The position numbers and the translations under genes are program-made. A stretch of DNA of 64,000 nucleotides from positions 1,874,175 to 1,938,174 of the forward strand of contig NC_013385.1 of NCBI RefSeq assembly GCF_000024605.1. The letters are read 5' to 3'. The stretch is from Ammonifex degensii KC4 (lineage in GTDB: Bacteria; Bacillota; Desulfotomaculia; Desulfotomaculales; Ammonificaceae). Positions 1 through 64,000 of the stretch are shown in pieces. Below the pieces are notes generated by a model, which worked only from the letters and a program-made list of their open reading frames with translations, had not been told where the DNA came from and did no database searches. The first letter of the stretch is position 1; every line of letters starts with the position of its first letter.

Positions 1-332
1 ACCAGACAGTCGCCCAGGGCCTCCCTCTTAGCCCTTACTGCCTCCGGCGTGGCCATGTCGGCCATGGGGCAACCAGCATTGATATCGGGTAAAAGAACTA
101 CTTTGTCCGGGGAGAGGATGGCCGCCGTTTCCGCCATGAAGTGAACGCCACAGAAGACCAGAACTTTAGCGGGAGTCTCGGCCGCTTGGCGGGAAAGCTC
201 CAAAGAGTCGCCTACGAAGTCGGCTATGTCCTGGATCTCCGGCCGCTGGTAGTAGTGGGCCAGGATGATAGCCTCTTTCTCCTGCTTGAGCCTCAGGATC
301 GCCTCTTGCAGCTCCTTTACCTCATCGGCCAA
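1..332 (-). CDS. nadA: Quinolinate synthase NadA, N-terminal part (runs off the window)
   Basis: The reverse strand reads about 110 codons of NadA, the [4Fe-4S] enzyme that condenses iminoaspartate with dihydroxyacetone phosphate to quinolinate for NAD synthesis. The rest lies beyond base 1. Visible signatures are [19 protein letters not shown] near residue 25, [11 protein letters not shown] near residue 60 (its Cys is a cluster ligand in the family) and [11 protein letters not shown] near residue 85. I place the start at a TTG at 332 because GGGGAG lies about 9 bases upstream and the nearby ATG is out of frame. It sits 72 bases downstream of panD on the same strand and may be cotranscribed with the pantothenate genes. 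Confidence 0.85.
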
Positions 333-404
333 AGTACACCATCTCCCCGGAAAGGCGCAAAGCCTAAAGTTTGCTTAGATTTTACGGAACGCAAACAATT
401 ACTG

Positions 405-755
405 TCAAGCAACCACCCGGTTGCGCTCGTCTACCAGGACCACGCGCGGCTTCATCTTTCCGGCTTCCTCCTCGGTCACCCAGGCGTAGGCCATGATGAT
501 TACCTTGTCGCCGGGAACCGCCAGGCGGGCTGCCGCGCCGTTGAGGCAGACCACCCCTGAGCCCTCCGGACCGGGTATGACATAAGTCTCCAGCCGCACC
601 CCGTTGTTGAGGTTAACCACCTGCACCTGCTCGTAAGGGAATATGCCTGCGGCCCGCATGAGGGCCTCGTCCAGAGTTAGGCTCCCCTGATAGTTGAGGT
701 TGGTCTCCGTCACCGTGGCTCCGTGGATCTTGCTACGCAAGAGTACCAGTTGCAT
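405..755 (-). CDS. panD: Aspartate 1-decarboxylase
   Basis: Makes beta-alanine from aspartate for pantothenate. At 116 residues it is close to the usual length of about 125. The N-terminus [18 protein letters not shown] is typical, and [12 protein letters not shown] holds the Gly-Ser bond that the proenzyme cleaves to create its pyruvoyl cofactor. The gene begins 3 bases after the panC stop, so it is the last pan gene of a tight panB-panC-panD operon. No key residue appears to be missing. Confidence 0.95.
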
Positions 756-758
756 AGT

Positions 759-1625
759 TTACCCCTGCACCTCCACCAGGAGGTTGTCGATGAGGCGGGC
801 CCGGCCGAAGTAGGCGGCCACCGCCAGGAGGTAGGTCATCCCCGGCAAAAGGACGGTCGCCGGCTCAAGGTCGGGCCAGCTCACAATCTCCGCATAATCG
901 AGCCGGGCCAGAGGCTCCGCCTGGATGGTGCGGCTCAGCTTCTCTTGCAAGACACGGGCCTCTCTTTCTCCCGCCTTCACCGCCTCTTCGGCCTCCTTAA
1001 GGGCCCTAAAGAGCACCGTGGCCGCTTTTCTCTCTTCTGGGCTGAGGTAGGTGTTGCGGGAGCTCAGGGCCAGTCCGTCCGCCTCGCGCACCGTCGGATG
1101 CACCTTTATCTTCACCGGGAAGTTGAGATCCTCCACCATCCGCTTTATGACCGCCACCTGCTGGGCATCTTTAAGGCCGAAGTAAGCGCAGTCGGGGCAT
1201 ACGAGGTTGAAAAGCTTGGCCACCACCGTGGCTACCCCCCGGAAGTGCCCGGGGCGCGACCTGCCACAGAGCACCGAGGTTAGCTGCCCGGTAACCTCCA
1301 CGTAGGTAGCAAAACCCGAAGGGTACATTTCCTCCACTGAGGGCGCGAAGAGAAGGTCGGCGCCGGCTTCTTCTACCAGCCTCCGGTCCCGCTCCAGGTC
1401 CCGGGGATATTCACGGTAATCCTCCCGGGGGCCGAACTGTAAAGGATTGACGAAGATGCTCACTACCACTCTATCCACTTCCTGGTCGGACCGCGCCTGG
1501 CGGATAAGGGCCAGATGCCCTTCATGCAGGAAGCCCATGGTAGGAACGAAACCTATTTTTTCCCCCCGGGCCTTGGTAGCCGCCACCCAGGAGCGCAGGT
1601 CCGAAAGTCGCTTTACCACCTTCAT
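759..1625 (-). CDS. panC: Pantothenate synthetase (pantoate--beta-alanine ligase)
   Basis: Joins pantoate and beta-alanine with ATP, through pantoyl-adenylate, in the cytosol. The 288-residue product has the expected order of motifs: VPTMGFLHEGHLALIR near residue 27 (HIGH-like ATP site), VSIFVNPLQFGPREDY, GLKDAQQVAVIKRM near 150 and LALSSRNTYLSPEER near 185 (KMSK-like loop). The open frame extends upstream into panB, but the ATG at 1625 (MKVVKRLSDL) has an AAGGAGGGG site and overlaps the panB stop as ATGA. Translational coupling to panB is therefore likely. Confidence 0.95.
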   Translation of the reverse strand: MKVVKRLSDLRSWVAATKARGEKIGFVPTMGFLHEGHLALIRQARSDQEVDRVVVSIFVNPLQFGPREDYREYPRDLERDRRLVEEAGADLLFAPSVEEMYPSGFATYVEVTGQLTSVLCGRSRPGHFRGVATVVAKLFNLVCPDCAYFGLKDAQQVAVIKRMVEDLNFPVKIKVHPTVREADGLALSSRNTYLSPEERKAATVLFRALKEAEEAVKAGEREARVLQEKLSRTIQAEPLARLDYAEIVSWPDLEPATVLLPGMTYLLAVAAYFGRARLIDNLLVEVQG

Positions 1626-2464
1626 TCTTTCCCCTCCTTGAAGGCCCGGTACTCTTCTGGCGCCATGGAGAAAGAGTGCTCTGGCCCGGGAAAGACCCGG
1701 TTCTGCACCTCCTCCCGGAAGGCAGCCAGGGCCTTCTTTATCTCCTCCACCAGGTTGGCATAGCGCTTGACGAACTTGGGGGTAAAGCCTCCATACAGCC
1801 CCAGAAGATCGTGGGTGACCAGCACCTGCCCATCGCAATGGGGACCTGCCCCTATCCCTATAGTGGGCACGGGTAAAGAAGCGGTGATTTCCTGGGCCAC
1901 CTCCTGGGGCACGCACTCCAGCACCAGGGCGAAGACCCCTGCCTCCGCTAGCGCCTGGGCATCGCGGATAAGCTTACGGGCTGCCGCCGCTTCCTTCCCC
2001 TGTACCCGGTACCCACCCAGCTGGTGGACGTACTGGGGAGTAAGCCCTATGTGCCCCATCACCGGGATGCCACTTTTAACTAAAGCTTCCACCGTAGGAG
2101 CAATCTCTTCTCCCCCCTCCAGCTTCACCGCTTCCGCCCCCGCCTCTTTTAGAAAGCGCCCGGCGTTCCTTATGGCCTCTTCTTTACTCACCTGGTAAGA
2201 GAGGAAGGGCATATCCCCAATTACCAGGGCCCGTTTTACCCCCCGCACCACTGCCCTGGTATGGTGCAACATCTCCTCCATGGTCACTGGCAGGGTGTTG
2301 GGGTACCCTAGCACCACGTTACCCACCGAGTCTCCTACCAGGATGGCGTCGATGCCCGCTTCGTCTACCAGGCGGGCCAAGGAGTAGTCGTAGGCGGTGA
2401 GCATGGTGATGGGGCGCTTCTCCATTTTCCAGCGCCTAAAATCGGCCGTGGTTACCTTGTTCAC
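1622..2464 (-). CDS. panB: 3-methyl-2-oxobutanoate hydroxymethyltransferase
   Basis: Transfers a hydroxymethyl group from methylene-tetrahydrofolate to ketoisovalerate, giving ketopantoate. The 280-residue TIM-barrel protein shows the metal and substrate motifs ILVGDSVGNVVLGY near residue 40, MGHIGLTPQYVHQLGG near 135 and TIGIGAGPHCDGQVLV near 200. The GTG start at 2464 overlaps the end of the upstream DUF2520 gene and its stop overlaps panC, so the three are transcribed together. The C-terminal tail after residue 255 is not diagnostic. Confidence 0.95.
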   Translation of the reverse strand: MNKVTTADFRRWKMEKRPITMLTAYDYSLARLVDEAGIDAILVGDSVGNVVLGYPNTLPVTMEEMLHHTRAVVRGVKRALVIGDMPFLSYQVSKEEAIRNAGRFLKEAGAEAVKLEGGEEIAPTVEALVKSGIPVMGHIGLTPQYVHQLGGYRVQGKEAAAARKLIRDAQALAEAGVFALVLECVPQEVAQEITASLPVPTIGIGAGPHCDGQVLVTHDLLGLYGGFTPKFVKRYANLVEEIKKALAAFREEVQNRVFPGPEHSFSMAPEEYRAFKEGKE

Positions 2465-3330
2465 GCGTTTTTACCCCCTTCAAAGATCTCTTCCAGCGCC
2501 TGAACCTTCTCCTCCGCCAAGCCCCTATCCCGCGCTATCTTCAGGGTATAAAGACCCAGAACGCGGTAGATCTCCCACTCCTCAGGATTAAGAGCCGACT
2601 TGTGGCGCCTTATGGTCTCCTGGTCCCCCCGTGCCACCGGCCCGGTAAGAGCCCCTACGGTACCCAGCGCCAGAACGTTCCGCAGGGTCCCCTGGATGAG
2701 GGGAAGGAAAGCGGGCATTATCTGCTCCTCGGGCAGGCCAGCCCGCACGGCCAGCCTTTTCATGAAGTGCAAAAGACTTACCAGGTAGTTAGAGGCCGCA
2801 CAGGCGGCGGCGTGATAAAGGGGTTTGTCGGCCGAGCGAAGGAGCCAGAAGGAACCCCTGAGATCGGCCACCAGGGTCCGGGCAAGCTCCTCGGCACGCT
2901 CATCTCCCTCGAACACGAAAAAGCTTCCGGCCAAGAGCTCTGCCGCCGTCTCCCGGTCGGCAAAGGATTGCAGGGGATGAAGAGAAAAGATGATGGCCCC
3001 CACCTCGGCGGCCGGCCGGAGTACCTCCGCCGGTAGGGAACCGCTGGCGTGGGCCACCCACTGCCCAGTGCGAAACCCTCCTTCCCGCGCTATCACCGCA
3101 GCCACTTCGGCAATGGCATCGTCCGGCGTAGTGAGAAAAACTAGTTCTCCTCTTTTAGCCGCTTCTACCGGATCCAGCACCGCCGCGCCTACCCGCCCAG
3201 CCAGATAACGGGCCGAAGAAAGGCTACGGCTGGCCACCGCTACTATTTCGTACCCCTGCGCTTTGAGACCCACCGCCAGAGCCGTGCCCACCCGCCCGGC
3301 TCCTACGATGGCTACTGCGGGTCGCTGCAA
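2461..3330 (-). CDS. Rossmann/DUF2520 dehydrogenase, candidate ketopantoate reductase (PanG-like)
   Basis: A 289-residue protein with an N-terminal NAD(P)-binding fold (AIVGAGRVGTALAVGL at residues 7-22) and a helical DUF2520-type C-terminal half (HAAACAASNYLVSLLHF near 185). No ordinary panE lies in the cluster. A DUF2520 relative, PanG, is known to serve as ketopantoate reductase in Francisella, and this gene overlaps panB by 4 bases, so reduction of ketopantoate to pantoate is a reasonable inference. The sequence alone does not prove the substrate. The TTG start at 3330 follows AAGGAGGGATACC and is well supported. Confidence 0.75.
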   Translation of the reverse strand: MQRPAVAIVGAGRVGTALAVGLKAQGYEIVAVASRSLSSARYLAGRVGAAVLDPVEAAKRGELVFLTTPDDAIAEVAAVIAREGGFRTGQWVAHASGSLPAEVLRPAAEVGAIIFSLHPLQSFADRETAAELLAGSFFVFEGDERAEELARTLVADLRGSFWLLRSADKPLYHAAACAASNYLVSLLHFMKRLAVRAGLPEEQIMPAFLPLIQGTLRNVLALGTVGALTGPVARGDQETIRRHKSALNPEEWEIYRVLGLYTLKIARDRGLAEEKVQALEEIFEGGKNA

Positions 3331-3362
3331 AGGTATCCCTCCTTAGAAGGAAGCTTGCGCGG

Positions 3363-3419
3363 AAAAACAAAAACCCTCCGGACGGTTGCCGGAAGGCTTC
3401 CTGACTTCCCCTACCGTCC
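3363..3419 (-). promoter_or_regulatory. Candidate attenuator in the leader of the pan operon
   Basis: On the minus strand a terminator-like hairpin is formed by 3396-3389 (CCTTCCGG) and 3381-3374 (CCGGAGGG), followed by GTTTTTGTTTTT at 3373-3363. Its central bases can instead pair with upstream sequence: GGACGGT at 3419-3413 is complementary to ACCGTCC at 3386-3380. That would prevent the terminator. The hairpin lies about 35 bases before the DUF2520 start and about 145 bases after the speE stop, so it could also simply end speE transcription. I recognise no riboswitch class. Confidence 0.45.
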
Positions 3420-3540
3420 GTCTCGGTCCTGAGCGGATCCAAGCGGCCTTAAAATTTCTTATGGTTTTAAACCAAATCGAGCTTTATTTCCGGTACGGCT
3501 CCGGAAACTTGCACGGATGCCGTCCTCAAGCGGTTTTATT

Positions 3541-4404
3541 CTATTCTATACCCAGCTTGTTCCGCAAGAGCTTGGAAAGGCTGAAGACCCGGCGGTGGGT
3601 CTCCGCGTCATAATACTTAAGACCAGGCGGCAACTCCCCCCGGGGACCAAGATCGGGCAAGCCTTTGAGGCAGACGAAAAATCCCCAAAGATCCTCAAAG
3701 GAAGGGACGTACTCGGCATAAGGAAAAACGAGAGGAAAAACCTGGCACAGAAGGCGGTAAAGGTGATCGAAGCCCGCGCTCCTGAGCCCCGAAAAGGCTG
3801 AGGTCCCCTGCACCGCCACCACCCCGGGGCTGGCCAAAGCTTGGTCCAAAAGCTGGTAAAAGTTCAGGTTATGGACGGTGCTGGCTGGACCCACTACGTC
3901 GTCAGTAACGTCCACTATGGCCACATCAAAAGGCTCCCCCCGGTAATCCTGCAGGAAACGGGCCACGTCGGTGAAGACCAACTCGACGCGCGGGTCATCA
4001 AGTGGCGTGCGTCCCAAGTATTCCTGGCAGAGCTCCACTACCTCGCGGTCTATGTCCACCGCCACCACCCGGCTGACGGAAGGGTAGCGCAAGATCTCCC
4101 GCACCACCTTTCCCTCACCGGTACCACAGATCAGCACCCGCCGGGGTGCAGGGTGGGCCAGCATCCCCGGGTGCACCAGGAGCTCGTGGTAGATAAACTC
4201 GTCTACTTCCGCCGACTGGATATCACCGTCCAGAAAGAGGCACCTTCCCCATCCCTCTATGTCCATTATCTCTAGCTTCTGGTAAGGGGTCTGCCGGGCC
4301 GCCAGGACGGACTTGACCTGGTAGACCCGGTACCCCCCTACGTCCGGCATCCAGTACCACTTGCCCGACGGATCAAGCCCCCACCTCTGCTTGGTCTCCT
4401 CCAA
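3541..4404 (-). CDS. speE: Spermidine synthase family aminopropyltransferase
   Basis: Transfers an aminopropyl group from decarboxylated S-adenosylmethionine to a polyamine such as putrescine. The 287-residue product has the N-terminal beta domain, then the Rossmann core VLICGTGEGKVVREIL near residue 92 (GGGEG loop with Thr in place of the second Gly), VVAVDIDREVVELC near 115 and DVAIVDVTDD near 158, where family members keep the catalytic Asp. The start codon is TTG at 4404, inside the 3' end of the radical SAM gene, so the two share a transcript. The exact amine acceptor cannot be read from sequence. Confidence 0.88.
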   Translation of the reverse strand: MEETKQRWGLDPSGKWYWMPDVGGYRVYQVKSVLAARQTPYQKLEIMDIEGWGRCLFLDGDIQSAEVDEFIYHELLVHPGMLAHPAPRRVLICGTGEGKVVREILRYPSVSRVVAVDIDREVVELCQEYLGRTPLDDPRVELVFTDVARFLQDYRGEPFDVAIVDVTDDVVGPASTVHNLNFYQLLDQALASPGVVAVQGTSAFSGLRSAGFDHLYRLLCQVFPLVFPYAEYVPSFEDLWGFFVCLKGLPDLGPRGELPPGLKYYDAETHRRVFSLSKLLRNKLGIE

Positions 4405-5452
4405 AATCTTTCCCCCTCCTCTCCAGCACTTGGGAGGCAGCCACCCGCGGGCACAAGGGGTCGGGCGCTAAAAGGTCGCCCTTCATGAGGTAGGCCCGCG
4501 CGAAGCAGCCGCCGGCGCATTCTTCCTTAACCGGGCAATCGAGGCAGGGAGAGGAAAGCTGGGGTTCTGCCAAAGCACGCACCAGGGGATGCTTGGCCTG
4601 CTTGGCCCAAACCCGCGCCAATCCTTCCCTCACATTGCCCAGTCTTACGTCCAGCACGTCGCAAAGGAGAACTTCTCCCGTCGGTCCCACGTCGAGCTCA
4701 GTGCAGGCCCGACAGCTGTAGTAGTAAACGTAAGGAGAACGGACGATAAGACCCGCGAAAGGCAGACACCACAGCCACACCGGGAAACGAAGCCTTTCCG
4801 CTTCTCTTTCCACTTCCCGCACCACCCGGCAAAGGGTAGGGCTCGTCAGGGCCATATCCTGCCTCGCCTTACCTGCCGGCATGACGGGAAGGTAGATGGC
4901 CGCCCGCGCACCCCAGGAAGAGGCTAGGTGGGGAAAAGCTGATGCCTCCGCCGCGTTATAGGTGCCCAGGGCCATGACCAGGTAAAACTTGACTCCCGCT
5001 CGTCTGAGCCTGGCCGCCGCCGCCTGCACCTTTTCCCAGGTTCCCCGGCCCCGCACCATCTCGTGCGTCTCCGCTTTGACCCCGTCCACGCTCAGATACA
5101 CCTCTACGCCCAGGGCGGAAAGCCGCGCAGCTACTTCCTCGGTGCAGGCCAGGCCGTTGGTCACCACCGTGGTTCTTACCCCTCGGGCCCGGGAGCGCGC
5201 CATGAGCTGGAAGATGTCGGGACGTAAAAGTGCTTCACCCCCGGTGAACCCCACGTACTCCACTCCCATGTCCAGGGCTTCCTCCAGCATTCTTTCGGCG
5301 GTAGTGGTGTCGAGCTCCGGTTCAGAAGCGAAGCGCTTGGCTACGTAACAGGCGCGGCAGGAAAGGTTGCAGCGCGAGGTGATGAGCCATATGAGGCTGT
5401 CGGGAGTCTGCCACCGGGCAGTAGTGTTGTCCTCGTCCTCCTCGTCCACCAT
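4373..5452 (-). CDS. Radical SAM/SPASM domain protein of unknown substrate
   Basis: A 359-residue radical SAM enzyme. CNLSCRAC near residue 28 is the CxxxCxxC site for the SAM-binding [4Fe-4S] cluster; GFTGGEALLRPDIF near 67 is the GGE motif. A C-terminal SPASM-like region begins at CRACTELDVGPTGEVLLCD near 245 and continues with CLDCPVKEECAGGCFARA near 305, enough cysteines for auxiliary clusters. SPASM proteins modify peptides or proteins, or act in heme-type pathways. No small precursor peptide gene is visible nearby. Its last 32 bases overlap speE, so a link to polyamine or protein modification is possible but only an inference. Confidence 0.8.
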   Translation of the reverse strand: MVDEEDEDNTTARWQTPDSLIWLITSRCNLSCRACYVAKRFASEPELDTTTAERMLEEALDMGVEYVGFTGGEALLRPDIFQLMARSRARGVRTTVVTNGLACTEEVAARLSALGVEVYLSVDGVKAETHEMVRGRGTWEKVQAAAARLRRAGVKFYLVMALGTYNAAEASAFPHLASSWGARAAIYLPVMPAGKARQDMALTSPTLCRVVREVEREAERLRFPVWLWCLPFAGLIVRSPYVYYYSCRACTELDVGPTGEVLLCDVLDVRLGNVREGLARVWAKQAKHPLVRALAEPQLSSPCLDCPVKEECAGGCFARAYLMKGDLLAPDPLCPRVAASQVLERRGKDFGGDQAEVGA

Positions 5453-5489
5453 TTCACCCCCGAGATACTATAGCAAAGAGTCCCGCTTT

Positions 5490-6248
5490 TCAGCAACCGA
5501 GCCGCTGGTGCGCCTTCACTGCCTCCACTATCTTGGGAAGGATAATCCCTGCCTGGCCGCGGAGCACCACCGCTGCCCGGTCGTCGGCAGGAGTGGGCTC
5601 GCGGTTGACGATGATCAACTGTCGGGCGTAGTCCACCAGACTTGCCGCCGGGTAAACCGTGAGGCTGGAGCCCACCACCAGCAAGAGGTCGCAACCCTGG
5701 CGAAGGAAAATCGCCGCCCGGTGGAAATCGGGGGTCATGGGCTCGCCAAAAAGGACAACGTTCGGCCGCAATATTCCCCCGCACCCGCAGCGGGGAGGGA
5801 GGTCGTCTTTAGCCCAGGCCTCCTCGGCCAGGCTGAATGGGGCCGCGCGGCGGCAACGGGTACAGACAAGGTTCTCCAAATTGCCGTGCACTTCCCAGAC
5901 CACCTGCGAGCCCGCCTTCCGGTGCAGGCCATCTATGTTCTGGGTGACCACCCCGCGCAGGATCCCCATCTTTTCCAGTTCCGCCAGGGCCCGGTGCGCC
6001 GGGTTGGGCTGGGCACGCCGGTAGTTCTGCCACATGGGAAGGAAAAAGCGGTAAAAGCGGGCCGGGTCGTGTAGAAAAGCCTCACCGGTGGCCAGGGCAA
6101 GGGCCTCCGGGTTGGACCACAAACCTGTCCCCGGCGAACGAAAGTCGGGGATGCCGCTTTCCGTGCTCACTCCCGCGCCAGTGAAAGCATAGGCCTTTTG
6201 GGCTTTAAGTAAAAGTTCGGCCGCACGGTCAATCTCTTTCCCATCCAT
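5490..6248 (-). CDS. cobB: NAD-dependent protein deacylase (sirtuin)
   Basis: Removes acyl groups from lysine using NAD. The 252-residue protein has the full Sir2 core: FTGAGVSTESGIPDFRSP near residue 20 (NAD site), TQNIDGLHRKAGS near 105, catalytic His in WEVHGNLEN near 122, and the zinc ligands in CTRC and CGCGG. Length suits a class III-type bacterial sirtuin. Its start lies within the last bases of folBK (20-base overlap), an arrangement suggesting cotranscription with the folate genes. Family members are named cobB, npdA or srtN; I use cobB loosely. Confidence 0.92.
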   Translation of the reverse strand: MDGKEIDRAAELLLKAQKAYAFTGAGVSTESGIPDFRSPGTGLWSNPEALALATGEAFLHDPARFYRFFLPMWQNYRRAQPNPAHRALAELEKMGILRGVVTQNIDGLHRKAGSQVVWEVHGNLENLVCTRCRRAAPFSLAEEAWAKDDLPPRCGCGGILRPNVVLFGEPMTPDFHRAAIFLRQGCDLLLVVGSSLTVYPAASLVDYARQLIIVNREPTPADDRAAVVLRGQAGIILPKIVEAVKAHQRLGC

Positions 6249-7107
6249 ACCCCTCCACCCTTTCTATTTCTTGTTCCTGCTCAAGTTTATCCGCCCACTC
6301 ACGCGCTCCTTTACCGTTCGGCAACTTGAGCTCCGGCATAAGATCGGCCAGGGGAACTACCACAAAAGCCCGCTCGGTGAGGCGAGGATGGGGGAGAACC
6401 AGCTCCTCTGTTTCCACCGCGAGATCCTCGTAAAGAAGAAGGTCGAGATCGATAGGGCGGGGACCCCACCTTTCCTCGTTTTCCCGCCTACGCCCCAACT
6501 CCTTCTCTATTTCCAGCAGACTTGCCAGGAGGCCGAAAGGAGAAAGAAAGGTGGAAATGAGGGCCACGGTGTTAAAGAAATCGGGCTGATCCGTCTTTCC
6601 CCAGGGGGCAGAGCGGTAAAGGGGAGCCACTTTCTCCAGCTTTATCCCCGGAGTCCTACCTAAAGCCGAAAGCGCCGCCTTTAAGTTCTGGAGCCTATCC
6701 CCTAAGTTGCTCCCCAGTCCCACTAAAGCCTTAGCGGGCTTCACCTTCCGGTATCTGGCGATTTCCACTCCCACGCGCTCAAAATAGCCGGGCAGGGGGG
6801 CTCCCGGCTTTTCCACCCGCACCTTCACCCGCCGCACCAGCGGGAAAAAGGAGAGAAGCCTTTCCGCTACCGCCTCGGCCAGCGCCTCCAGCAAGAGGAA
6901 AGAGCGCTGGCCCACCACCTCCTCCACCACCCGGTAGGCTTCTTGGTAGTTGACCGTCAAATGAAGTTCGTCCTTTTTCCCGGCAGGCCGGAGATCGAGA
7001 CAAAGCTCGACGTCCAGGCGAAAGTTCTGGCTGTATGTCTGCTCTTCCGGCAGAACCCCGTGCCGTCCCGGAAAGAGCAACCCCTCAAGGTAAATTTTAT
7101 CTTTCAA
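6229..7107 (-). CDS. folBK: Bifunctional dihydroneopterin aldolase / HPPK (FolB-FolK fusion)
   Basis: Two folate enzymes in one 292-residue chain. Residues 1-120 match dihydroneopterin aldolase (GLLFPGRHGVLPEEQ, VNYQEAYRVVEEVV). Residues 125-290 match 6-hydroxymethyl-dihydropterin pyrophosphokinase (LVGLGSNLGDRLQNL near 130, RWGPRPIDLDLLLY near 215, LPHPRLTERAFVVVPL near 240). The fusion would channel dihydroneopterin to the pyrophosphate ester used by FolP. The start is TTG at 7107 behind GGGGGAG and overlaps folP by 11 bases. Confidence 0.93.
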   Translation of the reverse strand: MKDKIYLEGLLFPGRHGVLPEEQTYSQNFRLDVELCLDLRPAGKKDELHLTVNYQEAYRVVEEVVGQRSFLLLEALAEAVAERLLSFFPLVRRVKVRVEKPGAPLPGYFERVGVEIARYRKVKPAKALVGLGSNLGDRLQNLKAALSALGRTPGIKLEKVAPLYRSAPWGKTDQPDFFNTVALISTFLSPFGLLASLLEIEKELGRRRENEERWGPRPIDLDLLLYEDLAVETEELVLPHPRLTERAFVVVPLADLMPELKLPNGKGAREWADKLEQEQEIERVEGYGWERD

Positions 7108-8281
7108 GGCTTCTCCCCCTAACCAGAGCGTCGGTCATGCGCACCACCCGCACCATCTGCTTGACGTCGTGCACCCGGACGATATCGGCTCCTTTGACGA
7201 TGCTCACCGCCACCGCCGCCGCCGTTCCTTCCAGCCTCTCCTCCACCGGCAGGTTAAGAACGTACCCTATAAAGGACTTGCGCGAGGGGCCGACGAGTAT
7301 GGGCAACCCCAGGGACTTCAGTTCATCAAGCCGCCGCACCACTTCCAGGTTCTGCTCCGGGGTCTTGCCGAAACCTATGCCCGGGTCGAGGATGATATGC
7401 TCGCGCGGGATGCCGGAGGCCACAGCGTACTCCACTCGCTCGGCCAGGTGATCTATTATGTCCCCCATGAGGTCGCGGTACTGGGGAGTTGAAGGGTTGT
7501 GCATGAGCACCACCGGGGCCTCGTAGCGCGCTACCACTGCCGCCATATTGGGATCGGCTAGCGCCCGCTGGTCGTTGATGAGGTGCGCTCCACGCCGCAG
7601 GGCTTCCTCAGCCACCACTGCTTTGGAGGTATCGATGGAGATGGGGACGGGGACCTCCGGCAGAATAGCTTCCAGCACCGGAATAACCCGCCGCAATTCC
7701 TCTTCGGCCTCCACCGGTGTGTGCCCCGGCCGGGTGGACTCCCCACCCAGATCGATGATATCTGCTCCCTCTTCCACCATTTCCAAAGCCCGGGCCCGCG
7801 CCGCTTCTACCGTGTTGTACTTTCCTCCGTCGGAGAAGGAGTCTGGGGTGACGTTTAAGATCCCCATAATGAGCGTCCTTTCCCCCAACCGGAGTTCCCG
7901 ACCCCGGCAATTGAGCCGGAAAGGATGGAACCCCTCAGCACTTTCTAGGACCTGGGCCAGCTTTTCCGCCAGCCGGGGCAGGCCAAAGGGCTGCTGCTTA
8001 AGCTTGGCAATTAACTGCCGGAACTGCTTGAGGGTGCCCAGGAGGAGGACATCGGTACGCTCTACGGTATAGGTTACAGTTCCCCGCGCCACCACCGCTT
8101 CTCCTCCCCGGGCCAGCATCTCCTGCTTGAGGATGTTGGCCTGTACCGGCGTAAGATCCCTCACTTTTACCGCCCGAAAGACCGCTTTAGGGGCCATGAT
8201 CTTCTGCCCGGGCTCGTCAGCCCCGATCTTCCTTATCTCTTCCAGAGCCGTGGCCAGGTCAGGAATACTTATCACCCGCAC
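7097..8281 (-). CDS. folP: Dihydropteroate synthase with N-terminal extension
   Basis: Couples p-aminobenzoate to the pterin pyrophosphate. The 394-residue product is longer than the usual 270-280. Residues 1-130 form an extra N-terminal region seen in many clostridial FolP proteins, with no motif I recognise. The catalytic barrel starts at LIMGILNVTPDSFSDGGKY near residue 137 and contains DLGGESTRPG near 177 and a final GADIVRVHDVKQMVRV near 370. GTG at 8281 is preceded by GGGAGG. The folP-folBK-sirtuin genes overlap in series, so this is one operon. Confidence 0.93.
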   Translation of the reverse strand: MRVISIPDLATALEEIRKIGADEPGQKIMAPKAVFRAVKVRDLTPVQANILKQEMLARGGEAVVARGTVTYTVERTDVLLLGTLKQFRQLIAKLKQQPFGLPRLAEKLAQVLESAEGFHPFRLNCRGRELRLGERTLIMGILNVTPDSFSDGGKYNTVEAARARALEMVEEGADIIDLGGESTRPGHTPVEAEEELRRVIPVLEAILPEVPVPISIDTSKAVVAEEALRRGAHLINDQRALADPNMAAVVARYEAPVVLMHNPSTPQYRDLMGDIIDHLAERVEYAVASGIPREHIILDPGIGFGKTPEQNLEVVRRLDELKSLGLPILVGPSRKSFIGYVLNLPVEERLEGTAAAVAVSIVKGADIVRVHDVKQMVRVVRMTDALVRGRSLER

Positions 8282-8309
8282 CCGAGAAAAACCTCCCTTT
8301 CAAAGCAAA

Positions 8310-8342
8310 GGTCGCAGGAAGATGATGCCTCTTCCTGCGACC
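8310..8342 (-). terminator. Rho-independent terminator after the hdr genes
   Basis: GGTCGCAGGAAG and CTTCCTGCGACC form a perfect 12-bp stem with a 9-base loop. On the minus strand it is followed by TTTGCTTTG and on the plus strand by CTATTTTTA. It lies between the stop of the HdrD-like gene and the folP start, so it separates the two units. Confidence 0.8.
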
Positions 8343-8374
8343 CTATTTTTAGCCGGAAAGCACCTGGATTCCTG

Positions 8375-9583
8375 CTAGCGCACCAGGGCGTTGTCCACCA
8401 GATCCATGAGGTACTTGATCTGGATGGACATCTTATACTCTCGCTTCATGTCGGTGAACTGGTCGAAGCAGTTGTGGCAGGGCGCCACCAGGATCTGGGC
8501 GCCGGTGCGCTCGATCTGCTGCTTCTTCAAGAGGGCCTTCTGCATGCGCACCCGCTTCTGGTCAAGCGCCAGGGCGCCACCCCCACCGCCGCAGCAGATG
8601 TTGTACTCCCGGTTGGGCCACATCTCTACGAAGTCCTCCGCCACCTGGCTCAGGACGTAGCGCTGCGGCTCCACCACGCCAGCCTTGCGCACGATGTTGC
8701 AGGGATCGTGCAGGGTGACGCGCTCTGGGTTCTTGCTCTTGTCTACCTTGATCCGGCCGTCCTTGATGATCTCCGCCAAGAACTCCACCATGTGCAGGAT
8801 GGGATACTCGAAGGGCACCCAGTACTTGGAGCCAAAGACCAGAGCCCAGTACCCGTGGCCGCACTCGGTGCAGACCAGGCGTTTGCAGCCCAGCTCCTTG
8901 AAGGCATCTACGGTGAACTGCATGATCTTGGCAGCCATGTCGTCACGGCCGTCGAACAAGCCGAAGTTGGTGACATCGAAGGACTTGGTGGAGATGGTCC
9001 AGCTAACCCCCGCCGCCGAGAAGATCCGGTACATGGTCTTAAGCGCTTCGGGATAAACACCGATCTCACGCGGGTGCAGAAGGAGGAAGATTTCCGCACC
9101 CTTGACGTCCACCGGGAACTTGACCGAGTCGTCGCCCAGTTCGTCGCGCAGCTCCTCCTCCATCCACTCGACGGTCTCCACGAAGTCTTCCAGTGATACC
9201 CCCATCTGGTTGCCGGTGCGGATGTGAGTCTCGGTGGTCTCCTGTAGAGTGCCGGAAGCTTTGAGTCCGAACTTACCCCGGATGCAGCGGATCACGTTGG
9301 GCATGTTAATCCCCATGGGGCACTCCATGGTGCAGCGCCCGCACATATTGCAGAGCCAGACGAAAGGATCGTTTAACACCTCTTCCCTCAAGCCTAAAGC
9401 GATCTTGCGCATAAAGCGCCGCGGCTCCATGCCCTCAACCAGTCCCTTGAACTCGCAACCGGCATCGCAAGTGCCGCAGGAGAGACAATAGTTGAAGTCG
9501 AGCCGCGTCTCCTGGGGCACTATCTTCTGCGCTATCTCGTCACGGAAGGTAGGGTCGGCTACTTTACTTAACTCCAGTGCCAT
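8375..9583 (-). CDS. HdrD/DsrK-like iron-sulfur protein with CCG domain
   Basis: A 402-residue cytosolic redox protein that probably exchanges electrons with the adjacent HdrA-like flavoprotein. The N-terminal HdrC-like part has two ferredoxin motifs, CLSCGTCDAGC near residue 34 and CNMCGRCTMECPMG near 78. The C-terminal HdrB-like part has CTECGHGYW near 245, HDPCN near 300, NICCGGGGGALA near 337 and CHNCFDQF near 370, typical of CCG domains binding a noncubane cluster. Homologues act in heterodisulfide reductase and in DsrK/Tmc-type complexes of sulfur-reducing bacteria. The partner thiol or disulfide here is unknown. The ATG at 9583 follows GGAGGGATTAAA. Confidence 0.85.
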   Translation of the reverse strand: MALELSKVADPTFRDEIAQKIVPQETRLDFNYCLSCGTCDAGCEFKGLVEGMEPRRFMRKIALGLREEVLNDPFVWLCNMCGRCTMECPMGINMPNVIRCIRGKFGLKASGTLQETTETHIRTGNQMGVSLEDFVETVEWMEEELRDELGDDSVKFPVDVKGAEIFLLLHPREIGVYPEALKTMYRIFSAAGVSWTISTKSFDVTNFGLFDGRDDMAAKIMQFTVDAFKELGCKRLVCTECGHGYWALVFGSKYWVPFEYPILHMVEFLAEIIKDGRIKVDKSKNPERVTLHDPCNIVRKAGVVEPQRYVLSQVAEDFVEMWPNREYNICCGGGGGALALDQKRVRMQKALLKKQQIERTGAQILVAPCHNCFDQFTDMKREYKMSIQIKYLMDLVDNALVR

Positions 9584-9620
9584 TTTAATCCCTCCAAAAT
9601 GCCAGGCAAATTTTTAAGGA

Positions 9621-9655
9621 ACCGGGGCTGCCGGACGGTTGCCGGCAACCCCGGT
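9621..9655 (-). other. Strong intercistronic hairpin between hdrA and the HdrD-like gene
   Basis: ACCGGGGCTGCCGG and CCGGCAACCCCGGT form a 14-bp stem with one G-U type pair and a 7-base loop. It lacks a clean run of T on the minus strand, so it looks more like a processing or mRNA-stability element that lets the two genes be made in different amounts than a full terminator. Confidence 0.5.
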
Positions 9656-9669
9656 CGAACCTCTTATTT

Positions 9670-12600
9670 TCAGGATAGCAGCGCCTCGATCTCGGCGAAG
9701 ATCTGCTCGTCAGTGAAGCCGCCCATGGTGATGGCCTTCGACGGGCAGGCAGCCGCGCACACGCCGCAGCCCTTGCAGACCGCCTCGTTGATCACCGAGA
9801 CCTTGTTGACGTCGTCGAAGGAGATGGCGTTGTAGGGGCAGAGGTTCACGCATATGCGGCAGCCAGAGCACTTCGCCGGATCGACCTTGGAGACGATACC
9901 CCCGGCCAGGATGGCGTCCTTGGTGAGCACGGTGGCCGCCCGCGCCGCCGCCGCCTTGGCCTGAGCGATGGCTTCGTCTAGGAACTTGGGCGCATGGGCT
10001 AGGCCGCAGAGGAAGACGCCGTCGGTGGCGAAGTCTACCGGCCGGAGCTTCATGTGCGCCTCCAGGTAGAAGTCGTCCATGCCGCAGGTGACCTTGTAAA
10101 GCTGTCCCACTTCCCGCGCGTCCTCAGGCCCGAGCACGGCCGCACTCAGGGCCAGCACGTCGGCGTCGATGATCAGATCCTCCTTGAGGATAGGATCGAA
10201 TACCGTAACTTTAAGCTTGTCACCCGCCACCTCTACCTTGGGCTTATTTTCTGGGTTGTAGCGGATGAAGACGATACCCTTCTCCCGGGCCTTAGTGTAA
10301 AGGTCTTCCTTGAAGCCGTAGGTGCGAATGTCGCGGTAGAGGATATAGACCCGGGCCTGCGGATTCTTCTCCTTGAACTTGAGGGCGTTACGTATCGACT
10401 CGGTGCAGCAGACGCGGCTGCAGTACATCCGGGGTTCCTCGCGGGAACCTACGCAGTTGATCATAACCACCGTGTTTGCCCCGGCTACGGGCTCCTGCCC
10501 TTTGACCAGCGCATCCTCGAACTCCAGCTGGGTCATGACCCGCGGGTTCTGGCCGTAAAGATACTCAGTGGGCTTGTACTCCCTTCCGCCGATGGCGATG
10601 ACGGTGGCACCGTGCGTGATTTCCTTGCCGTTGGAAAGCTTGCTCACGAAGTTGCCCACGTAACCGCTGGCCTCGACCACCTTGGTGTTCAGATGTATGG
10701 TGATGTTGGGATGGGAGTTGACCGCCTCGATGAGGTTATTGACGATGGGAGCAACCTCGTTGCCTTCCGCGGTAAAGTGGAGACGGCGCCGCGCCAGGCC
10801 GCCGAGCTCCCCTTCCTTCTCGACTAAGTCTACCTTGAACCCCTGGTTGGCCAGCTCCAAGGCAGCGGTCATGCCCGCCACGCCACCGCCGATCACCAGG
10901 ACCGAGCGGTTGATGGACACGGGCACCAGGGAGAGGGGCTGAGCCAGCCGCACCTTGCTCACCGCCGCCCGCACCAAGTCCTTGGCCTTCTGGGTGGCCA
11001 CTTCCTTGTCCTTCATGTGCACCCAGGAGACCTGCTCCCGCAGGCTGGCGAAGGCAAAGAGGAAGGGGTTGAGTCCGGCCTCACGGATGGTGGCCTGGAA
11101 GAGAGGCTCGTGCGTCCGCGGTGTGCAGGCCGCCACCACCACGCGGTTGAGGTTGTACTCCTTGATCTTCTCCTTGATGAGCTGCTGGGTATCCTGCGAG
11201 CAGGTGTAGAGGTTGTGGGTGGCGTAGACCACGTTGGGCAGCGTCTTGGCGTACTCCGCTACCTCTGGCACGTTCACCACGCCGCCGATGTTGATACCGC
11301 AGTGGCAGACAAAGACGCCGATACGCGGCTCCTCTTGGCTGACGTCCTTCTCCGGAGGCAGTTCCTCTTTCTTGACCATAGTGCCCCGTACCGAGGAGAG
11401 GAGGGTCTGCGCCGCTGCCGCCGCCGCACTGGCTTCCATTACCGTCTGGGGAATGTCCATGGGGGTGCGGAAGGTACCACAGACGAAGATTCCCGGACGC
11501 GAAGTGGCTACCGGATCGGCCTCTTGAGTCCTGCAGAAGTCGTAGTGGTTGAGCTCCAAGCCCAGCACCTTGGCCGTTTCGACAGCCGTCTTAGCGGGCC
11601 GCAGCCCCACCGACAGGACCACCATATCGAAATCTTCGTGCTTGATTTCGCCCGACTCGTCGGCATAACGGATGCGGAGATCGCCTTCCTTCTCCCCAGG
11701 CTCTACTCGGAAGACACGCGCCCGGATAAAGCGAACTCCGTGCTCCTTCTTTGCCTTCTCGTAGTAAGCCTCGAACCCCTTGCCATAGGTCCGCATGTCC
11801 ATGTAGAAGATAGCAGTGTCTAGAGGTTCGGCGCTGTGTTCCTTGGCAATGATGGCTTCCTTGATGGCATAAGTACAGCATACCGAAGAGCAGTAAGCGC
11901 CCTTTTCCAGCTTGCGGTCACGGGAGCCCACGCACTGTATCCAGGCAATTTTCTTGGGCTCCTTCTTGTCAGAAGGACGGACTAAGTGGCCACCGTAAGG
12001 ACCGGAAGCACTCAAAATGCGCTCAAACTCGATGCTGGTGACCACGTTGGGATAGACTCCGTAACCCAGAGCCTTAAGTTCCTTGGGAACGTACTCGTCA
12101 AAACCGGGGGCCAGCACTATCGCGCCCACGTTCAGATCGAAGGTCTTCTCGGTGTCATCGAAGTTGATGGCACCGCGCTGGCAGGCCTTGGCGCACAAAC
12201 CACAGGGAGGCTCTTTACCGGCAGCCTTTGCCTTCTCGGCGTGCAGGATGCGCAGGCACTTAGTGGCATCGATCATATAGGCGGCAGGAACAGCCTGGGA
12301 GTACTTGATGAAGATGGCCTTACGCTCGCCCAGTCCTTCATTGAATTCGTCCTTCACCTTGACCGGGCACTTAGCCGCGCAGTCACCGCAGGCCACGCAC
12401 TTTTCGGGATCTACATAGCGAGGAGCTTGCTTGATGGTGACGGTGAAGTTGCCAGGTTCGCCGCTGATTCCGGTGATGGTAGCGTTGGTTACCAGCTTGA
12501 TGTTGGGATGCCTTCCGCATTCAACTAGCTTGGGAGCGAGGATGCACATGGAGCAGTCGTTGGTGGGGAAAGTCTTGTCGAGCTGGGCCATCACGCCGCC

Positions 12601-12720
12601 GATGGCCGGGGAACGTTCGACCAGGTAAACGTAGTAACCGCTTTCGGCGAGGTCAAGCGCTGCCTGAATGCCAGCAACGCCTCCGCCCACTACCATTACG
12701 GCACCGATCTTGTCAGACAT
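9670..12720 (-). CDS. hdrA: HdrA-like FAD iron-sulfur protein, two-module fusion
   Basis: A 1016-residue flavoprotein related to the HdrA subunit of heterodisulfide reductase, the electron-bifurcating hub in many anaerobes. Residues 1-460 form one HdrA-like module: FAD fold VVGGGVAGIQAALDLA near 11, ferredoxin CVACGDCAAKCPV near 148, then CGLCAKACQ near 208. Residues 470-1016 form a second: the HdrA signature CHCGINIGG near 475, FAD fold VIGGGVAGMTAALELA near 628, and C-terminal CSGCRICVNLCPYN near 955 and CKGCGVCAAACPS near 984. Both modules keep FAD motifs. No hydrogenase or formate dehydrogenase gene lies nearby, so the electron donor is unknown. A 4-codon ATG-to-TGA frame overlaps its start. 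Confidence 0.88.
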   Translation of the reverse strand: MSDKIGAVMVVGGGVAGIQAALDLAESGYYVYLVERSPAIGGVMAQLDKTFPTNDCSMCILAPKLVECGRHPNIKLVTNATITGISGEPGNFTVTIKQAPRYVDPEKCVACGDCAAKCPVKVKDEFNEGLGERKAIFIKYSQAVPAAYMIDATKCLRILHAEKAKAAGKEPPCGLCAKACQRGAINFDDTEKTFDLNVGAIVLAPGFDEYVPKELKALGYGVYPNVVTSIEFERILSASGPYGGHLVRPSDKKEPKKIAWIQCVGSRDRKLEKGAYCSSVCCTYAIKEAIIAKEHSAEPLDTAIFYMDMRTYGKGFEAYYEKAKKEHGVRFIRARVFRVEPGEKEGDLRIRYADESGEIKHEDFDMVVLSVGLRPAKTAVETAKVLGLELNHYDFCRTQEADPVATSRPGIFVCGTFRTPMDIPQTVMEASAAAAAAQTLLSSVRGTMVKKEELPPEKDVSQEEPRIGVFVCHCGINIGGVVNVPEVAEYAKTLPNVVYATHNLYTCSQDTQQLIKEKIKEYNLNRVVVAACTPRTHEPLFQATIREAGLNPFLFAFASLREQVSWVHMKDKEVATQKAKDLVRAAVSKVRLAQPLSLVPVSINRSVLVIGGGVAGMTAALELANQGFKVDLVEKEGELGGLARRRLHFTAEGNEVAPIVNNLIEAVNSHPNITIHLNTKVVEASGYVGNFVSKLSNGKEITHGATVIAIGGREYKPTEYLYGQNPRVMTQLEFEDALVKGQEPVAGANTVVMINCVGSREEPRMYCSRVCCTESIRNALKFKEKNPQARVYILYRDIRTYGFKEDLYTKAREKGIVFIRYNPENKPKVEVAGDKLKVTVFDPILKEDLIIDADVLALSAAVLGPEDAREVGQLYKVTCGMDDFYLEAHMKLRPVDFATDGVFLCGLAHAPKFLDEAIAQAKAAAARAATVLTKDAILAGGIVSKVDPAKCSGCRICVNLCPYNAISFDDVNKVSVINEAVCKGCGVCAAACPSKAITMGGFTDEQIFAEIEALLS

Positions 12721-12884
12721 GGAGCATCACACCCGCCCTCCTTGGATTTTTCCGAAGTAAGCTTCTTGACTCGCCTCGCACCGTTACCCTGCCTCCTTCC
12801 TCGCCTTCCAGCCCCCTTTCTCTCGGTCCCAAGAGAATCGCAGCATTGAGAGGGCCTTTCGCGGCAAGTATTCTCGTTGCTTCA

Positions 12885-12913
12885 AGTATATTAATTTCGT
12901 TCTGGCTTGTCAA
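12885..12913 (-). promoter_or_regulatory. Sigma-A type promoter for hdrA
   Basis: On the minus strand TTGACA (12913-12908) and TATACT (12890-12885) are separated by exactly 17 bases. The resulting mRNA would have a leader of about 160 bases before hdrA. The short open frame running through this promoter is not a gene. Confidence 0.75.
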
Positions 12914-12964
12914 TCACTTCGCCATCATCTGTCCGGGTCAGCCACATTACCCCCCACTGCCCGG

Positions 12965-14601
12965 CTACCACCCTGGTCGCCAGGCGATCGGCATCCGCCG
13001 TCCCATACCGAAGGCTTTGGAGGTAACCCTCAGGCCCGGCGCCGCCTGCCGGCGCTTGTACTCCGCCCGGTCCACCCGTCTGATCACTTCCTCTACCAAG
13101 GCCAGGTCAAAGCCCCGGGCTGCGATCTTTTGGGCAGGAAGATTTTCCTCTATGTACGCTTTAAGAATGGGATCGAGCACCCGGTACGGGGGTAAAGAGT
13201 CTTCGTCACGCTGGTTGGGCCGGAGTTCAGCCGAGGGGGGTTTTAACAGCACGTTTTGCGGAATTATCTCGCGTTCCCGGTTGATGTACCGTGCCAGTTC
13301 ATAAACCATGGTTTTGGGGACGTCGGCCAGAACTGCCAAGCCCCCCGACATATCTCCATAAAGAGTGCAGTAGCCCACCGCTAGTTCAGATTTATTGCCG
13401 GTGCTAAGAACCAGATGGCCCTCCCGGTTGGAGATGAACATGAGGATGTTGCCGCGGATACGCGCCTGAATATTTTCTTCCGCCACATCAATTAAAGGCA
13501 AACCATCGGGGTTCAGGGTTTTGAGGTAAGCAGTGAAGATCTCTTCGATGGGGATGACCCGCCAACCGATGCCCAGGTTGCGCGCGAGCGCTTCCGCATC
13601 TCGCAAACTTTCCGGGGAGGAATACCGGGAGGGCATCCCTACCCCCAGCACGTTTTCTGGCCCCAGGGCGGCCGCCGCCAGCGCTGCCACCACCGAGGAG
13701 TCGATCCCGCCGCTAAGACCCACAACCGCTTTCTTGAAGCCCGTCTTGCGGAAGTAATCCCGGATTCCCAATATAAGAGCCGAGTAAACGTCGGATATAT
13801 CTTCGGCCACCTCGGAAGGATCCTTTCCCACAGCCGGGGCTGTGATGTCCACCACCGTAAAGTCTTCCTCAAAGGGTTTGCCCTCCCAGATAATCTTGCC
13901 GGTCGCATCAAGACAGATACTCGAGCCGTCAAAAATAAGTTCATCATTCCCCCCACCTGGTTAACGTAGACCAGCGGTCGACGATACTTGCGAGCGATGT
14001 GGGCCAACATGTCAGCCCGCAAGCGTCTCTTCCCGTAATGGTACGGCGAGGCGGAGATATTGATTAACAACGTCGCTCCTTGAGCGTTCAACTCTGCCAC
14101 TGGATCTACTTCATAAATTTGTCTTTGCCAGTAATCTTTGTCATTCCAGATGTCTTCGCAGACCGTAAGGCCCAGCACCTCTCCCCGGAACGCCAAAGAT
14201 TGCCGCCGCGCTGCCGGTTTGAAATACCTGGTTTCGTCGAAAACGTCGTAGCTCGGCAAAAGTGTCTTGTCCTGTCGTCCGACAAGTTTCCCATCGGCAA
14301 AGAGGAGAGCAGCGTTGAAAAGCTTGTCCCCTTCTCTAATAGGCGCTCCCACCAAGATTCCTATCCCTTGGCTAGCCGGCGCTATTTCTTCCGCCAGTGC
14401 CCGCTCTACAGCTACCAGCATCTCCTCCCGGTAGAGGAGATCTCGAGGCGGGTAGCCCACCAGTACCAGTTCCGGAAAAATCACGAGCTCCGCTTGGCTG
14501 GCCTTTGCCCGAGCCACACCTTCCAAGATTTTCCTTGTATTACCCTTGACGTCGCCCACCGTAGGATTAAGCTGCACCAGGGCTATCTTCAAGCACCGCA
14601 C
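12965..14601 (-). pseudogene. nadE: Glutamine-dependent NAD synthetase, frameshifted
   Basis: Amidates nicotinic acid adenine dinucleotide to NAD. The N-terminal nitrilase-type glutaminase domain starts at 14601 (KIALVQLNPTVGDVKGNT; Glu in VIFPELVLVGYPP, Cys in LGLTVCEDIWND). The C-terminal synthetase domain lies in another frame and ends at 12965 (VVGLSGGIDSSVVAAL PP-loop, LSTGNKSELAVGYCT). The frame breaks after YVNQVGG, at a run of six G on the minus strand (plus 13949-13954). One more G restores the expected GGNDELIFDGSS and gives about 545 residues, the normal family length. Real mutation, sequencing error or slippage cannot be told apart here. Confidence 0.88.
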
Positions 14602-14620
14602 ACCCCCGTGGAGATTTGGG

Positions 14621-15334
14621 CTAACTACCCAGGACCCGACAAAGGTTCACCAAGAAACGCGCGCGTAGATCCCGATCCCTTTCCCACTGCCTCACCGTAT
14701 CCTCCTTAAGTCTAGCCGATGCTTCCGGTCCGGCAAAGTCCTCAAGTTCTTCCCGGTAGATCTCAGCCCAGTGGGCGACCATTGCCGGCGTAACCTCAAG
14801 GTGAAACTGTAAAGCCCAGGCACAATCCCGATAGACGAAAGCCTGGTTAGTGCAGGTGTCTCCTTCTGCCAGAAGGATAGCGCCTTCGGGCAGGTCGAAA
14901 GTATCACCGTGCCATTGAAAGACCCAAAACTCCTCCGGCAAGTTCTGAAAAAGAGGTGTTTTCTTCCCTGCCTCTGTCAGGCGTATCTTGTACCACCCGA
15001 TCTCCTTTACCGCGTTAGGCTTGACTGCTGCCCCCAACGCCCGGGCAATAAGCTGTCCTCCCAGACATATTCCCAACACCGGTATGCGCCTGCTTATCGC
15101 GTCGCGTATAAGTTCTTGTACCTTGTAGAGATAAGGATAGGCCTCCTCTTCGTAGGCTCCCATGGGGCCGCCTAACACTATCAAGGCTTTGTAGTTAGCT
15201 ATTGTTTCTGGTAAAGTAGCCCCCGGTTGATCCATTACGCGAATGTCTAACTCCCACCCTTCACTAGAAAGAACTTCGGCCAGAAGTCCTGGACCCTCGC
15301 AAGCTACATGCTGCACAATTAAGGCCCGCAACAT
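14621..15334 (-). CDS. Class I glutamine amidotransferase (GMP synthase-like)
   Basis: A stand-alone 237-residue glutamine amidotransferase. ILGICLGGQLIARAL near residue 87 carries the nucleophilic Cys, and ALQFHLEVTPAM near 172 the His and Glu of the triad. VLGGPMGAYEEEAYPYL near 53 matches the GMP synthase-like branch. No synthetase domain is attached, so it either hydrolyses a gamma-glutamyl compound or serves another enzyme. Its substrate is unknown. It stands upstream of the broken nadE with a 19-base gap and downstream of the amtB-glnB genes. Confidence 0.8.
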   Translation of the reverse strand: MLRALIVQHVACEGPGLLAEVLSSEGWELDIRVMDQPGATLPETIANYKALIVLGGPMGAYEEEAYPYLYKVQELIRDAISRRIPVLGICLGGQLIARALGAAVKPNAVKEIGWYKIRLTEAGKKTPLFQNLPEEFWVFQWHGDTFDLPEGAILLAEGDTCTNQAFVYRDCAWALQFHLEVTPAMVAHWAEIYREELEDFAGPEASARLKEDTVRQWERDRDLRARFLVNLCRVLGS

Positions 15335-15382
15335 CTTATCCCTCCTTCTTCAGACATGGCCTATTGATATTGACAATGTTTG

Positions 15383-15600
15383 CTATCTTCCTCCAATTAG
15401 TCTGGCAGCTACCAGCAGAAAGACAACTCCCAAAAGGCGCTGCAGTACCCTTTCCGGTATCCAGTTCACCACAGTAGCTCCCATCACGGCACCAAAGATA
15501 GCCCCAGCCGCTAGCGGCATTTTAAGAAGCCGGCCCCTGCCGCTTTGGAACGACAGGAGCCGCTTCGCTACTTTTAAACCGGTATGATACGGTTTTTCTT
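15383..15600 (-). pseudogene. Remnant of a TauE/SafE-family membrane permease (3' end only)
   Basis: Between glnB and the amidotransferase the minus strand has about 70 in-frame codons ending at TAG 15385-15383. They read like the last two membrane segments of a TauE/SafE permease: PLAAGAIFGAVMGATVVNW, then VLQRLLGVVFLLVAARLIG. A TAA closes the frame just upstream, next to the glnB stop, and no start or ribosome site is visible. The 5' two thirds of a normal gene are missing. The assignment rests on pattern memory alone. Confidence 0.5.
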
Positions 15601-15609
15601 AAGCCGAAC

Positions 15610-15948
15610 CTAAAGCGCTCCTTCACCCCGCTCCCCAGTGCGCACGCGCACCGCATCTTCCAAATTCGACACGAAAATTTTCCCGTCTCCGATCTCCCCG
15701 GTGCGGGCGACTTCCAGTATAAGCTTTACCACCTCTTCCACCTGATGATCGGGTACTGCAATTTCAACCTTGACCTTGGGCAGCAGGTTGATAGAATACT
15801 CACGGCCACGGTAAACCTCGGTCCAACCCCGCTGCGTCCCGCAACCCATTACCTGATAGACGGTCATACCGTGAATGCCGAATTTGCCCAGAGAATCTTT
15901 AACAGCCTCTAACTTCTCCGGTCGTATAATGGCTTCTATCTTTTTCAA
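15610..15948 (-). CDS. glnB: PII nitrogen regulatory protein (GlnB/GlnK type)
   Basis: A 112-residue trimeric signal protein that senses ATP/ADP and 2-oxoglutarate and plugs or opens the Amt channel. The N-terminus KKIEAIIRPEKLEAVKDSL, the T-loop with Tyr in YRGREYSINLLPKVKVE near residue 51 and the final GEIGDGKIFV segment are all present. It starts at TTG 15948 behind a strong AAGGGGGTGAT site and lies 32 bases after amtB, the usual glnK-amtB pairing but with amtB first. Confidence 0.92.
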   Translation of the reverse strand: MKKIEAIIRPEKLEAVKDSLGKFGIHGMTVYQVMGCGTQRGWTEVYRGREYSINLLPKVKVEIAVPDHQVEEVVKLILEVARTGEIGDGKIFVSNLEDAVRVRTGERGEGAL

Positions 15949-15980
15949 AGCAAATCACCCCCTTCTGGCTTTCCAAAGTT

Positions 15981-17285
15981 TTAGAGACGATAAGCTTCCT
16001 CGCCGTGCAGGGTAATGTCCAAGCCCGATACTTCTTCACTATAGGTAGCGCGAAGCGGGGTTAAGAGCCCTACGACCTTCAGTATAACCAGGGTGGCCAA
16101 CGCCGCGAAGACCCAAGTAGCAACTACCCCCACGGCCTGGATTCCCAACTGCGCCGGATTGCCGAAAAAGAGGCCGTTAGCCCCAGCCGCATTAACCGCC
16201 TTTGAAGCAAAGAGCCCGGTCGCCAAAGCACCCCACGTACCGCCAATGCCGTGAACACCGAAAACATCCAAAGCATCGTCGTACCCCAGCCGCGGCTTCA
16301 GCACTGCTACCGCCAGATAGCAAACTGCTCCTGCCACTAACCCAATAATCACCGCCGGTAGTGCACTTACGTAGCCTGAAGCCGGCGTAATGGCTACCAA
16401 CCCGGCCACGCAACCGCTGGCCACCCCTAAAGCCGTAGGCTTGCCGTGGTGCAACCACTCCACCACCATCCAAGAAAGTGCTGCAGCTGCCGCCGCCGTA
16501 TTGGTAACCACAAAAGCACTAGCCGCCAAATCGTTTGCTGCCAGGGCACTGCCGGCATTAAAGCCGAACCACCCAAACCACAAAAGAGCCGCACCGAGTA
16601 ATGTCATCGGCAAGTTATGGGGAAGCATCGGCTCTTCTCCGTAGCCCCGCCGTCTCCCCAAAAGCAAGGCAGCTATCAGTCCGGAGACTCCTGAGCTTAT
16701 GTGCACTACTGTGCCACCCGCGAAGTCAAGCGCTCCTAAGTTTCGGATCCAGCCGCCGACACCCCATACCCAGTGAGCCAGCGGGGCATAAACGAAGGTA
16801 CTCCAAAGAAGGACAAAAGCCAGGAAAGCCGGGAAGCGCATACGCTCCACAATTGCGCCTGAAATCAAGGCCACGGTAATGATAGCGAACATCATCTGGA
16901 AGGCCATAAAGGCTAGGTGGGGAATTGTCGCGGCATAATCAGGATTGGGCTCAGCGCCGACTCCTTTAAGACCTAGCCACGAAAGTCCACCTATTAAGTG
17001 GCCGTGATCCGGTCCGAAAGCCAAACTGTACCCCCACAACACCCATTGCACAGAAATTAGGATCAGGGCGACAAAACTCAACATAAGGGTGTTCAGCGCG
17101 TTTTTTCTGCGCACCATTCCACCGTAGAAGAAAGCTAGACCCGGAGTCATCAGCATTACTAAAGCGGTAGAAACTAAGACCCACGACGTGTCTCCCGCAT
17201 CCACCTTTGATTCACTCGCCCAAGCCGACCCCGGTATCGATAGCAGCAACAAAAGTGCCAAAACCAAGGGACAAAAACGCCTCAC
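15981..17285 (-). CDS. amtB: Ammonium transporter Amt
   Basis: A membrane channel for ammonium uptake, 434 residues, with an N-terminal signal peptide ([19 protein letters not shown]) and eleven hydrophobic segments. Family signatures include [20 protein letters not shown] near residue 55 and [20 protein letters not shown] near 345 (pore His). An upstream GTG at 17294 is in frame, but the GTG at 17285 has AGGAG at the proper 8-base distance and gives a normal signal peptide. It stands between the ANTAR regulator gene and glnB. Confidence 0.93.
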
Positions 17286-17380
17286 GTCTACCACTCCTCC
17301 CCCTAGAAATTCAGGCGATTTAGAAACAAGCCCTGTGAAGCTCTCCTACAACTGCTTCTCACTCACCCCCTTCGGTAGCT

Positions 17381-17428
17381 AGAAAAGAAAAGCGCCCACC
17401 GGAAGTACCAAAACCTTCCGATGGGCGC
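17381..17428 (-). terminator. Terminator between the ANTAR gene and amtB
   Basis: GCGCCCA-C-CGGAAG (17392-17405) pairs with CTTCCG-A-TGGGCGC (17415-17428), 13 pairs with one mismatch. On the minus strand it is followed by TTTTCTTTTCT (17391-17381). A second stem, AGGGCG/CGCCCT at 17438-17457, precedes it. It may end the glnA-ANTAR transcript or act as an attenuator for amtB. Its loops do not show the A1/G4 hexaloop seen in the glnA leader. Confidence 0.7.
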
Positions 17429-17459
17429 CATTGCCCTAGGGCGTTTTTCCTCGCCCTTA

Positions 17460-18053
17460 TTAGCTCTTCTCTTCTTTCACCTGATAAAACTTGGAAGCCT
17501 GAATAATAGCTTCAGCGATGGTTCGCATACTGGTGCGTCTTTCCATACTCTCCCGCTGTATTCGGCGATAGGCTTCTTCTTCCGATATTCCCAACGTCTT
17601 CATCAGAATCCCCTTAGCCTTCTCAACCACCTTTCGTGTCTCCAACCGCTCCCGCAGCTGACCTACTTCCTGTTTCAGGGCGGTTATCTTGGCGAAGTTG
17701 GCCTCGGCCTGCAACAAGGCGAGGTAAAAATCTACCTCGCGCACCGGCTTAGCACACGCCGCCACAACGCAAGTTGAGGCAAGCAACTCCTCACCCAGCG
17801 GATTGGCGGGCGACAATAGAAGAATAACCGGTAGCCGCGGACCCTGATCGATGACATCCAGGAACTTCCGAATGTTGAAACCTGAGGTCAAACCGTCATC
17901 CACCACTACCAGATCAGGTTCCTGAGAATGCAGGAGCCGAACCCCCGCTGGACCGGTAGAGCTGGTGAAAGTAACGGTCCACCCCCACACCTGTAGCTGC
18001 CGCTGAAGGAAAGCCTGAAGCTTCTTGTCAGCACAGAACACCAGGGCTCGCAA
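17460..18053 (-). CDS. ANTAR-domain antitermination regulator
   Basis: A 197-residue RNA-binding regulator. Residues 1-115 form a degenerate receiver domain (DLVVVDDGLTSGF near 47-59; phosphorylation cannot be assumed). Residues 125-190 form an ANTAR domain: LRERLETRKVVEKAKGILM, then GISEEEAYRRIQRESM. ANTAR proteins such as NasR and AmiR bind pairs of hexaloop hairpins and stop transcription termination. The gene lies between glnA and amtB, and the glnA leader has exactly such a hairpin pair, so its target is probably local nitrogen assimilation. The start is TTG at 18053 with a weak ribosome site. Confidence 0.85.
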   Translation of the reverse strand: MRALVFCADKKLQAFLQRQLQVWGWTVTFTSSTGPAGVRLLHSQEPDLVVVDDGLTSGFNIRKFLDVIDQGPRLPVILLLSPANPLGEELLASTCVVAACAKPVREVDFYLALLQAEANFAKITALKQEVGQLRERLETRKVVEKAKGILMKTLGISEEEAYRRIQRESMERRTSMRTIAEAIIQASKFYQVKEEKS

Positions 18054-18139
18054 CTATGCTCAACCCCACCCGAGGATAACCTCTCCCCTCCTCTAGAATC
18101 CTAATAGTTAACTGGCGCCAAAGACAACATGAAAGCTTT

Positions 18140-19558
18140 TTATATGTCGAAGTAAAGGGCAAATTCATAGGGATGCGGGCGCAGGCGTATAGCGTCCACT
18201 TCGCCACGCTTGTAGTCGACCCACGCCTGAAGCAAATCTTCGGTAAAAACCCCTCCTGCCAAGAGGAAATCGTGGTCTGCCTCGAGTGCCTTCAGGGCTT
18301 CCTCCAAGGAACCAGGTAGCGCCGGCAGGGCAGCTAGTTCCTCGGGCGAAAGTTCGTATATGTCCTTCTCTAGTGGTTCCCCCGGATGGATCTTGTTTTT
18401 GATTCCATCAATCCCTGCCAGCAGAAGAGCTGCAAAGGCCAGGTACGGATTGCACGAAGGGTCGGGTGGACGGTACTCTATGCGCTTGGCGTTGGGGCTA
18501 TTGGAATACATGGGTATCCGGACAGCAGCACTACGGTTGCGCTGCGAATAAGCCAGATAAACCGGCGCCTCAAAACCAGGAACCAAGCGCTTGTAAGAAT
18601 TAGTGGTGGGGCTGCAGAAAGCAGCCAGCGCAGGCCCATGCTTTAGAAGCCCGCCGATGTAATAAAGGGCCAGTTCGCTTAACTGAGCGTAACCGTTGGG
18701 GTCGAAGAAAAGGGGCTTCCCTTCCTTCCAAAGGCTCTGGTGTACGTGCATACCTGAGCCGTTATCCTGGAAAATAGGCTTAGGCATAAAGGTTACCGTT
18801 TTTCCGTGCCTGCGGGCCACGTTCTTGACTATGTATTTGAATAGCATCAATTGATCTGCCATTTGAGTAAGAGGGGCAAAACGCATATCGATCTCCGCCT
18901 GACCTGCCGTGGCTACCTCGTGGTGGTGGCACTCCACCACTATCCCGCAGCGCTGCATGGTCATAACCATCTCGCTACGAAGGTTCTGGTAGTTATCGGT
19001 GGGAGGGACGGGAAAATATCCTTCTTTGTAGCGGGGTTTATAGCCGAGATTCGGGTTTTCCTCGCGTCCCGAGTTCCAGAAACCTTCGATCGAGTCTATA
19101 AAGTAGTAGCCGCAATGCTGATTCTGGTCAAACCTTATGTCGTCCAGAATGAAGAACTCCGCTTCCGGTCCCCAGTAGCTGACATCAGCGATACCTGTAG
19201 ATTTGAGGTAAGCCTCCGCTTTCTGCGCAATGTAACGGGGATCACGCTCATAGGGTCCCTTCTTCACAGGATCAAAAACATTGCAAATAAGACTCAGAGT
19301 CGGTATTTCGCAGAAAGGATCGATGACCGCCGTGCTGGGGTCGGGAATTAAGATCATGTCGCTCTCATGAATGCTTTTGAACCCCCGGATGCTGGACCCA
19401 TCGAAGCCTATGCCCTCCGTAAAGCTCTCTTCGGTCAGCGCCTCCGCCGGGATGGTCATGTGTTGCCACAGACCGGGAAGATCGATAAACTTGAGATCCA
19501 CGAATTCTACCTGCTGCTCTTTCACCATTCTGAGTACTTCTTTGGCGGTGAGAGACAT
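18140..19558 (-). CDS. glnA: Glutamine synthetase, type I
   Basis: Makes glutamine from glutamate, ammonium and ATP. At 472 residues it has the size of the long (beta-type) GSI enzymes. Motifs include [19 protein letters not shown] near residue 49, [20 protein letters not shown] near 255 and [19 protein letters not shown] near 320. The Tyr in [10 protein letters not shown] near 400 lies where enterobacterial enzymes are adenylylated, but no glnE is visible here. ATG at 19558 follows AGGAGG. The leader carries two ANTAR-type hairpins and a promoter. Confidence 0.95.
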
Positions 19559-19601
19559 TACTGCTCCTAACCTCCTTAAAAAGCTTTTAAAAGTCTAAAA
19601 G

Positions 19602-19641
19602 GCCCACCTGTGGGCTCTCTTACCAACCCACCTGTGGGCCT
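19602..19641 (-). promoter_or_regulatory. ANTAR-type dual-hairpin RNA element in the glnA leader
   Basis: On the minus strand two small hairpins lie 9 bases apart: AGGCCC-ACAGGT-GGGTT (19641-19625) and GCCC-ACAGGT-GGGC (19615-19602). Both have the same six-base loop ACAGGT, with A at position 1 and G at position 4, the rule for ANTAR-bound RNA. The second hairpin runs directly into CTTTTAGACTTTTAAAAG, so it can act as, or overlap, a terminator. The ANTAR gene directly downstream of glnA is the likely partner. Confidence 0.78.
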
Positions 19642-19678
19642 CCTTGCCCAAGCTGGCAACTATTCAGTTCTGTAGAAT

Positions 19679-19707
19679 AGGTTAACACAGAGCTCTTACG
19701 ATGTCAA
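19679..19707 (-). promoter_or_regulatory. Candidate promoter for glnA
   Basis: On the minus strand TTGACA (19707-19702) is followed after 17 bases by TAACCT (19684-19679). The -35 is perfect and the -10 is weak, as expected for a regulated gene. A start near 19672 would place the two ANTAR hairpins about 30 bases into the transcript. Confidence 0.55.
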
Positions 19708-19726
19708 GAGCTTTTGGGCTCTAGGT

Positions 19727-19757
19727 TGTAGAAGGGCCAGAGTTTCGTTCACATGAG
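19727..19757 (+). repeat. Dispersed polar repeat, copy 1
   Basis: Contains the 19-base core GGCCAGAGTTTCGTTCACA, which recurs without change at 40920 and 63943 in the same orientation. Identity with copy 3 extends left to TGTAGAAG, and with copy 2 right through TGAG. This copy lies 20 bases after the nrfA stop, between nrfA and the glnA promoter. It contains no inverted repeat. Confidence 0.85.
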
Positions 19758-19776
19758 GTGCCGAAGGCTACGTCTA

Positions 19777-21186
19777 TTATTTCGTCCCGTCAAAGGTAAA
19801 CTCTAGGTTTTGCTCAGGCCGGTAAGGAACTCCTTTTGTTCCCCGCTTGGCGTATTTGTCCAACTCCAGGTCGAATTTATCGGGCACTTTCACTCCGGCC
19901 TTCAGCAAAGCCTCCCTAGCCTTCATGAGAGACTGGTTGGCGTAGTATAACCCGTCACCTAATACGCGCAAAGCCTCCTCGGGGTTGTGGAAGCCCATGC
20001 TATTTTCCGAGGAGATAAAGACCACTCGGTAGTAAGCTTTTTCGTAAAGCTTTTTGGCCTCGTCAAGGAGCTTCTGGTCTACACCGCTCGTCTTGTTGGC
20101 CATCTCTATGGCCTTAGCTGCTTGCGCGGTTGCGTTGCCAGCTCGTGTCAGAAGGTTGTTAACCCGATCCTGGATCCGTATTACCTGCTCACGCAACCAC
20201 TCTGGGGTCTGGTTGTGGCATTGGAGACAAGCCCTCATATTGTCCTTGAGGGGGCTTTGCACGTGGTGAGAGGAAATCTTCTTGCTTCCCACCCGTTCAT
20301 AGGGCATATGGCAATCAGCGCAGGCCACGCCGGCCTTCCAGTGGACACTACCGTTGGTGTAAAGCTCAAACTCAGGATGGCGGATGTGTCCCAGCTTAAT
20401 GCCGGTGATAGCGTGGGTCCACTCACGGTTGGCCGGGTCGGATTTAATCACTTCTTCAATGTCTTCAATGGTGATGTGGCCCCACTGGGATTTCTGCCAT
20501 GGCAGGAACAGACCCACGGATTTCATATTCTGATCCTTGGGAATGACATAGGTGTTATGGCACTGAGCACAAACCAGGGTGCGCATTTCCTGCCTGGTCA
20601 GGTTGGCCGGATCTTTCCCCAGGGCCTTTAATGCATCTTCCACAAACCAGCGGCTCAGCCTCAAATCCATACTGGCCGGGTCATGACAGTCAATGCAAGA
20701 TAGTCCCTGTTCGGCATGCTCCTTGGGGATCATGGCATGAACCTGCTCATAGGGCTGCTGGAAATAGGCTAGACCCATCTGTTCCTTCAACTTTGGCGCA
20801 TAAGGGGACTTACAAGAAAGGCATACTCCTCCTGCCTTGCGCCGGGAAGGATCTATGTCCAATTGGTCCTTGAGCATGTAGTAGTGGCCTCGCGGTTCGT
20901 TGAATTCGATCCCCATGCCCCAGCCGTCGTACAATACCAGAAGGTAGGGATACTCGCTCAACTTATCTTTCAATTCCGAACCCTTGTATTTGCTCTGTCC
21001 CTGGCCTCCTTCCTTCGTTTTCATGAAGCTGTCATACTCCAGAGGGTAAACCTTCCCCCATACAGCAGGGTCCACCTCCCCTGGGGGAATGGAACCTGTC
21101 TTGACCATTTCGGCCTTAGGCGGAGCACATCCAGCCAGTAATAACAAGGTCAAAGATATTAACCAGATCCACCAGTTTCTTTGCAT
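19777..21186 (-). CDS. nrfA: Cytochrome c nitrite reductase, catalytic subunit
   Basis: Six-electron reduction of nitrite to ammonium outside the membrane. The 469-residue lipoprotein has a signal with lipobox (LLLLAGC). It has five heme sites in order: the active-site CLSCK near residue 118, where Lys replaces His as heme ligand, then CIDCH, CAQCH, CADCH and CLQCH. I take the ATG at 21186 as start because GGAGGAGATATTC precedes it; 12 extra codons upstream have no such site. nrfH lies 35 bases upstream, the standard nrfHA pair. No terminator hairpin follows; a dispersed repeat does. Confidence 0.95.
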   Translation of the reverse strand: MQRNWWIWLISLTLLLLAGCAPPKAEMVKTGSIPPGEVDPAVWGKVYPLEYDSFMKTKEGGQGQSKYKGSELKDKLSEYPYLLVLYDGWGMGIEFNEPRGHYYMLKDQLDIDPSRRKAGGVCLSCKSPYAPKLKEQMGLAYFQQPYEQVHAMIPKEHAEQGLSCIDCHDPASMDLRLSRWFVEDALKALGKDPANLTRQEMRTLVCAQCHNTYVIPKDQNMKSVGLFLPWQKSQWGHITIEDIEEVIKSDPANREWTHAITGIKLGHIRHPEFELYTNGSVHWKAGVACADCHMPYERVGSKKISSHHVQSPLKDNMRACLQCHNQTPEWLREQVIRIQDRVNNLLTRAGNATAQAAKAIEMANKTSGVDQKLLDEAKKLYEKAYYRVVFISSENSMGFHNPEEALRVLGDGLYYANQSLMKAREALLKAGVKVPDKFDLELDKYAKRGTKGVPYRPEQNLEFTFDGTK

Positions 21187-21221
21187 GAATATCTCCTCCT
21201 TTCTTATTAAAAAATCACTCA

Positions 21222-21746
21222 TTAGTGCCGTGGCTCGGTGCCATGGGGGACCGAGCGGTGACAGTCCCAGCAGTTTCTATCTTCGCGGTCGATTACTCTT
21301 TCCATGAGGTCACCATGACAGCGCAAGCAGTTTTCCCGCACTATTCGGGCACCACGGGCGCCGAGGCGGATGGGATCCGGTACTTGGTTGGTGTAGAAGA
21401 GGTAGAAGTCCCGGGTACCGTCAATAGCCTTACCCACCAGCTTGGCTGGCAGATTCTGGTGGGGTACATGGCAGTCGCTGCAAGATGCCCACTGGCGATG
21501 AGACGAATGGAACCAGGTCTCGTACTGCGGCTCCATGACGTGACAGCTGATGCAGAACTCCGGTCTATCAGTATAAGATACCGCCGCTTTGGTCCCGGCG
21601 GCCAGCACCGCTGCTGCCAACGCTACGCCGGCTAAGATCAGCCACAAACGTCGACGCAGGCAGTGGCCGCCAGCCCCAGCGTCCTTACCCCCGGGAGCCA
21701 GGACCTCATTCTTCCCCTCGGTACCACCTCCCGCACCTTTCCACAT
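21222..21746 (-). CDS. nrfH: Cytochrome c nitrite reductase small subunit, quinol dehydrogenase
   Basis: Tetraheme NapC/NirT-type membrane anchor that passes electrons from menaquinol to NrfA. One membrane helix (LWLILAGVALAAAVLAAG near residue 35) precedes four CxxCH motifs: CISCH, CSDCH, CLRCH and CWDCH. I choose the ATG at 21746 (174 residues); a longer in-frame start at 21812 would add 22 residues without clear support. It belongs to the ccs1-ccsA-nrfH-nrfA series. Confidence 0.92.
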   Translation of the reverse strand: MWKGAGGGTEGKNEVLAPGGKDAGAGGHCLRRRLWLILAGVALAAAVLAAGTKAAVSYTDRPEFCISCHVMEPQYETWFHSSHRQWASCSDCHVPHQNLPAKLVGKAIDGTRDFYLFYTNQVPDPIRLGARGARIVRENCLRCHGDLMERVIDREDRNCWDCHRSVPHGTEPRH

Positions 21747-21789
21747 CGCCCTCACCCCCTTTCCCCAAAAACCATCCGCCAAACAGCCT

Positions 21790-22608
21790 CTATACATAGC
21801 TGTGTTTGCCACCCATTAGAAAACTTACACCAAAAAGCGTGAATATAACCACTATGAAGCCAGCCACCGCCAAGTAGGCTGCCGGCCGACCCCGCCACCC
21901 CAGCACAAACCGGGCATGGAGATAGGCAGCGTATACCAGCCAGGTGATTAAGGACCAAGTCTCTTTGGGATCCCAACTCCAGTAGGCTCCCCAGGCATAT
22001 TGGGCCCAGATGGCCCCAGTAACGATCAGCAATGTTTGAAAGGGCAGGCCAATAACTACCGCCTGGTAGATCACGCGGTCCAGGACCTCTTGATCCGGCA
22101 AGCGCCGCCGCAAGCCAGTGAACAAGGGAGAGTTCCCGCTGGCAATCAGATAGAGCACCGCAGCGGCAAAAGAAAGGGTAAAAGCGCTGTAAGCCACAAT
22201 GGCCGTAAGTACATGGTAGGTAAGCCACTTGCTACGCAAGGCCGGCATCAGAGCACCAGTTTCCCGAGGCAGCAAAGATATCAAGACAATCACCAAAAAG
22301 CTCGTAAGAGTCGTAAATACTCCCAGACCCCTGATTTTCACTTTCAGTTGCAGCAACAGGTAACCCAGCATAATTCCCCAGGCAAAGCATAACCCGTACT
22401 CATAAAGGTTGGCCAGGGGCAACCTGCCAGTAGCAGCAATTCTGGCCCCCAGGGCAACGGTATTACCTAGCAAACCCACCCAAGCCAGCTTGGTAGCCCA
22501 GCGATTAGTAACCGGTTTATCTGCTACAAAATCGATCAGATAAAGAATAACTGCCCCTGCGTAAGCACCAAAGACAATCTTAAAGGCAAGCGGTTCAAGC
22601 CACAGCAT
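21790..22608 (-). CDS. ccsA: Cytochrome c biogenesis protein CcsA/ResC
   Basis: Membrane protein of system II cytochrome c maturation that carries heme across the membrane and joins it to CxxCH apoproteins together with Ccs1. About 272 residues with eight hydrophobic segments; the tryptophan-rich heme-handling motif reads WGAYWSWDPKETW near residue 210, and conserved His residues flank it (HVLTAIVAYSAF, HARFVLGWRG). ATG at 22608 has GGGAG 8 bases upstream and overlaps the ccs1 stop. The two genes directly precede nrfHA, which need nine hemes. Confidence 0.92.
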   Translation of the reverse strand: MLWLEPLAFKIVFGAYAGAVILYLIDFVADKPVTNRWATKLAWVGLLGNTVALGARIAATGRLPLANLYEYGLCFAWGIMLGYLLLQLKVKIRGLGVFTTLTSFLVIVLISLLPRETGALMPALRSKWLTYHVLTAIVAYSAFTLSFAAAVLYLIASGNSPLFTGLRRRLPDQEVLDRVIYQAVVIGLPFQTLLIVTGAIWAQYAWGAYWSWDPKETWSLITWLVYAAYLHARFVLGWRGRPAAYLAVAGFIVVIFTLFGVSFLMGGKHSYV

Positions 22609-22609
22609 C

Positions 22610-23950
22610 CTACTCACTCCCTTTCCACTGGATCAAAGCGACATCTATTTCTCGAACCACCCCATTAAACTCCTTCTGGGCTAGGGCGCGAATATGCAGG
22701 GGAGCCGTGGTACCTAAAGCTAAGCTTACCGAGCCGTCTGCTACCTCGCTTATACGCAGCCAATACTGCCTGTGTCGCACGAATATAGTTAGGAAGAAAA
22801 AGAGACTCATCAGAGTCATACTAGCAAATACTAGAGGAACACTGGGATCGTGTTTTACTTGTAGCACTGAAAAGGGCTTGGCCCCGATTAGGCGAATAGC
22901 CCCCGCATCTTCGGGCAGATTAATGCTTTTGCCTTTAGAAAGCACTCCCGTAGCTATTTCCTGGTGCCCCTTGTAGAGAGCATAATTCACTGAACCTTTC
23001 TCGTTCCAAGAGCTAAACCATATACCGTACTGTCCTAGACCGGGTAGCTGGTAAAACCGATAGAAACGGTTAGGGAAAAGAACTGCTGTTTGGGGAGTTT
23101 CTTGTAGCCTGCTAGTAAGTTCCACCTCTAAAACATGACCGTAAGAATGCTGATACAGGTTATAACCCCGGTAATTTAAGGGATGGTTAACCATAACATT
23201 GCCTCTTTGCACTTCCTGGCCATCAACAATTATGGTCACCTTGCTAACCCAGTTATCGACAGCTCCAGTGGCATCGTAGAGGGTAGCAAAGTCATCCAGC
23301 CTAATGGTAAAACGGTCTATTCCAGAAGACTGGCGGGAGCCCGTAATTACTTCCGCTTGTTCACCCACCGGGAGAACCACTAGGGTTTCAGACCGGGCCA
23401 TCCCTCCCCAGGCAAAACCGGCCACTACCAGTACTAAAGACATGTGCAACCCGAAGCTGAACCAGGGGCCCAGCTTTCCTCGGCTGGCATAGAGCCAAGT
23501 AGTGGCCCCCTCGCGGTATTTACGTACGGAAAAACGATGCTGGCGAAGAAGATCAACTAGGCGACCTTCTGCCAAAAACCTATCAACTTTTAGGTTGGTT
23601 TGGTAAACCAGGGGCATTTGCTCAATACTACTTCTTTTGATCTGTTCTAGAGATGGAAAAGTGGTTATTTTTAACATGTGTAGCCGGTTAATCGAACAAA
23701 CAATGAGGTTTAAGCATAAGAGGGTAAAAAGGAAGCGGAAAAGGGAAGATTGGTACACATTACTCAAGCTAAGTATCCGTACCAACCACGCAGCGCCTCC
23801 GTATTCCTGGTCGGTCCCAGAGGGAAGTAAAGAAGCAAAAGCTAGAACTGCAGACAGAATACAAAGCAGAACCAGGCCAAAACGCATAGAAGAGAACCAA
23901 CGCCAGGTATACTTAAGAACATCTAAAGCAACTGCCACTCGGTTACCCAT
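22610..23950 (-). CDS. ccs1: Cytochrome c biogenesis protein Ccs1/ResB
   Basis: Second half of the system II heme ligase. The 446-residue protein has hydrophobic helices near residues 22-45, 70-88 and 165-185, a large external domain (about 190-370) and a last helix near 378-398. Its start reads SSMRFGLVLLCILSAVLAFA, typical of ResB. It ends within ccsA. A single ccs1-ccsA pair could serve NrfA, NrfH and the CxxCH sensor kinase encoded upstream. Confidence 0.9.
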   Translation of the reverse strand: MGNRVAVALDVLKYTWRWFSSMRFGLVLLCILSAVLAFASLLPSGTDQEYGGAAWLVRILSLSNVYQSSLFRFLFTLLCLNLIVCSINRLHMLKITTFPSLEQIKRSSIEQMPLVYQTNLKVDRFLAEGRLVDLLRQHRFSVRKYREGATTWLYASRGKLGPWFSFGLHMSLVLVVAGFAWGGMARSETLVVLPVGEQAEVITGSRQSSGIDRFTIRLDDFATLYDATGAVDNWVSKVTIIVDGQEVQRGNVMVNHPLNYRGYNLYQHSYGHVLEVELTSRLQETPQTAVLFPNRFYRFYQLPGLGQYGIWFSSWNEKGSVNYALYKGHQEIATGVLSKGKSINLPEDAGAIRLIGAKPFSVLQVKHDPSVPLVFASMTLMSLFFFLTIFVRHRQYWLRISEVADGSVSLALGTTAPLHIRALAQKEFNGVVREIDVALIQWKGSE

Positions 23951-23979
23951 CTCTCAAATAGCCCCCGTCTTGCCACCAC

Positions 23980-24552
23980 CTAAAACCAGCACTTAGGATA
24001 CTTCCGCCCCGACAGGTTGTTAACGACTACTCCCACTAAAATCAGCAAGAAAGCACCCAGAACTACAGGCGTAAGTACATACATAGGAGAAGCCTTGGTA
24101 AGTACTGCCCCCAGGGCAGTAGCACCTCCCGGCGGGTGGACAGTCCTGGTGATAAGCATCAGGAATACCGCCAACGAGGTAGCTAGGGCTGCGGACCACC
24201 AGGTTAGGCCACAGAGAGAGTAAACCGCTACGCCGCACAGGGCCGAAATAGCATGTCCGCCAATGACATTCCGAGGCTGCGCTAGAGGAGAATCAGGTAA
24301 ACCATAAATTAACACTGCCGACGCGCCGAAGGAAGGGATAATCATAGGCATATGGTATACCAAACTCAAAATAGCCACTACCCCAATACCCACAAAGGCC
24401 CCAAAACTGGAGGCAAAAAGTTCTCCCCACGCAGAAGCAGATGATAAAGCTAAAAACCTGTTGCTGGTCATTTTCCGAAAATAAGCAGCCCTGCGCTGTC
24501 GTTCAACATATTGCTCTTCGATGTTGGGGAACAAATCTGGGCCCACGCCCAT
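23980..24552 (-). CDS. HPP-family membrane protein, possible nitrite transporter
   Basis: A 190-residue membrane protein with four to five hydrophobic helices and the family signature RTVHPPGGATALGAV near residue 140. HPP proteins in chloroplasts and cyanobacteria have been linked to nitrite transport. Its place between the nitrate-reductase genes and nrfHA makes nitrite movement an attractive inference, though NrfA is external and may not need import. The ATG at 24552 has GGGAG 9 bases upstream. A 30-base gap separates it from ccs1. Confidence 0.82.
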   Translation of the reverse strand: MGVGPDLFPNIEEQYVERQRRAAYFRKMTSNRFLALSSASAWGELFASSFGAFVGIGVVAILSLVYHMPMIIPSFGASAVLIYGLPDSPLAQPRNVIGGHAISALCGVAVYSLCGLTWWSAALATSLAVFLMLITRTVHPPGGATALGAVLTKASPMYVLTPVVLGAFLLILVGVVVNNLSGRKYPKCWF

Positions 24553-24708
24553 CGAAATCAACTCCCGCTATGGCTTCTGCCTCTAGTGTAGCAGACAATC
24601 CTTGCAGGGGAATAAATAAAGAATAACAAAACTATTACAGATGTGCTAGACTAAATTGGTAGAATGATGGAAGTTAAAAAAGATTTGGCACGAATTTAAA
24701 AGACAGGA

Positions 24709-25398
24709 CTACGCCTGAAACTTATAGCCCACTCCCCACACGGTCTTGATGAGCTCCGGCTTTTCCGGATCCTTTTCCAACTTCTGCCTCAACCGCCGGA
24801 TGAGGACGGTAACCGTAGCCGGGTCAGCTCCAAACTCATTCTTCCAGACCAGGTTGAGAAGCTGATCCCGGCTAAAGACCCGATTAGGGTGGCTAGCCAA
24901 GATCCAAAGCAGATCGAATTCCCGCGCGGTTAGATTTATCGGTACTCCGTTAAGCTCCACTGTACGTGAAGCCCGATCGATCACCAACCCACGTACCCTT
25001 ATTACCTCCCGCCCCTTCCAGGAGTCCGACCCTTGTACCCGGCGCAAAACCGCCTTTACTCGCAGAACCAGTTCCGCAGGACTAAAGGGCTTGGTCACGT
25101 AATCGTCGGCACCCAAAGTGAAGCCAGCAATTTTATCCGCTTCTTCCCCTCGGGCAGAAACAATGATCACGGGAATCGCATATTTGGCCCTGAGCTGCCG
25201 GCAAACCTCTAGCCCGTCTAGGTCCGGCAACCAGAGATCCAAAATGACCAGGTCGGGACTTTCTTTCTGTACCCGAGTTAGGGCTTCCCAGCCTCCGGTA
25301 CTGGTAATAACCTGGTAGCCCTCGCAGCTCAATATCCGTGTTATAATCTCCCTGATTCTGGGATCGTCTTCCACCACTAGAATCTTTGCGGTCACCAT
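24709..25398 (-). CDS. OmpR-family response regulator
   Basis: A 229-residue two-component regulator. The receiver domain (1-115) has the acidic pocket VVEDDPR, phospho-acceptor Asp in LVILDLWLPDLDG near residue 52, and Lys in YVTKPFSPAEL near 105. The C-terminal winged helix (130-229) includes LTAREFDLLWILASHPNRVF and the recognition helix TVTVLIRRLRQKLE. It is 46 bases after the heme-motif sensor kinase, its likely partner, and probably controls the surrounding nitrate genes. No DNA site is evident. Confidence 0.92.
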   Translation of the reverse strand: MVTAKILVVEDDPRIREIITRILSCEGYQVITSTGGWEALTRVQKESPDLVILDLWLPDLDGLEVCRQLRAKYAIPVIIVSARGEEADKIAGFTLGADDYVTKPFSPAELVLRVKAVLRRVQGSDSWKGREVIRVRGLVIDRASRTVELNGVPINLTAREFDLLWILASHPNRVFSRDQLLNLVWKNEFGADPATVTVLIRRLRQKLEKDPEKPELIKTVWGVGYKFQA

Positions 25399-25444
25399 TA
25401 TACACCACCTTTTAAAGCCCTTTTTATATCAAGGTGGCGAAGAT

Positions 25445-27097
25445 CTATAACGACTCCTCTTTCAAGGGAAGCGTGAAATAGAAGCTACTTCCCTGTCCCG
25501 GTATGCTCTCCACCCAAACTCGACCACCGTGAAGTTGTACCAATTCCCGAACCAGAGTTAATCCCAGCCCCGTTCCCTGGCTATGCTTCTTTGACCGGTA
25601 AAATTTCTCAAAAATTACTTCCTGTTCGGCAGGATCTATACCAACTCCCGTATCCGTAACCTTGACCAGCATGTATCTAGTTGTATCGAAACCGTAACTC
25701 AGCTTAACAGTAACCTTGCCGCCTTCCGACGTAAACTTAATGGCGTTGCTTACCAGATTGGTGAGAATATGCTTCACCTTTGCCCTGTCAGCCAGTACCC
25801 ACCACTCGCCTCGCTCCTCCGGCCCGCATAGCTTGATCCGCTTCTTTCTCGCCAGCGGCCCCAGTAAGCTGAATACCTCTTGGACAACCTCGGCCATATC
25901 AAAGGGCTCGTAGAAAAGTTCTTTTCTTCCTGCTTCCAGACGAGCCATCTGCAAAAGATCAGTAATCTCGAGTAGTAACTCCTTGCTGCTGTCAGCAATG
26001 TTCTCCAGGCACTCTCGCTGTTCGGGGGTCAAAGGCCCGGTAGTGGGATCCAGAAGCATCTCGGTATAGGCGAGAACGGCGGTAAGAGGCGTACGCAACT
26101 CATGCGAAACATTGGCCAGGATCTCGGACTTAAATTGGTTGGCCCGCGCCAGCTCTTCATTGGCTTTCTGCAACTCTTTTGTTCTTTCTGCTACTTTCTG
26201 CTCCAGAAGGTGATGCGACTCCCAGAGCTGCCCGGCTACCTTTTCCAGTACCTGGGATAAAACCATAACCTCGCCGCTACCGGACACCACCTGCACAGCT
26301 CGCCAATCCCCTTCTCCTAGCCGCCGGGCCATCGCACAAAGGCGCTGTAAAGGTTCCGTTACCAGCCGTCGAGATAGCCAAATGCTACCTCCGACGGTGG
26401 CTAAAAGGAAAAAGGTGGCAATAGTAAGCTTTGTCCATATCCTCCGCGTCAGGAAAGACATGAAATTGTCCATCGATATCTTGATGCTGAGGGCCCCTCC
26501 GAGGTCGCCTAACTTTAAGCCCTCTTTAGGGTAACCGGCAATATCTTTTGCCCCCTTAGGCTCACCGTGACACTGCAGGCATGGTCTTTCAACCCGCAGG
26601 GGCACCATGTAGTAAATATACCGGTGTCCGTCTGAAGTTACCTCCCGCCAGACCTCCGTTAGTTCAGGAGCAGTACTCAGTTCACGAAGCAGTTGTTCCT
26701 CAACTTTATCTGGCTGGTTAACAGGATTCCTCACTTTAAGCCGGGTTTGCTTTATAGTAAAAGGAGTTGTTGTCCCGAAAATAACCGCCACCTGCCGCCC
26801 CACAGCCGCAGGATTTAAGTGTTTAAAGTGAACATGACCGGTAACGGGATCGGTGTTGATTTTTTCTTGATTTTGGGCAATTACGGCGCGTAAGGCTATC
26901 ATTTCCTGGGCTACCAGCCGCGCCTGCTGCAGCGCTTCGAGGCGTGCTTCGCGATGGAGTTCTTTCAAGTCCCAGATTACACTCGGGACAGTAAAGGCAA
27001 TGATAATCACACTGACCCACAAAGCAATTCTTGTGCCGAGCGAAGCCCCGGCCATAAAACCGACACGCTGACTCCGACCGGCCAACGCAACTTCCAC
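25445..27097 (-). CDS. Membrane histidine kinase with CxxCH (DUF3365-type) sensor domain
   Basis: A 550-residue sensor kinase. One helix near residues 25-42, an external domain with CLQCHG near 180 (a c-type heme or metal-sensing motif of the DUF3365 group), a second helix near 230-250, a HAMP region, then the kinase core: SHELRTPLTAVLAYTEMLL near 345 with phospho-His, NLVSNAIKFTSEGG, DTGVGIDPAEQ and GTGLGLTLVREL. A heme sensor in a nitrate/nitrite operon could read redox state or NO; that is inference. The start is uncertain: GTG at 27097 behind GAGG, or an internal ATG 14 codons on. Confidence 0.88.
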   Translation of the reverse strand: MEVALAGRSQRVGFMAGASLGTRIALWVSVIIIAFTVPSVIWDLKELHREARLEALQQARLVAQEMIALRAVIAQNQEKINTDPVTGHVHFKHLNPAAVGRQVAVIFGTTTPFTIKQTRLKVRNPVNQPDKVEEQLLRELSTAPELTEVWREVTSDGHRYIYYMVPLRVERPCLQCHGEPKGAKDIAGYPKEGLKLGDLGGALSIKISMDNFMSFLTRRIWTKLTIATFFLLATVGGSIWLSRRLVTEPLQRLCAMARRLGEGDWRAVQVVSGSGEVMVLSQVLEKVAGQLWESHHLLEQKVAERTKELQKANEELARANQFKSEILANVSHELRTPLTAVLAYTEMLLDPTTGPLTPEQRECLENIADSSKELLLEITDLLQMARLEAGRKELFYEPFDMAEVVQEVFSLLGPLARKKRIKLCGPEERGEWWVLADRAKVKHILTNLVSNAIKFTSEGGKVTVKLSYGFDTTRYMLVKVTDTGVGIDPAEQEVIFEKFYRSKKHSQGTGLGLTLVRELVQLHGGRVWVESIPGQGSSFYFTLPLKEESL

Positions 27098-27178
27098 CTC
27101 GTAAAAGATGCCCGCCGATGTTCACCACCATTACGGATATTTCGGCGCACCACCGCCGACTCCCTGGTAGAAAATTTC

Positions 27179-27823
27179 TCACAGTAACTTCCTAGTAATT
27201 AGTAGCTGAACCATGTCAACTAGAAAAACCCAGAAAGCAGTATCCTGCCCCCTAGCTAGTCGCGCCCGAAAAGCTGGAAGCCATTCCTGCAGGTGCGCCA
27301 CGAACCAATCCCCCTCCTGCCGAACATCACACACCAGGGTTCGATCATCCCGATCCAATCCCTCCAGCCACCGGGTGAGCAGAAAGTGCATAAACTCCAA
27401 CTCTACCCCTATGTGGTCGGGCAATTCGTGCGTCAAGTCGAGTCCCCACCGCCGGTAGCGATCCATAAGTTCCGCAAGTAGCTGGGGCCGGGGCCCGGGA
27501 AAGGCCAAGCCGCCCGGCAGGTAGATACCAGCGTAGGGAGGGCAGGGCGGCTCCGGATAACCCACATCGAAGATTGCCGTATAAAGAGCCTGGATCTCGT
27601 CTAACGGCCTTTCCCAAATTCGAGTAGCTGTAGCCCACTCCCGCGCCATCTCCGCTACCGCCGGATCTCTGTCCTGTATTGCCATAGTAAAAATTTCCAG
27701 CAAAGCTCTCGTCCGAACCAATTCCTGTAGAACCGGTGTAGGGTAACTGAAACCAAGAGCCGCCAGCTTGAAAGCCATGCTTAAGTGAAGAACTCTTTTC
27801 TGCTCCTTCAGACCCAAAGACAC
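27179..27823 (-). CDS. narJ: NarJ/TorD-type molybdoenzyme assembly chaperone
   Basis: A 214-residue all-helical chaperone (delta subunit) expected to hold the NarG-like apoprotein until its cofactors are inserted and, for Tat substrates, to guard the signal peptide. It contains YPEPPCPPYAGIYLPG near residue 95 and the helix DHIGVELEFMHFLLTRWLEG near 140, both typical of the NarJ/TorD/DmsD group. It follows the membrane subunit genes directly. The symbol indicates family only. Confidence 0.82.
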   Translation of the reverse strand: MSLGLKEQKRVLHLSMAFKLAALGFSYPTPVLQELVRTRALLEIFTMAIQDRDPAVAEMAREWATATRIWERPLDEIQALYTAIFDVGYPEPPCPPYAGIYLPGGLAFPGPRPQLLAELMDRYRRWGLDLTHELPDHIGVELEFMHFLLTRWLEGLDRDDRTLVCDVRQEGDWFVAHLQEWLPAFRARLARGQDTAFWVFLVDMVQLLITRKLL

Positions 27824-27832
27824 CCCTCCCGC

Positions 27833-28318
27833 CTACGGAATCGGGATCCCAAGTAAGGGGAGGATCTTTTCCAGAGCCGTCTCGCGGATCGCCAGAAACC
27901 CTCCGATACTTCCAATCAAGCTTATCAGACAGAAGCCAAACAAGATCAAAACACTGAAATACCAGGCCATTGCCCGCATCTCCCACAGTTGCGGGCCGTA
28001 GCGCCAGCGAAGATAGTAAGCCATGAGGAAAATCTCGAAAGCTAAAAAGGTCAGGCTACCTTTGATTCGGACAAGCGGAGAAAGCAGCAGGGCACTCCAA
28101 TTTGGGTAATCGACCATTATACCGAGTACCGCCACCGGAATGCCGCCCAACCCCAGAAGCAAAAGGATACTTATAGCAGCATCTATTTGCCGGACCAACT
28201 CCCGGTGGGTCCCCCGCTTTCTAAGCCACCATACAGCCACCAAAAGCAACGGTAGCAAGAAGAACGCGCCCATACTGATATGGACCAGTACATTGTGAAA
28301 CGCGGTATTCAGGCGCAT
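27833..28318 (-). CDS. Four-helix membrane protein of the nitrate reductase-like operon
   Basis: A 161-residue membrane protein with four hydrophobic segments (about residues 14-28, 47-68, 84-104 and 118-145). Histidines occur near the first helix (AFHNVLVHIS). It sits where NarI-type or other heme b/quinol subunits are encoded, but I see no clear NarI signature and too few conserved His to claim heme b. It may anchor the Nar-like complex and pass quinol electrons. The start is ATG 28318, right after the preceding stop. Confidence 0.6.
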   Translation of the reverse strand: MRLNTAFHNVLVHISMGAFFLLPLLLVAVWWLRKRGTHRELVRQIDAAISILLLLGLGGIPVAVLGIMVDYPNWSALLLSPLVRIKGSLTFLAFEIFLMAYYLRWRYGPQLWEMRAMAWYFSVLILFGFCLISLIGSIGGFLAIRETALEKILPLLGIPIP

Positions 28319-28320
28319 TA

Positions 28321-28560
28321 CTACTTTTCCCCCCTTTCCCGAACGACACTGTGGGTAGCGTAAAGGACCAGTGCTGTACCTAACCAGAAAAAGAAGGTTT
28401 TAAGCGCCCAAATGCGAACCCCCGGCGTAATTGCACTGAGTTCCGGTGGGTGAGGGAAGATCCCTCCAGCCACTCCTAAAAGCACAACACTAAAAAGCAT
28501 GAAGGGGAGAAAAACAAGTACCACAGGCCAAGTGAGCCAAAAGCTTTTACCCTGCTTCAT
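28321..28560 (-). CDS. Small two-helix membrane protein
   Basis: Seventy-nine residues with two hydrophobic helices (LTWPVVLVFLPFMLFSVVLL and IWALKTFFFWLGTALVLYA) and short charged ends. I do not recognise the family. It lies between the FeS subunit and the four-helix protein with 2- to 10-base gaps, so it is probably another part of the same membrane anchor. ATG at 28560 is preferred over GTG 28569 because GAGG is 8 bases before it. Confidence 0.6.
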   Translation of the reverse strand: MKQGKSFWLTWPVVLVFLPFMLFSVVLLGVAGGIFPHPPELSAITPGVRIWALKTFFFWLGTALVLYATHSVVRERGEK

Positions 28561-28570
28561 TATCGACACC

Positions 28571-29524
28571 TCACAGTTCGTAAGTAGGATAGCTGGTTAA
28601 AATCTCGATAAGCTCCGACACCTGTCCCCGCGCCGCAGCGTTTCTAGCTTCTACAAGTACTGTCATTGCCCGATCCACCTCCGGACCAAAAAGGCGACGC
28701 AACTCGGCGCGTGGGATCCGTAGCTCATCCGTTGGCTTCTGGTCCGTACCCCCCTTTACCGGCGTAAATACCGGAGGGATGTAAAATATGTTGGGCTGGG
28801 TGTTGTACTCTGGGTGAAGTGGCAGGGCCACCTTGTACTGCCGGACTAGCTTGCTGACCTTACTTTGCGGGTTATTGAGGTCGCCAAAAAAGATTGCCTT
28901 TCCAGCACAAGCCAGCACGCACATCGGGGGCTTGCCTTCCTCCAAGCGAGGGTAACAGAGGATGCACTTTTCAGAAAAACGCAGTGCCTCGTTCCAGAAA
29001 ATCCGCTTGTAAGGACAGGCAAGGATGCAGGCCTTAAATCCCTTACAGAGATTCTGATCGATCAGCACGATACCGTCTTCGCGCTTGTAAATCGCCCCAC
29101 TCGGGCAAGCCCGCACACAAGCAGGATCGGTGCAATGCATGCAGGAGATATGCATGTAGAAAAACCAGGCGTCACTTGGTGTTTTTCCCGCACCTACATC
29201 CTCATACCAGTTAGGGCCGAACTCCGGTACCGGATGGGGTAATAACTTCGGAGTTCTACCACCAAAGTTATCTTGCAGCTGGCTACAGTCTAGAACTGGA
29301 GCTTCCCCATAGTCATCGGGGTGCGGTAGCTCACCGCGCGCCGTGCGCTTTTCCCAATCTCGGGGAAAGCCCGGTCCTGGACGTGTTTCTACGATTGCCC
29401 ACCACATACGGGCCGTACCCTCACGGTTGGTCCACCACATCTTACAGGTGACGCTACATTCCTGGCAACCCAGACATTTATTTAAGTCTACCACCTTTGC
29501 CCACTGCTTTTTGGAGGGAGACAC
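28571..29524 (-). CDS. Four-cluster ferredoxin subunit (NarH/DmsB type)
   Basis: A 317-residue electron-transfer subunit that wires the molybdoenzyme to its membrane partner. Four cysteine groups are visible: CLGCQECSVTC near residue 17, CMHCTDPACVRACPS near 130, CKGFKACILACPY near 163 (one Cys of the usual CxxC replaced, as in NarH-like proteins) and CILCYPRLEEGKPPMCVLAC near 188. The start is GTG at 29524, 3 bases after the catalytic gene. Length is shorter than NarH (about 500) but normal for DmsB-type or archaeal-type beta subunits. Confidence 0.85.
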   Translation of the reverse strand: MSPSKKQWAKVVDLNKCLGCQECSVTCKMWWTNREGTARMWWAIVETRPGPGFPRDWEKRTARGELPHPDDYGEAPVLDCSQLQDNFGGRTPKLLPHPVPEFGPNWYEDVGAGKTPSDAWFFYMHISCMHCTDPACVRACPSGAIYKREDGIVLIDQNLCKGFKACILACPYKRIFWNEALRFSEKCILCYPRLEEGKPPMCVLACAGKAIFFGDLNNPQSKVSKLVRQYKVALPLHPEYNTQPNIFYIPPVFTPVKGGTDQKPTDELRIPRAELRRLFGPEVDRAMTVLVEARNAAARGQVSELIEILTSYPTYEL

Positions 29525-29527
29525 CGC

Positions 29528-32500
29528 TTATTTCACCTTCCTTACCTCAACGCTTGTATCGCACTCGTTGCCGCAAACACCCCAAAGGTTCCAGCCGAAC
29601 TTCAGGTGGTAATCTGGTGCCCCGTCCGCCTCAGGATACCGAACAGCGGTAGTAGGATTAGGCCGCACCGGGGTCAAAATGTTGAAATAGCCATCCCGGT
29701 ACTGGTACCATTCCCAAGCGTGATCAATTCGGACTTCTCCCCGTCTTATTCCAGGAACCAGCTTTGCCCGGCAAATCAAGCGGCCGTAGTCGTTTATAAC
29801 CTCCACCACATCGCCGTCGGTGATTCCCCGCTCCTTCGCATCGAGTGGGTTAATTAGGACCGTAGCCTCGAAGCGCTGCAGGTACAAGAGAATGTCGTTG
29901 TCGGAAAAGGTGCTGTGAGTCCGCCACCGCCCGTGGGGCGTGTTCAGCTTCAAAGGAGCCGGTTTGCCCTTAAACGTATCGACCTCTGGCGGCTTATAGA
30001 CTGGAAGGGCCTCGCCCAAGGCGATAAAGTAGGAGTGATCTAGGTAGAACTGCTGACGGCCTGTGAGAGTCTTACCCGCCTTCACCGGGATTACGCAGGG
30101 GTATTTACTAATTGTGAGCTCCGGCGCATACTTACCACCGGCTGGCCAGGGAAGCTTCCGAACTACGTTCTCCCGGAAGGGATTGTGGGGCCGATCTGGC
30201 TGGAGTGCAGGGAAGGGTATGGGACCTTCTTTGGCCAACTTCAAGAGGCCAGCAGCGTAAGCATCTGCGTCTTTATTTTCAAGGTAGGCTTCGATGAGTT
30301 TCCTGAGTTCCGGAGCAAAAGCTTCTCGCTTCTCCCGGTAACGCTGGGGGTCAGGGAAGATAATGGGGCTATGCCGAAGGATAAAATGGGCTACCTTCTC
30401 CGGCGTATCTAGCGCCCCTTCCCCCTGCCCGGCAAAGAAGGGATGCTCCTTACCCGCTCGATCAATAAATAGATCGTAAATCTGGGTGTAGTCGCGATAA
30501 ACTTTACGTGTAGCGTCGTACCATTGGCCCTCCCATACTCCCATTGCCCGCATCGCCCGGGCTTTATCCTGGATCTTCTTAGCCAGCAATCGGAAGATCT
30601 CAAAATCATGCTTTGCCTCGAAAGGAGGACGAATGCAGGGTTGCTGGACCTGCAAGTAGGGATGTAGTGGCGTTGTTTCTAGGTCGAACTTCTCGTACCA
30701 GGTTGCCGCCGGCAACACTACATCAGCGAAAAGGGCAGAGGTCGACATCCGGAAGTCAATGGCCACCACCAGGTCAAGTTTCTTCTCGTCCTTAAACCAC
30801 TCTAATACCCGGTAGCCTCCCTTGGCGTTGTTAACGAAGTTTCCTCGCCAGATAAAGATCCCCCGCGGCCGCTTAGGTGGCGCCGGAAAAACCGGCATCC
30901 ATCCCTTTGCCAGTGCTTTAAGCAGGAGGTACTGGCGGTAGGCAAAAGGCTGGTTGGGATCAGCTCCTACAGGGGACCCATCGGGCAGCTTCTTTAGCTG
31001 CCCGGTCTCGATAGCATGGCAAATTTCCTCCCAGGTCATACCGAGCCGCCAGAGTTGCTTGTCGAAATGGGTCCACACAAAAAGCGTAGTGTTGCAAGCC
31101 TTGCTTTCTGCTAGCTTAATATACTGGGGAAGCCCTTTTAGCCAGACCCGGTACTGACCGGTATACTGGTGAAAACCTCCGCCATTGACCCCGACATTTC
31201 CCGTGAGAGCCATCAACAAAATCATCGCACGGTTATTGAGGTCGTTATGGTACCAGTGGTTGCAGCCGCCCCCTTCGATGATCATCGCCGGATGGCGCTC
31301 GTGGAGCTCGCGAGCAATTAAGGCAACTACCTCGGGGTGTATTCCTGTTATCGCTGTTACCTTCTCCAGGGTGTAGTCACGGTCGAGTATTTCTCGCAGC
31401 ATTGTCCAGACCGTTTTCACCGAAACTTTCTGGCCATCGCGGAGTAGAACCTCTCCGGCGAACTCGAGTGCTGGAGTTATCCCCACAGTTTGCCAATCAA
31501 GCGTATCTCGGTCATCCCCCAGCGTTCCAGGAGCTAGAACGGGCTTTTCTTGAAGCTTGTCCCAAACGTAGAGCTTGTACGGACTACCTCCCTCGCGCAA
31601 GTCACTTTCGCGCAAGAACTGGCCGGTATCCTGACGTACCAGAAAAGGAAGGTCGGTGAAAGTCACCACGTAATCCTCGTTATACCAGCCGCGAGCAATG
31701 AGTTCCCGTGCGATTCCGAGCGCTAGGGCAGCATCAGTACCAGGTTTGGGCGAAACCGCAATATCAGCTAGCTTTGCCGAGCCGTTATAATCGGTGAGGA
31801 TTGCGATTATCTTTGTGCCCCTGTACTTAGCTTCGGTAAGGAAGTGGGCAGCTGCAATGCGGGATTCGGCAGGATTGGCACCCCAGACGATAATCAGCCG
31901 GGCGTTTAGCCAATCCCACTCCTCACACTCTTCCGTCTGCACTCCCCACGTTTGCGGTTCTCCCGCAGGAAGATCGCAGTACCAATCGTAGAAAGAAAGT
32001 GGACCTGTGGCACCAAGGAGGTTGCCGAGTCGGTAGCCGCCGGCTGCAGAGACATAGTTGTAAGATGGAATCGGGCAAAACAGCGCTATGGCCTCCGCAC
32101 CATCTTCCCGGATAATTTTTAGTAGACGTTCAGCAATGTATTCCAGCGCCTCATCCCAGGAAGCCCGCCGGAACTGACCAGACCCCCGCGGTCCCACCCT
32201 GATAAGCGGAGTTTTTACCCGCATAGGGCCGTATATATAGCGGGGGTAACTGGCTCCCCGCATGCAGCCCCGGGGCAAGTAAGCCTTCTTTGCAACAGGG
32301 TCGAAACGGTCGTAATCGGCCGCAGGCTCGGTTTTAATCAATACCCCGCCCCTCACGTAAGCACGCCAGCCGCAGGCCTGGGTGCAGTTTCCGGCACAGG
32401 TAGTCCGGATAACCGAGTCATAGGTGAAGAATCCCCGGTAGAAATCCTCACCTCGGGCATCGATAGCCGGCCGAAGATGCTCGTGGACATAGGCGCCCTC

Positions 32501-32611
32501 ACCTAGCGCCTTAATCAAACCGTAACCCGCCGCGCCTACAAGTCCGCTCAACCCGAGCTTCAAAAACTCCCTTCGGCTGAGCCGCGTCCTTTTCTCTTTC
32601 TCCTCTCCCAC
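29528..32611 (-). CDS. NarG-like molybdopterin oxidoreductase, Tat-exported
   Basis: The 1027-residue catalytic subunit has a Tat signal (SRREFLKLGLSGLVGAAGYG), so it faces outward. SFYDWYCDLPAGEPQTWG near residue 215 matches NarG and carries the Asp that ligates molybdenum in type II enzymes. The first cluster motif is C-x3-C-x3-C-x35-C, with Cys where NarG usually has His. Nitrate reduction is the best guess given nrfHA downstream; selenate or another oxyanion cannot be excluded. I take GTG 32611 rather than 32620 because AGGAGG directly abuts the latter. It heads the FeS, membrane and chaperone genes. Confidence 0.88.
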   Translation of the reverse strand: MGEEKEKRTRLSRREFLKLGLSGLVGAAGYGLIKALGEGAYVHEHLRPAIDARGEDFYRGFFTYDSVIRTTCAGNCTQACGWRAYVRGGVLIKTEPAADYDRFDPVAKKAYLPRGCMRGASYPRYIYGPMRVKTPLIRVGPRGSGQFRRASWDEALEYIAERLLKIIREDGAEAIALFCPIPSYNYVSAAGGYRLGNLLGATGPLSFYDWYCDLPAGEPQTWGVQTEECEEWDWLNARLIIVWGANPAESRIAAAHFLTEAKYRGTKIIAILTDYNGSAKLADIAVSPKPGTDAALALGIARELIARGWYNEDYVVTFTDLPFLVRQDTGQFLRESDLREGGSPYKLYVWDKLQEKPVLAPGTLGDDRDTLDWQTVGITPALEFAGEVLLRDGQKVSVKTVWTMLREILDRDYTLEKVTAITGIHPEVVALIARELHERHPAMIIEGGGCNHWYHNDLNNRAMILLMALTGNVGVNGGGFHQYTGQYRVWLKGLPQYIKLAESKACNTTLFVWTHFDKQLWRLGMTWEEICHAIETGQLKKLPDGSPVGADPNQPFAYRQYLLLKALAKGWMPVFPAPPKRPRGIFIWRGNFVNNAKGGYRVLEWFKDEKKLDLVVAIDFRMSTSALFADVVLPAATWYEKFDLETTPLHPYLQVQQPCIRPPFEAKHDFEIFRLLAKKIQDKARAMRAMGVWEGQWYDATRKVYRDYTQIYDLFIDRAGKEHPFFAGQGEGALDTPEKVAHFILRHSPIIFPDPQRYREKREAFAPELRKLIEAYLENKDADAYAAGLLKLAKEGPIPFPALQPDRPHNPFRENVVRKLPWPAGGKYAPELTISKYPCVIPVKAGKTLTGRQQFYLDHSYFIALGEALPVYKPPEVDTFKGKPAPLKLNTPHGRWRTHSTFSDNDILLYLQRFEATVLINPLDAKERGITDGDVVEVINDYGRLICRAKLVPGIRRGEVRIDHAWEWYQYRDGYFNILTPVRPNPTTAVRYPEADGAPDYHLKFGWNLWGVCGNECDTSVEVRKVK

Positions 32612-32675
32612 CTGAACCACCCTCCTAGAATGCTAATCCTCTTCAACTCCGTGTCGCGAATTTCCCGTCGTTCTT

Positions 32676-32690
32676 ATCGTAACAAACGAT
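32676..32690. promoter_or_regulatory. Inverted repeat upstream of the NarG-like gene
   Basis: ATCGT-AACAA-ACGAT forms a perfect 5-base inverted repeat about 65 bases before the NarG-like start. It may be a regulator site. I see no other copy and no clear -35/-10 pair around it. Confidence 0.3.
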
Positions 32691-32735
32691 TCTTGCAAGA
32701 AAATAAATGAAGGCTAACGAATCTATTACAATACG

Positions 32736-33776
32736 CTACTTAATACCCGGGTGGGTAAGGTAACGGCTGTACGGAATCAATGCACTGTAGTCGTTCGGGG
32801 TGAGAACGGTCTGCCAGTACCCGCACACCTGAGCCAGCAGGATTAAACCGAAGAAAACGGCCAGCAACACCCCGCCAAAGACCCAGGGACTGATCCGGCC
32901 CCGTCCTCCCGGCCCGGCAATCGTCAAAGCACCCCGGGAAGGGCAACTTTCTACACAGCGCAAGCAGGCGTTACACTCAGGCGACCAGAGACGCTCTGAA
33001 TGGGAAACCTTTAAGTACGCTGGACAGACGCGGTCGCAGGTGCGGCAACTGCTACACAAGTCAGCATTGCGGGTGATTTTTAAGGGACTAAAAATGCTAA
33101 TAATACCCAGTAAAGCCCCGTAGGGACAGAGGTAATGGCACCAGAAATGACGGTAAATTATCGAAAGCACAGCCAGCACCAACAGAGTAACCGAAGCTGT
33201 AGGGCTTAAATGCAAGAAAAACTGAAGCATTTTTACATCGGAAATACAGTAGTAAGGAGAGTGCAAAAAGACACCGATATCTTCCACCGACATAAGGGAA
33301 AATATCGATAGGACGAAAAAGGCCAGCAACCCATACTTTAGGGAGCGCAGGGGCAGATCCAACCAGCGAGGCATCACAGGGCGCTTTTGCCTGAAAAGCT
33401 TTACCCCCAACCAGTCAAGTCCTTCTGAAATAGTACCTACAGGACAAATCCAGCTACAGAAGCCTTTTTTGAAAAGCAGAGAAACCAGCAGTACCACCAG
33501 AAATATACTTAAAGCTGCGGGATGGATGGGGTCGTAAAGCCCGGTGGCCAGCCAGTAGCGTAGAGCCATCAAAGCACCGATGGGCAGGAAACCTTCTACT
33601 GCCGGAGGTCGATCTACCAGAGGCATAGCTCCACCGGTTTCAAAATAGCGCACAAAAAGGTAAAACCGCCACCCTAGATAGAGCAGGTAAAAACCAAACA
33701 GGACCCGAAAGATGTTGCGGGCGCAAAGCAAGTAGCTACCCTGTGCTTTCCCTACCCGAATAGTATCATTGCTCAT
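32736..33776 (-). CDS. NapH/NosR-like membrane polyferredoxin
   Basis: A 346-residue membrane iron-sulfur protein. About five hydrophobic helices alternate with Cys motifs FCSWICPVGTISEG near residue 108 and WCHYLCPYGALLG near 212, followed by two ferredoxin clusters CSSCRTCDRVCPAYLK near 240 and CNACLRCVESCPSRGAL near 265, and a last helix. Relatives (NapH, NosR, CcoG) move electrons from quinol to periplasmic reductases or help assembly. Placed between hcp and the NarG-like gene, it probably feeds one of them. The start is at 33776. Confidence 0.8.
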   Translation of the reverse strand: MSNDTIRVGKAQGSYLLCARNIFRVLFGFYLLYLGWRFYLFVRYFETGGAMPLVDRPPAVEGFLPIGALMALRYWLATGLYDPIHPAALSIFLVVLLVSLLFKKGFCSWICPVGTISEGLDWLGVKLFRQKRPVMPRWLDLPLRSLKYGLLAFFVLSIFSLMSVEDIGVFLHSPYYCISDVKMLQFFLHLSPTASVTLLVLAVLSIIYRHFWCHYLCPYGALLGIISIFSPLKITRNADLCSSCRTCDRVCPAYLKVSHSERLWSPECNACLRCVESCPSRGALTIAGPGGRGRISPWVFGGVLLAVFFGLILLAQVCGYWQTVLTPNDYSALIPYSRYLTHPGIK

Positions 33777-33854
33777 TACTGTCTCCTCCTGTTTTTCGAG
33801 ATCTTAACCGCCTGTTAAGATTGATCCCGCCGGCGGGAACGCCATTTAATGGAA

Positions 33855-33880
33855 CTCCCCGGGGCCGAAGCCCCGGGGAG
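33855..33880 (-). terminator. Rho-independent terminator after hcp
   Basis: CTCCCCGGGGC and GCCCCGGGGAG form a perfect 11-bp stem with a four-base loop (TTCG on the minus strand, an extra-stable tetraloop). TTCCATTAAATGG follows; the T content is low. It lies 20 bases after the hcp stop. Confidence 0.7.
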
Positions 33881-33900
33881 AGTCAGATAAGGATCTGAAC

Positions 33901-35184
33901 TTAACCCAGAATCGCCGCTATATCCTCATCAGGTGTGGTAATGGGCTGGATGTTGTACTTGTCCTGCAGTAGCTTGAGGACGTTGGGGGTCAAGAAGGCT
34001 GGCAGTGTCGGGCCAAGTCGGATGTCTTTAATTCCCAGGTAGAACAGCGTCAAGAGAATGGCGACCGCCTTTTGCTCGAACCAAGAAAGCACCAAGCTCA
34101 GCGGTAGCTCGTTGACACTGCAGCCGAAAGCTTCAGCAAGGGCCGCCGCCACCCGGATGGCAGAGTAGGCGTTGTTGCACTGTCCCATATCCAGCAGGCG
34201 TGGGATCCCTTCTATCTCGCCTAAGTCCAGGTAGTTAAAGCGGTACTTGCCACACCCCAGGGTTAATATAACACAATCCTTAGGCAGCTTCTGCACAAAC
34301 TCGGTGTAATATTTTCTTGCTGCCCGCGCACCGTCGCAGCCACCTACCAGGAAGAAGTGACGGATCTTCCCGACCTTTACCAGGTCAACGATCCTATCGA
34401 GGTGCTGGAGGACCGCTTGGTGGTGGAAACCGGTCGTAGTGGTCGGACCGGGCGCTTCTGGTAAAGGGGGTAGAGAAAGGGCTTTCTCAATTACCGGCTT
34501 AAAATTGCGGTCGCTGATATGGGTTACGCCTGGAAGCCGGACGACACCGGTAGTAAACATGCGGTCACGGTACGAATCCTTTGGGATCAGTACGCAATTC
34601 GTCGTACCTACGATGGCCCCGGAGAACGCCTCGAACTCTTCCTTTTGCTTATACCACGCGCCCCCGTAGTTTCCTACAAGATGCGAGAACTTCTTGAACG
34701 CCGGGTAAGCGTGGGCGGGCAATAACTCACCATTGGTATAGACGTTGATACCCGTCCCTTCTGTCTGCTTTAAAAGTTCGTAGAGATCAAGCAGGTCGTG
34801 CCCGGTCACCACAATCCCAGGTCCAGCTTTCGTACCCACCTGCACTTTCGTAGGCTCCGGTGTCCCGAAGCGCTCCACGTGGGCCCGGTCAAGCATTTCC
34901 ATTACCTTGTAGTTAATCTCGCCTGCTTTCAGGAGCAACTCCACGTAGCTTTCCAAGTCGAAGTTCACGTTGGTAAGGGTAGTGAAAAGCGCCTTTTCAA
35001 AGAAGGAGTCTACCTCTTCGGACACTGCCCCCAATTCCCTTGCATGGTAGGCATACGCGGCTATACCCTTCAGGGCGATTATCAAAGTGTCTTGGAGACC
35101 TGCAATGTCCTCGTTTTTCCCGCAAACTCCTACCTTGGTACAACCCGTACCTTGAACTGTCTGCTCGCACTGGTAACAAAACAT
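33901..35184 (-). CDS. hcp: Hybrid cluster protein (hydroxylamine/NO reductase), short form
   Basis: Detoxifies NO or hydroxylamine formed beside nitrite reduction. About 427 residues, shorter than the 550 of enterobacterial Hcp but normal for the short form of thermophilic anaerobes, which lack one helical domain. The N-terminal cluster ligands read MFCYQCEQTVQGTGCTKVG. Hybrid cluster motifs include FFLVGGCDGAR near 278, LTLGCGKYRFN near 308 and LDMGQCNNAYSAI near 333. The second ATG (35184) has GGGAGGG at a proper distance. An Rrf2 gene lies directly upstream and an inverted repeat sits before the start. Confidence 0.92.
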   Translation of the reverse strand: MFCYQCEQTVQGTGCTKVGVCGKNEDIAGLQDTLIIALKGIAAYAYHARELGAVSEEVDSFFEKALFTTLTNVNFDLESYVELLLKAGEINYKVMEMLDRAHVERFGTPEPTKVQVGTKAGPGIVVTGHDLLDLYELLKQTEGTGINVYTNGELLPAHAYPAFKKFSHLVGNYGGAWYKQKEEFEAFSGAIVGTTNCVLIPKDSYRDRMFTTGVVRLPGVTHISDRNFKPVIEKALSLPPLPEAPGPTTTTGFHHQAVLQHLDRIVDLVKVGKIRHFFLVGGCDGARAARKYYTEFVQKLPKDCVILTLGCGKYRFNYLDLGEIEGIPRLLDMGQCNNAYSAIRVAAALAEAFGCSVNELPLSLVLSWFEQKAVAILLTLFYLGIKDIRLGPTLPAFLTPNVLKLLQDKYNIQPITTPDEDIAAILG

Positions 35185-35211
35185 TCTCATCCCTCCCTGA
35201 GCATTTTAATA

Positions 35212-35226
35212 GGACTATTTAAGTCC
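35212..35226. promoter_or_regulatory. Inverted repeat before hcp, candidate Rrf2 operator
   Basis: GGACT-ATTTA-AGTCC is a perfect inverted repeat 28 bases before the hcp start. A close relative of this site (GACTATTTTAATCCAC against GACTATTTAAGTCCAC) overlaps the rrf2 promoter at 35704-35719. The shared motif suggests that the Rrf2 protein controls both genes. Confidence 0.55.
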
Positions 35227-35249
35227 ACTTTCAGCTCTAAAAAGATTCG

Positions 35250-35663
35250 CTATTTCCCTAGAAGCTGATCTACCAGATCCTGTAAGGTTACGTCCGCGAG
35301 AAATTCACCTATCTTTTGCTCCAACACCAGCCAGTTATACTTCAGCCTGCAAGTTGGTGCCCGCTCGCATGCTTCCCGGCCCAAGAAGCACTTATTCACC
35401 GCAGGACGCCCCTGCATTACCGTAATCACCTCCAGCAAGTTGATTTCGCTGGGTTTACGGGCTAGAGAGAATCCTCCTGCTGCTCCCCGGTGGGAAACTA
35501 CAAGCCCCGCCCGGCCGAGCCTCTGCAGGATTTTCTGGAGAAACTCGATCGGTATATCTTGAGCCTCGGCAATCTCCTTAGCACTCACCACCTCCCCCTT
35601 GCAAGCTGCAAGGTGTACCAGTGCCCTGATCGCGTACTCTGTATTACGCCTGATCAACTCCAA
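35250..35663 (-). CDS. Rrf2-family iron-sulfur regulator (NsrR/IscR-like)
   Basis: A 137-residue winged-helix regulator: YAIRALVHLAAC near residue 10, the recognition region IPIEFLQKILQRLGRAGLV near 37 and SHRGAAGGFSLARKP near 57. Three cysteines in CFLGREACERAPTC near 92-105 match the cluster site of NsrR/IscR-type sensors. Next to hcp, NO sensing is the likely role. The start codon is TTG (35663) with a poor ribosome site, which would keep expression low. The promoter and a candidate operator lie just upstream. Confidence 0.85.
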   Translation of the reverse strand: MELIRRNTEYAIRALVHLAACKGEVVSAKEIAEAQDIPIEFLQKILQRLGRAGLVVSHRGAAGGFSLARKPSEINLLEVITVMQGRPAVNKCFLGREACERAPTCRLKYNWLVLEQKIGEFLADVTLQDLVDQLLGK

Positions 35664-35701
35664 CTCTTGTTACACCCATCTCAGACAGTCCAGTCGAATT
35701 C

Positions 35702-35736
35702 GAGACTATTTTAATCCACTATACCCGTGAAGTCAA
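35702..35736 (-). promoter_or_regulatory. Promoter and overlapping candidate operator of the Rrf2 gene
   Basis: On the minus strand TTGACT (35736-35731) and TAAAAT (35713-35708) are spaced by 17 bases. The -10 is covered by the sequence GAGACTATTTTAATCCAC (plus strand 35702-35719), which resembles the inverted repeat before hcp, so autoregulation is plausible. A palindrome TCGAATTCGA lies just downstream. Confidence 0.65.
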
Positions 35737-35768
35737 CAGCTAATTTCGTGGACGGCGAAGTTCCTTCC

Positions 35769-38700
35769 TCAAACCTCTCCGATCCCCTTGCCACCATCCA
35801 CCGGGACCCCATGACTTTTACCCCCTGTCAGCTCAACACGAATCCTAACTACCAGATCATCAAGCAATGAATACACTACCGGTATCACCACCATGGTCAG
35901 CAAAGTGGCTACCAGCATCCCCCCGATGACGGTTATCGCTAGAGGAGAAAACCTCTCTGACCCTAGTGCCCATTCCAAAGCAAGAGGAAGCATTCCTACT
36001 ATACAAGCTAGGGCGGTCATCATGATAGGCCGAAAGCGCACCCGCACCGCCTCCACGATGGCCTCGTCTCTGGCCATACCCGCTTCCCGGGAACGAATGA
36101 TGAACTCCACCAGCACAATGCTGTTGCGCACCACCGTACCCACAAGGAGGATGAGCCCCAGTATGGCCGGCAGAGAAACGCTCTTGCCGCTCAGCAGCAG
36201 GGCAAGGGCTACCCCGAAAAGCACCAGAGGAATACTCATCATAATGGTTACCGGGTGAATGAAGGACCTGAACTGGGCTACCAGCAGCAGATACACCATC
36301 ACCACGGCCACGAGCAGAGCCCGCTTTAAATCTCCGCTGGATTCCTGCAGGTCCGCCTTTTCACCGGTTACTTCCAGCCTGTAACCCTCGGGGACTTTCA
36401 CTTTACGGAGTGCTTTTTCCACATCGGCAATCACATGGCTGAAAGGCCGCCCCTCAGTATAACCCAGAATATCAACGGAGGGCAGGTGATTTTCGCGGGT
36501 AACCACGCTGGCCGCTGGTTTAATTTCCACATGCACCAGCTCCCTCAGCGGCACCTGCACGCCCAGGGGAGAAGTGATGATGAGGGCCAGCATGCTTTCT
36601 AGGGAATCCCGGTCCTCGGGCCGGTAGCGTACCACAATATCAGTATCCTTGCGGTTTTCCACCTGCAGGGAAGACGCTTTGAGCCCCTCCAGGGCAGCAT
36701 AAATTTGCCGGGTTATTTCTCCCGGGGTAAGGCCCAGAGCTGCCGCCCGCGTTTCGTCCACCACCATGTTTACCTCCGGCGTGTTTAACGACCAGCTCCG
36801 GTAGAGGTTGACCGCACCGGGCACGGTTTTCAACTGCGCAAGCACCTCCCCGGCCAGGTAATCCAGTACCCGCATGTCCTCCCCGGTGATGCGCACATCT
36901 ATGGGCGCAACGGTGCTGGTTTTAGCTGTCCCGCCGACCTCCTTCACCACAAAGGTCTCGATGTCGGGAATGCGGTTGATTTCCCGGCGCAGCCGTTCTT
37001 CGATTTGCCAGATAGTCTCCTTTCTTTCCTTGCGAGATGTAAGAGTAACGGTGATTTCTGCCTGCGTTACCCCCAGGGCACCGGTACCGCCCATATAATG
37101 TGTCCCCGGTTCATAACCTATGCGGGTACTGTAGGCGACTACTGCTGGCTCCTTGTCCAGTAATTCCTCAACGCGTGCCACTACTTGAGCCGTCTTCTGC
37201 AGGGAACTGGCGGGAGAGGTTTGTAAACTAATTAAGATTGACCCAACATCCATTTTCGGTAGCACTTCCATACCGATTAAGCTTAAAAGTTTAATGCTCA
37301 GCAAAACTAGTCCCAGGGACAGGAGCAAAGTCGCCTTTCGCTTTTGTAAGGCTTTAACAACCAGCAAAGCGTAGAAGTCTTTCAGAGAGTTCATGGCTTT
37401 AGTGAAAGGAGCAATTGCTACGCCTAACACCTTCTCAGCTGCCGTCCAGCGTTTACCGCCCAGCATCACTGTAAGTAGAGGAATGATGGTTAGAGAAACC
37501 AGCAAAGAACAGCTGATGGCGTAAATGAGCGTTTTGGCCAGGGGGCTGAACATCTGGCCCACGAACCCGCCTATAAGCAAGAGAGGAACCAATACCGCTA
37601 CAATGGTAGCCGTGCCGGCCACTACGGGTAACATAATCTCCTTTGCTCCATCAATGGCCGCAGTGCGAATATCCTTCCCAAGTTCGTGATGATGGCGCAT
37701 AATATTTTCCGCTACAACAATGGAATCATCTACCACGATACCTACGCTTAAAATTAGGGCGGAAAGAGTAATAATGTTTAGTGATAAGCCAGTAGCCTTT
37801 ATTAGGGCAATAGCTCCTAGTAGAGATAGAGGCATAGAAAGAGCGACAACAACCGACTCATTTAAACTGATGAGAAAAAGTAGAATGATAACCGTAGTGA
37901 AGATAAGAGCATCTCTAACACTGGCGGCCATGTTCTCCACCACTTGTAGGGTGAAAATAGAGTCATCATCAGCTACGGCAAACTTTACCTCGGGAAATTG
38001 CTTTTCCAGTTCGGCCAACTTTGCTTTTACTTTATCAATCACCTCCACCGTGTTGGCCTCACGCTTTTTGATGATCTGAATGGCCACGGAGTTCTTGCCG
38101 TTAAACCTATAACTGCTGCGTTGCTCCTGGCTGGAATCTTCAATTCGGGCGACGTCTTTTAGGTGTATGTTATGACCTCCCCGACTCTCGAGGAGAATAT
38201 TGGCCAGTTCCTCAGGGTCCAAGCGCTCCTGGGTAACCCTGAGCAAATACTCCTGTTCCTGTTGAGTAACCCGCCCAGCTGGTAAACTAATATTTGTCGC
38301 CCCAATGGCTGCCACTATCCGCTCGAGGGAAAGGTTGAGGGCCTCCAAACGGTGCCGGTCCACGTAAACATTAATCTGTCGCCGGTAACCACCCAGCACG
38401 TCCACGGCCCCTACTCCGTCCACCAACTGCAGCGCGTTTTTAATTTCGTTGTCGGCCAGTGTGCGTAAGGCGATCAGGTCCAGGCTGTCGCTGCTTAAGG
38501 CCAGGGTGAGCACCGGCTTATCCTGGGAGCTGAACTTGAGAACTTGGGGCTCCTGAATGCCTGCAGGCAGGCTTCCCTTTATTCGGCTAATGGCATTTTG
38601 CACATCTACCGCTGCTAGATTTAGGTCTTTTCCATAGTTAAATTCCACCCTGACTATAGAAAGCCCATCTTGAGAGGAAGAAGAAATCTTCTTGACCCCC

Positions 38701-38924
38701 TCGATAGTAGCCAGTTCCTCTTCCAGTGGCTTGTTTACTTCTCTAGCCACATCCGAGGCAGCAACTCCCGGATATACTGTAATTACGCTCACCATAGGCG
38801 GAGAGGTGTCAGGGAACAGTTCCAATTTAATCGCCTTCTTGGCGTAAAGTCCAAAAAACACTATAGCCAGAGTCAGGGCGAATACCGTATACTTGTGTCT
38901 GATAGCAAAAGCAGGCCAGTTCAT
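35769..38924 (-). CDS. RND-type efflux pump, inner membrane transporter
   Basis: A 1051-residue proton-driven exporter of the HAE1/AcrB type. Twelve hydrophobic helices in the 1+5+1+5 pattern, two large external loops, and the paired proton-relay aspartates in LSVGIVVDDSIVVAENI near residue 400. The N-terminus (MNWPAFAIRHKYTVFALTLA) and PPMVSVITVYPGVAASDV near 43 are typical. It overlaps the adaptor gene by ATGA. No outer-membrane channel gene is present, as expected if the cell has one membrane. Substrates are not predictable. Confidence 0.92.
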   Translation of the reverse strand: MNWPAFAIRHKYTVFALTLAIVFFGLYAKKAIKLELFPDTSPPMVSVITVYPGVAASDVAREVNKPLEEELATIEGVKKISSSSQDGLSIVRVEFNYGKDLNLAAVDVQNAISRIKGSLPAGIQEPQVLKFSSQDKPVLTLALSSDSLDLIALRTLADNEIKNALQLVDGVGAVDVLGGYRRQINVYVDRHRLEALNLSLERIVAAIGATNISLPAGRVTQQEQEYLLRVTQERLDPEELANILLESRGGHNIHLKDVARIEDSSQEQRSSYRFNGKNSVAIQIIKKREANTVEVIDKVKAKLAELEKQFPEVKFAVADDDSIFTLQVVENMAASVRDALIFTTVIILLFLISLNESVVVALSMPLSLLGAIALIKATGLSLNIITLSALILSVGIVVDDSIVVAENIMRHHHELGKDIRTAAIDGAKEIMLPVVAGTATIVAVLVPLLLIGGFVGQMFSPLAKTLIYAISCSLLVSLTIIPLLTVMLGGKRWTAAEKVLGVAIAPFTKAMNSLKDFYALLVVKALQKRKATLLLSLGLVLLSIKLLSLIGMEVLPKMDVGSILISLQTSPASSLQKTAQVVARVEELLDKEPAVVAYSTRIGYEPGTHYMGGTGALGVTQAEITVTLTSRKERKETIWQIEERLRREINRIPDIETFVVKEVGGTAKTSTVAPIDVRITGEDMRVLDYLAGEVLAQLKTVPGAVNLYRSWSLNTPEVNMVVDETRAAALGLTPGEITRQIYAALEGLKASSLQVENRKDTDIVVRYRPEDRDSLESMLALIITSPLGVQVPLRELVHVEIKPAASVVTRENHLPSVDILGYTEGRPFSHVIADVEKALRKVKVPEGYRLEVTGEKADLQESSGDLKRALLVAVVMVYLLLVAQFRSFIHPVTIMMSIPLVLFGVALALLLSGKSVSLPAILGLILLVGTVVRNSIVLVEFIIRSREAGMARDEAIVEAVRVRFRPIMMTALACIVGMLPLALEWALGSERFSPLAITVIGGMLVATLLTMVVIPVVYSLLDDLVVRIRVELTGGKSHGVPVDGGKGIGEV

Positions 38925-40150
38925 GATTTTCTCCTCTCCTGATACACAAAAACTCGTCTTCCGTCATAAAGTCTGGTCAAATCGGACACTACTACCTGGT
39001 CGCCGGGTTTCAGGTCTCCCTTTACTTCGCAGTGCGTCTTGTTCTTTAATCCCAGGGTTACCGGTACCTGTACCGCCCTGCCACTTTTGACAATGAATAC
39101 CCACGCCCTCCCCTGCTCCATTTTCACTGCTCGGCGGGGAACCAGTAAAGCTCGTTCGTTCCGGCCGACTACAAATGAAACTTCTACGCTCATTCCTGGC
39201 TTGACTCCGGGAGAAGAAACCGGTAGCTCTACAATGGTGCTGCGGGTGAGGGGATCTTCCGCCGGGTAAATACGGGAAACCTGCGAGGCGGTTTCTTGCC
39301 CGCTGGGATAGCGCAGCGTTGCTTTTTGCCCTACTTTTAAAAGGGGCAAGTCTACTTCGGCTACTTTTACCCGCACGACCATTTTTCCAGGATCATCTAA
39401 GGTGAGAATTGGTTTGCCTGGCACAGCTAGATCACCGGGATAGCTATGTACGGCGGTGACTACACCATCAAAAGGCGCTCTGATAATTGCATCCTCATAA
39501 GCAGACTTAGCTAACGCCAGGCCAGCTTCGGCTTGGGCCAGCTGGGCCCTAGCCGCCTCTACCTGAGCAGGAACAATGCGTTCTGCTGATTCTTTTGCTT
39601 GTAAATAGGGGAGTTCATACTGGTTTTCAAAAACGGACGGAGGTATAGCTCCAGCAGCCAACAACTCTTTTCCCCGCTTATAATTAATTGTAGCTTTTTC
39701 TAAATTGGCTCTACTAACGGAAAGAGATCCCTCGGCCTGTTCCAGGGCCGCCCTGGCCTGCTCCACCGCCGCTGCTGCCTGGTTTAAGCGGTCTTTTAAT
39801 TCCTTATCATCTAAAACCACCAGCACCTGGCCCCTGGTCACCCGGTCCCCTTCTTTAACCGTAACCGTTCTAATTCCCGCCATTATCCTGGGAGAAAGGG
39901 ATGCTCGATGAGCGGATTCAACCGTTCCGGTATAGTCCAAGCACTCCATTATGGAGCCGACACTTACTGCCACTGTTTCCACAGGAAGGCCTGTTTCCTG
40001 AATCAGGGGCGGAAGCCGGCGTAACGCAACAACCTTTGAGCCTACTAACAGGGCCAAGACCGTTAGCAGGACAATAATCAAGGATACCTTAATCATCTTC
40101 CTTACGGGCACAGATAGTCCTACGATTTTCGGCAGGAGGTTCACTACCAA
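38921..40150 (-). CDS. RND efflux adaptor (membrane fusion protein)
   Basis: A 409-residue periplasmic-adaptor type protein with an N-terminal membrane anchor (VSLIIVLLTVLALLVGSKVV near residue 23), a barrel-sandwich domain (GTVESAHRASLSPRIMAG near 75), a coiled-coil hairpin at about 110-210 rich in Ala, Gln and Glu, and the closing half IIRAPFDGVVTAVHSYPGD near 222. It partners with the pump encoded directly downstream. The TetR gene 57 bases upstream probably controls both. Confidence 0.9.
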   Translation of the reverse strand: MVVNLLPKIVGLSVPVRKMIKVSLIIVLLTVLALLVGSKVVALRRLPPLIQETGLPVETVAVSVGSIMECLDYTGTVESAHRASLSPRIMAGIRTVTVKEGDRVTRGQVLVVLDDKELKDRLNQAAAAVEQARAALEQAEGSLSVSRANLEKATINYKRGKELLAAGAIPPSVFENQYELPYLQAKESAERIVPAQVEAARAQLAQAEAGLALAKSAYEDAIIRAPFDGVVTAVHSYPGDLAVPGKPILTLDDPGKMVVRVKVAEVDLPLLKVGQKATLRYPSGQETASQVSRIYPAEDPLTRSTIVELPVSSPGVKPGMSVEVSFVVGRNERALLVPRRAVKMEQGRAWVFIVKSGRAVQVPVTLGLKNKTHCEVKGDLKPGDQVVVSDLTRLYDGRRVFVYQERRKS

Positions 40151-40206
40151 AACCCTCCTTGTGTACAGCTACTAGTTAACGCTTGCCTTTAGCTGCACAA
40201 ATGCCT

Positions 40207-40800
40207 TTATTTCTTGAGAATGCTGGACAAAAAATTAATTATACGTTCATACTTCGCGGTGAGGGACGGACGGCAATTGTTCAGAGACCACTTAAATACA
40301 CTCACCTGTACCAGTCCCAGGTAGACGGTAGCCACCATCTGTGCATCGATACTAGGACTGAACTCGCCTTTTTCCATGCCCTCCCGAATAAGCATGCTAA
40401 TTAATTCCATGAATTCACCAATCGTATCCTGCATTATGCAACGTAGTCGTTCATTCTGCAGGTGAACCTCTTCGGAAAAAATAACTCTAGGGATGCTGCT
40501 ATTCCTTTCGAAAAGCTCCAGGTGAAATCGCAGGATATCACCAAGTTTTTCCATAGAACTACCTGGCTTTGCAATCCTATCGCGACTCCAGCTGAGAAGG
40601 GAGTCCCGGATATGGCATATAGCAGCTGCCAAAATCTCTTCTTTAGTGGCAAAGTGTCGGAATATAGTGGCTTCAGCTATTCCTACTTGCCGGGCAATCT
40701 CGGCAGTGGTTAGCCCAGAGACACCCTTCCGGGAAATAATCTCTAAGGTAGCTTGGATTATTTGCTGTTGCCTGATCCGAGTATCGTATCTTTGAGCCAA
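40207..40800 (-). CDS. TetR-family repressor of the efflux operon
   Basis: A 197-residue regulator with the TetR helix-turn-helix: GVSGLTTAEIARQVGIAEAT, then IFRHFATKEEIL, near residues 25-57. The C-terminal ligand domain is unassigned. I start it at TTG 40800, which has a GAGGGGGGG site, rather than the longer open frame to 40875 that would run back to the promoter. It precedes the efflux genes on the same strand, so it probably represses its own operon. An inverted repeat 46 bases upstream is the likely operator. Confidence 0.88.
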   Translation of the reverse strand: MAQRYDTRIRQQQIIQATLEIISRKGVSGLTTAEIARQVGIAEATIFRHFATKEEILAAAICHIRDSLLSWSRDRIAKPGSSMEKLGDILRFHLELFERNSSIPRVIFSEEVHLQNERLRCIMQDTIGEFMELISMLIREGMEKGEFSPSIDAQMVATVYLGLVQVSVFKWSLNNCRPSLTAKYERIINFLSSILKK

Positions 40801-40845
40801 AGATACCCCCCCTCGCCACGGAGGCAATGACCTCTCTACAAAGGC

Positions 40846-40892
40846 AAGTGACCACTCACTTACTTCATAGCACAATTGATGTTTCTCGTCAA
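40846..40892 (-). promoter_or_regulatory. Promoter and candidate TetR operator
   Basis: On the minus strand TTGACG (40892-40887) and TATGAA (40869-40864) are 17 bases apart. Just downstream, AAGTGA-GTGG-TCACTT (40861-40846) is a perfect 6-base inverted repeat, well placed to block transcription when bound by the TetR protein. Confidence 0.65.
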
Positions 40893-40911
40893 GGTAGAAT
40901 TTGGGTCCAAT

Positions 40912-40942
40912 TGCAGAGAGGCCAGAGTTTCGTTCACATGAG
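40912..40942 (+). repeat. Dispersed polar repeat, copy 2
   Basis: Carries the same 19-base core as the copies at 19735 and 63943, followed by TGAG as in copy 1. The TGA stop of the chelatase gene lies inside it (40936-40934), so the repeat forms the last codons and 3' end of that gene. The TetR promoter begins 20 bases away. Confidence 0.85.
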
Positions 40943-42916
40943 ATTTTCGATTTTCCGCACAGCGGCCAGCAAACTCTCCGCTTTTAGCTCCTCCAGGGGG
41001 CAGTAATAAGCGCCCAGCGCGTCGGCCAGCCGCCGGGCCAGCCCGAAGCGCAAAAATCCTCCCTGTTCCACATCCACTACCAATGTTTTTATCCTGCTTT
41101 CTTCCCTTATGAGGGAAGCCACCCGCTCCACTTCCTCCCAGGGGTTGCCACCCCCCATGGAAACATTGGCCCGCCCGTCGGAAACCACGATTAAGAGGGG
41201 AGCCAGGTCAGGATCCCGGCGCAGGTAAGAACGGGCCACTTCATAAGCTTTGAGCAAGCCCGCCGCCAGTGGGGTGCGCCCTCCCGTGGGGAGCTCCTTC
41301 AGCTGGACGTGGGCCAGTTCCACGCTATTGGTAGGAGGAAGCACTACTTCTGCCCGCTCCCCCTTGAAGACCACCATCCCCACCTTGTCCCGCTTCTGGT
41401 AAGCATCGAGGAGTAAAGAAAAGATGGCTCCTTTGGCTGCCACCATCCGCTGCTGGGCCCCCATGGAGCCGGAAGCGTCCACCACGAAGAGAAGGAAGTT
41501 CCCTATGCGTTTCTCCCTCTCCTTCTCCCGTAAATCTCCCGGCTCGATAGCTACCGCCACCCCTTCCCGCCGCCTCCAGGGCTGGTAGGGAGCCGCCGCC
41601 CGCAGCGTGGCGTCGAAGGCGATGTCCTGCCTTCCGCGGGGAAGTACCGCCCGGACGTAGCGCCCGCTGCGTGAGGAGGTCTTGGTGCGGGAACGCCTCC
41701 CCGATCCCCGGCGCAACTGTCGGTCCCGGTCGTGCTCTATCCGGCGCACCGCAAAGGGCTCGCCGATGGCGAAGATCTTCTCCCGTGCTCCTCCGGGAGG
41801 GGGAGGAACCTCCTCGCCCGTCTTGCTGTCCTCTTCGGCCTGCGGGGAAGTAGATTCTGGCCGCTGGTTGTAATCTTCGAGTTCTTCCGGAGGCTCTTCC
41901 GGCGAAGGTGGCTCGGGAGACTCTTCTTCCTCCTGCGGTGGCGGAGGTATCTCCCGGCGGCGGTGATAAAGCACAAGTTCAGCTACTCGCCGCACCGCCT
42001 CTTCCGAAGCCTCCTTTTCCCCCTCCAGGGCGGCCAAGGCGCGCGCGGCCTGCACCATAATGATCTCGGCGCGATGCCCGGCCACGTTGGCCTCCTGCGC
42101 TAAAGCAACGGCCAGCTTTACGGCCTCAGGAGTCGCCCGCACCAGGGGGAGCAACTGCCGGGCCCGGACGATCTTCTCACGCAGCTCCGCCTCGGCCTGG
42201 GCAAAGCGTTTCAAAAAGCTCAAGGGATCAGCTTCAAACTCTTCCCGCCGCCGCAGGATCGCCGCCCTGGCTGCCGGATCTGCTACACTCTCCACCGGTA
42301 CGCAAAGCCCAAAGCGGTCCAAGAATTGTGGCCTTAACTCCCCCTCTTCCGGGTTCATGGTTCCTACCAGGATGAAATTGGCAGGGTGGACAAAAGTAAC
42401 CCCTTCCCGCTCCACCACGTTGATACCTGAAGCAGCAGCATCTAAAATCACGTCTACCAGGTGGTCGTCCAGGAGATTCACCTCGTCCACATAGATTATC
42501 CCCCGGTTGGCTCGCGCTAAGATACCAGGAGCAAAGCGCCTTTTCCCCTTTTGCAAAGCGTACTCCCAGTCCAGGCTCCCTACCACCCGGTCCTCAGTGG
42601 CCGAAACCGGCAGCTCCACCAGGGGCACCTTCCGCCGTACGGGTACGAGCTTCTCCCCCCTGGCTAGCCTTTCTTGGCAGAAGGGGCAGAGCGTCTCTTT
42701 GGGTTGAAAGGGGTCGCAGTTACAGGGACAGCCAGCCACTACCGTGATCTCCGGCAGAAGAGCCGCCAGCCCGCGCACGGCCGTAGATTTGGCCGTGCCC
42801 TTTTCTCCTCTTATGAGCACCCCGCCCAGCCGCGGGTTGATGCTGCAGAGGAGGAGGGCCAGGCGCATCTTTTCCTGGCCGATAAGAGCGGTGAAAGGGA
42901 AAACCACCCGTTCCAT
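40934..42916 (-). CDS. Magnesium/cobalt chelatase-like protein, fused AAA ATPase and VWA domains
   Basis: About 660 residues combining ChlI- and ChlD-like parts. The AAA part has Walker A RGEKGTAKSTAVRGL near residue 42, a Cys-rich insert CPCNC...CPFC and Walker B GIIYVDEVNLLDDHLVD near 140. A proline/glutamate-rich linker (about 335-390) leads to a VWA domain with MIDAS motif FVVDASGSMG near 485 and TGGRTPLAAGL near 550. Such proteins insert Mg or Co into tetrapyrroles with a large CobN/ChlH subunit, which is absent here, so cobalt for a corrinoid is only a guess. The stop codon lies in a dispersed repeat. Confidence 0.82.
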   Translation of the reverse strand: MERVVFPFTALIGQEKMRLALLLCSINPRLGGVLIRGEKGTAKSTAVRGLAALLPEITVVAGCPCNCDPFQPKETLCPFCQERLARGEKLVPVRRKVPLVELPVSATEDRVVGSLDWEYALQKGKRRFAPGILARANRGIIYVDEVNLLDDHLVDVILDAAASGINVVEREGVTFVHPANFILVGTMNPEEGELRPQFLDRFGLCVPVESVADPAARAAILRRREEFEADPLSFLKRFAQAEAELREKIVRARQLLPLVRATPEAVKLAVALAQEANVAGHRAEIIMVQAARALAALEGEKEASEEAVRRVAELVLYHRRREIPPPPQEEEESPEPPSPEEPPEELEDYNQRPESTSPQAEEDSKTGEEVPPPPGGAREKIFAIGEPFAVRRIEHDRDRQLRRGSGRRSRTKTSSRSGRYVRAVLPRGRQDIAFDATLRAAAPYQPWRRREGVAVAIEPGDLREKEREKRIGNFLLFVVDASGSMGAQQRMVAAKGAIFSLLLDAYQKRDKVGMVVFKGERAEVVLPPTNSVELAHVQLKELPTGGRTPLAAGLLKAYEVARSYLRRDPDLAPLLIVVSDGRANVSMGGGNPWEEVERVASLIREESRIKTLVVDVEQGGFLRFGLARRLADALGAYYCPLEELKAESLLAAVRKIENLM

Positions 42917-42983
42917 GTTCGCTCTAAGCCTCACGTCACTTGCTTGAAGTAGAGTTTTCGCCGTCCGCCGGCCGGAATCCTAG

Positions 42984-43622
42984 TTAGAGGTTCAAAGTGC
43001 AGGTGGCCACCACTTTTTCCCCTGAAGGCAGGGAGCAGTCGGTGATCACCAGCCAACACCCGCCCCAGGGAGAAAAGCTCAGGGCCGGGAGTTTTTTCTC
43101 CTCCTGCTCCCAGTAGCACCAGCCCCTCCCGTCCAGCCATACCCTGCCCTCTTCGTCGGTCTCCTGCCACACTTTCTCCCGGTACCAGGGAGCCAGTGTT
43201 AAAGCGCATTTCTGTCCGGCAAGAGGCCTTTCCCCCAAGCTCACACGCAGGCAGATAGGAGCACCTAGAAAACTGCCCTCGTGGAAAACAGGAGTTATAT
43301 ACAAAATACTTTCTTCTTTTCGCTCCTGCCACTCCCTCTCTTCCTCCACCACCAGGTAAGTCCAGGCGATGTACCGCACCCCATCCTGTAGAAGAGTCGC
43401 CCGCAGGCGGTAAATGCCCGTCTCGCCGGGCAGAAACCATACCACCCCTTGCTCGTCGTAAAGGGCCAGGTCTAGCTCCCGTGTGTGTCCGGAGGGGCCA
43501 GAAACCGTCACCTTTATCCCTTCGGCCACCGAGGTGAAAGGAAAAGCTTCGGTCAAAAGCTTTGTCTTAACTGCCTCTCCCAACAAATACTTTCTCCGGG
43601 TCAACTCCAGCCACAACACCAT
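42984..43622 (-). CDS. Unknown protein, probably two beta-sandwich domains
   Basis: A 212-residue protein I do not recognise. It begins without a signal peptide (MVLWLELTRRKYLLGEAV) and is rich in beta-type segments. Residues 30-90 resemble an Ig-like or macroglobulin-type domain (VTVSGPSGHTRELDLALYD, then GETGIYRLRATL). Residues 100-212 look like a second such domain ending in GGCWLVITDCSLPSG, faintly like DUF4198 proteins tied to metal uptake. It is 67 bases upstream of the chelatase gene on the same strand, so a metal-related partner role is possible. Coding use resembles its neighbours. Confidence 0.6.
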   Translation of the reverse strand: MVLWLELTRRKYLLGEAVKTKLLTEAFPFTSVAEGIKVTVSGPSGHTRELDLALYDEQGVVWFLPGETGIYRLRATLLQDGVRYIAWTYLVVEEEREWQERKEESILYITPVFHEGSFLGAPICLRVSLGERPLAGQKCALTLAPWYREKVWQETDEEGRVWLDGRGWCYWEQEEKKLPALSFSPWGGCWLVITDCSLPSGEKVVATCTLNL

Positions 43623-43652
43623 TTCTTCCCCCTTTTACCCCTGGAAACAAAA

Positions 43653-43682
43653 AAGGGCCACCTTCAAGCCTTCGTGGCCCTT
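43653..43682 (-). terminator. Terminator after DAHP synthase
   Basis: AAGGGCCAC and GTGGCCCTT form a perfect 9-bp stem with a 12-base loop, followed on the minus strand by TTTTGTTTCC. It lies 90 bases after the aroF stop and before the unknown gene. Confidence 0.82.
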
Positions 43683-43769
43683 CTTCCTCATCCCCTACCT
43701 TAACCTGCTGCCGGAAGTAGGGTAAAGAGTCGGAAGTTGAATGGCCGAAAATAACCGCCGAAACTCCGC

Positions 43770-44816
43770 TTACCTCGCCTGGCAGGAAAGCGATACCTGC
43801 GGAAGGGAATGCCTTCCCACCGCCAGAGCTACGCGGCGAAGCTCCTCCATGAGGCGGGAAAACTGAGCTGGGGTTAGGGACTGAGGGCCGTCGGAAAGGG
43901 CACGGGCCGGATCGGGGTGAACCTCGATCATAAGGCCGTCCGCTCCCGCTGCTACCGCCGCTCGGGCGAGGGGCAGAACCATCCGCTGGTTGCCGGTAGC
44001 GTGGCTGGGATCGACGATGATGGGCAGGTGCGAAAGCTCCTTCACCAGGGGAACCGCGCTTATGTCCAGCGTGTTCCGCAGGCTGGTCTCGTAGGTGCGG
44101 ATGCCCCGCTCGCAGAGAATTATCTGCTGGTTGCCAGTGGCAGCAATGTATTCGGCTGCTAGGAGCCACTCCTCCACTGTAGCCGCTAGGCCCCGCTTAA
44201 GCAAAACCGGCTTACCGGACTGCCCCACCTCCTGCAGCAACCGGAAGTTCTGCATGTTCCGCGCCCCTACCTGCAGAACGTCGGCATAACGCGCTACCAA
44301 CTCCACGTCCCGGGTATCTAGCACCTCGGTGACTACCGGCAGCCCGGTCACTTCCCGTGCTTGGGCCAGAAGTTTTAGGCCCTCCAACCCCAGTCCCTGG
44401 AACGAATAGGGAGAAGTGCGGGGCTTGAAAGCGCCTCCCCGGAGAAGGTGCGCCCCGGCCTCTTTCACCGCCTTGGCGGTAGTGAGGAGCTGCACCTCGC
44501 TTTCTACTGCGCAGGGTCCGGCGATCACCACCACCTCCGGCCCACCGATGACTACGTCCCCTACTCGGATGGTTGTCGTTTCCTCCTTTACTTCACGCGC
44601 TACGAGCTTGTAGGGGCGCAGCACGGGGACCACCCTTTCCACCCCGGGAAGGTTGGCTACCTGCTCCATGAGGTCATCCCGCCGATTGCCGACGGCTCCG
44701 ATGACCGTCCGCTCCACTCCCACGATGGGATGGGTAGCGAAGCCCAGCTCCCGCAAGCGCTCCTCTACCTGCCGTACTTCTTGAGGGGTAGCCCCTCGCC
44801 GCATCACTACGATCAA
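43770..44816 (-). CDS. aroF: 3-deoxy-7-phosphoheptulonate (DAHP) synthase with ACT-like N-domain
   Basis: First step of the shikimate pathway. The 348-residue enzyme has an N-terminal ferredoxin-like regulatory domain (1-75, [20 protein letters not shown]) as in the Thermotoga-type enzymes. The catalytic barrel follows: [14 protein letters not shown] near 94, [19 protein letters not shown] near 118, [12 protein letters not shown] near 230 and [15 protein letters not shown] near 265. The N-domain usually gives feedback control by Tyr or Phe. The start is TTG 44816 behind AAGGGGGG. A T-box in the leader adds control by uncharged tRNA. Confidence 0.94.
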
Positions 44817-44835
44817 GCTCGAATCCCCCCTTAAA

Positions 44836-45160
44836 AATTTTTCCCGTCCCTAAGCTTAGGGACGGGAATTTTTTTCCCGCGGTACCACCCTAATTGGCCG
44901 CACAAGGCGACCCGGCTCTTTACAGGATACGGGAGAAGCGCTTTTATCTTCTCCGATATCCCCTCCCTTTTAACGGTGGGAGTTCCGGCCTAGACTACGC
45001 ACCCGGGAACTTTCTCCCGGGCTTCACCCGGCAGCTCCGGGGTGAACTTCACACCTGGCGGCTTTACCGGGCTCGCACCCTCCCCGGCTCGCTGGGAAAG
45101 CCTTTCCAGGGCTACTTTACCCCTTCCTCGCCTTTCACTCTAGAAAATTTTTACGCTGAA
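44836..45160 (-). promoter_or_regulatory. T-box riboswitch, phenylalanine specifier
   Basis: On the minus strand the leader of aroF has all main parts of a T-box. Stem I contains AGTA opposite GAA, flanked by CCTGG/CCAGG and GGGG/CCCC stems. The specifier loop then reads GAA-G-TTC-A, giving the Phe codon TTC at 45046-45044. The apical part shows GAGCCGGGGAGGGTGCGAGC. The T-box sequence AGGGTGGTACCGCG is at 44891-44878. A 12+12 palindrome terminator (44866-44843) with a T run follows. Uncharged tRNA-Phe would therefore raise DAHP synthase expression. Confidence 0.88.
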
Positions 45161-45163
45161 CTC

Positions 45164-45193
45164 AAAATACCACAACCGGAGGGCCCGGCGCAA
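45164..45193 (-). promoter_or_regulatory. Candidate promoter of the aroF T-box transcript
   Basis: TTGCGC (45193-45188) and TATTTT (45169-45164) on the minus strand are 18 bases apart. A start near 45157 fits the 5' end of T-box stem I. Confidence 0.5.
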
Positions 45194-45371
45194 GTCTCTC
45201 TGCTCTCGAAAATTCTGCTTTTAACTCCTGGTAGTTCTCCGGATGGATTCCGCCTCGACAAAAAATCCGACCAACCTCAGGAACTATCTCCTTTCTCCGC
45301 CGATACCCATCCCCCTTCTTGCCTTTCTGCTATCGCTAGAGTATCATGAGAACAACCCAGCAACGAAGGGG

Positions 45372-45572
45372 ATGGCTAGGATGTTCAAGAAGTGTCCAGG
45401 AAGTTCCTCACTTCGCACCCCGGAGCTTAAGATCAAAAAGTGCCCGGAGTGCGGCAGCGAGATAGAGATCTTCTCCACTGACCTCAAAGCCAGCTGCGAA
45501 CAGTGCGGTTTCACCGTCTACAACGATCTGCAGTCCTTTCAACAGCTACCGTATTTCCCTAAACAATTCTGA
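45372..45572 (+). CDS. Small zinc-ribbon protein of unknown role
   Basis: A 66-residue protein with two knuckles, CPECGSEIEIF and CEQCGFTVYN, that together would bind one zinc. The N-terminus MARMFKKCPGSSSLRTPEL recalls short conserved proteins in clostridia. The open frame reaches further upstream, but ATG 45372 has AAGGGG just before it. It lies on the plus strand, divergent from the aroF T-box, and directly before the TnpB-like gene. Function unknown. Confidence 0.65.
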   Translation: MARMFKKCPGSSSLRTPELKIKKCPECGSEIEIFSTDLKASCEQCGFTVYNDLQSFQQLPYFPKQF

Positions 45573-45655
45573 GCATCCTTTATCTTCTTCAACAGTTGCG
45601 CTCCCTAGCATGTCCTGGTAGAATCGACTTCGTCAGGGGAAACTTTGGCCTTCAG

Positions 45656-47146
45656 GTGAGAGTCTTGAAGTTCAAGACCAGGAAGCCCGCCGACATGATA
45701 ACCGTGCCCGGCCGGATATACCCGGATGAGACGGCAAAGGAAAGGCTCATCTCCTTCATGCGCCGGTTCCAGGCGGCAAAGCGCACCGCCTACCAGGCGC
45801 TGAGACGGGGAAAGGAACCGGAAGAAATCGTCAAGGACCTCTACCGGAAGTTCTTCCCCAACGCCCGCTGGTGCCAGTGGGCGCTGGAAGACGCAAAGGC
45901 CACCATCGAAAGTCAAAAGGAACAGGTCAAGATGCACGTCTCGGACCTGGAGGCCAAGATAGAGAAGTCCGAGGAGAAGCTCAAGCGCACCAAAAACGAA
46001 CTTCACCGCCAGGGGATACTGGCCCGCGTCGCGAGGCTGCGCGCGAAGCTGGAGTACTGGAAGGGTTTCCTGGAACGGGACGAAGTCCCTCCCGCCGTCT
46101 TCGGCGGGAAGAAAAACCTGCTGCTCCTCCAGGAAGGGAAGCTCTCCAAGGAGGAGTGGCGGGAGCTGAGGTCCAACGCCTTCTACTCCGTGGGCCAGGC
46201 CAACCAAAAGGGGCTGGAGAGCCAGTACGGCAACGCCAACACGGAAATCGTGTACGACGAGGCAACAGACTCCTTCCGGCTCAACGTGTACGTACCGCCG
46301 GAGCCAGGGGACGAGAGCGGCAGGCCGAGGCGGGACGAAGACTGGGTCTCCGTGCCCCTGGAGATTCCTGCCTGCTACCGGGACCTTCTCCTCCGTTGCC
46401 TGGCCGGGGGCGGGCCGTACTCGGTGCGGGTAGTGCGGAAGGCGGGCAGGTTCGACTGTCTCGTTTCCTTTTCCCTGCAGGACGAAGCGGAAGTGGACAG
46501 GACCTCCCTCATGGCCGGGATGGACTTGAACCCCGACGTGGTGGCGGTGACCGTCGTCCTGCCGGACGGGAACTTCAAGGTCTCCCGCTGTTTCTGGTGC
46601 CACGACCTGGTCCACGCTTCGCGCGAGAAGCGGGAGTGGATCGCGGGCAACCTGGCCAAAGAGGTGGCCAACTGGCTGGAGTCCCTGGGCGTGAAGCAGG
46701 CTGCCTTAGAGGAGCTTTCCTTTGCCCAGGACCACGACACCGACAGGGCGTTCAACCGGATCACGCACAACTTCTGCAAGAAGCTCCTCTTCAACCGCAT
46801 CGTCGTGGCTTTAAGGAAGCGCGGCATCGCGGTGTTCATCGTGCCCGCCCACTTCACTTCGCTCATAGGCTTCTTCAAGTACTCTGAGACTTACGGGCTT
46901 AACACCCACCAGGCGGCGGCTCTAGTCGTGGCGCGCCGGGCGCTGGGCTTTAAAGAAAAAGTGCCGAAGGCCCTCGTCCAGAAGCTTCTCGGGCGTTCGC
47001 CGATGGAAGGATGGACGCACTGGAAGCTCTGGGGCAGGCTCTTTGGCGTGCTCAGGGCAGCCCGGAAGAAGGTCTCCCGCTACTTCAACACCAGAGCCTT
47101 CACTCCTTCCGCCTGGCTGGAGCACATCTTCGCCAGGGCGGGCTAA
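45656..47146 (+). CDS. TnpB-like RNA-guided nuclease homologue, atypical
   Basis: About 496 residues, longer than the usual 400. Residues near 60-140 form a charged coiled coil (DLEAKIEKSEEKLKRTK). RuvC motif I reads AGMDLNPDVVAV and motif II ALEELSFAQDHD. Motif III reads YGLNTHQAAALVVARRALG: where TnpB has DxNAA, this protein has His, or Asn two residues earlier. The C4 zinc ribbon usually found between motifs II and III is absent. Family TnpB proteins cut DNA using an RNA made from the 3' end of their element; activity here is uncertain. GTG 45656 is the likely start; the frame opens 20 codons earlier. Confidence 0.75.
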   Translation: MRVLKFKTRKPADMITVPGRIYPDETAKERLISFMRRFQAAKRTAYQALRRGKEPEEIVKDLYRKFFPNARWCQWALEDAKATIESQKEQVKMHVSDLEAKIEKSEEKLKRTKNELHRQGILARVARLRAKLEYWKGFLERDEVPPAVFGGKKNLLLLQEGKLSKEEWRELRSNAFYSVGQANQKGLESQYGNANTEIVYDEATDSFRLNVYVPPEPGDESGRPRRDEDWVSVPLEIPACYRDLLLRCLAGGGPYSVRVVRKAGRFDCLVSFSLQDEAEVDRTSLMAGMDLNPDVVAVTVVLPDGNFKVSRCFWCHDLVHASREKREWIAGNLAKEVANWLESLGVKQAALEELSFAQDHDTDRAFNRITHNFCKKLLFNRIVVALRKRGIAVFIVPAHFTSLIGFFKYSETYGLNTHQAAALVVARRALGFKEKVPKALVQKLLGRSPMEGWTHWKLWGRLFGVLRAARKKVSRYFNTRAFTPSAWLEHIFARAG

Positions 47147-47516
47147 AGTCCGTTTTCTTTAAGCCTGCCGTCCTTCCCTGCCGGGGCTGCCCGGGGTTCC
47201 GGCAACACCTGGCGGTGGGGGTAAAGGGGCGGCGGGTAGGTGGGGTAACTCCCCCTCCCGGTACGTGCCCGGGGGCGGGTGCCGCCTGCGGGGACTTCCC
47301 CGTAGCCCACAGACGTGGGACCCGCCTGAGGGACGGAAAACGCCGGGATGCGGCCCGACAGCCGTGGGCCCGAGACCGGGAAGATGTGGGCCTTCCCCGT
47401 GAGGGGATGCCGGGCCGGCCAGACGGTGACGGAGGTAGCCGTCGGCAGGAGCCAAAAGCCCCTGTCTGCACAGTGAGTACCTGGGCGGGCTAAGCAAAAT
47501 ATATGCCTGCTTAGCC
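47147..47516 (+). ncRNA. Candidate structured RNA 3' of tnpB (omega-RNA-like)
   Basis: No gene occurs here, yet about 370 bases are very GC-rich and full of short perfect stems: CGGGG-ACTT-CCCCG (47290-47302), CCCAC-AGAC-GTGGG (47306-47319), GGCCC/GGGCC (47352-47370), GGGAAG/CTTCCC (47378-47397), CCCC-GTGA-GGGG (47395-47406, alternative), GACGG/CCGTC (47422-47443) and GGCTAAGCA/TGCTTAGCC (47488-47516). TnpB guide RNAs are encoded at this place, running from the gene end into the right end of the element. The folding is my reading by eye. Confidence 0.6.
47488..47516 (+). repeat. Perfect 9-bp inverted repeat, possible element right end
   Basis: GGCTAAGCA and TGCTTAGCC flank an 11-base AT-rich loop. 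There is no T run after it, so it is not a normal terminator. Subterminal hairpins of this sort mark IS200/IS605 ends. The last stem bases are partly repeated just after it (TTGCTTAGGG). Confidence 0.6.
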
Positions 47517-47644
47517 TTGCTTAGGGAAAATTGACCTCTAGGGGAAGAGCTTTATCAAAAGTTGAAAGAGTACAGGGCGGAAAAGCCGCCAGAGTTCTCC
47601 TAGCGGCCGGCTTTGACCCCTCAATCTCAATCATAAAAAGCTGG

Positions 47645-47673
47645 TTGCCCAGCGGCCGGCTCCGGAGTATAAT
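47645..47673 (+). promoter_or_regulatory. Promoter of tRNA-Arg
   Basis: TTGCCC (47645-47650) and a perfect TATAAT (47668-47673) are 17 bases apart, with the tRNA starting 15 bases downstream. The upstream 170 bases after the TnpB region hold no gene; AGCGGCCGGCT occurs twice there (47603 and 47651). Confidence 0.75.
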
Positions 47674-47688
47674 TAGAAGTGAGGTTGA

Positions 47689-47767
47689 GCGCCCGTAGCT
47701 CAGTGGATAGAGCGCTGGCCTCCGGAGCCAGGTCTTTGCGCAGGTTCGACTCCTGCCGGGCGCACCA
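47689..47767 (+). tRNA. tRNA-Arg (anticodon CCG)
   Basis: A full cloverleaf of 79 bases including an encoded CCA end. Acceptor stem GCGCCCG/CGGGCGC, D arm GTAGCTCAGTGGATAGAGC, anticodon arm CTGGC-CTCCGGA-GCCAG with anticodon CCG (reads codon CGG), and T arm GCAGG-TTCGACT-CCTGC. It is expressed from its own promoter, in the plus-strand accessory patch. Confidence 0.95.
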
Positions 47768-47780
47768 AGAGAGAATAAAA

Positions 47781-47804
47781 GGTCCGTGTTTTCAAACACG
47801 GACC
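47781..47804. terminator. Bidirectional terminator hairpin next to the intron
   Basis: GGTCCGTGT and ACACGGACC form a perfect stem with a short loop. On the plus strand it follows tRNA-Arg; on the minus strand it is followed by TTTTATTCTC and would have ended the methyltransferase transcript before the intron arrived. The group II intron starts 9 bases after it, the known preference of class C introns. Confidence 0.8.
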
Positions 47805-47813
47805 TTAAGTTTT

Positions 47814-49699
47814 GTGTGCCCGGCATGGGCGTTGTCTATAGGGTGAAAGTCCCGAACGACGAAGGTGGCGGTAGTCGTTAGCTTAAGGCAAGGGTGTCCG
47901 CCGCGAGGCGGAATCCGAAGGAAGCCGGCGGCAAACCTCCGGCCCGAGGACCACGAACCCCAGGCGAGGCTAGCGGCAGCTGGATGAGCTTGCAAAACAA
48001 AGCGAAGTCCTGGCCACCGAAGGCTGCCGAGAGTAGATGGGGCGGGTAGATGGAGGGAAAGACAGCGCCCTTACCCGGGGAGGCCTGCCGGACAAGCCGG
48101 GTTATCCGGCAACCTGTACCGAGAGGTGCGGCTGAACCGGCAGGAGTCAGCAGACGCCATAGTACTCCCTTTTAAGATGTCAAAGGGGGGAAGGGCCGAA
48201 CATGAGGAGCGGGGAGCCCATGGAAGGTTCGCGGAGGGAGCAACGACAGCCGAAAATCCCGGCAGGGAGCTGCCCACAGGAGGAAGCGGTGAATCCGCGG
48301 GGAACTGTGGGAGTGCCGAGCACCCTCCCGGCACCGATGGAGCAACTCGGCGGAGACCCACGGTACTGCCTGATGGAACAGGTAGTCGAGCGGGCCAACA
48401 TGACGAAGGCCCTGCGCCGAGTGGAGCGGAACGGAGGCGCAGCCGGAGTGGATGGGATGGAGCCAGAAGCCCTACGCTCCTACCTGAAAGAACACTGGCC
48501 GCGCATCAAGGAAGAACTGCTCGCGGGGACCTACCGGCCCATGCCGGTGCGCCGGGTCGAAATCCCGAAACCCGGTGGCGGCGTGCGGCTGTTGGGCATC
48601 CCCACGGTGCTGGACCGCCTGATCCAGCAGGCCCTGCTTCAGGTACTGACACCCATCTTTGACCCCGGGTTTTCCCCACACAGCTACGACTTCCGCCCGG
48701 GGCGCAGCGCCCACCAGGCGGTGGAGCAAGCCCGCAGGTACGTGGCCCAGGGCTACCGGCACGTGGTGGACCTCGACCTGGCACAATTCTTCGACCGCGT
48801 CAACCATGACCTCCTGATGGCCAGGGTGGCGCGGAAGGTGAAGGACAAGCGGGTACTCAAGTTAATACGGGCCTACCTTCAGGCCGGAGTCATGATTAAT
48901 GGCTGCTGCGTACGCACGGAGGAGGGCACCCCGCAGGGAGGGCCGCTGAGCCCGCTTCTGGCCAATATCATTCTGGACGACCTGGACAAAGAACTGGAGC
49001 GGCGCGGCCACAAGTTCGTAAGGTACGCCGATGACAGCAACGTTTACGTAAGAAGCTGCCGCGCCGGCCAGCGGGTGTTCGAGAGCCTGAAGCGCTTCCT
49101 GGAGCAACGGCTCAAGCTACGGATAAACGAGGAAAAGAGCGCCGTGGACTACGCCTGGCGGCGCGGAATCCTCGGCTTTTCCTTCACCTGGGAAAAGGAG
49201 CCGCGCATCCGGCTGGCACCCCAGACGGTGAAGCGGTTCAAGCAGCGCATCCGCTGGCTCACCAAGCGCAGCCGCAGTGTGAATATGGCCGAGCGTCTGG
49301 CGCGCCTCAACGAATACCTCAAGGGATGGATGGGCTACTTTCGGCTGATAGAGACCCCCAGCACACTGCAGGCCCTGGACGAGTGGATACGGCGGCGACT
49401 GCGCATGTGTCTGTTGAAGCAATGGAAGCGGCCCCGCACCAGACGACGCAACCTGGTGGCCCTGGGCATTCCTGAGGACTGGGCGCGCCACATTAGCGGT
49501 TCGCGCAAAGGCTGCTGGCGGCTGGCGAACACGCCCCAGGTGAACAAAGCCCTTGGCCTTGCCTACTGGCGCAGCCAAGGGCTGGTTAGCTTGGTCGACC
49601 GGTACCGTGAACTTCGTAGTGCCTCATGAACCGCCGTATACCGAACGGTACGTACGGTGGTGTGAGAGGACGGGGGTTAGCCGCCCCCTCCTACTCGAT
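47814..49699 (+). mobile_element. Group II intron (class C type), complete with reverse transcriptase
   Basis: The 5' end GTGTGCCCGGCATGGGCG matches the GUGYG intron start, followed by structured domain I and an encoded reverse transcriptase. Domain V lies near 49628-49662 (GAACCGCCGTATACCGAACG and onward), and domain VI, with its branch-point A, ends at CTACTCGAT at 49699. Length 1886 bases. Insertion 9 bases after a terminator hairpin, and a maturase without an endonuclease domain, both point to class C. The borders rest on recognition of the consensus ends. Confidence 0.85.
48202..49629 (+). CDS. ltrA: Group II intron reverse transcriptase/maturase
   Basis: A 475-residue intron-encoded protein. 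The reverse transcriptase domain has GAAGVDGMEPEAL near residue 80, SHYDF-type motif HSYDFRPGRSAHQAVEQA near 160, VVDLDLAQFFDRVNHDLL near 190, GTPQGGPLSPLLANI near 247 and the catalytic FVRYADDSNVYV near 275. The maturase (GIIM) domain follows near 365-410 (YLKGWMGYFRLIETP). No HNH endonuclease follows. It lies wholly inside the intron and should assist splicing and retrohoming. It appears intact. Confidence 0.93.
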   Translation: MRSGEPMEGSRREQRQPKIPAGSCPQEEAVNPRGTVGVPSTLPAPMEQLGGDPRYCLMEQVVERANMTKALRRVERNGGAAGVDGMEPEALRSYLKEHWPRIKEELLAGTYRPMPVRRVEIPKPGGGVRLLGIPTVLDRLIQQALLQVLTPIFDPGFSPHSYDFRPGRSAHQAVEQARRYVAQGYRHVVDLDLAQFFDRVNHDLLMARVARKVKDKRVLKLIRAYLQAGVMINGCCVRTEEGTPQGGPLSPLLANIILDDLDKELERRGHKFVRYADDSNVYVRSCRAGQRVFESLKRFLEQRLKLRINEEKSAVDYAWRRGILGFSFTWEKEPRIRLAPQTVKRFKQRIRWLTKRSRSVNMAERLARLNEYLKGWMGYFRLIETPSTLQALDEWIRRRLRMCLLKQWKRPRTRRRNLVALGIPEDWARHISGSRKGCWRLANTPQVNKALGLAYWRSQGLVSLVDRYRELRSAS

Positions 49700-50590
49700 T
49701 TGCGGCGGGAAGTATACTTCTTTTACCCGCCAAAACATTATTCCTCTGCAGAAGCAGCGTTTCCAGCGGTAGGTCTCCCCGAAAGAGCGCTCCCGCACGT
49801 ATCGTTCGATGGTCTCCTTTACCTCCGGCGTTATATCCAAGTACTGCCAGAAGAAACGTTCCAACTCCTCAATCACCTGTTCCACCGGGATTGCTTCTTC
49901 CCGAATCTCGGTGCTGAAGCGCAAGATGGGACGGTAGCCAGATGTGTAGAGGTAAAGAAAAGGAAAGATGATATCGGAGGGGCTCCCGCCAATATCCTCC
50001 TGAAAGAAGTACCGCCATAGCTCCTCATGCGCTCGATCCCACCGGGGACCGGCAAAGGCGCAGTAAAGGCAGCACTCGCGCGAAGCCTCCATGAATTTTA
50101 AAAAAGTGGCCGGGTCGTTCACCCCTGGCGTCATGGAAGCTAAGACCAGGTCGAAGCGCTCCCGCCAGCCCTCCCGGTCAAGGTCCACTTCCTGCCAGGT
50201 GCTCCTGACGCAGGTTATAGGCAAATTCTCCTGTCGGGCCTGCTCCTCCAGGAACCTCAACATCTCTCTGGAGGGTTCGAGGGCGGTGACCTCCATTCCC
50301 TCCCGCGCCAGCACTAGGGCAAACGTCCCGGGTCCGGCGCCTATGTCCAGGACCCGCATGCCCGGCCGCAGAGCTCCCTCCTGGCGGAGTACATCTAAAA
50401 CCTCCTGCTGTCTTTTTCTCCCTCTTTCCCCCATCACGTGGCGGGCAAAAGAAGGAGCCCTCTGATCCCATAAAGCTATTAGCTCTTCTTCGCTCCGCTT
50501 CCGCCGCCGGCTAAGCGGGCTTTCCCTACGCGTCTTCTCCCAAAGGTTAAGCCAGAACTCCGGCTCGGCCAGCTCCCCTATCAACCGCAA
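49691..50590 (-). CDS. Class I SAM-dependent methyltransferase, 3' end altered by the intron
   Basis: A 299-residue methyltransferase of unknown substrate. The SAM fold reads MRVLDIGAGPGTFALVLAREG near residue 78, split here as MRVLDIGAGPGTFA, with VTALEPSREMLRFL near 100 and DLVLASMTPGVND near 145. The N-terminal 50 residues are basic and helical. Its stop codon (TAG, 49693-49691) is supplied by the last bases of the group II intron. Without the intron the frame would run about six codons further into the terminator hairpin. So the last three residues are intron-encoded, probably harmless. Confidence 0.8.
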   Translation of the reverse strand: MRLIGELAEPEFWLNLWEKTRRESPLSRRRKRSEEELIALWDQRAPSFARHVMGERGRKRQQEVLDVLRQEGALRPGMRVLDIGAGPGTFALVLAREGMEVTALEPSREMLRFLEEQARQENLPITCVRSTWQEVDLDREGWRERFDLVLASMTPGVNDPATFLKFMEASRECCLYCAFAGPRWDRAHEELWRYFFQEDIGGSPSDIIFPFLYLYTSGYRPILRFSTEIREEAIPVEQVIEELERFFWQYLDITPEVKETIERYVRERSFGETYRWKRCFCRGIMFWRVKEVYFPPQIE

Positions 50591-50593
50591 GGG

Positions 50594-50914
50594 CTAACTC
50601 CCCTTTCCCCCGGTCTCCCGCGCTTCCTTGGCTTCTTCCTGCGAGGCAGCCTTTATCTGAGAGAGTTGGCGCGAGAGGTGGAGATTCTGGGCCCTTAGCT
50701 CCCTTATTTCCCGGCTCCGCCGCCACTCCCTCCCTACCCCCAGGATGAAGACCACCAGAGCCCCGGCTACCGCCGCCCCTAGGATTACCAGCACCAGGGA
50801 AACGTTGGAGAAACGCCAGCCGAGGAAGCGGATGTCTACCGGCACCGCATTCTGCACCGCAAAGATGGCCACCAGCAGGGCGAAAACCAGGGCTAAAAGG
50901 AAGACCAGTTGCAT
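50594..50914 (-). CDS. LapA-domain small membrane protein (DUF1049)
   Basis: A 106-residue protein with two membrane helices (LVFLLALVFALLVAIFAVQN and VSLVLVILGAAVAGALVVFI) joined by AVPVDIRFLGWRFSN, the usual LapA-domain linker, and a charged coiled C-terminal tail (LRAQNLHLSRQLSQIKA). Function is poorly known; relatives include lipopolysaccharide assembly protein A of Gram-negatives. It ends 3 bases before the methyltransferase start and is divergent from the nitrilase gene. Confidence 0.82.
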   Translation of the reverse strand: MQLVFLLALVFALLVAIFAVQNAVPVDIRFLGWRFSNVSLVLVILGAAVAGALVVFILGVGREWRRSREIRELRAQNLHLSRQLSQIKAASQEEAKEARETGGKGS

Positions 50915-50964
50915 TACTCCCTCTCCCCTTCACTACAAGCACCTTACCGGCTTAAAATAAAAGC

Positions 50965-51762
50965 ATGGCGAGCAAAGTTTGCGCGGCCATCTGCCAGCTC
51001 AGAGTAACCGCCGACAAAAAGGCCAACCTGGCCCGCGCGGGGGAACTCATCCGCCTAGCCCGTGACCAGGGAGCCGAGTTGGTAGTCCTGTCGGAAATGT
51101 TCGTCTGCCCTTACGCCAACCATCTTTTCCCTCTCTACGCCGAAAGCTTCCCCGCCGGCGAAGCCCTCTCCTTCCTGAGTTCGGTCGCCCGGGAAGAAAG
51201 GATTTATCTGGTGGGGGGAAGCTTGCCCGAAAAAGAAGGAGATTACCTTTACAACACTTCTTTCGTCTTCGACCCGGAAGGAAAGCTCATAGCCCGTTAC
51301 CGGAAGATTCACCTCTTCGACGTGGATCTGCCCCACCTTCGCTACCGGGAGTCGGAGGTTTTCCAGCCGGGCAAGGAGGTCGTGGTCTTCCCCACCCCTT
51401 GGGGGAAAGTGGGCTTGGCCATATGCTTCGATTTGCGCTTCCCCTCCCTCTTCCGGGAGATGGTGCGCCGGGGAGCGAAGATCATAGCCGTGCCCGCTGC
51501 CTACAACCTGATCACCGGCCCGGCCCACTGGGAGCTCCTGGTCCGCTCCCGGGCCCTGGATAACCAGGCTTACCTCCTAGGTGCCGCTCCTGCCCGCGAC
51601 TACTCAGCCCCCTACGTCGCCTTCGGCCATTCCCTCATCGTGAGCCCTTGGGCGGAAGTGCTGGCCCGCGCCGGCGCCGGGGAGGAGGTGCTGACCGTCA
51701 CGCTCGACCTCGACTACCTGGAGCGCGTCCGCCGGGAGCTACCCGTCCTAATAAAGGATTAG
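50965..51762 (+). CDS. Carbon-nitrogen hydrolase (nitrilase superfamily, Nit2/omega-amidase-like)
   Basis: A 265-residue amidase. The Glu-Lys-Cys triad is present: VLSEMFVCPY near residue 43, YRKIHLFDVDLPHLRYRES near 112 and GLAICFDLRFPSLFREM near 152. The match is best to omega-amidase/Nit2 proteins that hydrolyse 2-oxoglutaramate-type amides, though the substrate is not certain. It is one of few plus-strand genes and converges on trxB with a 4-base overlap of stops. Confidence 0.88.
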   Translation: MASKVCAAICQLRVTADKKANLARAGELIRLARDQGAELVVLSEMFVCPYANHLFPLYAESFPAGEALSFLSSVAREERIYLVGGSLPEKEGDYLYNTSFVFDPEGKLIARYRKIHLFDVDLPHLRYRESEVFQPGKEVVVFPTPWGKVGLAICFDLRFPSLFREMVRRGAKIIAVPAAYNLITGPAHWELLVRSRALDNQAYLLGAAPARDYSAPYVAFGHSLIVSPWAEVLARAGAGEEVLTVTLDLDYLERVRRELPVLIKD

Positions 51763-52679
51763 CCTTTTCTCTCCCGCAGGTACCTTTCGGCGCTCATGGC
51801 GGCTATGGCACCGTCGGCAACGGCGGTGACGATTTGGCGTAGGGGTTTCTGCCGCACGTCCCCAGCGGCAAAGAGACCAGGAGTTCGAGTAGCCATCTTC
51901 TCGTCGGTGATGATGTAGCCGTGTCGGTCGAGATCCACCAAGTCCTGCACCAGGTGAGAAGCAGGCTTCACCCCAACATAGATGAAGACGCCGCTTACAG
52001 GGAGAAAGCTCTGTCTGCCCGTGGTGACCTCCTCCAACTCGAGTCCAGTCACCCCCTCCTCCCCCTTAATCTCCTTCACCACCGTGTTCACGATCTTCTC
52101 GATCTTGGGATTGGCCTCCAGTTGCTCCAACAGGATGGGGGTAGCCCGGAAGGTGTCCCGCCGGTGGATGAGGTATACCTTTTTCACGAAGCGGGTGAGG
52201 TAAAGCGCCTCCTGGACCGCCGAGTCACCCCCTCCCACCACCGCTACCTCCTGGTCGCGGAAGAAGAAGCCGTCGCATATGGCGCAGTAAGATACTCCTC
52301 TACCCCGTAGCCGGTCCTCTCCCGGCACCCCCAAGGGGCTGGGGCCGCTCCCCGTAGCCCAGATGACCGTTTTGGCCGTTATCTCCTCATCCCGCGTCCG
52401 CAAAACAAATCCGTCAGGCAGAACCTTGACTTCAGCCACGTCCGCATTCTTTATCGGAACCCCCAGGCGTCTGACCTGCTCTTCCATGCGGGAGGAAAGC
52501 TCCGCGCCGCTTATGGGCTCGGGAAAGCCGGGATAGTTTTCGATGAGATCCACGCTGGCAAGCTTTCCTCCTGCTAAAGCCCGCTCTACGATGAGCGCTT
52601 GGATCTTGGCCCGGGCGGCGTAGATACCTGCTGTGAGCCCCGCCGGGCCTCCTCCCACGATTACCAAATCATACGTCAT
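51759..52679 (-). CDS. trxB: Thioredoxin reductase
   Basis: Reduces thioredoxin with NAD(P)H through FAD. The 306-residue protein has the FAD site VGGGPAGLTAGIYAARAK near residue 8, the redox pair in SYCAICDGFFFRD near 132, the second nucleotide site VVGGGDSAVQEALYLTRF near 150, and the closing GLFAAGDVRQKPLRQIVTA near 270. The second nucleotide site ends in HRRDTFR, which hints at NADPH. The start overlaps the upstream PLP-enzyme stop, so they are cotranscribed. Confidence 0.92.
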   Translation of the reverse strand: MTYDLVIVGGGPAGLTAGIYAARAKIQALIVERALAGGKLASVDLIENYPGFPEPISGAELSSRMEEQVRRLGVPIKNADVAEVKVLPDGFVLRTRDEEITAKTVIWATGSGPSPLGVPGEDRLRGRGVSYCAICDGFFFRDQEVAVVGGGDSAVQEALYLTRFVKKVYLIHRRDTFRATPILLEQLEANPKIEKIVNTVVKEIKGEEGVTGLELEEVTTGRQSFLPVSGVFIYVGVKPASHLVQDLVDLDRHGYIITDEKMATRTPGLFAAGDVRQKPLRQIVTAVADGAIAAMSAERYLRERKG

Positions 52680-53932
52680 TAAAACTTCCCCTCCTCTTCC
52701 ACCAAAGCCTTGGCCGCCTCCAGGATACCCAAAAGGGCGTGCTCCTTAGTCAACCCTCCCTGGAGGTAAACCGCGTAGGGTTCCCGTAGGGGAGCATCGG
52801 CGGTTAGCTCCAACGAAGCGCCCTGCACGAAGGTCCCGGCCGCCATCACCACCTCGTCCGCATACCCCGGCAAAGGAGCTCCTGCAGGCGCCACGTGGGC
52901 GTCTACCGGCGAGGCCGCCTGCAGAGCCCGGCAGAAGCGCAGGACCTTTTCTGGCGAGCCCAGAGCTATCCCCTGGACGATGTCGCTGCGGGGCTCATCG
53001 TAACGAGGAAGCACCGAGTAACCCAAACGCTCGAAAAGCCGGGCAGCAAATACCGCTCCTTTGAGGGCCTGAGCGGTGAAGTGGGGAGCCAGGAAGAACC
53101 CCTGGCACATGAGGCGCAGGTAGCCGAAGGTAGGTCCCACTTCCTTGCCTAATCCCGGCGCCGTCAGGCGATGGGCCACCAATTCCACCAACTCCCCTTT
53201 CCCGGCCACATAGCCCCCGCTGGGTGCCAGGCCCCCTCCCGGATTCTTGATGAGCGACCCGGCACAGAGGTCTACCCCTACCGCCGGCGGTTCGGCCGTA
53301 TCCACAAACTCTCCGTAGCAGTTGTCCACCACCACCCAGGTGTCAGGACAGAGGGTCTTTATCCGCCGCGTGACTTCCGCCAGAAGGTCGAGAGTAAGAC
53401 CTCGGCGCCAGGCGTAGCCACCAGAGCGCTGCAGCAGAACCACCCGCGGGCGCAACTCCTGTAAAACCGCCTCTATCTTCTCCCAGTCCGGAACCCCATC
53501 GGCAAAAGCTTCTACTTCATTATACCTTACCCCCCAATCTAGAAGCGATCCCACCCCTTTGCCGGAAATGACTTCCTGCAGGGTGTCGTACGGCCGTCCT
53601 TGGAGGAAGAGGAGGAGATCACCGGGTCGAAGGAGGGCGAAAAGGCAAAGGGCCACGGCCTGGGTTCCCGAAACTATCTGGGGACGCACCAAAGCTGCCT
53701 CCGCGCCGAATACCTGAGCGTAGGCTGCTTCCAGCGCCTCCCTCCCCGCGTCGTTGTAACCGTAACCGGTGGTGCCACAGAGGTGAAAGGAACTCAATTT
53801 CACCGCCCGGAAGGCCCGTAGCACTCGCTCCTGGTTGGCCAGGGCTAGAGCATCAAAGCGGCGCCAGACCGGCTCTACTTCCGCCTTTACTTCCTCGGCC
53901 AGAAGAGAAAGATCCTTTACCTCACCATTCAC
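52679..53932 (-). CDS. PLP-dependent methionine gamma-lyase-like / aluminium resistance protein
   Basis: A 417-residue fold type I PLP enzyme of the YnbB family, often placed next to hfq in Firmicutes. GTTGYGYNDAGREALE near residue 53 and IVSGTQAVALCLFALLRPGD near 85 (phosphate-binding turn) precede VVVDNCYGEFVDT near 200 and the PLP lysine in GSLIKNPGGGLAPSGGYVAG near 228. Annotated variously as aluminium resistance protein or Cys/Met metabolism enzyme; its true reaction is not established. GTG 53932 follows GTAGGGGTG. Confidence 0.85.
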   Translation of the reverse strand: MNGEVKDLSLLAEEVKAEVEPVWRRFDALALANQERVLRAFRAVKLSSFHLCGTTGYGYNDAGREALEAAYAQVFGAEAALVRPQIVSGTQAVALCLFALLRPGDLLLFLQGRPYDTLQEVISGKGVGSLLDWGVRYNEVEAFADGVPDWEKIEAVLQELRPRVVLLQRSGGYAWRRGLTLDLLAEVTRRIKTLCPDTWVVVDNCYGEFVDTAEPPAVGVDLCAGSLIKNPGGGLAPSGGYVAGKGELVELVAHRLTAPGLGKEVGPTFGYLRLMCQGFFLAPHFTAQALKGAVFAARLFERLGYSVLPRYDEPRSDIVQGIALGSPEKVLRFCRALQAASPVDAHVAPAGAPLPGYADEVVMAAGTFVQGASLELTADAPLREPYAVYLQGGLTKEHALLGILEAAKALVEEEGKF

Positions 53933-53948
53933 CCCTACCTACGCCCCG

Positions 53949-54206
53949 CTACGCTTTATTCTCCTGGGCTTTTTCCTGCGGAGGAGCGAAAGTGCTCACC
54001 GGCCGGACCGGGCTTATGGTGGAAATGGCATGCTTGTATATCATCATCTGGCGTCCTTCGCTTTCCAGGATTACCGTGAAGCTGTCAAAACCCCGAATGG
54101 TCCCTTTTAGCTGAAAACCATTGATCAAAAAAAGGGTGACCGGTATCGCCTCTTTGCGCACTTGGTTGAGAAAAGCATCTTGCAAGTTGATCTGGGCTTT
54201 GCTCAT
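53949..54206 (-). CDS. hfq: RNA chaperone Hfq
   Basis: An 85-residue hexameric Sm-type protein that pairs small RNAs with mRNAs. The Sm1 part reads [19 protein letters not shown], then [17 protein letters not shown]; Sm2 holds the signature [10 protein letters not shown] near residue 55. A short, charged C-tail follows. It lies directly after miaA, the common miaA-hfq order. Confidence 0.95.
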
Positions 54207-54235
54207 AACGACGACAACCCTCCGGCTTTTTTCTT

Positions 54236-55183
54236 TTAGGATTTTCGCTCAAAGCCAAAATAATCCTGCACCTGGCGCACTATTTCCTCCGCCAGATCTT
54301 CTATCCCTTTGTACTGGGCCACATCGAGCCAGCGGATGCGCGGGTCATGCCGGAACCAGGTGAGTTGCCTTTTGGCAAAACGGCGGGTGTTGCGCTTGAT
54401 GAGGTAAACCGCCCGCTCGAGGCTTATTTCTCCTCTGAGATAAGCGGCTATCTCCTTGTAGCCTAGACCCTGCATGGAGGTAGCTTGAGGAGGGACCCCC
54501 TGCTCCAGAAGCCGGCGCACTTCTTCCACCAGCCCTGCCGCCAGCATGGCGTCCACCCGCTGCTCTATACGCCGGTAAAGTTCCTCCCGCGCCAGATTAA
54601 GACCGAACATCAAGACGTCATAGGGGGGCGGCTCCTTTTTCATGACCTCCGAGGGGGGCTTGCCCGTCTGGTAGTATATTTCCAGCGCGCGGACGAGGCG
54701 CTTGCGGTCGCGAGGATGGATCTTGGCCGCTGCCTGCGGGTCTATAGCTTGGAGTTGGGCGTGCAGGTGAGTCGTGCCCTTCTCCTGGGCCTCCTCTAAA
54801 AGCCTCTGGCGCAGCTCTTTGTCCGCCTTCACGGTGAAAATGTAGCCGTCGATCACCGCCCGGATATAAAGGGCCGTGCCCCCAACCAGCAGGGGCAATT
54901 TCCCCCGAGAGTGTATCTCCTCGATGAGCTTCCGGGCCAGGGCCTGGAAGGCACCCACGCTAAAGTGTTCGTGGGGCTCCACCACATCGATGAGATGGTG
55001 GGGCACGCCCTTGCGCTCCTCCAGAGAAGGCTTGGCCGTGCCGATGTCCATCCCCTTGTAAACCATCATGGAATCGGCCGAGATGATCTCCCCGCCAAGC
55101 CGCAGAGCCACCTCTATCCCCACCGCCGTTTTGCCCGTGGCGGTGGGGCCGGTGATCACCACCAACGGCCAAAGCTTCTTCAT
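54236..55183 (-). CDS. miaA: tRNA dimethylallyltransferase
   Basis: Adds an isopentenyl group to A37 of tRNAs reading U-starting codons. The 315-residue product has the P-loop [18 protein letters not shown] near residue 8, [19 protein letters not shown] near 33, [16 protein letters not shown] near 62, [16 protein letters not shown] near 99 and [15 protein letters not shown] near 275. Its start overlaps the RsmJ-like gene by ATGA. It belongs to the mutS-mutL-rsmJ-miaA-hfq series. Confidence 0.95.
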
Positions 55184-55965
55184 CGCTTGACTATCACCCC
55201 GTAGGCCACCCGGGCCTGCCTTCCCGCTATTATCTCCCTGAACCCCAGGCGGGCAAACTCCGCGCTCCCCTTCCTCTCCTTCAGCACCACGCGGCGCCGC
55301 GCTACTCGCAGGGCTTCCTTTATGGCCTCCGGGCGCAGGGCCTCCCGGGAACCGAAGTAGCGCAGCGGGGCGAGGTTCACCGCCGCTTTTACCGGCTGCT
55401 GGAAAAAGGGGTCAAAATAGACCACGTCGAAGCTCTCCTCCGGCAGGGCCTTGAGGTAGTCGAGGTGGTCGGCTACCACCACCTCGATCCGGGAAGCCGC
55501 TTCTGCCAGAGGCGAAGAAGAGGAGGCCAGTGCTTTAAGTCCTTCTCGCACCAGCAAAGCGATAACCGGCACCTTTTCCACCCCTACCACCCGTCCGGAA
55601 GGTCCCAGGAAAAAGCTTACCACCAGGGCTTCCGACCCTAACCCCAGGGTGCAGTCCAGCACGCTCTCCCCGGGGGTTAAAGCCATGGCCTCGATTAAGG
55701 GGTCCCCCTTGCCCTGCCAAAGGTTCCTCAGGCGCAGGAGAGCCGTCCCGGGGTGAAAGAAGAGCTCCTCTCCCCCTTCACCCACCAGCACTGGCCCCTC
55801 CTGCCTTACCACCAGCACTCCCTCCGCCCCGCAGGCGGTAGCTATTTTCTTGAGGCTTTCCCGGCGGCGGGGTACATACTCAACCCCCAGCAGCCGGGCC
55901 CAGTCATGTGCCTTTTCCTCCTGGTCCGGCGTCGGTTGGTAGGAAGTGGTCACCACCAGCTTCAT
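55180..55965 (-). CDS. RsmJ-like class I SAM methyltransferase
   Basis: A 261-residue methyltransferase. SVLDCTLGLGSEALVVSFF near residue 107 is the SAM loop, and FDVVYFDPFFQQPV near 185 the catalytic DPFF motif typical of N2-guanine or similar base methylation. It resembles RsmJ, which methylates G1516 of 16S rRNA in enterobacteria, but Firmicute relatives carry an extra N-terminal part (1-85) and their target is not established. It lies between mutL and miaA with overlaps on both sides. Confidence 0.78.
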   Translation of the reverse strand: MKLVVTTSYQPTPDQEEKAHDWARLLGVEYVPRRRESLKKIATACGAEGVLVVRQEGPVLVGEGGEELFFHPGTALLRLRNLWQGKGDPLIEAMALTPGESVLDCTLGLGSEALVVSFFLGPSGRVVGVEKVPVIALLVREGLKALASSSSPLAEAASRIEVVVADHLDYLKALPEESFDVVYFDPFFQQPVKAAVNLAPLRYFGSREALRPEAIKEALRVARRRVVLKERKGSAEFARLGFREIIAGRQARVAYGVIVKR

Positions 55966-55966
55966 T

Positions 55967-57649
55967 TTAACTTCGCCCCAAGCGTTTTTCCAGTTCTTGA
56001 TAGGAAAGAGAGAAGAAGGTAGGACGCCCGTGCGGGCAAACAGTAGGTTCGCGGCAGGCTGCCAGCTGGTTCAGGAGCTCCTGGGCCAGGGGAGGAGGAA
56101 GGGTATCTCCGGCCCGCACTGCGCCGTGGCAGGCCATAAGCGCCAGGACCTCGCGCTCCCGACGGGGAACCGGGATCTCCTCCCAGGAGGTAAGGAGTTC
56201 TTCGAGCAAGAGGCAGGCCGCCGCCACTTCCAGGTCCGCCGGTATGGCCCGCAAGAGGGCCGTCCCGCGGCCGAAGGGTTCCAGCACAAAGCCGAAGCGT
56301 GCGATATGCGGTGCTATTTCCTCCCACTCCCTCCCTCTAAGGTTCACCGGCACGGGTGACACAAGGCCTTGACTCGGCACCCCCTGGTTTTCCACCGCCT
56401 CGGCATACTTCTCAAAGAGTATGCGCTCGTGGGCCGCGTGCTGGTCCACCACGTAAAGCCCCTCCGGTCCCTGGGCCAGGATGTAGACTGGAGGAAGAAA
56501 GCCCAGGTAGGTAAGCTGGGGCAGGAAAGAAAAAAGGTAGGCAGGGGAGCTCTCGGCCACTCGGTCGGCCGTGCTGGCTACCTCTTTCACCGAGAAGCGC
56601 AACTCGCGTAAAGCTTCGTCCCAGGAGCGGGGAGGAGGGGAAGGAAGCGCTTTAGCCATCGGTCGCCTTTCCCCGAAAAGGGCTCTTTTCACCGCCTCCC
56701 GGCAGAGCGCCAGTACCTCCCCTTCGTTAGCGAAACGAACTACCGTCTTCTGGGGGTGCACATTGACGTCCACCATCCGGGGAGGGAGCTCTAAGAAGAG
56801 GACGAAGAAGGGATATTTTCCGGCCGGCAACAGGCTGCCGAAGGCTTCGGCTATGGCCTGCGCTAGCCCGTAGTGCTTCACCAGCCGGCGATTCACCACG
56901 ATTACCTGGTGCCGGCGGTGGCCGCGGGCCAGCTCCGGCTTCCCCAGAAAACCGCTCACCTTGAGTTCCCCTTTTCCCGCCTCCAGGGGAAGAAGGGTGG
57001 AAGTAACCTCTGCGCCGTAAATGGCGGTGAGGGCCGGTAAAAGCCCCGTCCCGGGTGTGTGAAAGACCTCGCGCCCCGCCAGCCAGAAGCTGAAAGAGAC
57101 CTCCGGCCAAGCCAGGGCCAGGTGCTCCAAGAGGTCCACTATGTGGCTGCTTTCCGCCCGCCAGGAACTCAAGAATTTGCGGCGGGCTGGCACATTATAA
57201 AAGAGGTCGCGCACCACCACCTGGGTGCCAGGAGGGGCGCCTACCGTCTCCTTCCTCAAGACTTCTCCGCCGGCTATTTCCACCAGTACTCCCTCTTCTG
57301 CCCCCGGCTCCCGCGTTTTCATGGTCAGGCGGGAAACCGCCGCGATGCTGGGCAAGGCCTCTCCCCGGAAGCCCAAAGTGGTGATGTTCTCCAGATCCCT
57401 GGCTGTGCTTATCTTGCTGGTGGCATGACGGGAGAAGGCCAGCAGGACCTCGTCCGCCGGTATGCCGCAGCCGTCGTCCACTACTGTGATGGGGCCGAAA
57501 TCCTTCTCCACCCGTACGGTTATGCGGCGGGCCTGAGCGTCAAGCGCGTTCTCCACTAACTCTTTCACCACCGAGGCTGGGCGCTCCACCACCTCCCCGG
57601 CGGCTACCAGGCTCACCGTATCCGGGTCAAGCACCTTTATCTTACCCAC
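55967..57649 (-). CDS. mutL: DNA mismatch repair protein MutL
   Basis: A 560-residue GHKL ATPase linking MutS recognition to strand removal. N-terminal motifs: ELVENALDAQA near residue 30, VVDDGCGIPADEVLLAFSRH near 56, HATSKISTARDLENITTLGF near 75 with GFRGEALPSI following. The C-terminal endonuclease/dimer region includes YVVDQHAAHERILFEKY near 405 (DQHA-type metal motif) and a closing ACHGAVRAGDTL and CPHGRPT. Such metal motifs indicate the nicking type of MutL. The GTG start overlaps the mutS stop by 8 bases. Confidence 0.95.
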   Translation of the reverse strand: MGKIKVLDPDTVSLVAAGEVVERPASVVKELVENALDAQARRITVRVEKDFGPITVVDDGCGIPADEVLLAFSRHATSKISTARDLENITTLGFRGEALPSIAAVSRLTMKTREPGAEEGVLVEIAGGEVLRKETVGAPPGTQVVVRDLFYNVPARRKFLSSWRAESSHIVDLLEHLALAWPEVSFSFWLAGREVFHTPGTGLLPALTAIYGAEVTSTLLPLEAGKGELKVSGFLGKPELARGHRRHQVIVVNRRLVKHYGLAQAIAEAFGSLLPAGKYPFFVLFLELPPRMVDVNVHPQKTVVRFANEGEVLALCREAVKRALFGERRPMAKALPSPPPRSWDEALRELRFSVKEVASTADRVAESSPAYLFSFLPQLTYLGFLPPVYILAQGPEGLYVVDQHAAHERILFEKYAEAVENQGVPSQGLVSPVPVNLRGREWEEIAPHIARFGFVLEPFGRGTALLRAIPADLEVAAACLLLEELLTSWEEIPVPRREREVLALMACHGAVRAGDTLPPPLAQELLNQLAACREPTVCPHGRPTFFSLSYQELEKRLGRS

Positions 57650-60239
57650 GCCGCCTCCCCCCTCGCCGTTTCCCCTCGGCTTTGAGCCGCTCCTGCCACT
57701 CGGCCAGCAGGTTCAAGGCCTGTAGGGGGGTGACTTGGTCGAGATCGAGGCGGGCAAGCTCTGCCAGCAGTGGATGTTCTACTCCGCAGGAAAACATGTC
57801 GAGCTGCACTACCCGGCAAGGTTTTTCAAGCTTTTTCTCCTGCCGCCTCTCCAGCTCCTCCAGGATCTCCTTGGCGCGCTCTATAACTTCTTTCGGCAGG
57901 CCGGCCAGAGCCGCCACGTGCAGCCCGTAGCTCTTGTCGGCTTTGCCCGGTAGCACCCGGTAGAGGAAACTAACCCTCCCTGCTTCCTCGCGCACCGCCA
58001 CCGTCAGGTTAAAAACGCCGGGAAGCCGGGCCAGATCGGTGAGTTCGTGGTAGTGGGTAGAGAAAAGGGTCTTGGCTTTTATCCGGTGGACGAGGTATTC
58101 CACGATGGCGCGGGCGATGCTCATACCGTCGTAGGTGCTAGTCCCTCGCCCCACTTCGTCCATGACCACAAGGCTCCGGGAAGTGGCCTGGGTCAGGATG
58201 GTGCGGCACTCACCCATCTCCACCATAAAGGTGCTCTGCCCACCGTAGAGGTTGTCAGCTGCCCCCACGCGGGTAAAGATACGGTCCACCACCCCGATCT
58301 CCGCTTCCGCCGCCGGAACAAAGCTCCCTATCTGCGCCATCAGCACGATCAGGGCCACCTGGCGCATGTAGGTGCTTTTGCCCCCCATGTTGGGCCCGGT
58401 TATAATGGCTACCCGCTTATCTGGCCCCCCAAGCCAAGTGTCGTTGGGCACGAAGTTTCCCGGCCCTAAAGCTCGCTCCACCACCGGGTGGCGGCCTTCT
58501 TTTATGCGGATAATGTCGGAAGACGAGACGCGGGGGCGCACATAGTTGCCCTTCAGGGCAGCCACTGCCAGGCTTGCCAAGGCGTCGATCTGTCCTATAG
58601 CGCGCGCGGCCCGCAAAATGCGGTCAAGATGAGCCTGCACTTGATCCCGTACCTGGCAGAAGAGTTCGTACTCTAGGGAGTAAAGGCGCTCTTCCGCCCC
58701 CAGGATCATCTCTTCATACTCTTTGAGTTCAGGGGTTATGAAGCGTTCTGCCTGGGTGAGCGTCTGGCGCCGCTGATAATCCGGAGGAACCAGGTGTAGG
58801 TTGGGCTTGGTGACCTCTATATAGTAACCGAAAACCCGGTTGTACCCTATTTTGAGAGACTTTATGCCCGTCCGCTCTTTTTCTTTGGCCTCAAGTTCCG
58901 CCAAGTACTTGTGGGCGTCACGCCGGATAGCCCGCAGCCGGTCCACCTCCGGGTGGTACCCTTCTCGAATAAGCCCACCTTCTTGAAGGGTAGCCGGAGG
59001 GTCAGGGGCAATGGCCTCCGCGATAAGGGAGGCGATATCGTCAAGGTTTTCCAGTTGATCCCGCAGCCTCCCCAGCAGCCCCTCTGCCCCGGACAGTCTC
59101 TCCTTTATCTCCCCGGCTAGGATCAAGGAGTCCTTCAAGCTGAGAAGATCGCGGGCATTAGCCAGGCCAAAAGATAGGCGGGAAGCCAGACGTTCTATGT
59201 CACCCATCTTTTTGAGCCGGGCCCGGATCTCCTCTCGCTCTACCGCCTGCTCTACCAAGTAGGCCACCGCTTCTAGGCGCTCTTCTATGGCCGCCGGGTC
59301 GAGGAGGGGCTGCTCTATCCAGTCGCGCAGGCGCCTTCCCCCCATGCCGGTCAAAGTGTAATCCAAAACCTCCAGCAGGGTTCCCCGCCGGCTCCCGTCG
59401 GCCAGAGAGCGGGTAAGCTCCAGATTGCGTCTAGTGGCCGCGTCCAGGAGCATGAAGCCTTCGGGGCGGTAGGAAGAGATCTTCTTCAGATGCTTGAGTT
59501 CCCGCTTCTGGGTCTCGGCCAGGTAGGCGGCCAGCACCCCCGCCGCTAAGACAGCCTCCGTTTCCCACTCCCCTTCCCGCTCGTAGCCCTCTAAGGCAGC
59601 TTTGGCCCGGGCAAGATCCCGGAAGAGTTCCTGCGGCCAGAAGGTAAGCGCTGCCGCAGGTACCGCCGCCCGCACCAGGTGCTTGAGTTCTTCGTTACCT
59701 TCGGGAAGCACCACCTCGGCCGGCTGCAGCCGGAAGAGTTCGTCCATGAGCTTGTCCTGCGCTCCCGCCCCGGTGAAACTAGTCACGCGGAACTCCCCGG
59801 TACCGACCTCGGCACTGGCCAAGCCGTAGGTCTTCCCGCTCCCGGGGGCTACGGCTACTACATAACTGTGGCTGGTCTTGTCGGCCGTTTCCCCTTCGAA
59901 AAAGGTTCCGGGAGTTATGACCCGCGTTACTCCTCGCTTCACCAGACCCTTGGCCTGAGAGGGATCTTCCAGTTGCTCGCACAGGGCCACTTTGAAGCCG
60001 TGGCTCACCAAGCGGGCAATGTAGGAAGAGGCACTGTGACAGGGGACGCCGCACATGGGAACTCTGCCGAGACGGCCTGCGTCCCGGGAGGTGAGGGCCA
60101 CCTCCAGGATGGGAGCCGCCTTAACCGCGTCCTCGAAGAACATTTCGTAAAAGTCGCCCAGGTGGAAGAAAAGGATGGCATCAGGATACTGCTTTTTTAT
60201 CTCCAGGTACTGCTGCATCATCGGCGTGAGGTTGCTCAT
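57642..60239 (-). CDS. mutS: DNA mismatch repair protein MutS
   Basis: An 865-residue mismatch sensor. The mismatch-binding domain starts with MQQYLEIKKQYPDAILFFHLG, in two parts, and carries GDFYEMFFEDA (the Phe-x-Glu wedge) near residue 35. The ATPase has AIITGPNMGGKSTYMRQVAL near 610, then VVMDEVGRGTSTYDG near 690 and LFSTHYHELT near 722. The open frame starts higher (60305), but that part contains the promoter and terminator, so I start at ATG 60239 (MSNLTPMMQQY). It heads the mutS-mutL-rsmJ-miaA-hfq run. Confidence 0.95.
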   Translation of the reverse strand: MSNLTPMMQQYLEIKKQYPDAILFFHLGDFYEMFFEDAVKAAPILEVALTSRDAGRLGRVPMCGVPCHSASSYIARLVSHGFKVALCEQLEDPSQAKGLVKRGVTRVITPGTFFEGETADKTSHSYVVAVAPGSGKTYGLASAEVGTGEFRVTSFTGAGAQDKLMDELFRLQPAEVVLPEGNEELKHLVRAAVPAAALTFWPQELFRDLARAKAALEGYEREGEWETEAVLAAGVLAAYLAETQKRELKHLKKISSYRPEGFMLLDAATRRNLELTRSLADGSRRGTLLEVLDYTLTGMGGRRLRDWIEQPLLDPAAIEERLEAVAYLVEQAVEREEIRARLKKMGDIERLASRLSFGLANARDLLSLKDSLILAGEIKERLSGAEGLLGRLRDQLENLDDIASLIAEAIAPDPPATLQEGGLIREGYHPEVDRLRAIRRDAHKYLAELEAKEKERTGIKSLKIGYNRVFGYYIEVTKPNLHLVPPDYQRRQTLTQAERFITPELKEYEEMILGAEERLYSLEYELFCQVRDQVQAHLDRILRAARAIGQIDALASLAVAALKGNYVRPRVSSSDIIRIKEGRHPVVERALGPGNFVPNDTWLGGPDKRVAIITGPNMGGKSTYMRQVALIVLMAQIGSFVPAAEAEIGVVDRIFTRVGAADNLYGGQSTFMVEMGECRTILTQATSRSLVVMDEVGRGTSTYDGMSIARAIVEYLVHRIKAKTLFSTHYHELTDLARLPGVFNLTVAVREEAGRVSFLYRVLPGKADKSYGLHVAALAGLPKEVIERAKEILEELERRQEKKLEKPCRVVQLDMFSCGVEHPLLAELARLDLDQVTPLQALNLLAEWQERLKAEGKRRGGRRRG

Positions 60240-60266
60240 CGCTAAGCCCCGCCCCCCTCTTCCCCC

Positions 60267-60298
60267 ATTATAACAAAAGCGGAGGGTTTCCCCTCCGC
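60267..60298 (-). terminator. Terminator of rplL with the extended -10 promoter of mutS
   Basis: On the minus strand GCGGAGGG-GAAA-CCCTCCGC (60298-60279) is a perfect 8-bp GNRA-loop hairpin followed by TTTTG. Immediately after it comes TGTTATAAT, an extended -10 (TATAAT at 60272-60267), 28 bases before the mutS start. So the ribosomal operon ends here and mutS transcription begins within the same 35 bases. Confidence 0.8.
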
Positions 60299-60325
60299 CG
60301 ATCACGAATTTCCCAGCTGCCGGTA

Positions 60326-60712
60326 CTACTTGATTTCCACCGTAGCGCCGGCCTCTTCGAGCTTCTTCTTGATGGCCTCGGCCTCTTCCTTGCTTACCTT
60401 TTCCTTCACCGGCTTGGGTGCGTTGTCCACCAAATCCTTGGCCTCCTTGAGGCCCAGGCCCGTGATCTCCCGCACCACCTTGATGACATTGATCTTCTTG
60501 TCGCCAGCCGAGGTCAGGATGACGTCGAACTCGGTCTTCTCCTCCGCCGGAGCCGCCGCCGGTGCTGCAGCTCCCGCCGCCGGGGCCGCCGCCACCGCCA
60601 CCGGTGCCGCCGCCGTCACCCCGAACTCTTCTTCCAGGGCCTTGACTAGATCAGCCAGTTCCACTACCGTGAGACCTTTAATGGCCTCGATGATCTCCGC
60701 TACTTTGGACAT
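60326..60712 (-). CDS. rplL: Ribosomal protein L7/L12
   Basis: Stalk protein that recruits translation GTPases; 128 residues. N-terminal dimer domain ([20 protein letters not shown]), a flexible Ala/Pro hinge near residues 35-60, and the C-terminal domain with [20 protein letters not shown] and [20 protein letters not shown]. It follows rplJ by 44 bases. The usual next gene, rpoB, is missing; a terminator and mutS follow instead. Confidence 0.96.
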
Positions 60713-60756
60713 ATTTCCCTAAACCCCCTTCTAAAGCAATCTTTTAATTAAGAGTT

Positions 60757-61287
60757 TTAAGGAGCGCTGGCCTGCTTTTCCCTTATGGCTTCCAGCGCGT
60801 AGACCAGCTTGCGGATAGGACCGCTCAAAATGCCGACCAGGCCGTAAAGCGGGGCCTTCATGCCACCCACCACCTTGCCGATGAGCACTTCGTAAGGCGG
60901 CAGATCGGCCAGGGCCTTGACCTGATCGGGCGTCAGGGCTTTCTTGCCCAGTACCCCACCTTTGATCTCTAGGAGCTTGTACTCCTTGTTGAAGTCGGCC
61001 AAAATCTTGGCGGTCACCGCTGGATCGGCAAAGCTGAAGGCCAGGGAAACCGGGCCTTTGAGAAAAGGTACCAGTTCCTCCAGGCCTACCTCCTGGGCAG
61101 CAATCCTTATCAAGGTGTTCTTGGCTACCTTGAGCTGACTCTGGTTCGACCTCAGACGCCGCCGCAACTCGGTAAGCTGGGCTACCGGTATCCCGGTATG
61201 GTCAGCCACGAAGACCGCCTTGGCTTCCCGCAGCTTCTCCTTAAGTTCGGCCACGATCTCCTGCTTCTGAGCCCGTGCCAGTCCCAA
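60757..61287 (-). CDS. rplJ: Ribosomal protein L10
   Basis: Base of the L7/L12 stalk and autoregulator of its operon; about 176 residues. KQEIVAELKEKLREAKAVFV opens the protein, followed by TELRRRLRSNQSQLKVAKNT near residue 40. A longer open frame exists, but TTG 61287 lies 10 bases after AAGGAGG and begins at the expected place. The L10 leader RNA lies directly upstream. Confidence 0.92.
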   Translation of the reverse strand: MGLARAQKQEIVAELKEKLREAKAVFVADHTGIPVAQLTELRRRLRSNQSQLKVAKNTLIRIAAQEVGLEELVPFLKGPVSLAFSFADPAVTAKILADFNKEYKLLEIKGGVLGKKALTPDQVKALADLPPYEVLIGKVVGGMKAPLYGLVGILSGPIRKLVYALEAIREKQASAP

Positions 61288-61320
61288 CCTGCCTTCACCT
61301 CCTTCCGGGCACCAAAATAG

Positions 61321-61464
61321 AAAGGGCGGAACCGCCAAAAACCGAGGTTCCGCCCAGTTAAAGGCTTGATTCTAAGCAAACCCTCAACCAGCCCAACAGC
61401 ACCTCGGTTGGCGGCGAAGCTTCTCGCCTTTAAGCCCTTAAAAGGGCACCAACTGTCTCAGGCA
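61321..61464 (-). ncRNA. Ribosomal protein L10 leader
   Basis: Between rplA and rplJ the transcript has the L10-leader layout: GCCTGAGACAGTTGGTGCC (61464-61446), then GCCAACCGAGGTGCTGTTGG, then an attenuator hairpin GGGCGGAACC/GGTTCCGCCC (61355-61324) with TTTCTATTTT after it. The CCGAGG of the first part can pair with the CCTCGG in the attenuator arm and loop. In relatives L10 binds this RNA to reduce its own synthesis. Confidence 0.8.
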
Positions 61465-61474
61465 GAAAGGAATT

Positions 61475-62173
61475 TTATGAGGCCAGGAGCTTGGCCGGAT
61501 TCACTTTTACCCCAGGGCCCATGGTGGAGGAAACGGTTATGCTGCGTAGGTACTGACCCTTCGCCGCCGGCGGCTTGGCCCGTACCAAGGCGTCCACCAG
61601 GGCCTTCAGGTTTTCCACCAGCTTTTCCACCTCAAAAGAAACCTTGCCGATGGGGGCGTGCACGATCCCCGCCTTGTCCGTCCGGTACTCTACCCGGCCC
61701 GCTTTGGCCTCAGCTACTGCCTGGGCCACATCAAAGGTCACCGTGCCCGTCTTGGGGTTGGGCATAAGCCCCCGCGGACCTAAAATACGACCGATGCGCC
61801 CCACCATAGCCATCATGTCGGGCGTGGCGATGGCTACGTCGAAGTCAAGCCAACCCCCCTGGATGCGGGCAATGAGGTCTTCTGCTCCCACATAATCGGC
61901 TCCTGCCGCCTCCGCTTCCTTGGCCTTCTCGCCTCGGGCAAAGACCAGCACCCGCCGCGTCTTGCCCGTACCGTGGGGCAGCACCACCGCACCCCGCACC
62001 TGCTGGTCGGCATGCCGGGGATCAACCCCCAGCCGCACAGCCACCTCCACCGTCTCGTCGAACTTGGCGGAAGCTAAGCGCTTGACCAACTCTAGAGCCT
62101 CGTAGGGATCGTAAAGCTTGGTGCGGTCTACTTGTTTCTTTGCTTCCAGGTACTTTTTGCCGTGCTTGGGCAC
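61475..62173 (-). CDS. rplA: Ribosomal protein L1
   Basis: The 232-residue L1 protein of the E-site stalk: [20 protein letters not shown] at the start, [20 protein letters not shown] near 48 and [20 protein letters not shown] near 130. GTG 62173 follows AAGGAGG. It lies 53 bases after rplK in the standard order. Confidence 0.96.
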
Positions 62174-62226
62174 AATTTTCGCCTCCTTGTGGTGCTAACG
62201 GAGAAAATTCTCCTCCCACTCTTTGC

Positions 62227-62655
62227 TTAATCTTCTACGATCTCGATGCCCATGCTCCGCGCCGTTCCCTCGATCATCCGCATGGCCGCTTCGAGGGAGT
62301 TGGCGTTGAGGTCGGGCATCTTGAGCTCCGCAATCTGGCGGATTTGCGAACGCTTGACCTTCCCTACTTTGGTCTTGCCCGGTTCTCCCGAACCGGTTTC
62401 AATACCCGCCGCTTGCTTCAAGAGCACCGAAGCGGGCGGCGTCTTGCAGACGAAGGAAAAAGAGCGATCTTCGTATATGGTGATCTCCACCGGTATGATG
62501 GTCCCCGCCTGGGCTGCCGTCCGCTCGTTGAACTCCTTTACGAAGGCCATGATGTTTACTCCGTGCTGGCCCAGCGCTGGTCCTACCGGGGGCGCCGGCG
62601 AAGCCTTGCCGGCCGGAATCTGTAGCTTTACTATTGCTTGTACCTTCTTGGCCAA
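62227..62655 (-). CDS. rplK: Ribosomal protein L11
   Basis: The 142-residue L11 of the GTPase-associated centre: [19 protein letters not shown], then [20 protein letters not shown], and [20 protein letters not shown] near 75. It starts with TTG behind GGAGGGAAAGGACC and is followed by rplA. Confidence 0.96.
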
Positions 62656-62683
62656 GGTCCTTTCCCTCCACGATCAAGCTAGT

Positions 62684-63211
62684 TTATATCTTCTCCACCT
62701 GGGTATAATCAAGCTCAATAGGCGTCTCACGGCCAAACATGGAAATCATCACCCGCAGCTTGGCCTTCTCGGTGTTGACCTCCTCCACCACCCCGATGAA
62801 GTTTTGGAAGGGACCCGAGGTCACCCGCACCTTCTCACCGGGGGAAATGTCGATGCGGAAGCGCGGCGCCTCACCCCGCGTCCGCTTGAGAATCTCTTCT
62901 ACTTCCTCATCGCTTAAGGGAACGGGCTTGTTGCCGCTTCCTACAAAGCCGGTAACGCCGGGAGTGTTGCGCACTACGTACCAAGACTCGTCGGTCAAGA
63001 TCATCTCTACCAGGATGTAGCCCGGAAAGATGCGCCTCTTAGTGGCTTTCTTTTTTCCATCCTTGATCTCGATTACGTCTTCTTCCGGGATGACGATATT
63101 AAAGATCTTGTCCTCCATGTTCATGGAGGCGATCCGCTTTTCCAGATTGGCCTTTACCTTGTTCTCGTACCCCGAATAGGTATGTATGACGTACCAGCGC
63201 CTCTCGCCCAC
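62684..63211 (-). CDS. nusG: Transcription termination/antitermination factor NusG
   Basis: A 175-residue factor that joins RNA polymerase and, in Firmicutes, can promote pausing. The NGN domain begins [20 protein letters not shown] and includes [20 protein letters not shown] near 58-75. The KOW domain holds [20 protein letters not shown] near 122. It lies between secE and rplK, the standard order. Confidence 0.96.
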
Positions 63212-63247
63212 GATCGGGGGAAACTTCTCCCCTCCACCTCCTCCAAG

Positions 63248-63616
63248 CTACACCTTCAAGATAAAGCGCAAGATCTGGCTAAAGATGGAGTCCGCTAGCC
63301 AGATTATTAAGGTCACCAAACCTACCGCTGCCAGTACCACTCCCGTATAAATAAGGACCTCCCGCCGCGTGGGCCAGTGAACCTTCTTGAGCTCCTGCCA
63401 GACGCTGAGCAAAAACTCACGGGTTTTGGTAATGCTCGCCTGGAGATCGAATTTTTTCTTGCTGGCCTCTTTGGCCCTGGCGGGTGAAGTCTTGGCGGTT
63501 TTTAGAGCCTTGGATGCAGCCTCTTCTGTCCCCCTATTCTCTTTAGGGCGCTTGAGCGGTACCAGCTTGTTAGCAGGAAGCGGGCTCTTATCGTTATCTT
63601 TTCCAAGTTTGACCAT
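63248..63616 (-). CDS. secE: Preprotein translocase subunit SecE
   Basis: Single-helix essential part of the SecYEG channel. About 122 residues, longer than usual because of a basic, low-complexity N-terminal stretch (1-65). The conserved region reads SVWQELKKVHWPTRREVLIY near 72, followed by one membrane helix. ATG 63616 has GGGAG 9 bases upstream; an ATG two codons earlier is possible. The longer open frame runs back into rpmG and is not real. Confidence 0.93.
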   Translation of the reverse strand: MVKLGKDNDKSPLPANKLVPLKRPKENRGTEEAASKALKTAKTSPARAKEASKKKFDLQASITKTREFLLSVWQELKKVHWPTRREVLIYTGVVLAAVGLVTLIIWLADSIFSQILRFILKV

Positions 63617-63645
63617 GTTCATTATCTCCCGCCCCAAAACCCGGC

Positions 63646-63795
63646 CTACTTGGTCTCCCGGTGCAGGGTGTGCGTGCGGCACCAAGGGCAGTACTTCCTC
63701 AGCTCCAGGCGGCCGGGATCATTACGCTTGTTTTTAGTAGTGGTGTAGTTGCGCCGCTTGCACTCGGTGCACTCTAGCGTGATAATCACCCGCAT
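63646..63795 (-). CDS. rpmG: Ribosomal protein L33
   Basis: Forty-nine residues: [20 protein letters not shown], then [19 protein letters not shown] and [10 protein letters not shown]. Two CxxC pairs (CTEC, CPWC) make it the zinc-binding (C+) form of L33. The start is ATG 63795. It is the first gene of the rpmG-secE-nusG-rplKAJL unit. Confidence 0.95.
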
Positions 63796-63886
63796 AAGCC
63801 CTTTGTCACCCGCCCTTTAAAGCAAAATAAGAGAGGGGTTAAAACTACTCTTTCGCCCTTTTTGCCCCTCCCAGGGTGCCGTTAGT

Positions 63887-63915
63887 AATTTAGCATACGC
63901 ATACCCCGCTGTCAA
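63887..63915 (-). promoter_or_regulatory. Near-consensus promoter of rpmG-secE-nusG-rplKAJL
   Basis: On the minus strand TTGACA (63915-63910) and TAAATT (63892-63887) are 17 bases apart. The leader of about 85 bases can form GAGGGG/CCCCTC pairing around an A- and G-rich loop (63834-63873). Strong expression is expected for ribosomal genes. Confidence 0.8.
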
Positions 63916-63934
63916 CCTTAAATTTGGCTCCGGC

Positions 63935-63965
63935 TGTAGAAGGGCCAGAGTTTCGTTCACAGAGG
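63935..63965 (+). repeat. Dispersed polar repeat, copy 3
   Basis: Shares TGTAGAAGGGCCAGAGTTTC and the following GTTCACA with copy 1; the right side then differs by loss of AT before GAGG. It lies 20 bases upstream of the rpmG promoter. Bases 63966-64000 run on beyond it with no gene I can assign. Confidence 0.85.
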
Positions 63966-64000
63966 TTTTTGAAGTTGAAGAGCGTATTAAAGAGGGTGGG

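Follow-up and report, generated by a model that had tools for sequence, protein, structure and literature searches.

Scaffolds of the guide RNAs (omega-RNA or reRNA) of well-studied TnpB systems are about 106-190 nt long. A zinc ribbon is found in typical TnpB members, though not universally, and IStrons combine tnpB with a self-splicing intron and a guide RNA. Experimentally processed omega-RNAs range from 79 to 466 nt, and the survey that reported them also recognised TnpB clades with a rearranged RuvC site, RIII-r4 and RII-r3/5 (PMC10278001). In ISFba1 and related IS607 elements, which have a serine transposase, a TnpB of ~390 aa is followed directly on its 3' side by a reRNA scaffold of about 187 nt with the RAGATH-18 motif; the guide comes from the right flank, the TAM is AGGAG or GAGGG, and a pseudoknot, PK2, joins the bases immediately 5' of the guide to an apical loop upstream (PMC11061315). 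Characterised IS607 members use a GG crossover (PMC6188088). In one such element, ISXfa1, the TAM (GGG) overlaps the crossover dinucleotide, and the scaffold of its ~150-nt reRNA includes the base of the right flank that the crossover fixes (PMC10711439). The IS200/IS605 element ISDra2, which has a Y1 transposase, carries a 116-nt ordered scaffold with TAM TTGAT; here too the order is guide, pseudoknot and stem, with pairing between the nucleotides that immediately precede the guide and a loop ~100 nt upstream (PMC10097598).

The window analysed here is a stretch of 64,000 nucleotides from the genome of Ammonifex degensii KC4 (2.16 Mb, two contigs). Positions 45533-47538 of the window are an IS607-type insertion element that carries tnpB but not tnpA, and its 3' part is a block of 67% GC that begins immediately after the tnpB stop codon (47144-47146). 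Most likely this block supplies the 3' scaffold of a guide RNA for the adjacent TnpB. The main features are the following.
45533 to 45535, + strand: GTC at the left junction, target-derived, the predicted TAM and insertion site, with TC as the likely crossover dinucleotide
45536 to 45655, + strand: left end of the element, with the motif CAACAG at 45540-45545, placed by alignment of the in-genome copies
45656 to 47146, + strand: tnpB, 496 aa with a presumed GTG start, RuvC motif residues D290, E352, D361 and H418
47147 to 47538, + strand: probable omega-RNA/reRNA scaffold of about 392 nt, a conserved block with covariation, a fold z-score of -3.8 and no Rfam match
47537 to 47538, + strand: TC at the right boundary, the likely crossover dinucleotide, within the RNA scaffold; all copies end in ...GACCTC
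47539 to 47558, + strand: predicted guide of the window copy, TAGGGGAAGAGCTTTATCAA, about 20 nt from the first unique flank base onward

The arrangement is that of an OMEGA system: a TnpB/Cas12-type protein, a structured RNA running from the 3' side of tnpB to the element end and then a host-derived guide, and, in empty sites, a predicted TAM (GTC) directly 5' of the guide sequence. The element family shares with ISFba1 its serine transposase, the position of the scaffold, the source of the guide and a candidate for a 3'-end pseudoknot with an apical loop, but its scaffold is 341-435 nt long and lacks the RAGATH-18 motif, its predicted TAM is GTC, and its TnpB is ~496 aa without a zinc ribbon. 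It resembles ISXfa1 in that the predicted TAM overlaps the likely crossover dinucleotide and the fixed base at the right junction falls within the scaffold, whereas GTC, TC and ~390 nt replace the corresponding values. The predicted guide-pseudoknot-stem order is shared with ISDra2, from which the family differs in transposase, scaffold length and TAM. Atypical RuvC residues are shared with the rearranged clades, whose omega-RNA range includes the size seen here. The first-pass annotation called the RNA unusually large. Measured against the well-studied scaffolds it is, at 392 nt, but since processed omega-RNAs of 79-466 nt have been published, a block of ~390 nt is large but not unprecedented. 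Read as a guide RNA, it is a previously undescribed, unusually large family without an Rfam entry.

That annotation had based its proposal of a large scaffold directly 3' of tnpB on short hairpins. These are all present: CGGGG-ACTT-CCCCG at 47289-47302, CCCAC-AGAC-GTGGG at 47306-47319, CCCC-GTGA-GGGG at 47395-47406 and a perfect 9-bp inverted repeat, GGCTAAGCA/TGCTTAGCC, at 47488-47496/47508-47516. Counted as such, they are weak evidence. The block contains 7 perfect stems of at least 5 bp; dinucleotide shuffles average 3.5, and 8% of them reach 7, which makes the count borderline given the high GC content. The ACTT and AGAC stems lie inside an apical insertion missing from many relatives; the tetraloop stems were accordingly set aside as evidence. 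Relatives do retain the GTGA stem and the 9-bp repeat as structures. The fold of 47147-47538 as a whole has an energy of -210.6 kcal/mol versus -188.6 +/- 5.8 kcal/mol in shuffles (z = -3.8, reached by 0/100 shuffles).

Conservation and covariation are decisive for a real RNA block, and it is these that support the proposed scaffold. Other genomes indeed carry this block after related tnpB genes. The right end is retained in 23 elements, whose TnpB proteins are as little as ~57% identical; in these a 341-435-nt block lies 3' of the tnpB stop and ends in the same 15 bases, ...GGGAAA(A/G)TTGACCTC, followed by unique flank. A 374-base block occurs in seven copies in the host genome at 90-97% identity. 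In alignment A1, 76 pairs are supported, with 98.0% of cells forming standard pairs; when pairing partners were slid, paired cells fell to 37-54%. Compensatory, double-sided changes, which the first-pass annotation had named as a check, occur in 16 of the 76 pairs, and the covariation score is 0.232 versus 0.154 in shuffles (0/500). The right-end hairpin and terminal stem are among the parts with compensatory changes, and copies found later added to these. When 398 sampled genomes of the phylum were searched with a covariance model (R1) built on the final 121 positions, the RNA was detected in 13 of them. The matches examined are beside tnpB or in remnants of the same element except for the weakest (31 bits, genome G122), which has no TnpB or TnpA nearby and was taken as chance. 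The block has no match in Rfam at the gathering score or at E <= 5, and this includes the RAGATH-18, HEARO (IscB omega-RNA) and group I intron core models. Elsewhere in the window, Rfam matches above gathering were a T-box leader (44855-45137, - strand), a pan motif (3414-3526, - strand) and an L10 leader (61309-61480, - strand).

Within the scaffold the following parts were distinguished.
47163 to 47237, + strand: 13-bp helix P1 (47163-47175 with 47225-47237) around hairpin P2 (47179-47204)
47242 to 47254, + strand: hairpin GGGGTAACTCCCC, kept in all relatives with little variation
47289 to 47319, + strand: the ACTT and AGAC tetraloop stems, within an apical insertion specific to some lineages
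47419 to 47445, + strand: core hairpin, invariant in the family, with loop GAGGT at 47432-47436
47446 to 47464, + strand: variable hairpin H9, its sequence swapped between lineages with pairing kept
47471 to 47533, + strand: terminal stem (CAGT 47471-47474 with ATTG 47530-47533; CCT 47480-47482 with AGG 47523-47525) capped by the right-end hairpin of 9 bp (47488-47496/47508-47516), with compensatory changes

Helix P1 has 98.3% of its cells paired, and hairpin P2 is remade from different sequence in relatives. L062-L068 and L078 lack the apical insertion, and L070-L072 and L090 have other sequence in its place. Since MAFFT misaligns 47446-47464, the arms of H9 were compared by hand. They are replaced wholesale between lineages with pairing maintained: the second pair is AT, TA, CG, GC or TG and the third is GC or CG.

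The exact borders of the element were obtained by aligning its copies in the host genome. There are eight, with relatives in other thermophilic Firmicutes; tnpB is likewise present in eight genome copies, some truncated or broken. The outer flanks differ from copy to copy, which fixes the borders. The left end reads GTC(C/T)NNNCAACAG at 45533 and the right end ...GGGAAAATTGACCTC at 47538, with unique flank beyond. The first-pass annotation had ended the block at the 9-bp repeat (47516), but it is conserved to 47538 in all copies. Relatives in other genomes have a serine-recombinase TnpA with an N-terminal HTH upstream of tnpB and overlapping it; in intact relatives tnpA sits at the left end, where the window copy lacks it. 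The TnpA proteins of three relatives scored 206-212 bits against NF033518, the NCBI IS607-transposase model (cut-off 110), and thus the window element belongs to an IS607-type family, as a member that has no tnpA. There is no target-site duplication, as GTC is found on the left, CTC on the right and a single GTC at the empty site. This pattern suggests insertion at a 2-bp core, presumably TC, which is common to GTC and CTC and is the likely crossover in place of the GG of characterised IS607 members. In two deletion derivatives, L144 (1442-1559) and L149 (1501-1531), tnpA fragments are joined to the right end, of which L149 retains just the final ~31 nt; the element ends thus survive without tnpB. 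The host genome (contigs C1 and C2) is unusually rich in TnpB-like loci for its 2.16 Mb, with about 30 from several families. Downstream of the window element, positions 47689-49700 hold a tRNA gene and, within ~60 bases, a group II intron with a reverse-transcriptase-like ORF.

Empty sites define where the guide begins. All 15 aligned left ends start with GTC and are unconserved upstream; two more read likewise by eye. The element in L090 (NZ_CP061967) is bounded as ...GACCCG GTC (element) CTC TTTTACGAG..., and the uninterrupted gene in two genomes reads ...GACCCG GTC TTTTACGAG..., so that in the empty sites (...GACCCG-GTC-TTTTACG) the guide matches. For copy L040, the empty site in a sister genome is ...CTCAAG-GTC-TG.... 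GTC therefore stands immediately 5' of the guide-to-be, from which we infer that it is the TAM; in the occupied site CTC precedes the guide instead. The same sites place the first guide base at 47539, rather than after about 47517 as the first-pass annotation had it. The L090 record, NZ_CP061967.1, is labelled as a Klebsiella pneumoniae plasmid; its flanks are 90-96% identical to three genomes of the order of the window's host (G061, G065 and G017), and it is probably a contaminant or mislabelled record.

Some insertion sites show additional rearrangement. The window element splits a small zinc-ribbon gene (45372-45535 and 47541-47603, ...CEQCGFTVYNDLQ and GEELYQKLKEYRAEKPPEFS). Since intact relatives of this gene have 13 residues between the two parts, ~35 bp between two GTC motifs was apparently lost at insertion, the second GTC being presumed at this site. 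For L039/L099, the left flank and the guide lie 83 bp apart in a sister genome, and the spacer begins and ends with GTC. A possible cause is that the right end recombined with a GTC close by, which would give the element a new guide.

The 3' end of the scaffold, ACCUC (47534-47538), is complementary to the loop GAGGU (47432-47436) of the core hairpin, and both segments are invariant within the family. We suggest that they can pair to form a pseudoknot beside the guide. RNAalifold had paired the 3' end with an AGG (alignment columns 175-177); this was replaced by the loop pairing, which the sister families support. In the sister TnpB families (562 aa, 537 aa, L079/L086 and L080) the right end is ACCAGG, and CCUGGU or CUUGGU is found upstream, within a hairpin loop where checked by eye; L081/L082 have no loop that matches their 3' end. 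The left ends of the sister families differ as well. The two in this genome (L046-L057, 562-aa and 537-aa TnpB) have a related TnpB (29-39% identity in parts) and a right end of similar plan, but their left end is GGAGG..., their right end finishes in ...ACCAGG and their loop is CCUGGU as opposed to GAGGU. Model R1 does not match the sister-family RNAs and hence we do not claim a single RNA superfamily. The 562-aa family (L046-L049) has a GC-rich, conserved 3' block of 313-320 nt ending in ...GAACCAGG, which is a candidate for another large omega-RNA.

The TnpB protein is related to known members but is atypical. Translated from the TTG at 45596, the protein would have 516 aa, but relatives start around residue 21-24 of this longer frame, making GTG at 45656 the likely start. 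NCBIfam guided_TnpB was hit in 12/12 members (best 3.8e-20); the window TnpB alone gave 22.6 bits, below the cut-off of 100. A Pfam search with the window TnpB returned nothing, and viral contigs contained no relatives by single protein or by alignment. An AlphaFold2 model from 8 sequences had a mean pLDDT of 58.6 and a poor RuvC domain; Foldseek with this low-confidence model found Cas12f and Cas12m as the best PDB matches, with TnpB further down. Across 12 sequences with identities as low as 33%, D290, E352, D361 and H418 never vary. In the sequence alignment, D290 and E352 of the canonical D-E-D triad are present and His418 takes the third position. The CxxC...CxxC zinc ribbon is absent between RuvC-II and RuvC-III, where the segment reads FTSLIGFFKYSETYGLNTHQAAAL and has no CxxC. 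These two differences make nuclease activity uncertain. The non-canonical triad limits a claim of an active nuclease but not of relatedness, because the published TnpB clades include such RuvC rearrangements (PMC10278001). dN/dS is 0.21-0.30 among the genome copies and 0.12-0.22 against other genera; TnpB is under purifying selection and is maintained.

The same residues raise the question of whether the RNA guides a TnpB that only binds, RuvC-compromised in the manner of TldR or Cas12m, so that the system would block or repress without cleavage. The RuvC-III His in place of Asp in all family members and the missing zinc ribbon are what such a protein might show. Yet His is natural at this position in Cas9 and Thermus RuvC, the invariance of all four residues suggests a maintained active site, and the protein is still carried on mobile elements. 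Binding-only relatives do exist (Cas12m, PMC11013384; TldR, PMC13418256), but an atypical-RuvC TnpB, RII-r5, cleaves DNA (PMC10278001). On balance we regard a binding-only system as unlikely.

Readings that give the block no guide function fare worse. The right end must contain TnpA sites, a serine recombinase mobilises the element, the outermost right end is kept in both deletion derivatives, and a GC-rich region 3' of a gene could also serve as right-end DNA. That the block acts solely as DNA, for transposase binding or synapsis, is nonetheless improbable: IS607 ends consist of short directly repeated motifs and not long inverted structures (PMC6188088), covariation that extends over ~390 nt and includes G-U pairs would be expected from RNA and not from duplex DNA sites, and the right end of L149 is reduced to its last ~31 nt. 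A large, GC-rich and highly structured region might also be some other RNA riding in the element, such as a ribozyme or the group I intron part of an IStron. We consider this very improbable, given that Rfam returned no match for the block, that the ~120 nt on the 5' side of the element have no structured partner and that the nearby group II intron (47820 on) is a separate element; the IStron reading was rejected on the Rfam result and the covariation. Chance hairpins in a GC-rich intergenic stretch would account for the plain stem count, but they are refuted by the conservation in 23 elements and the covariation, to which the fold z-score adds, leaving this explanation a negligible probability.

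With the block as a guide-RNA scaffold, we propose that a transcript would read through tnpB and beyond the right end and that 5' trimming would probably then yield a scaffold of at most ~390 nt. This would fold round the invariant core hairpin, close its pseudoknot with the last five bases and present ~20 nt of host sequence from 47539 onward as the guide. TnpB would bind this RNA, and the complex would recognise GTC followed by the guide sequence, which is the site emptied when the element departs, while sparing the occupied site with its CTC. By recognising or cutting that vacated site, the complex would help the element to persist and spread. Its hosts are apparently thermophilic, as several named relatives are, so that a heat-stable RNP is likely if the system is active. 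More tentatively, the family may be a TnpB lineage that functions with a D-E-H RuvC site, its third Asp replaced by His as in Cas9, together with a scaffold of ~390 nt, a GTC TAM and a pseudoknot that changed in step with the transposase crossover (GG and loop CCUGGU in the sisters, TC and loop GAGGU here).

These results add a strongly supported guide-RNA family with a predicted TAM, GTC, unlike the published AT-rich or G-rich TnpB TAMs. One genome offers a natural comparison in which related TnpB families differ in their element ends and RNA pseudoknots together, and this allows a test of how the site choice of the transposase and the structure of the guide RNA are kept in step.
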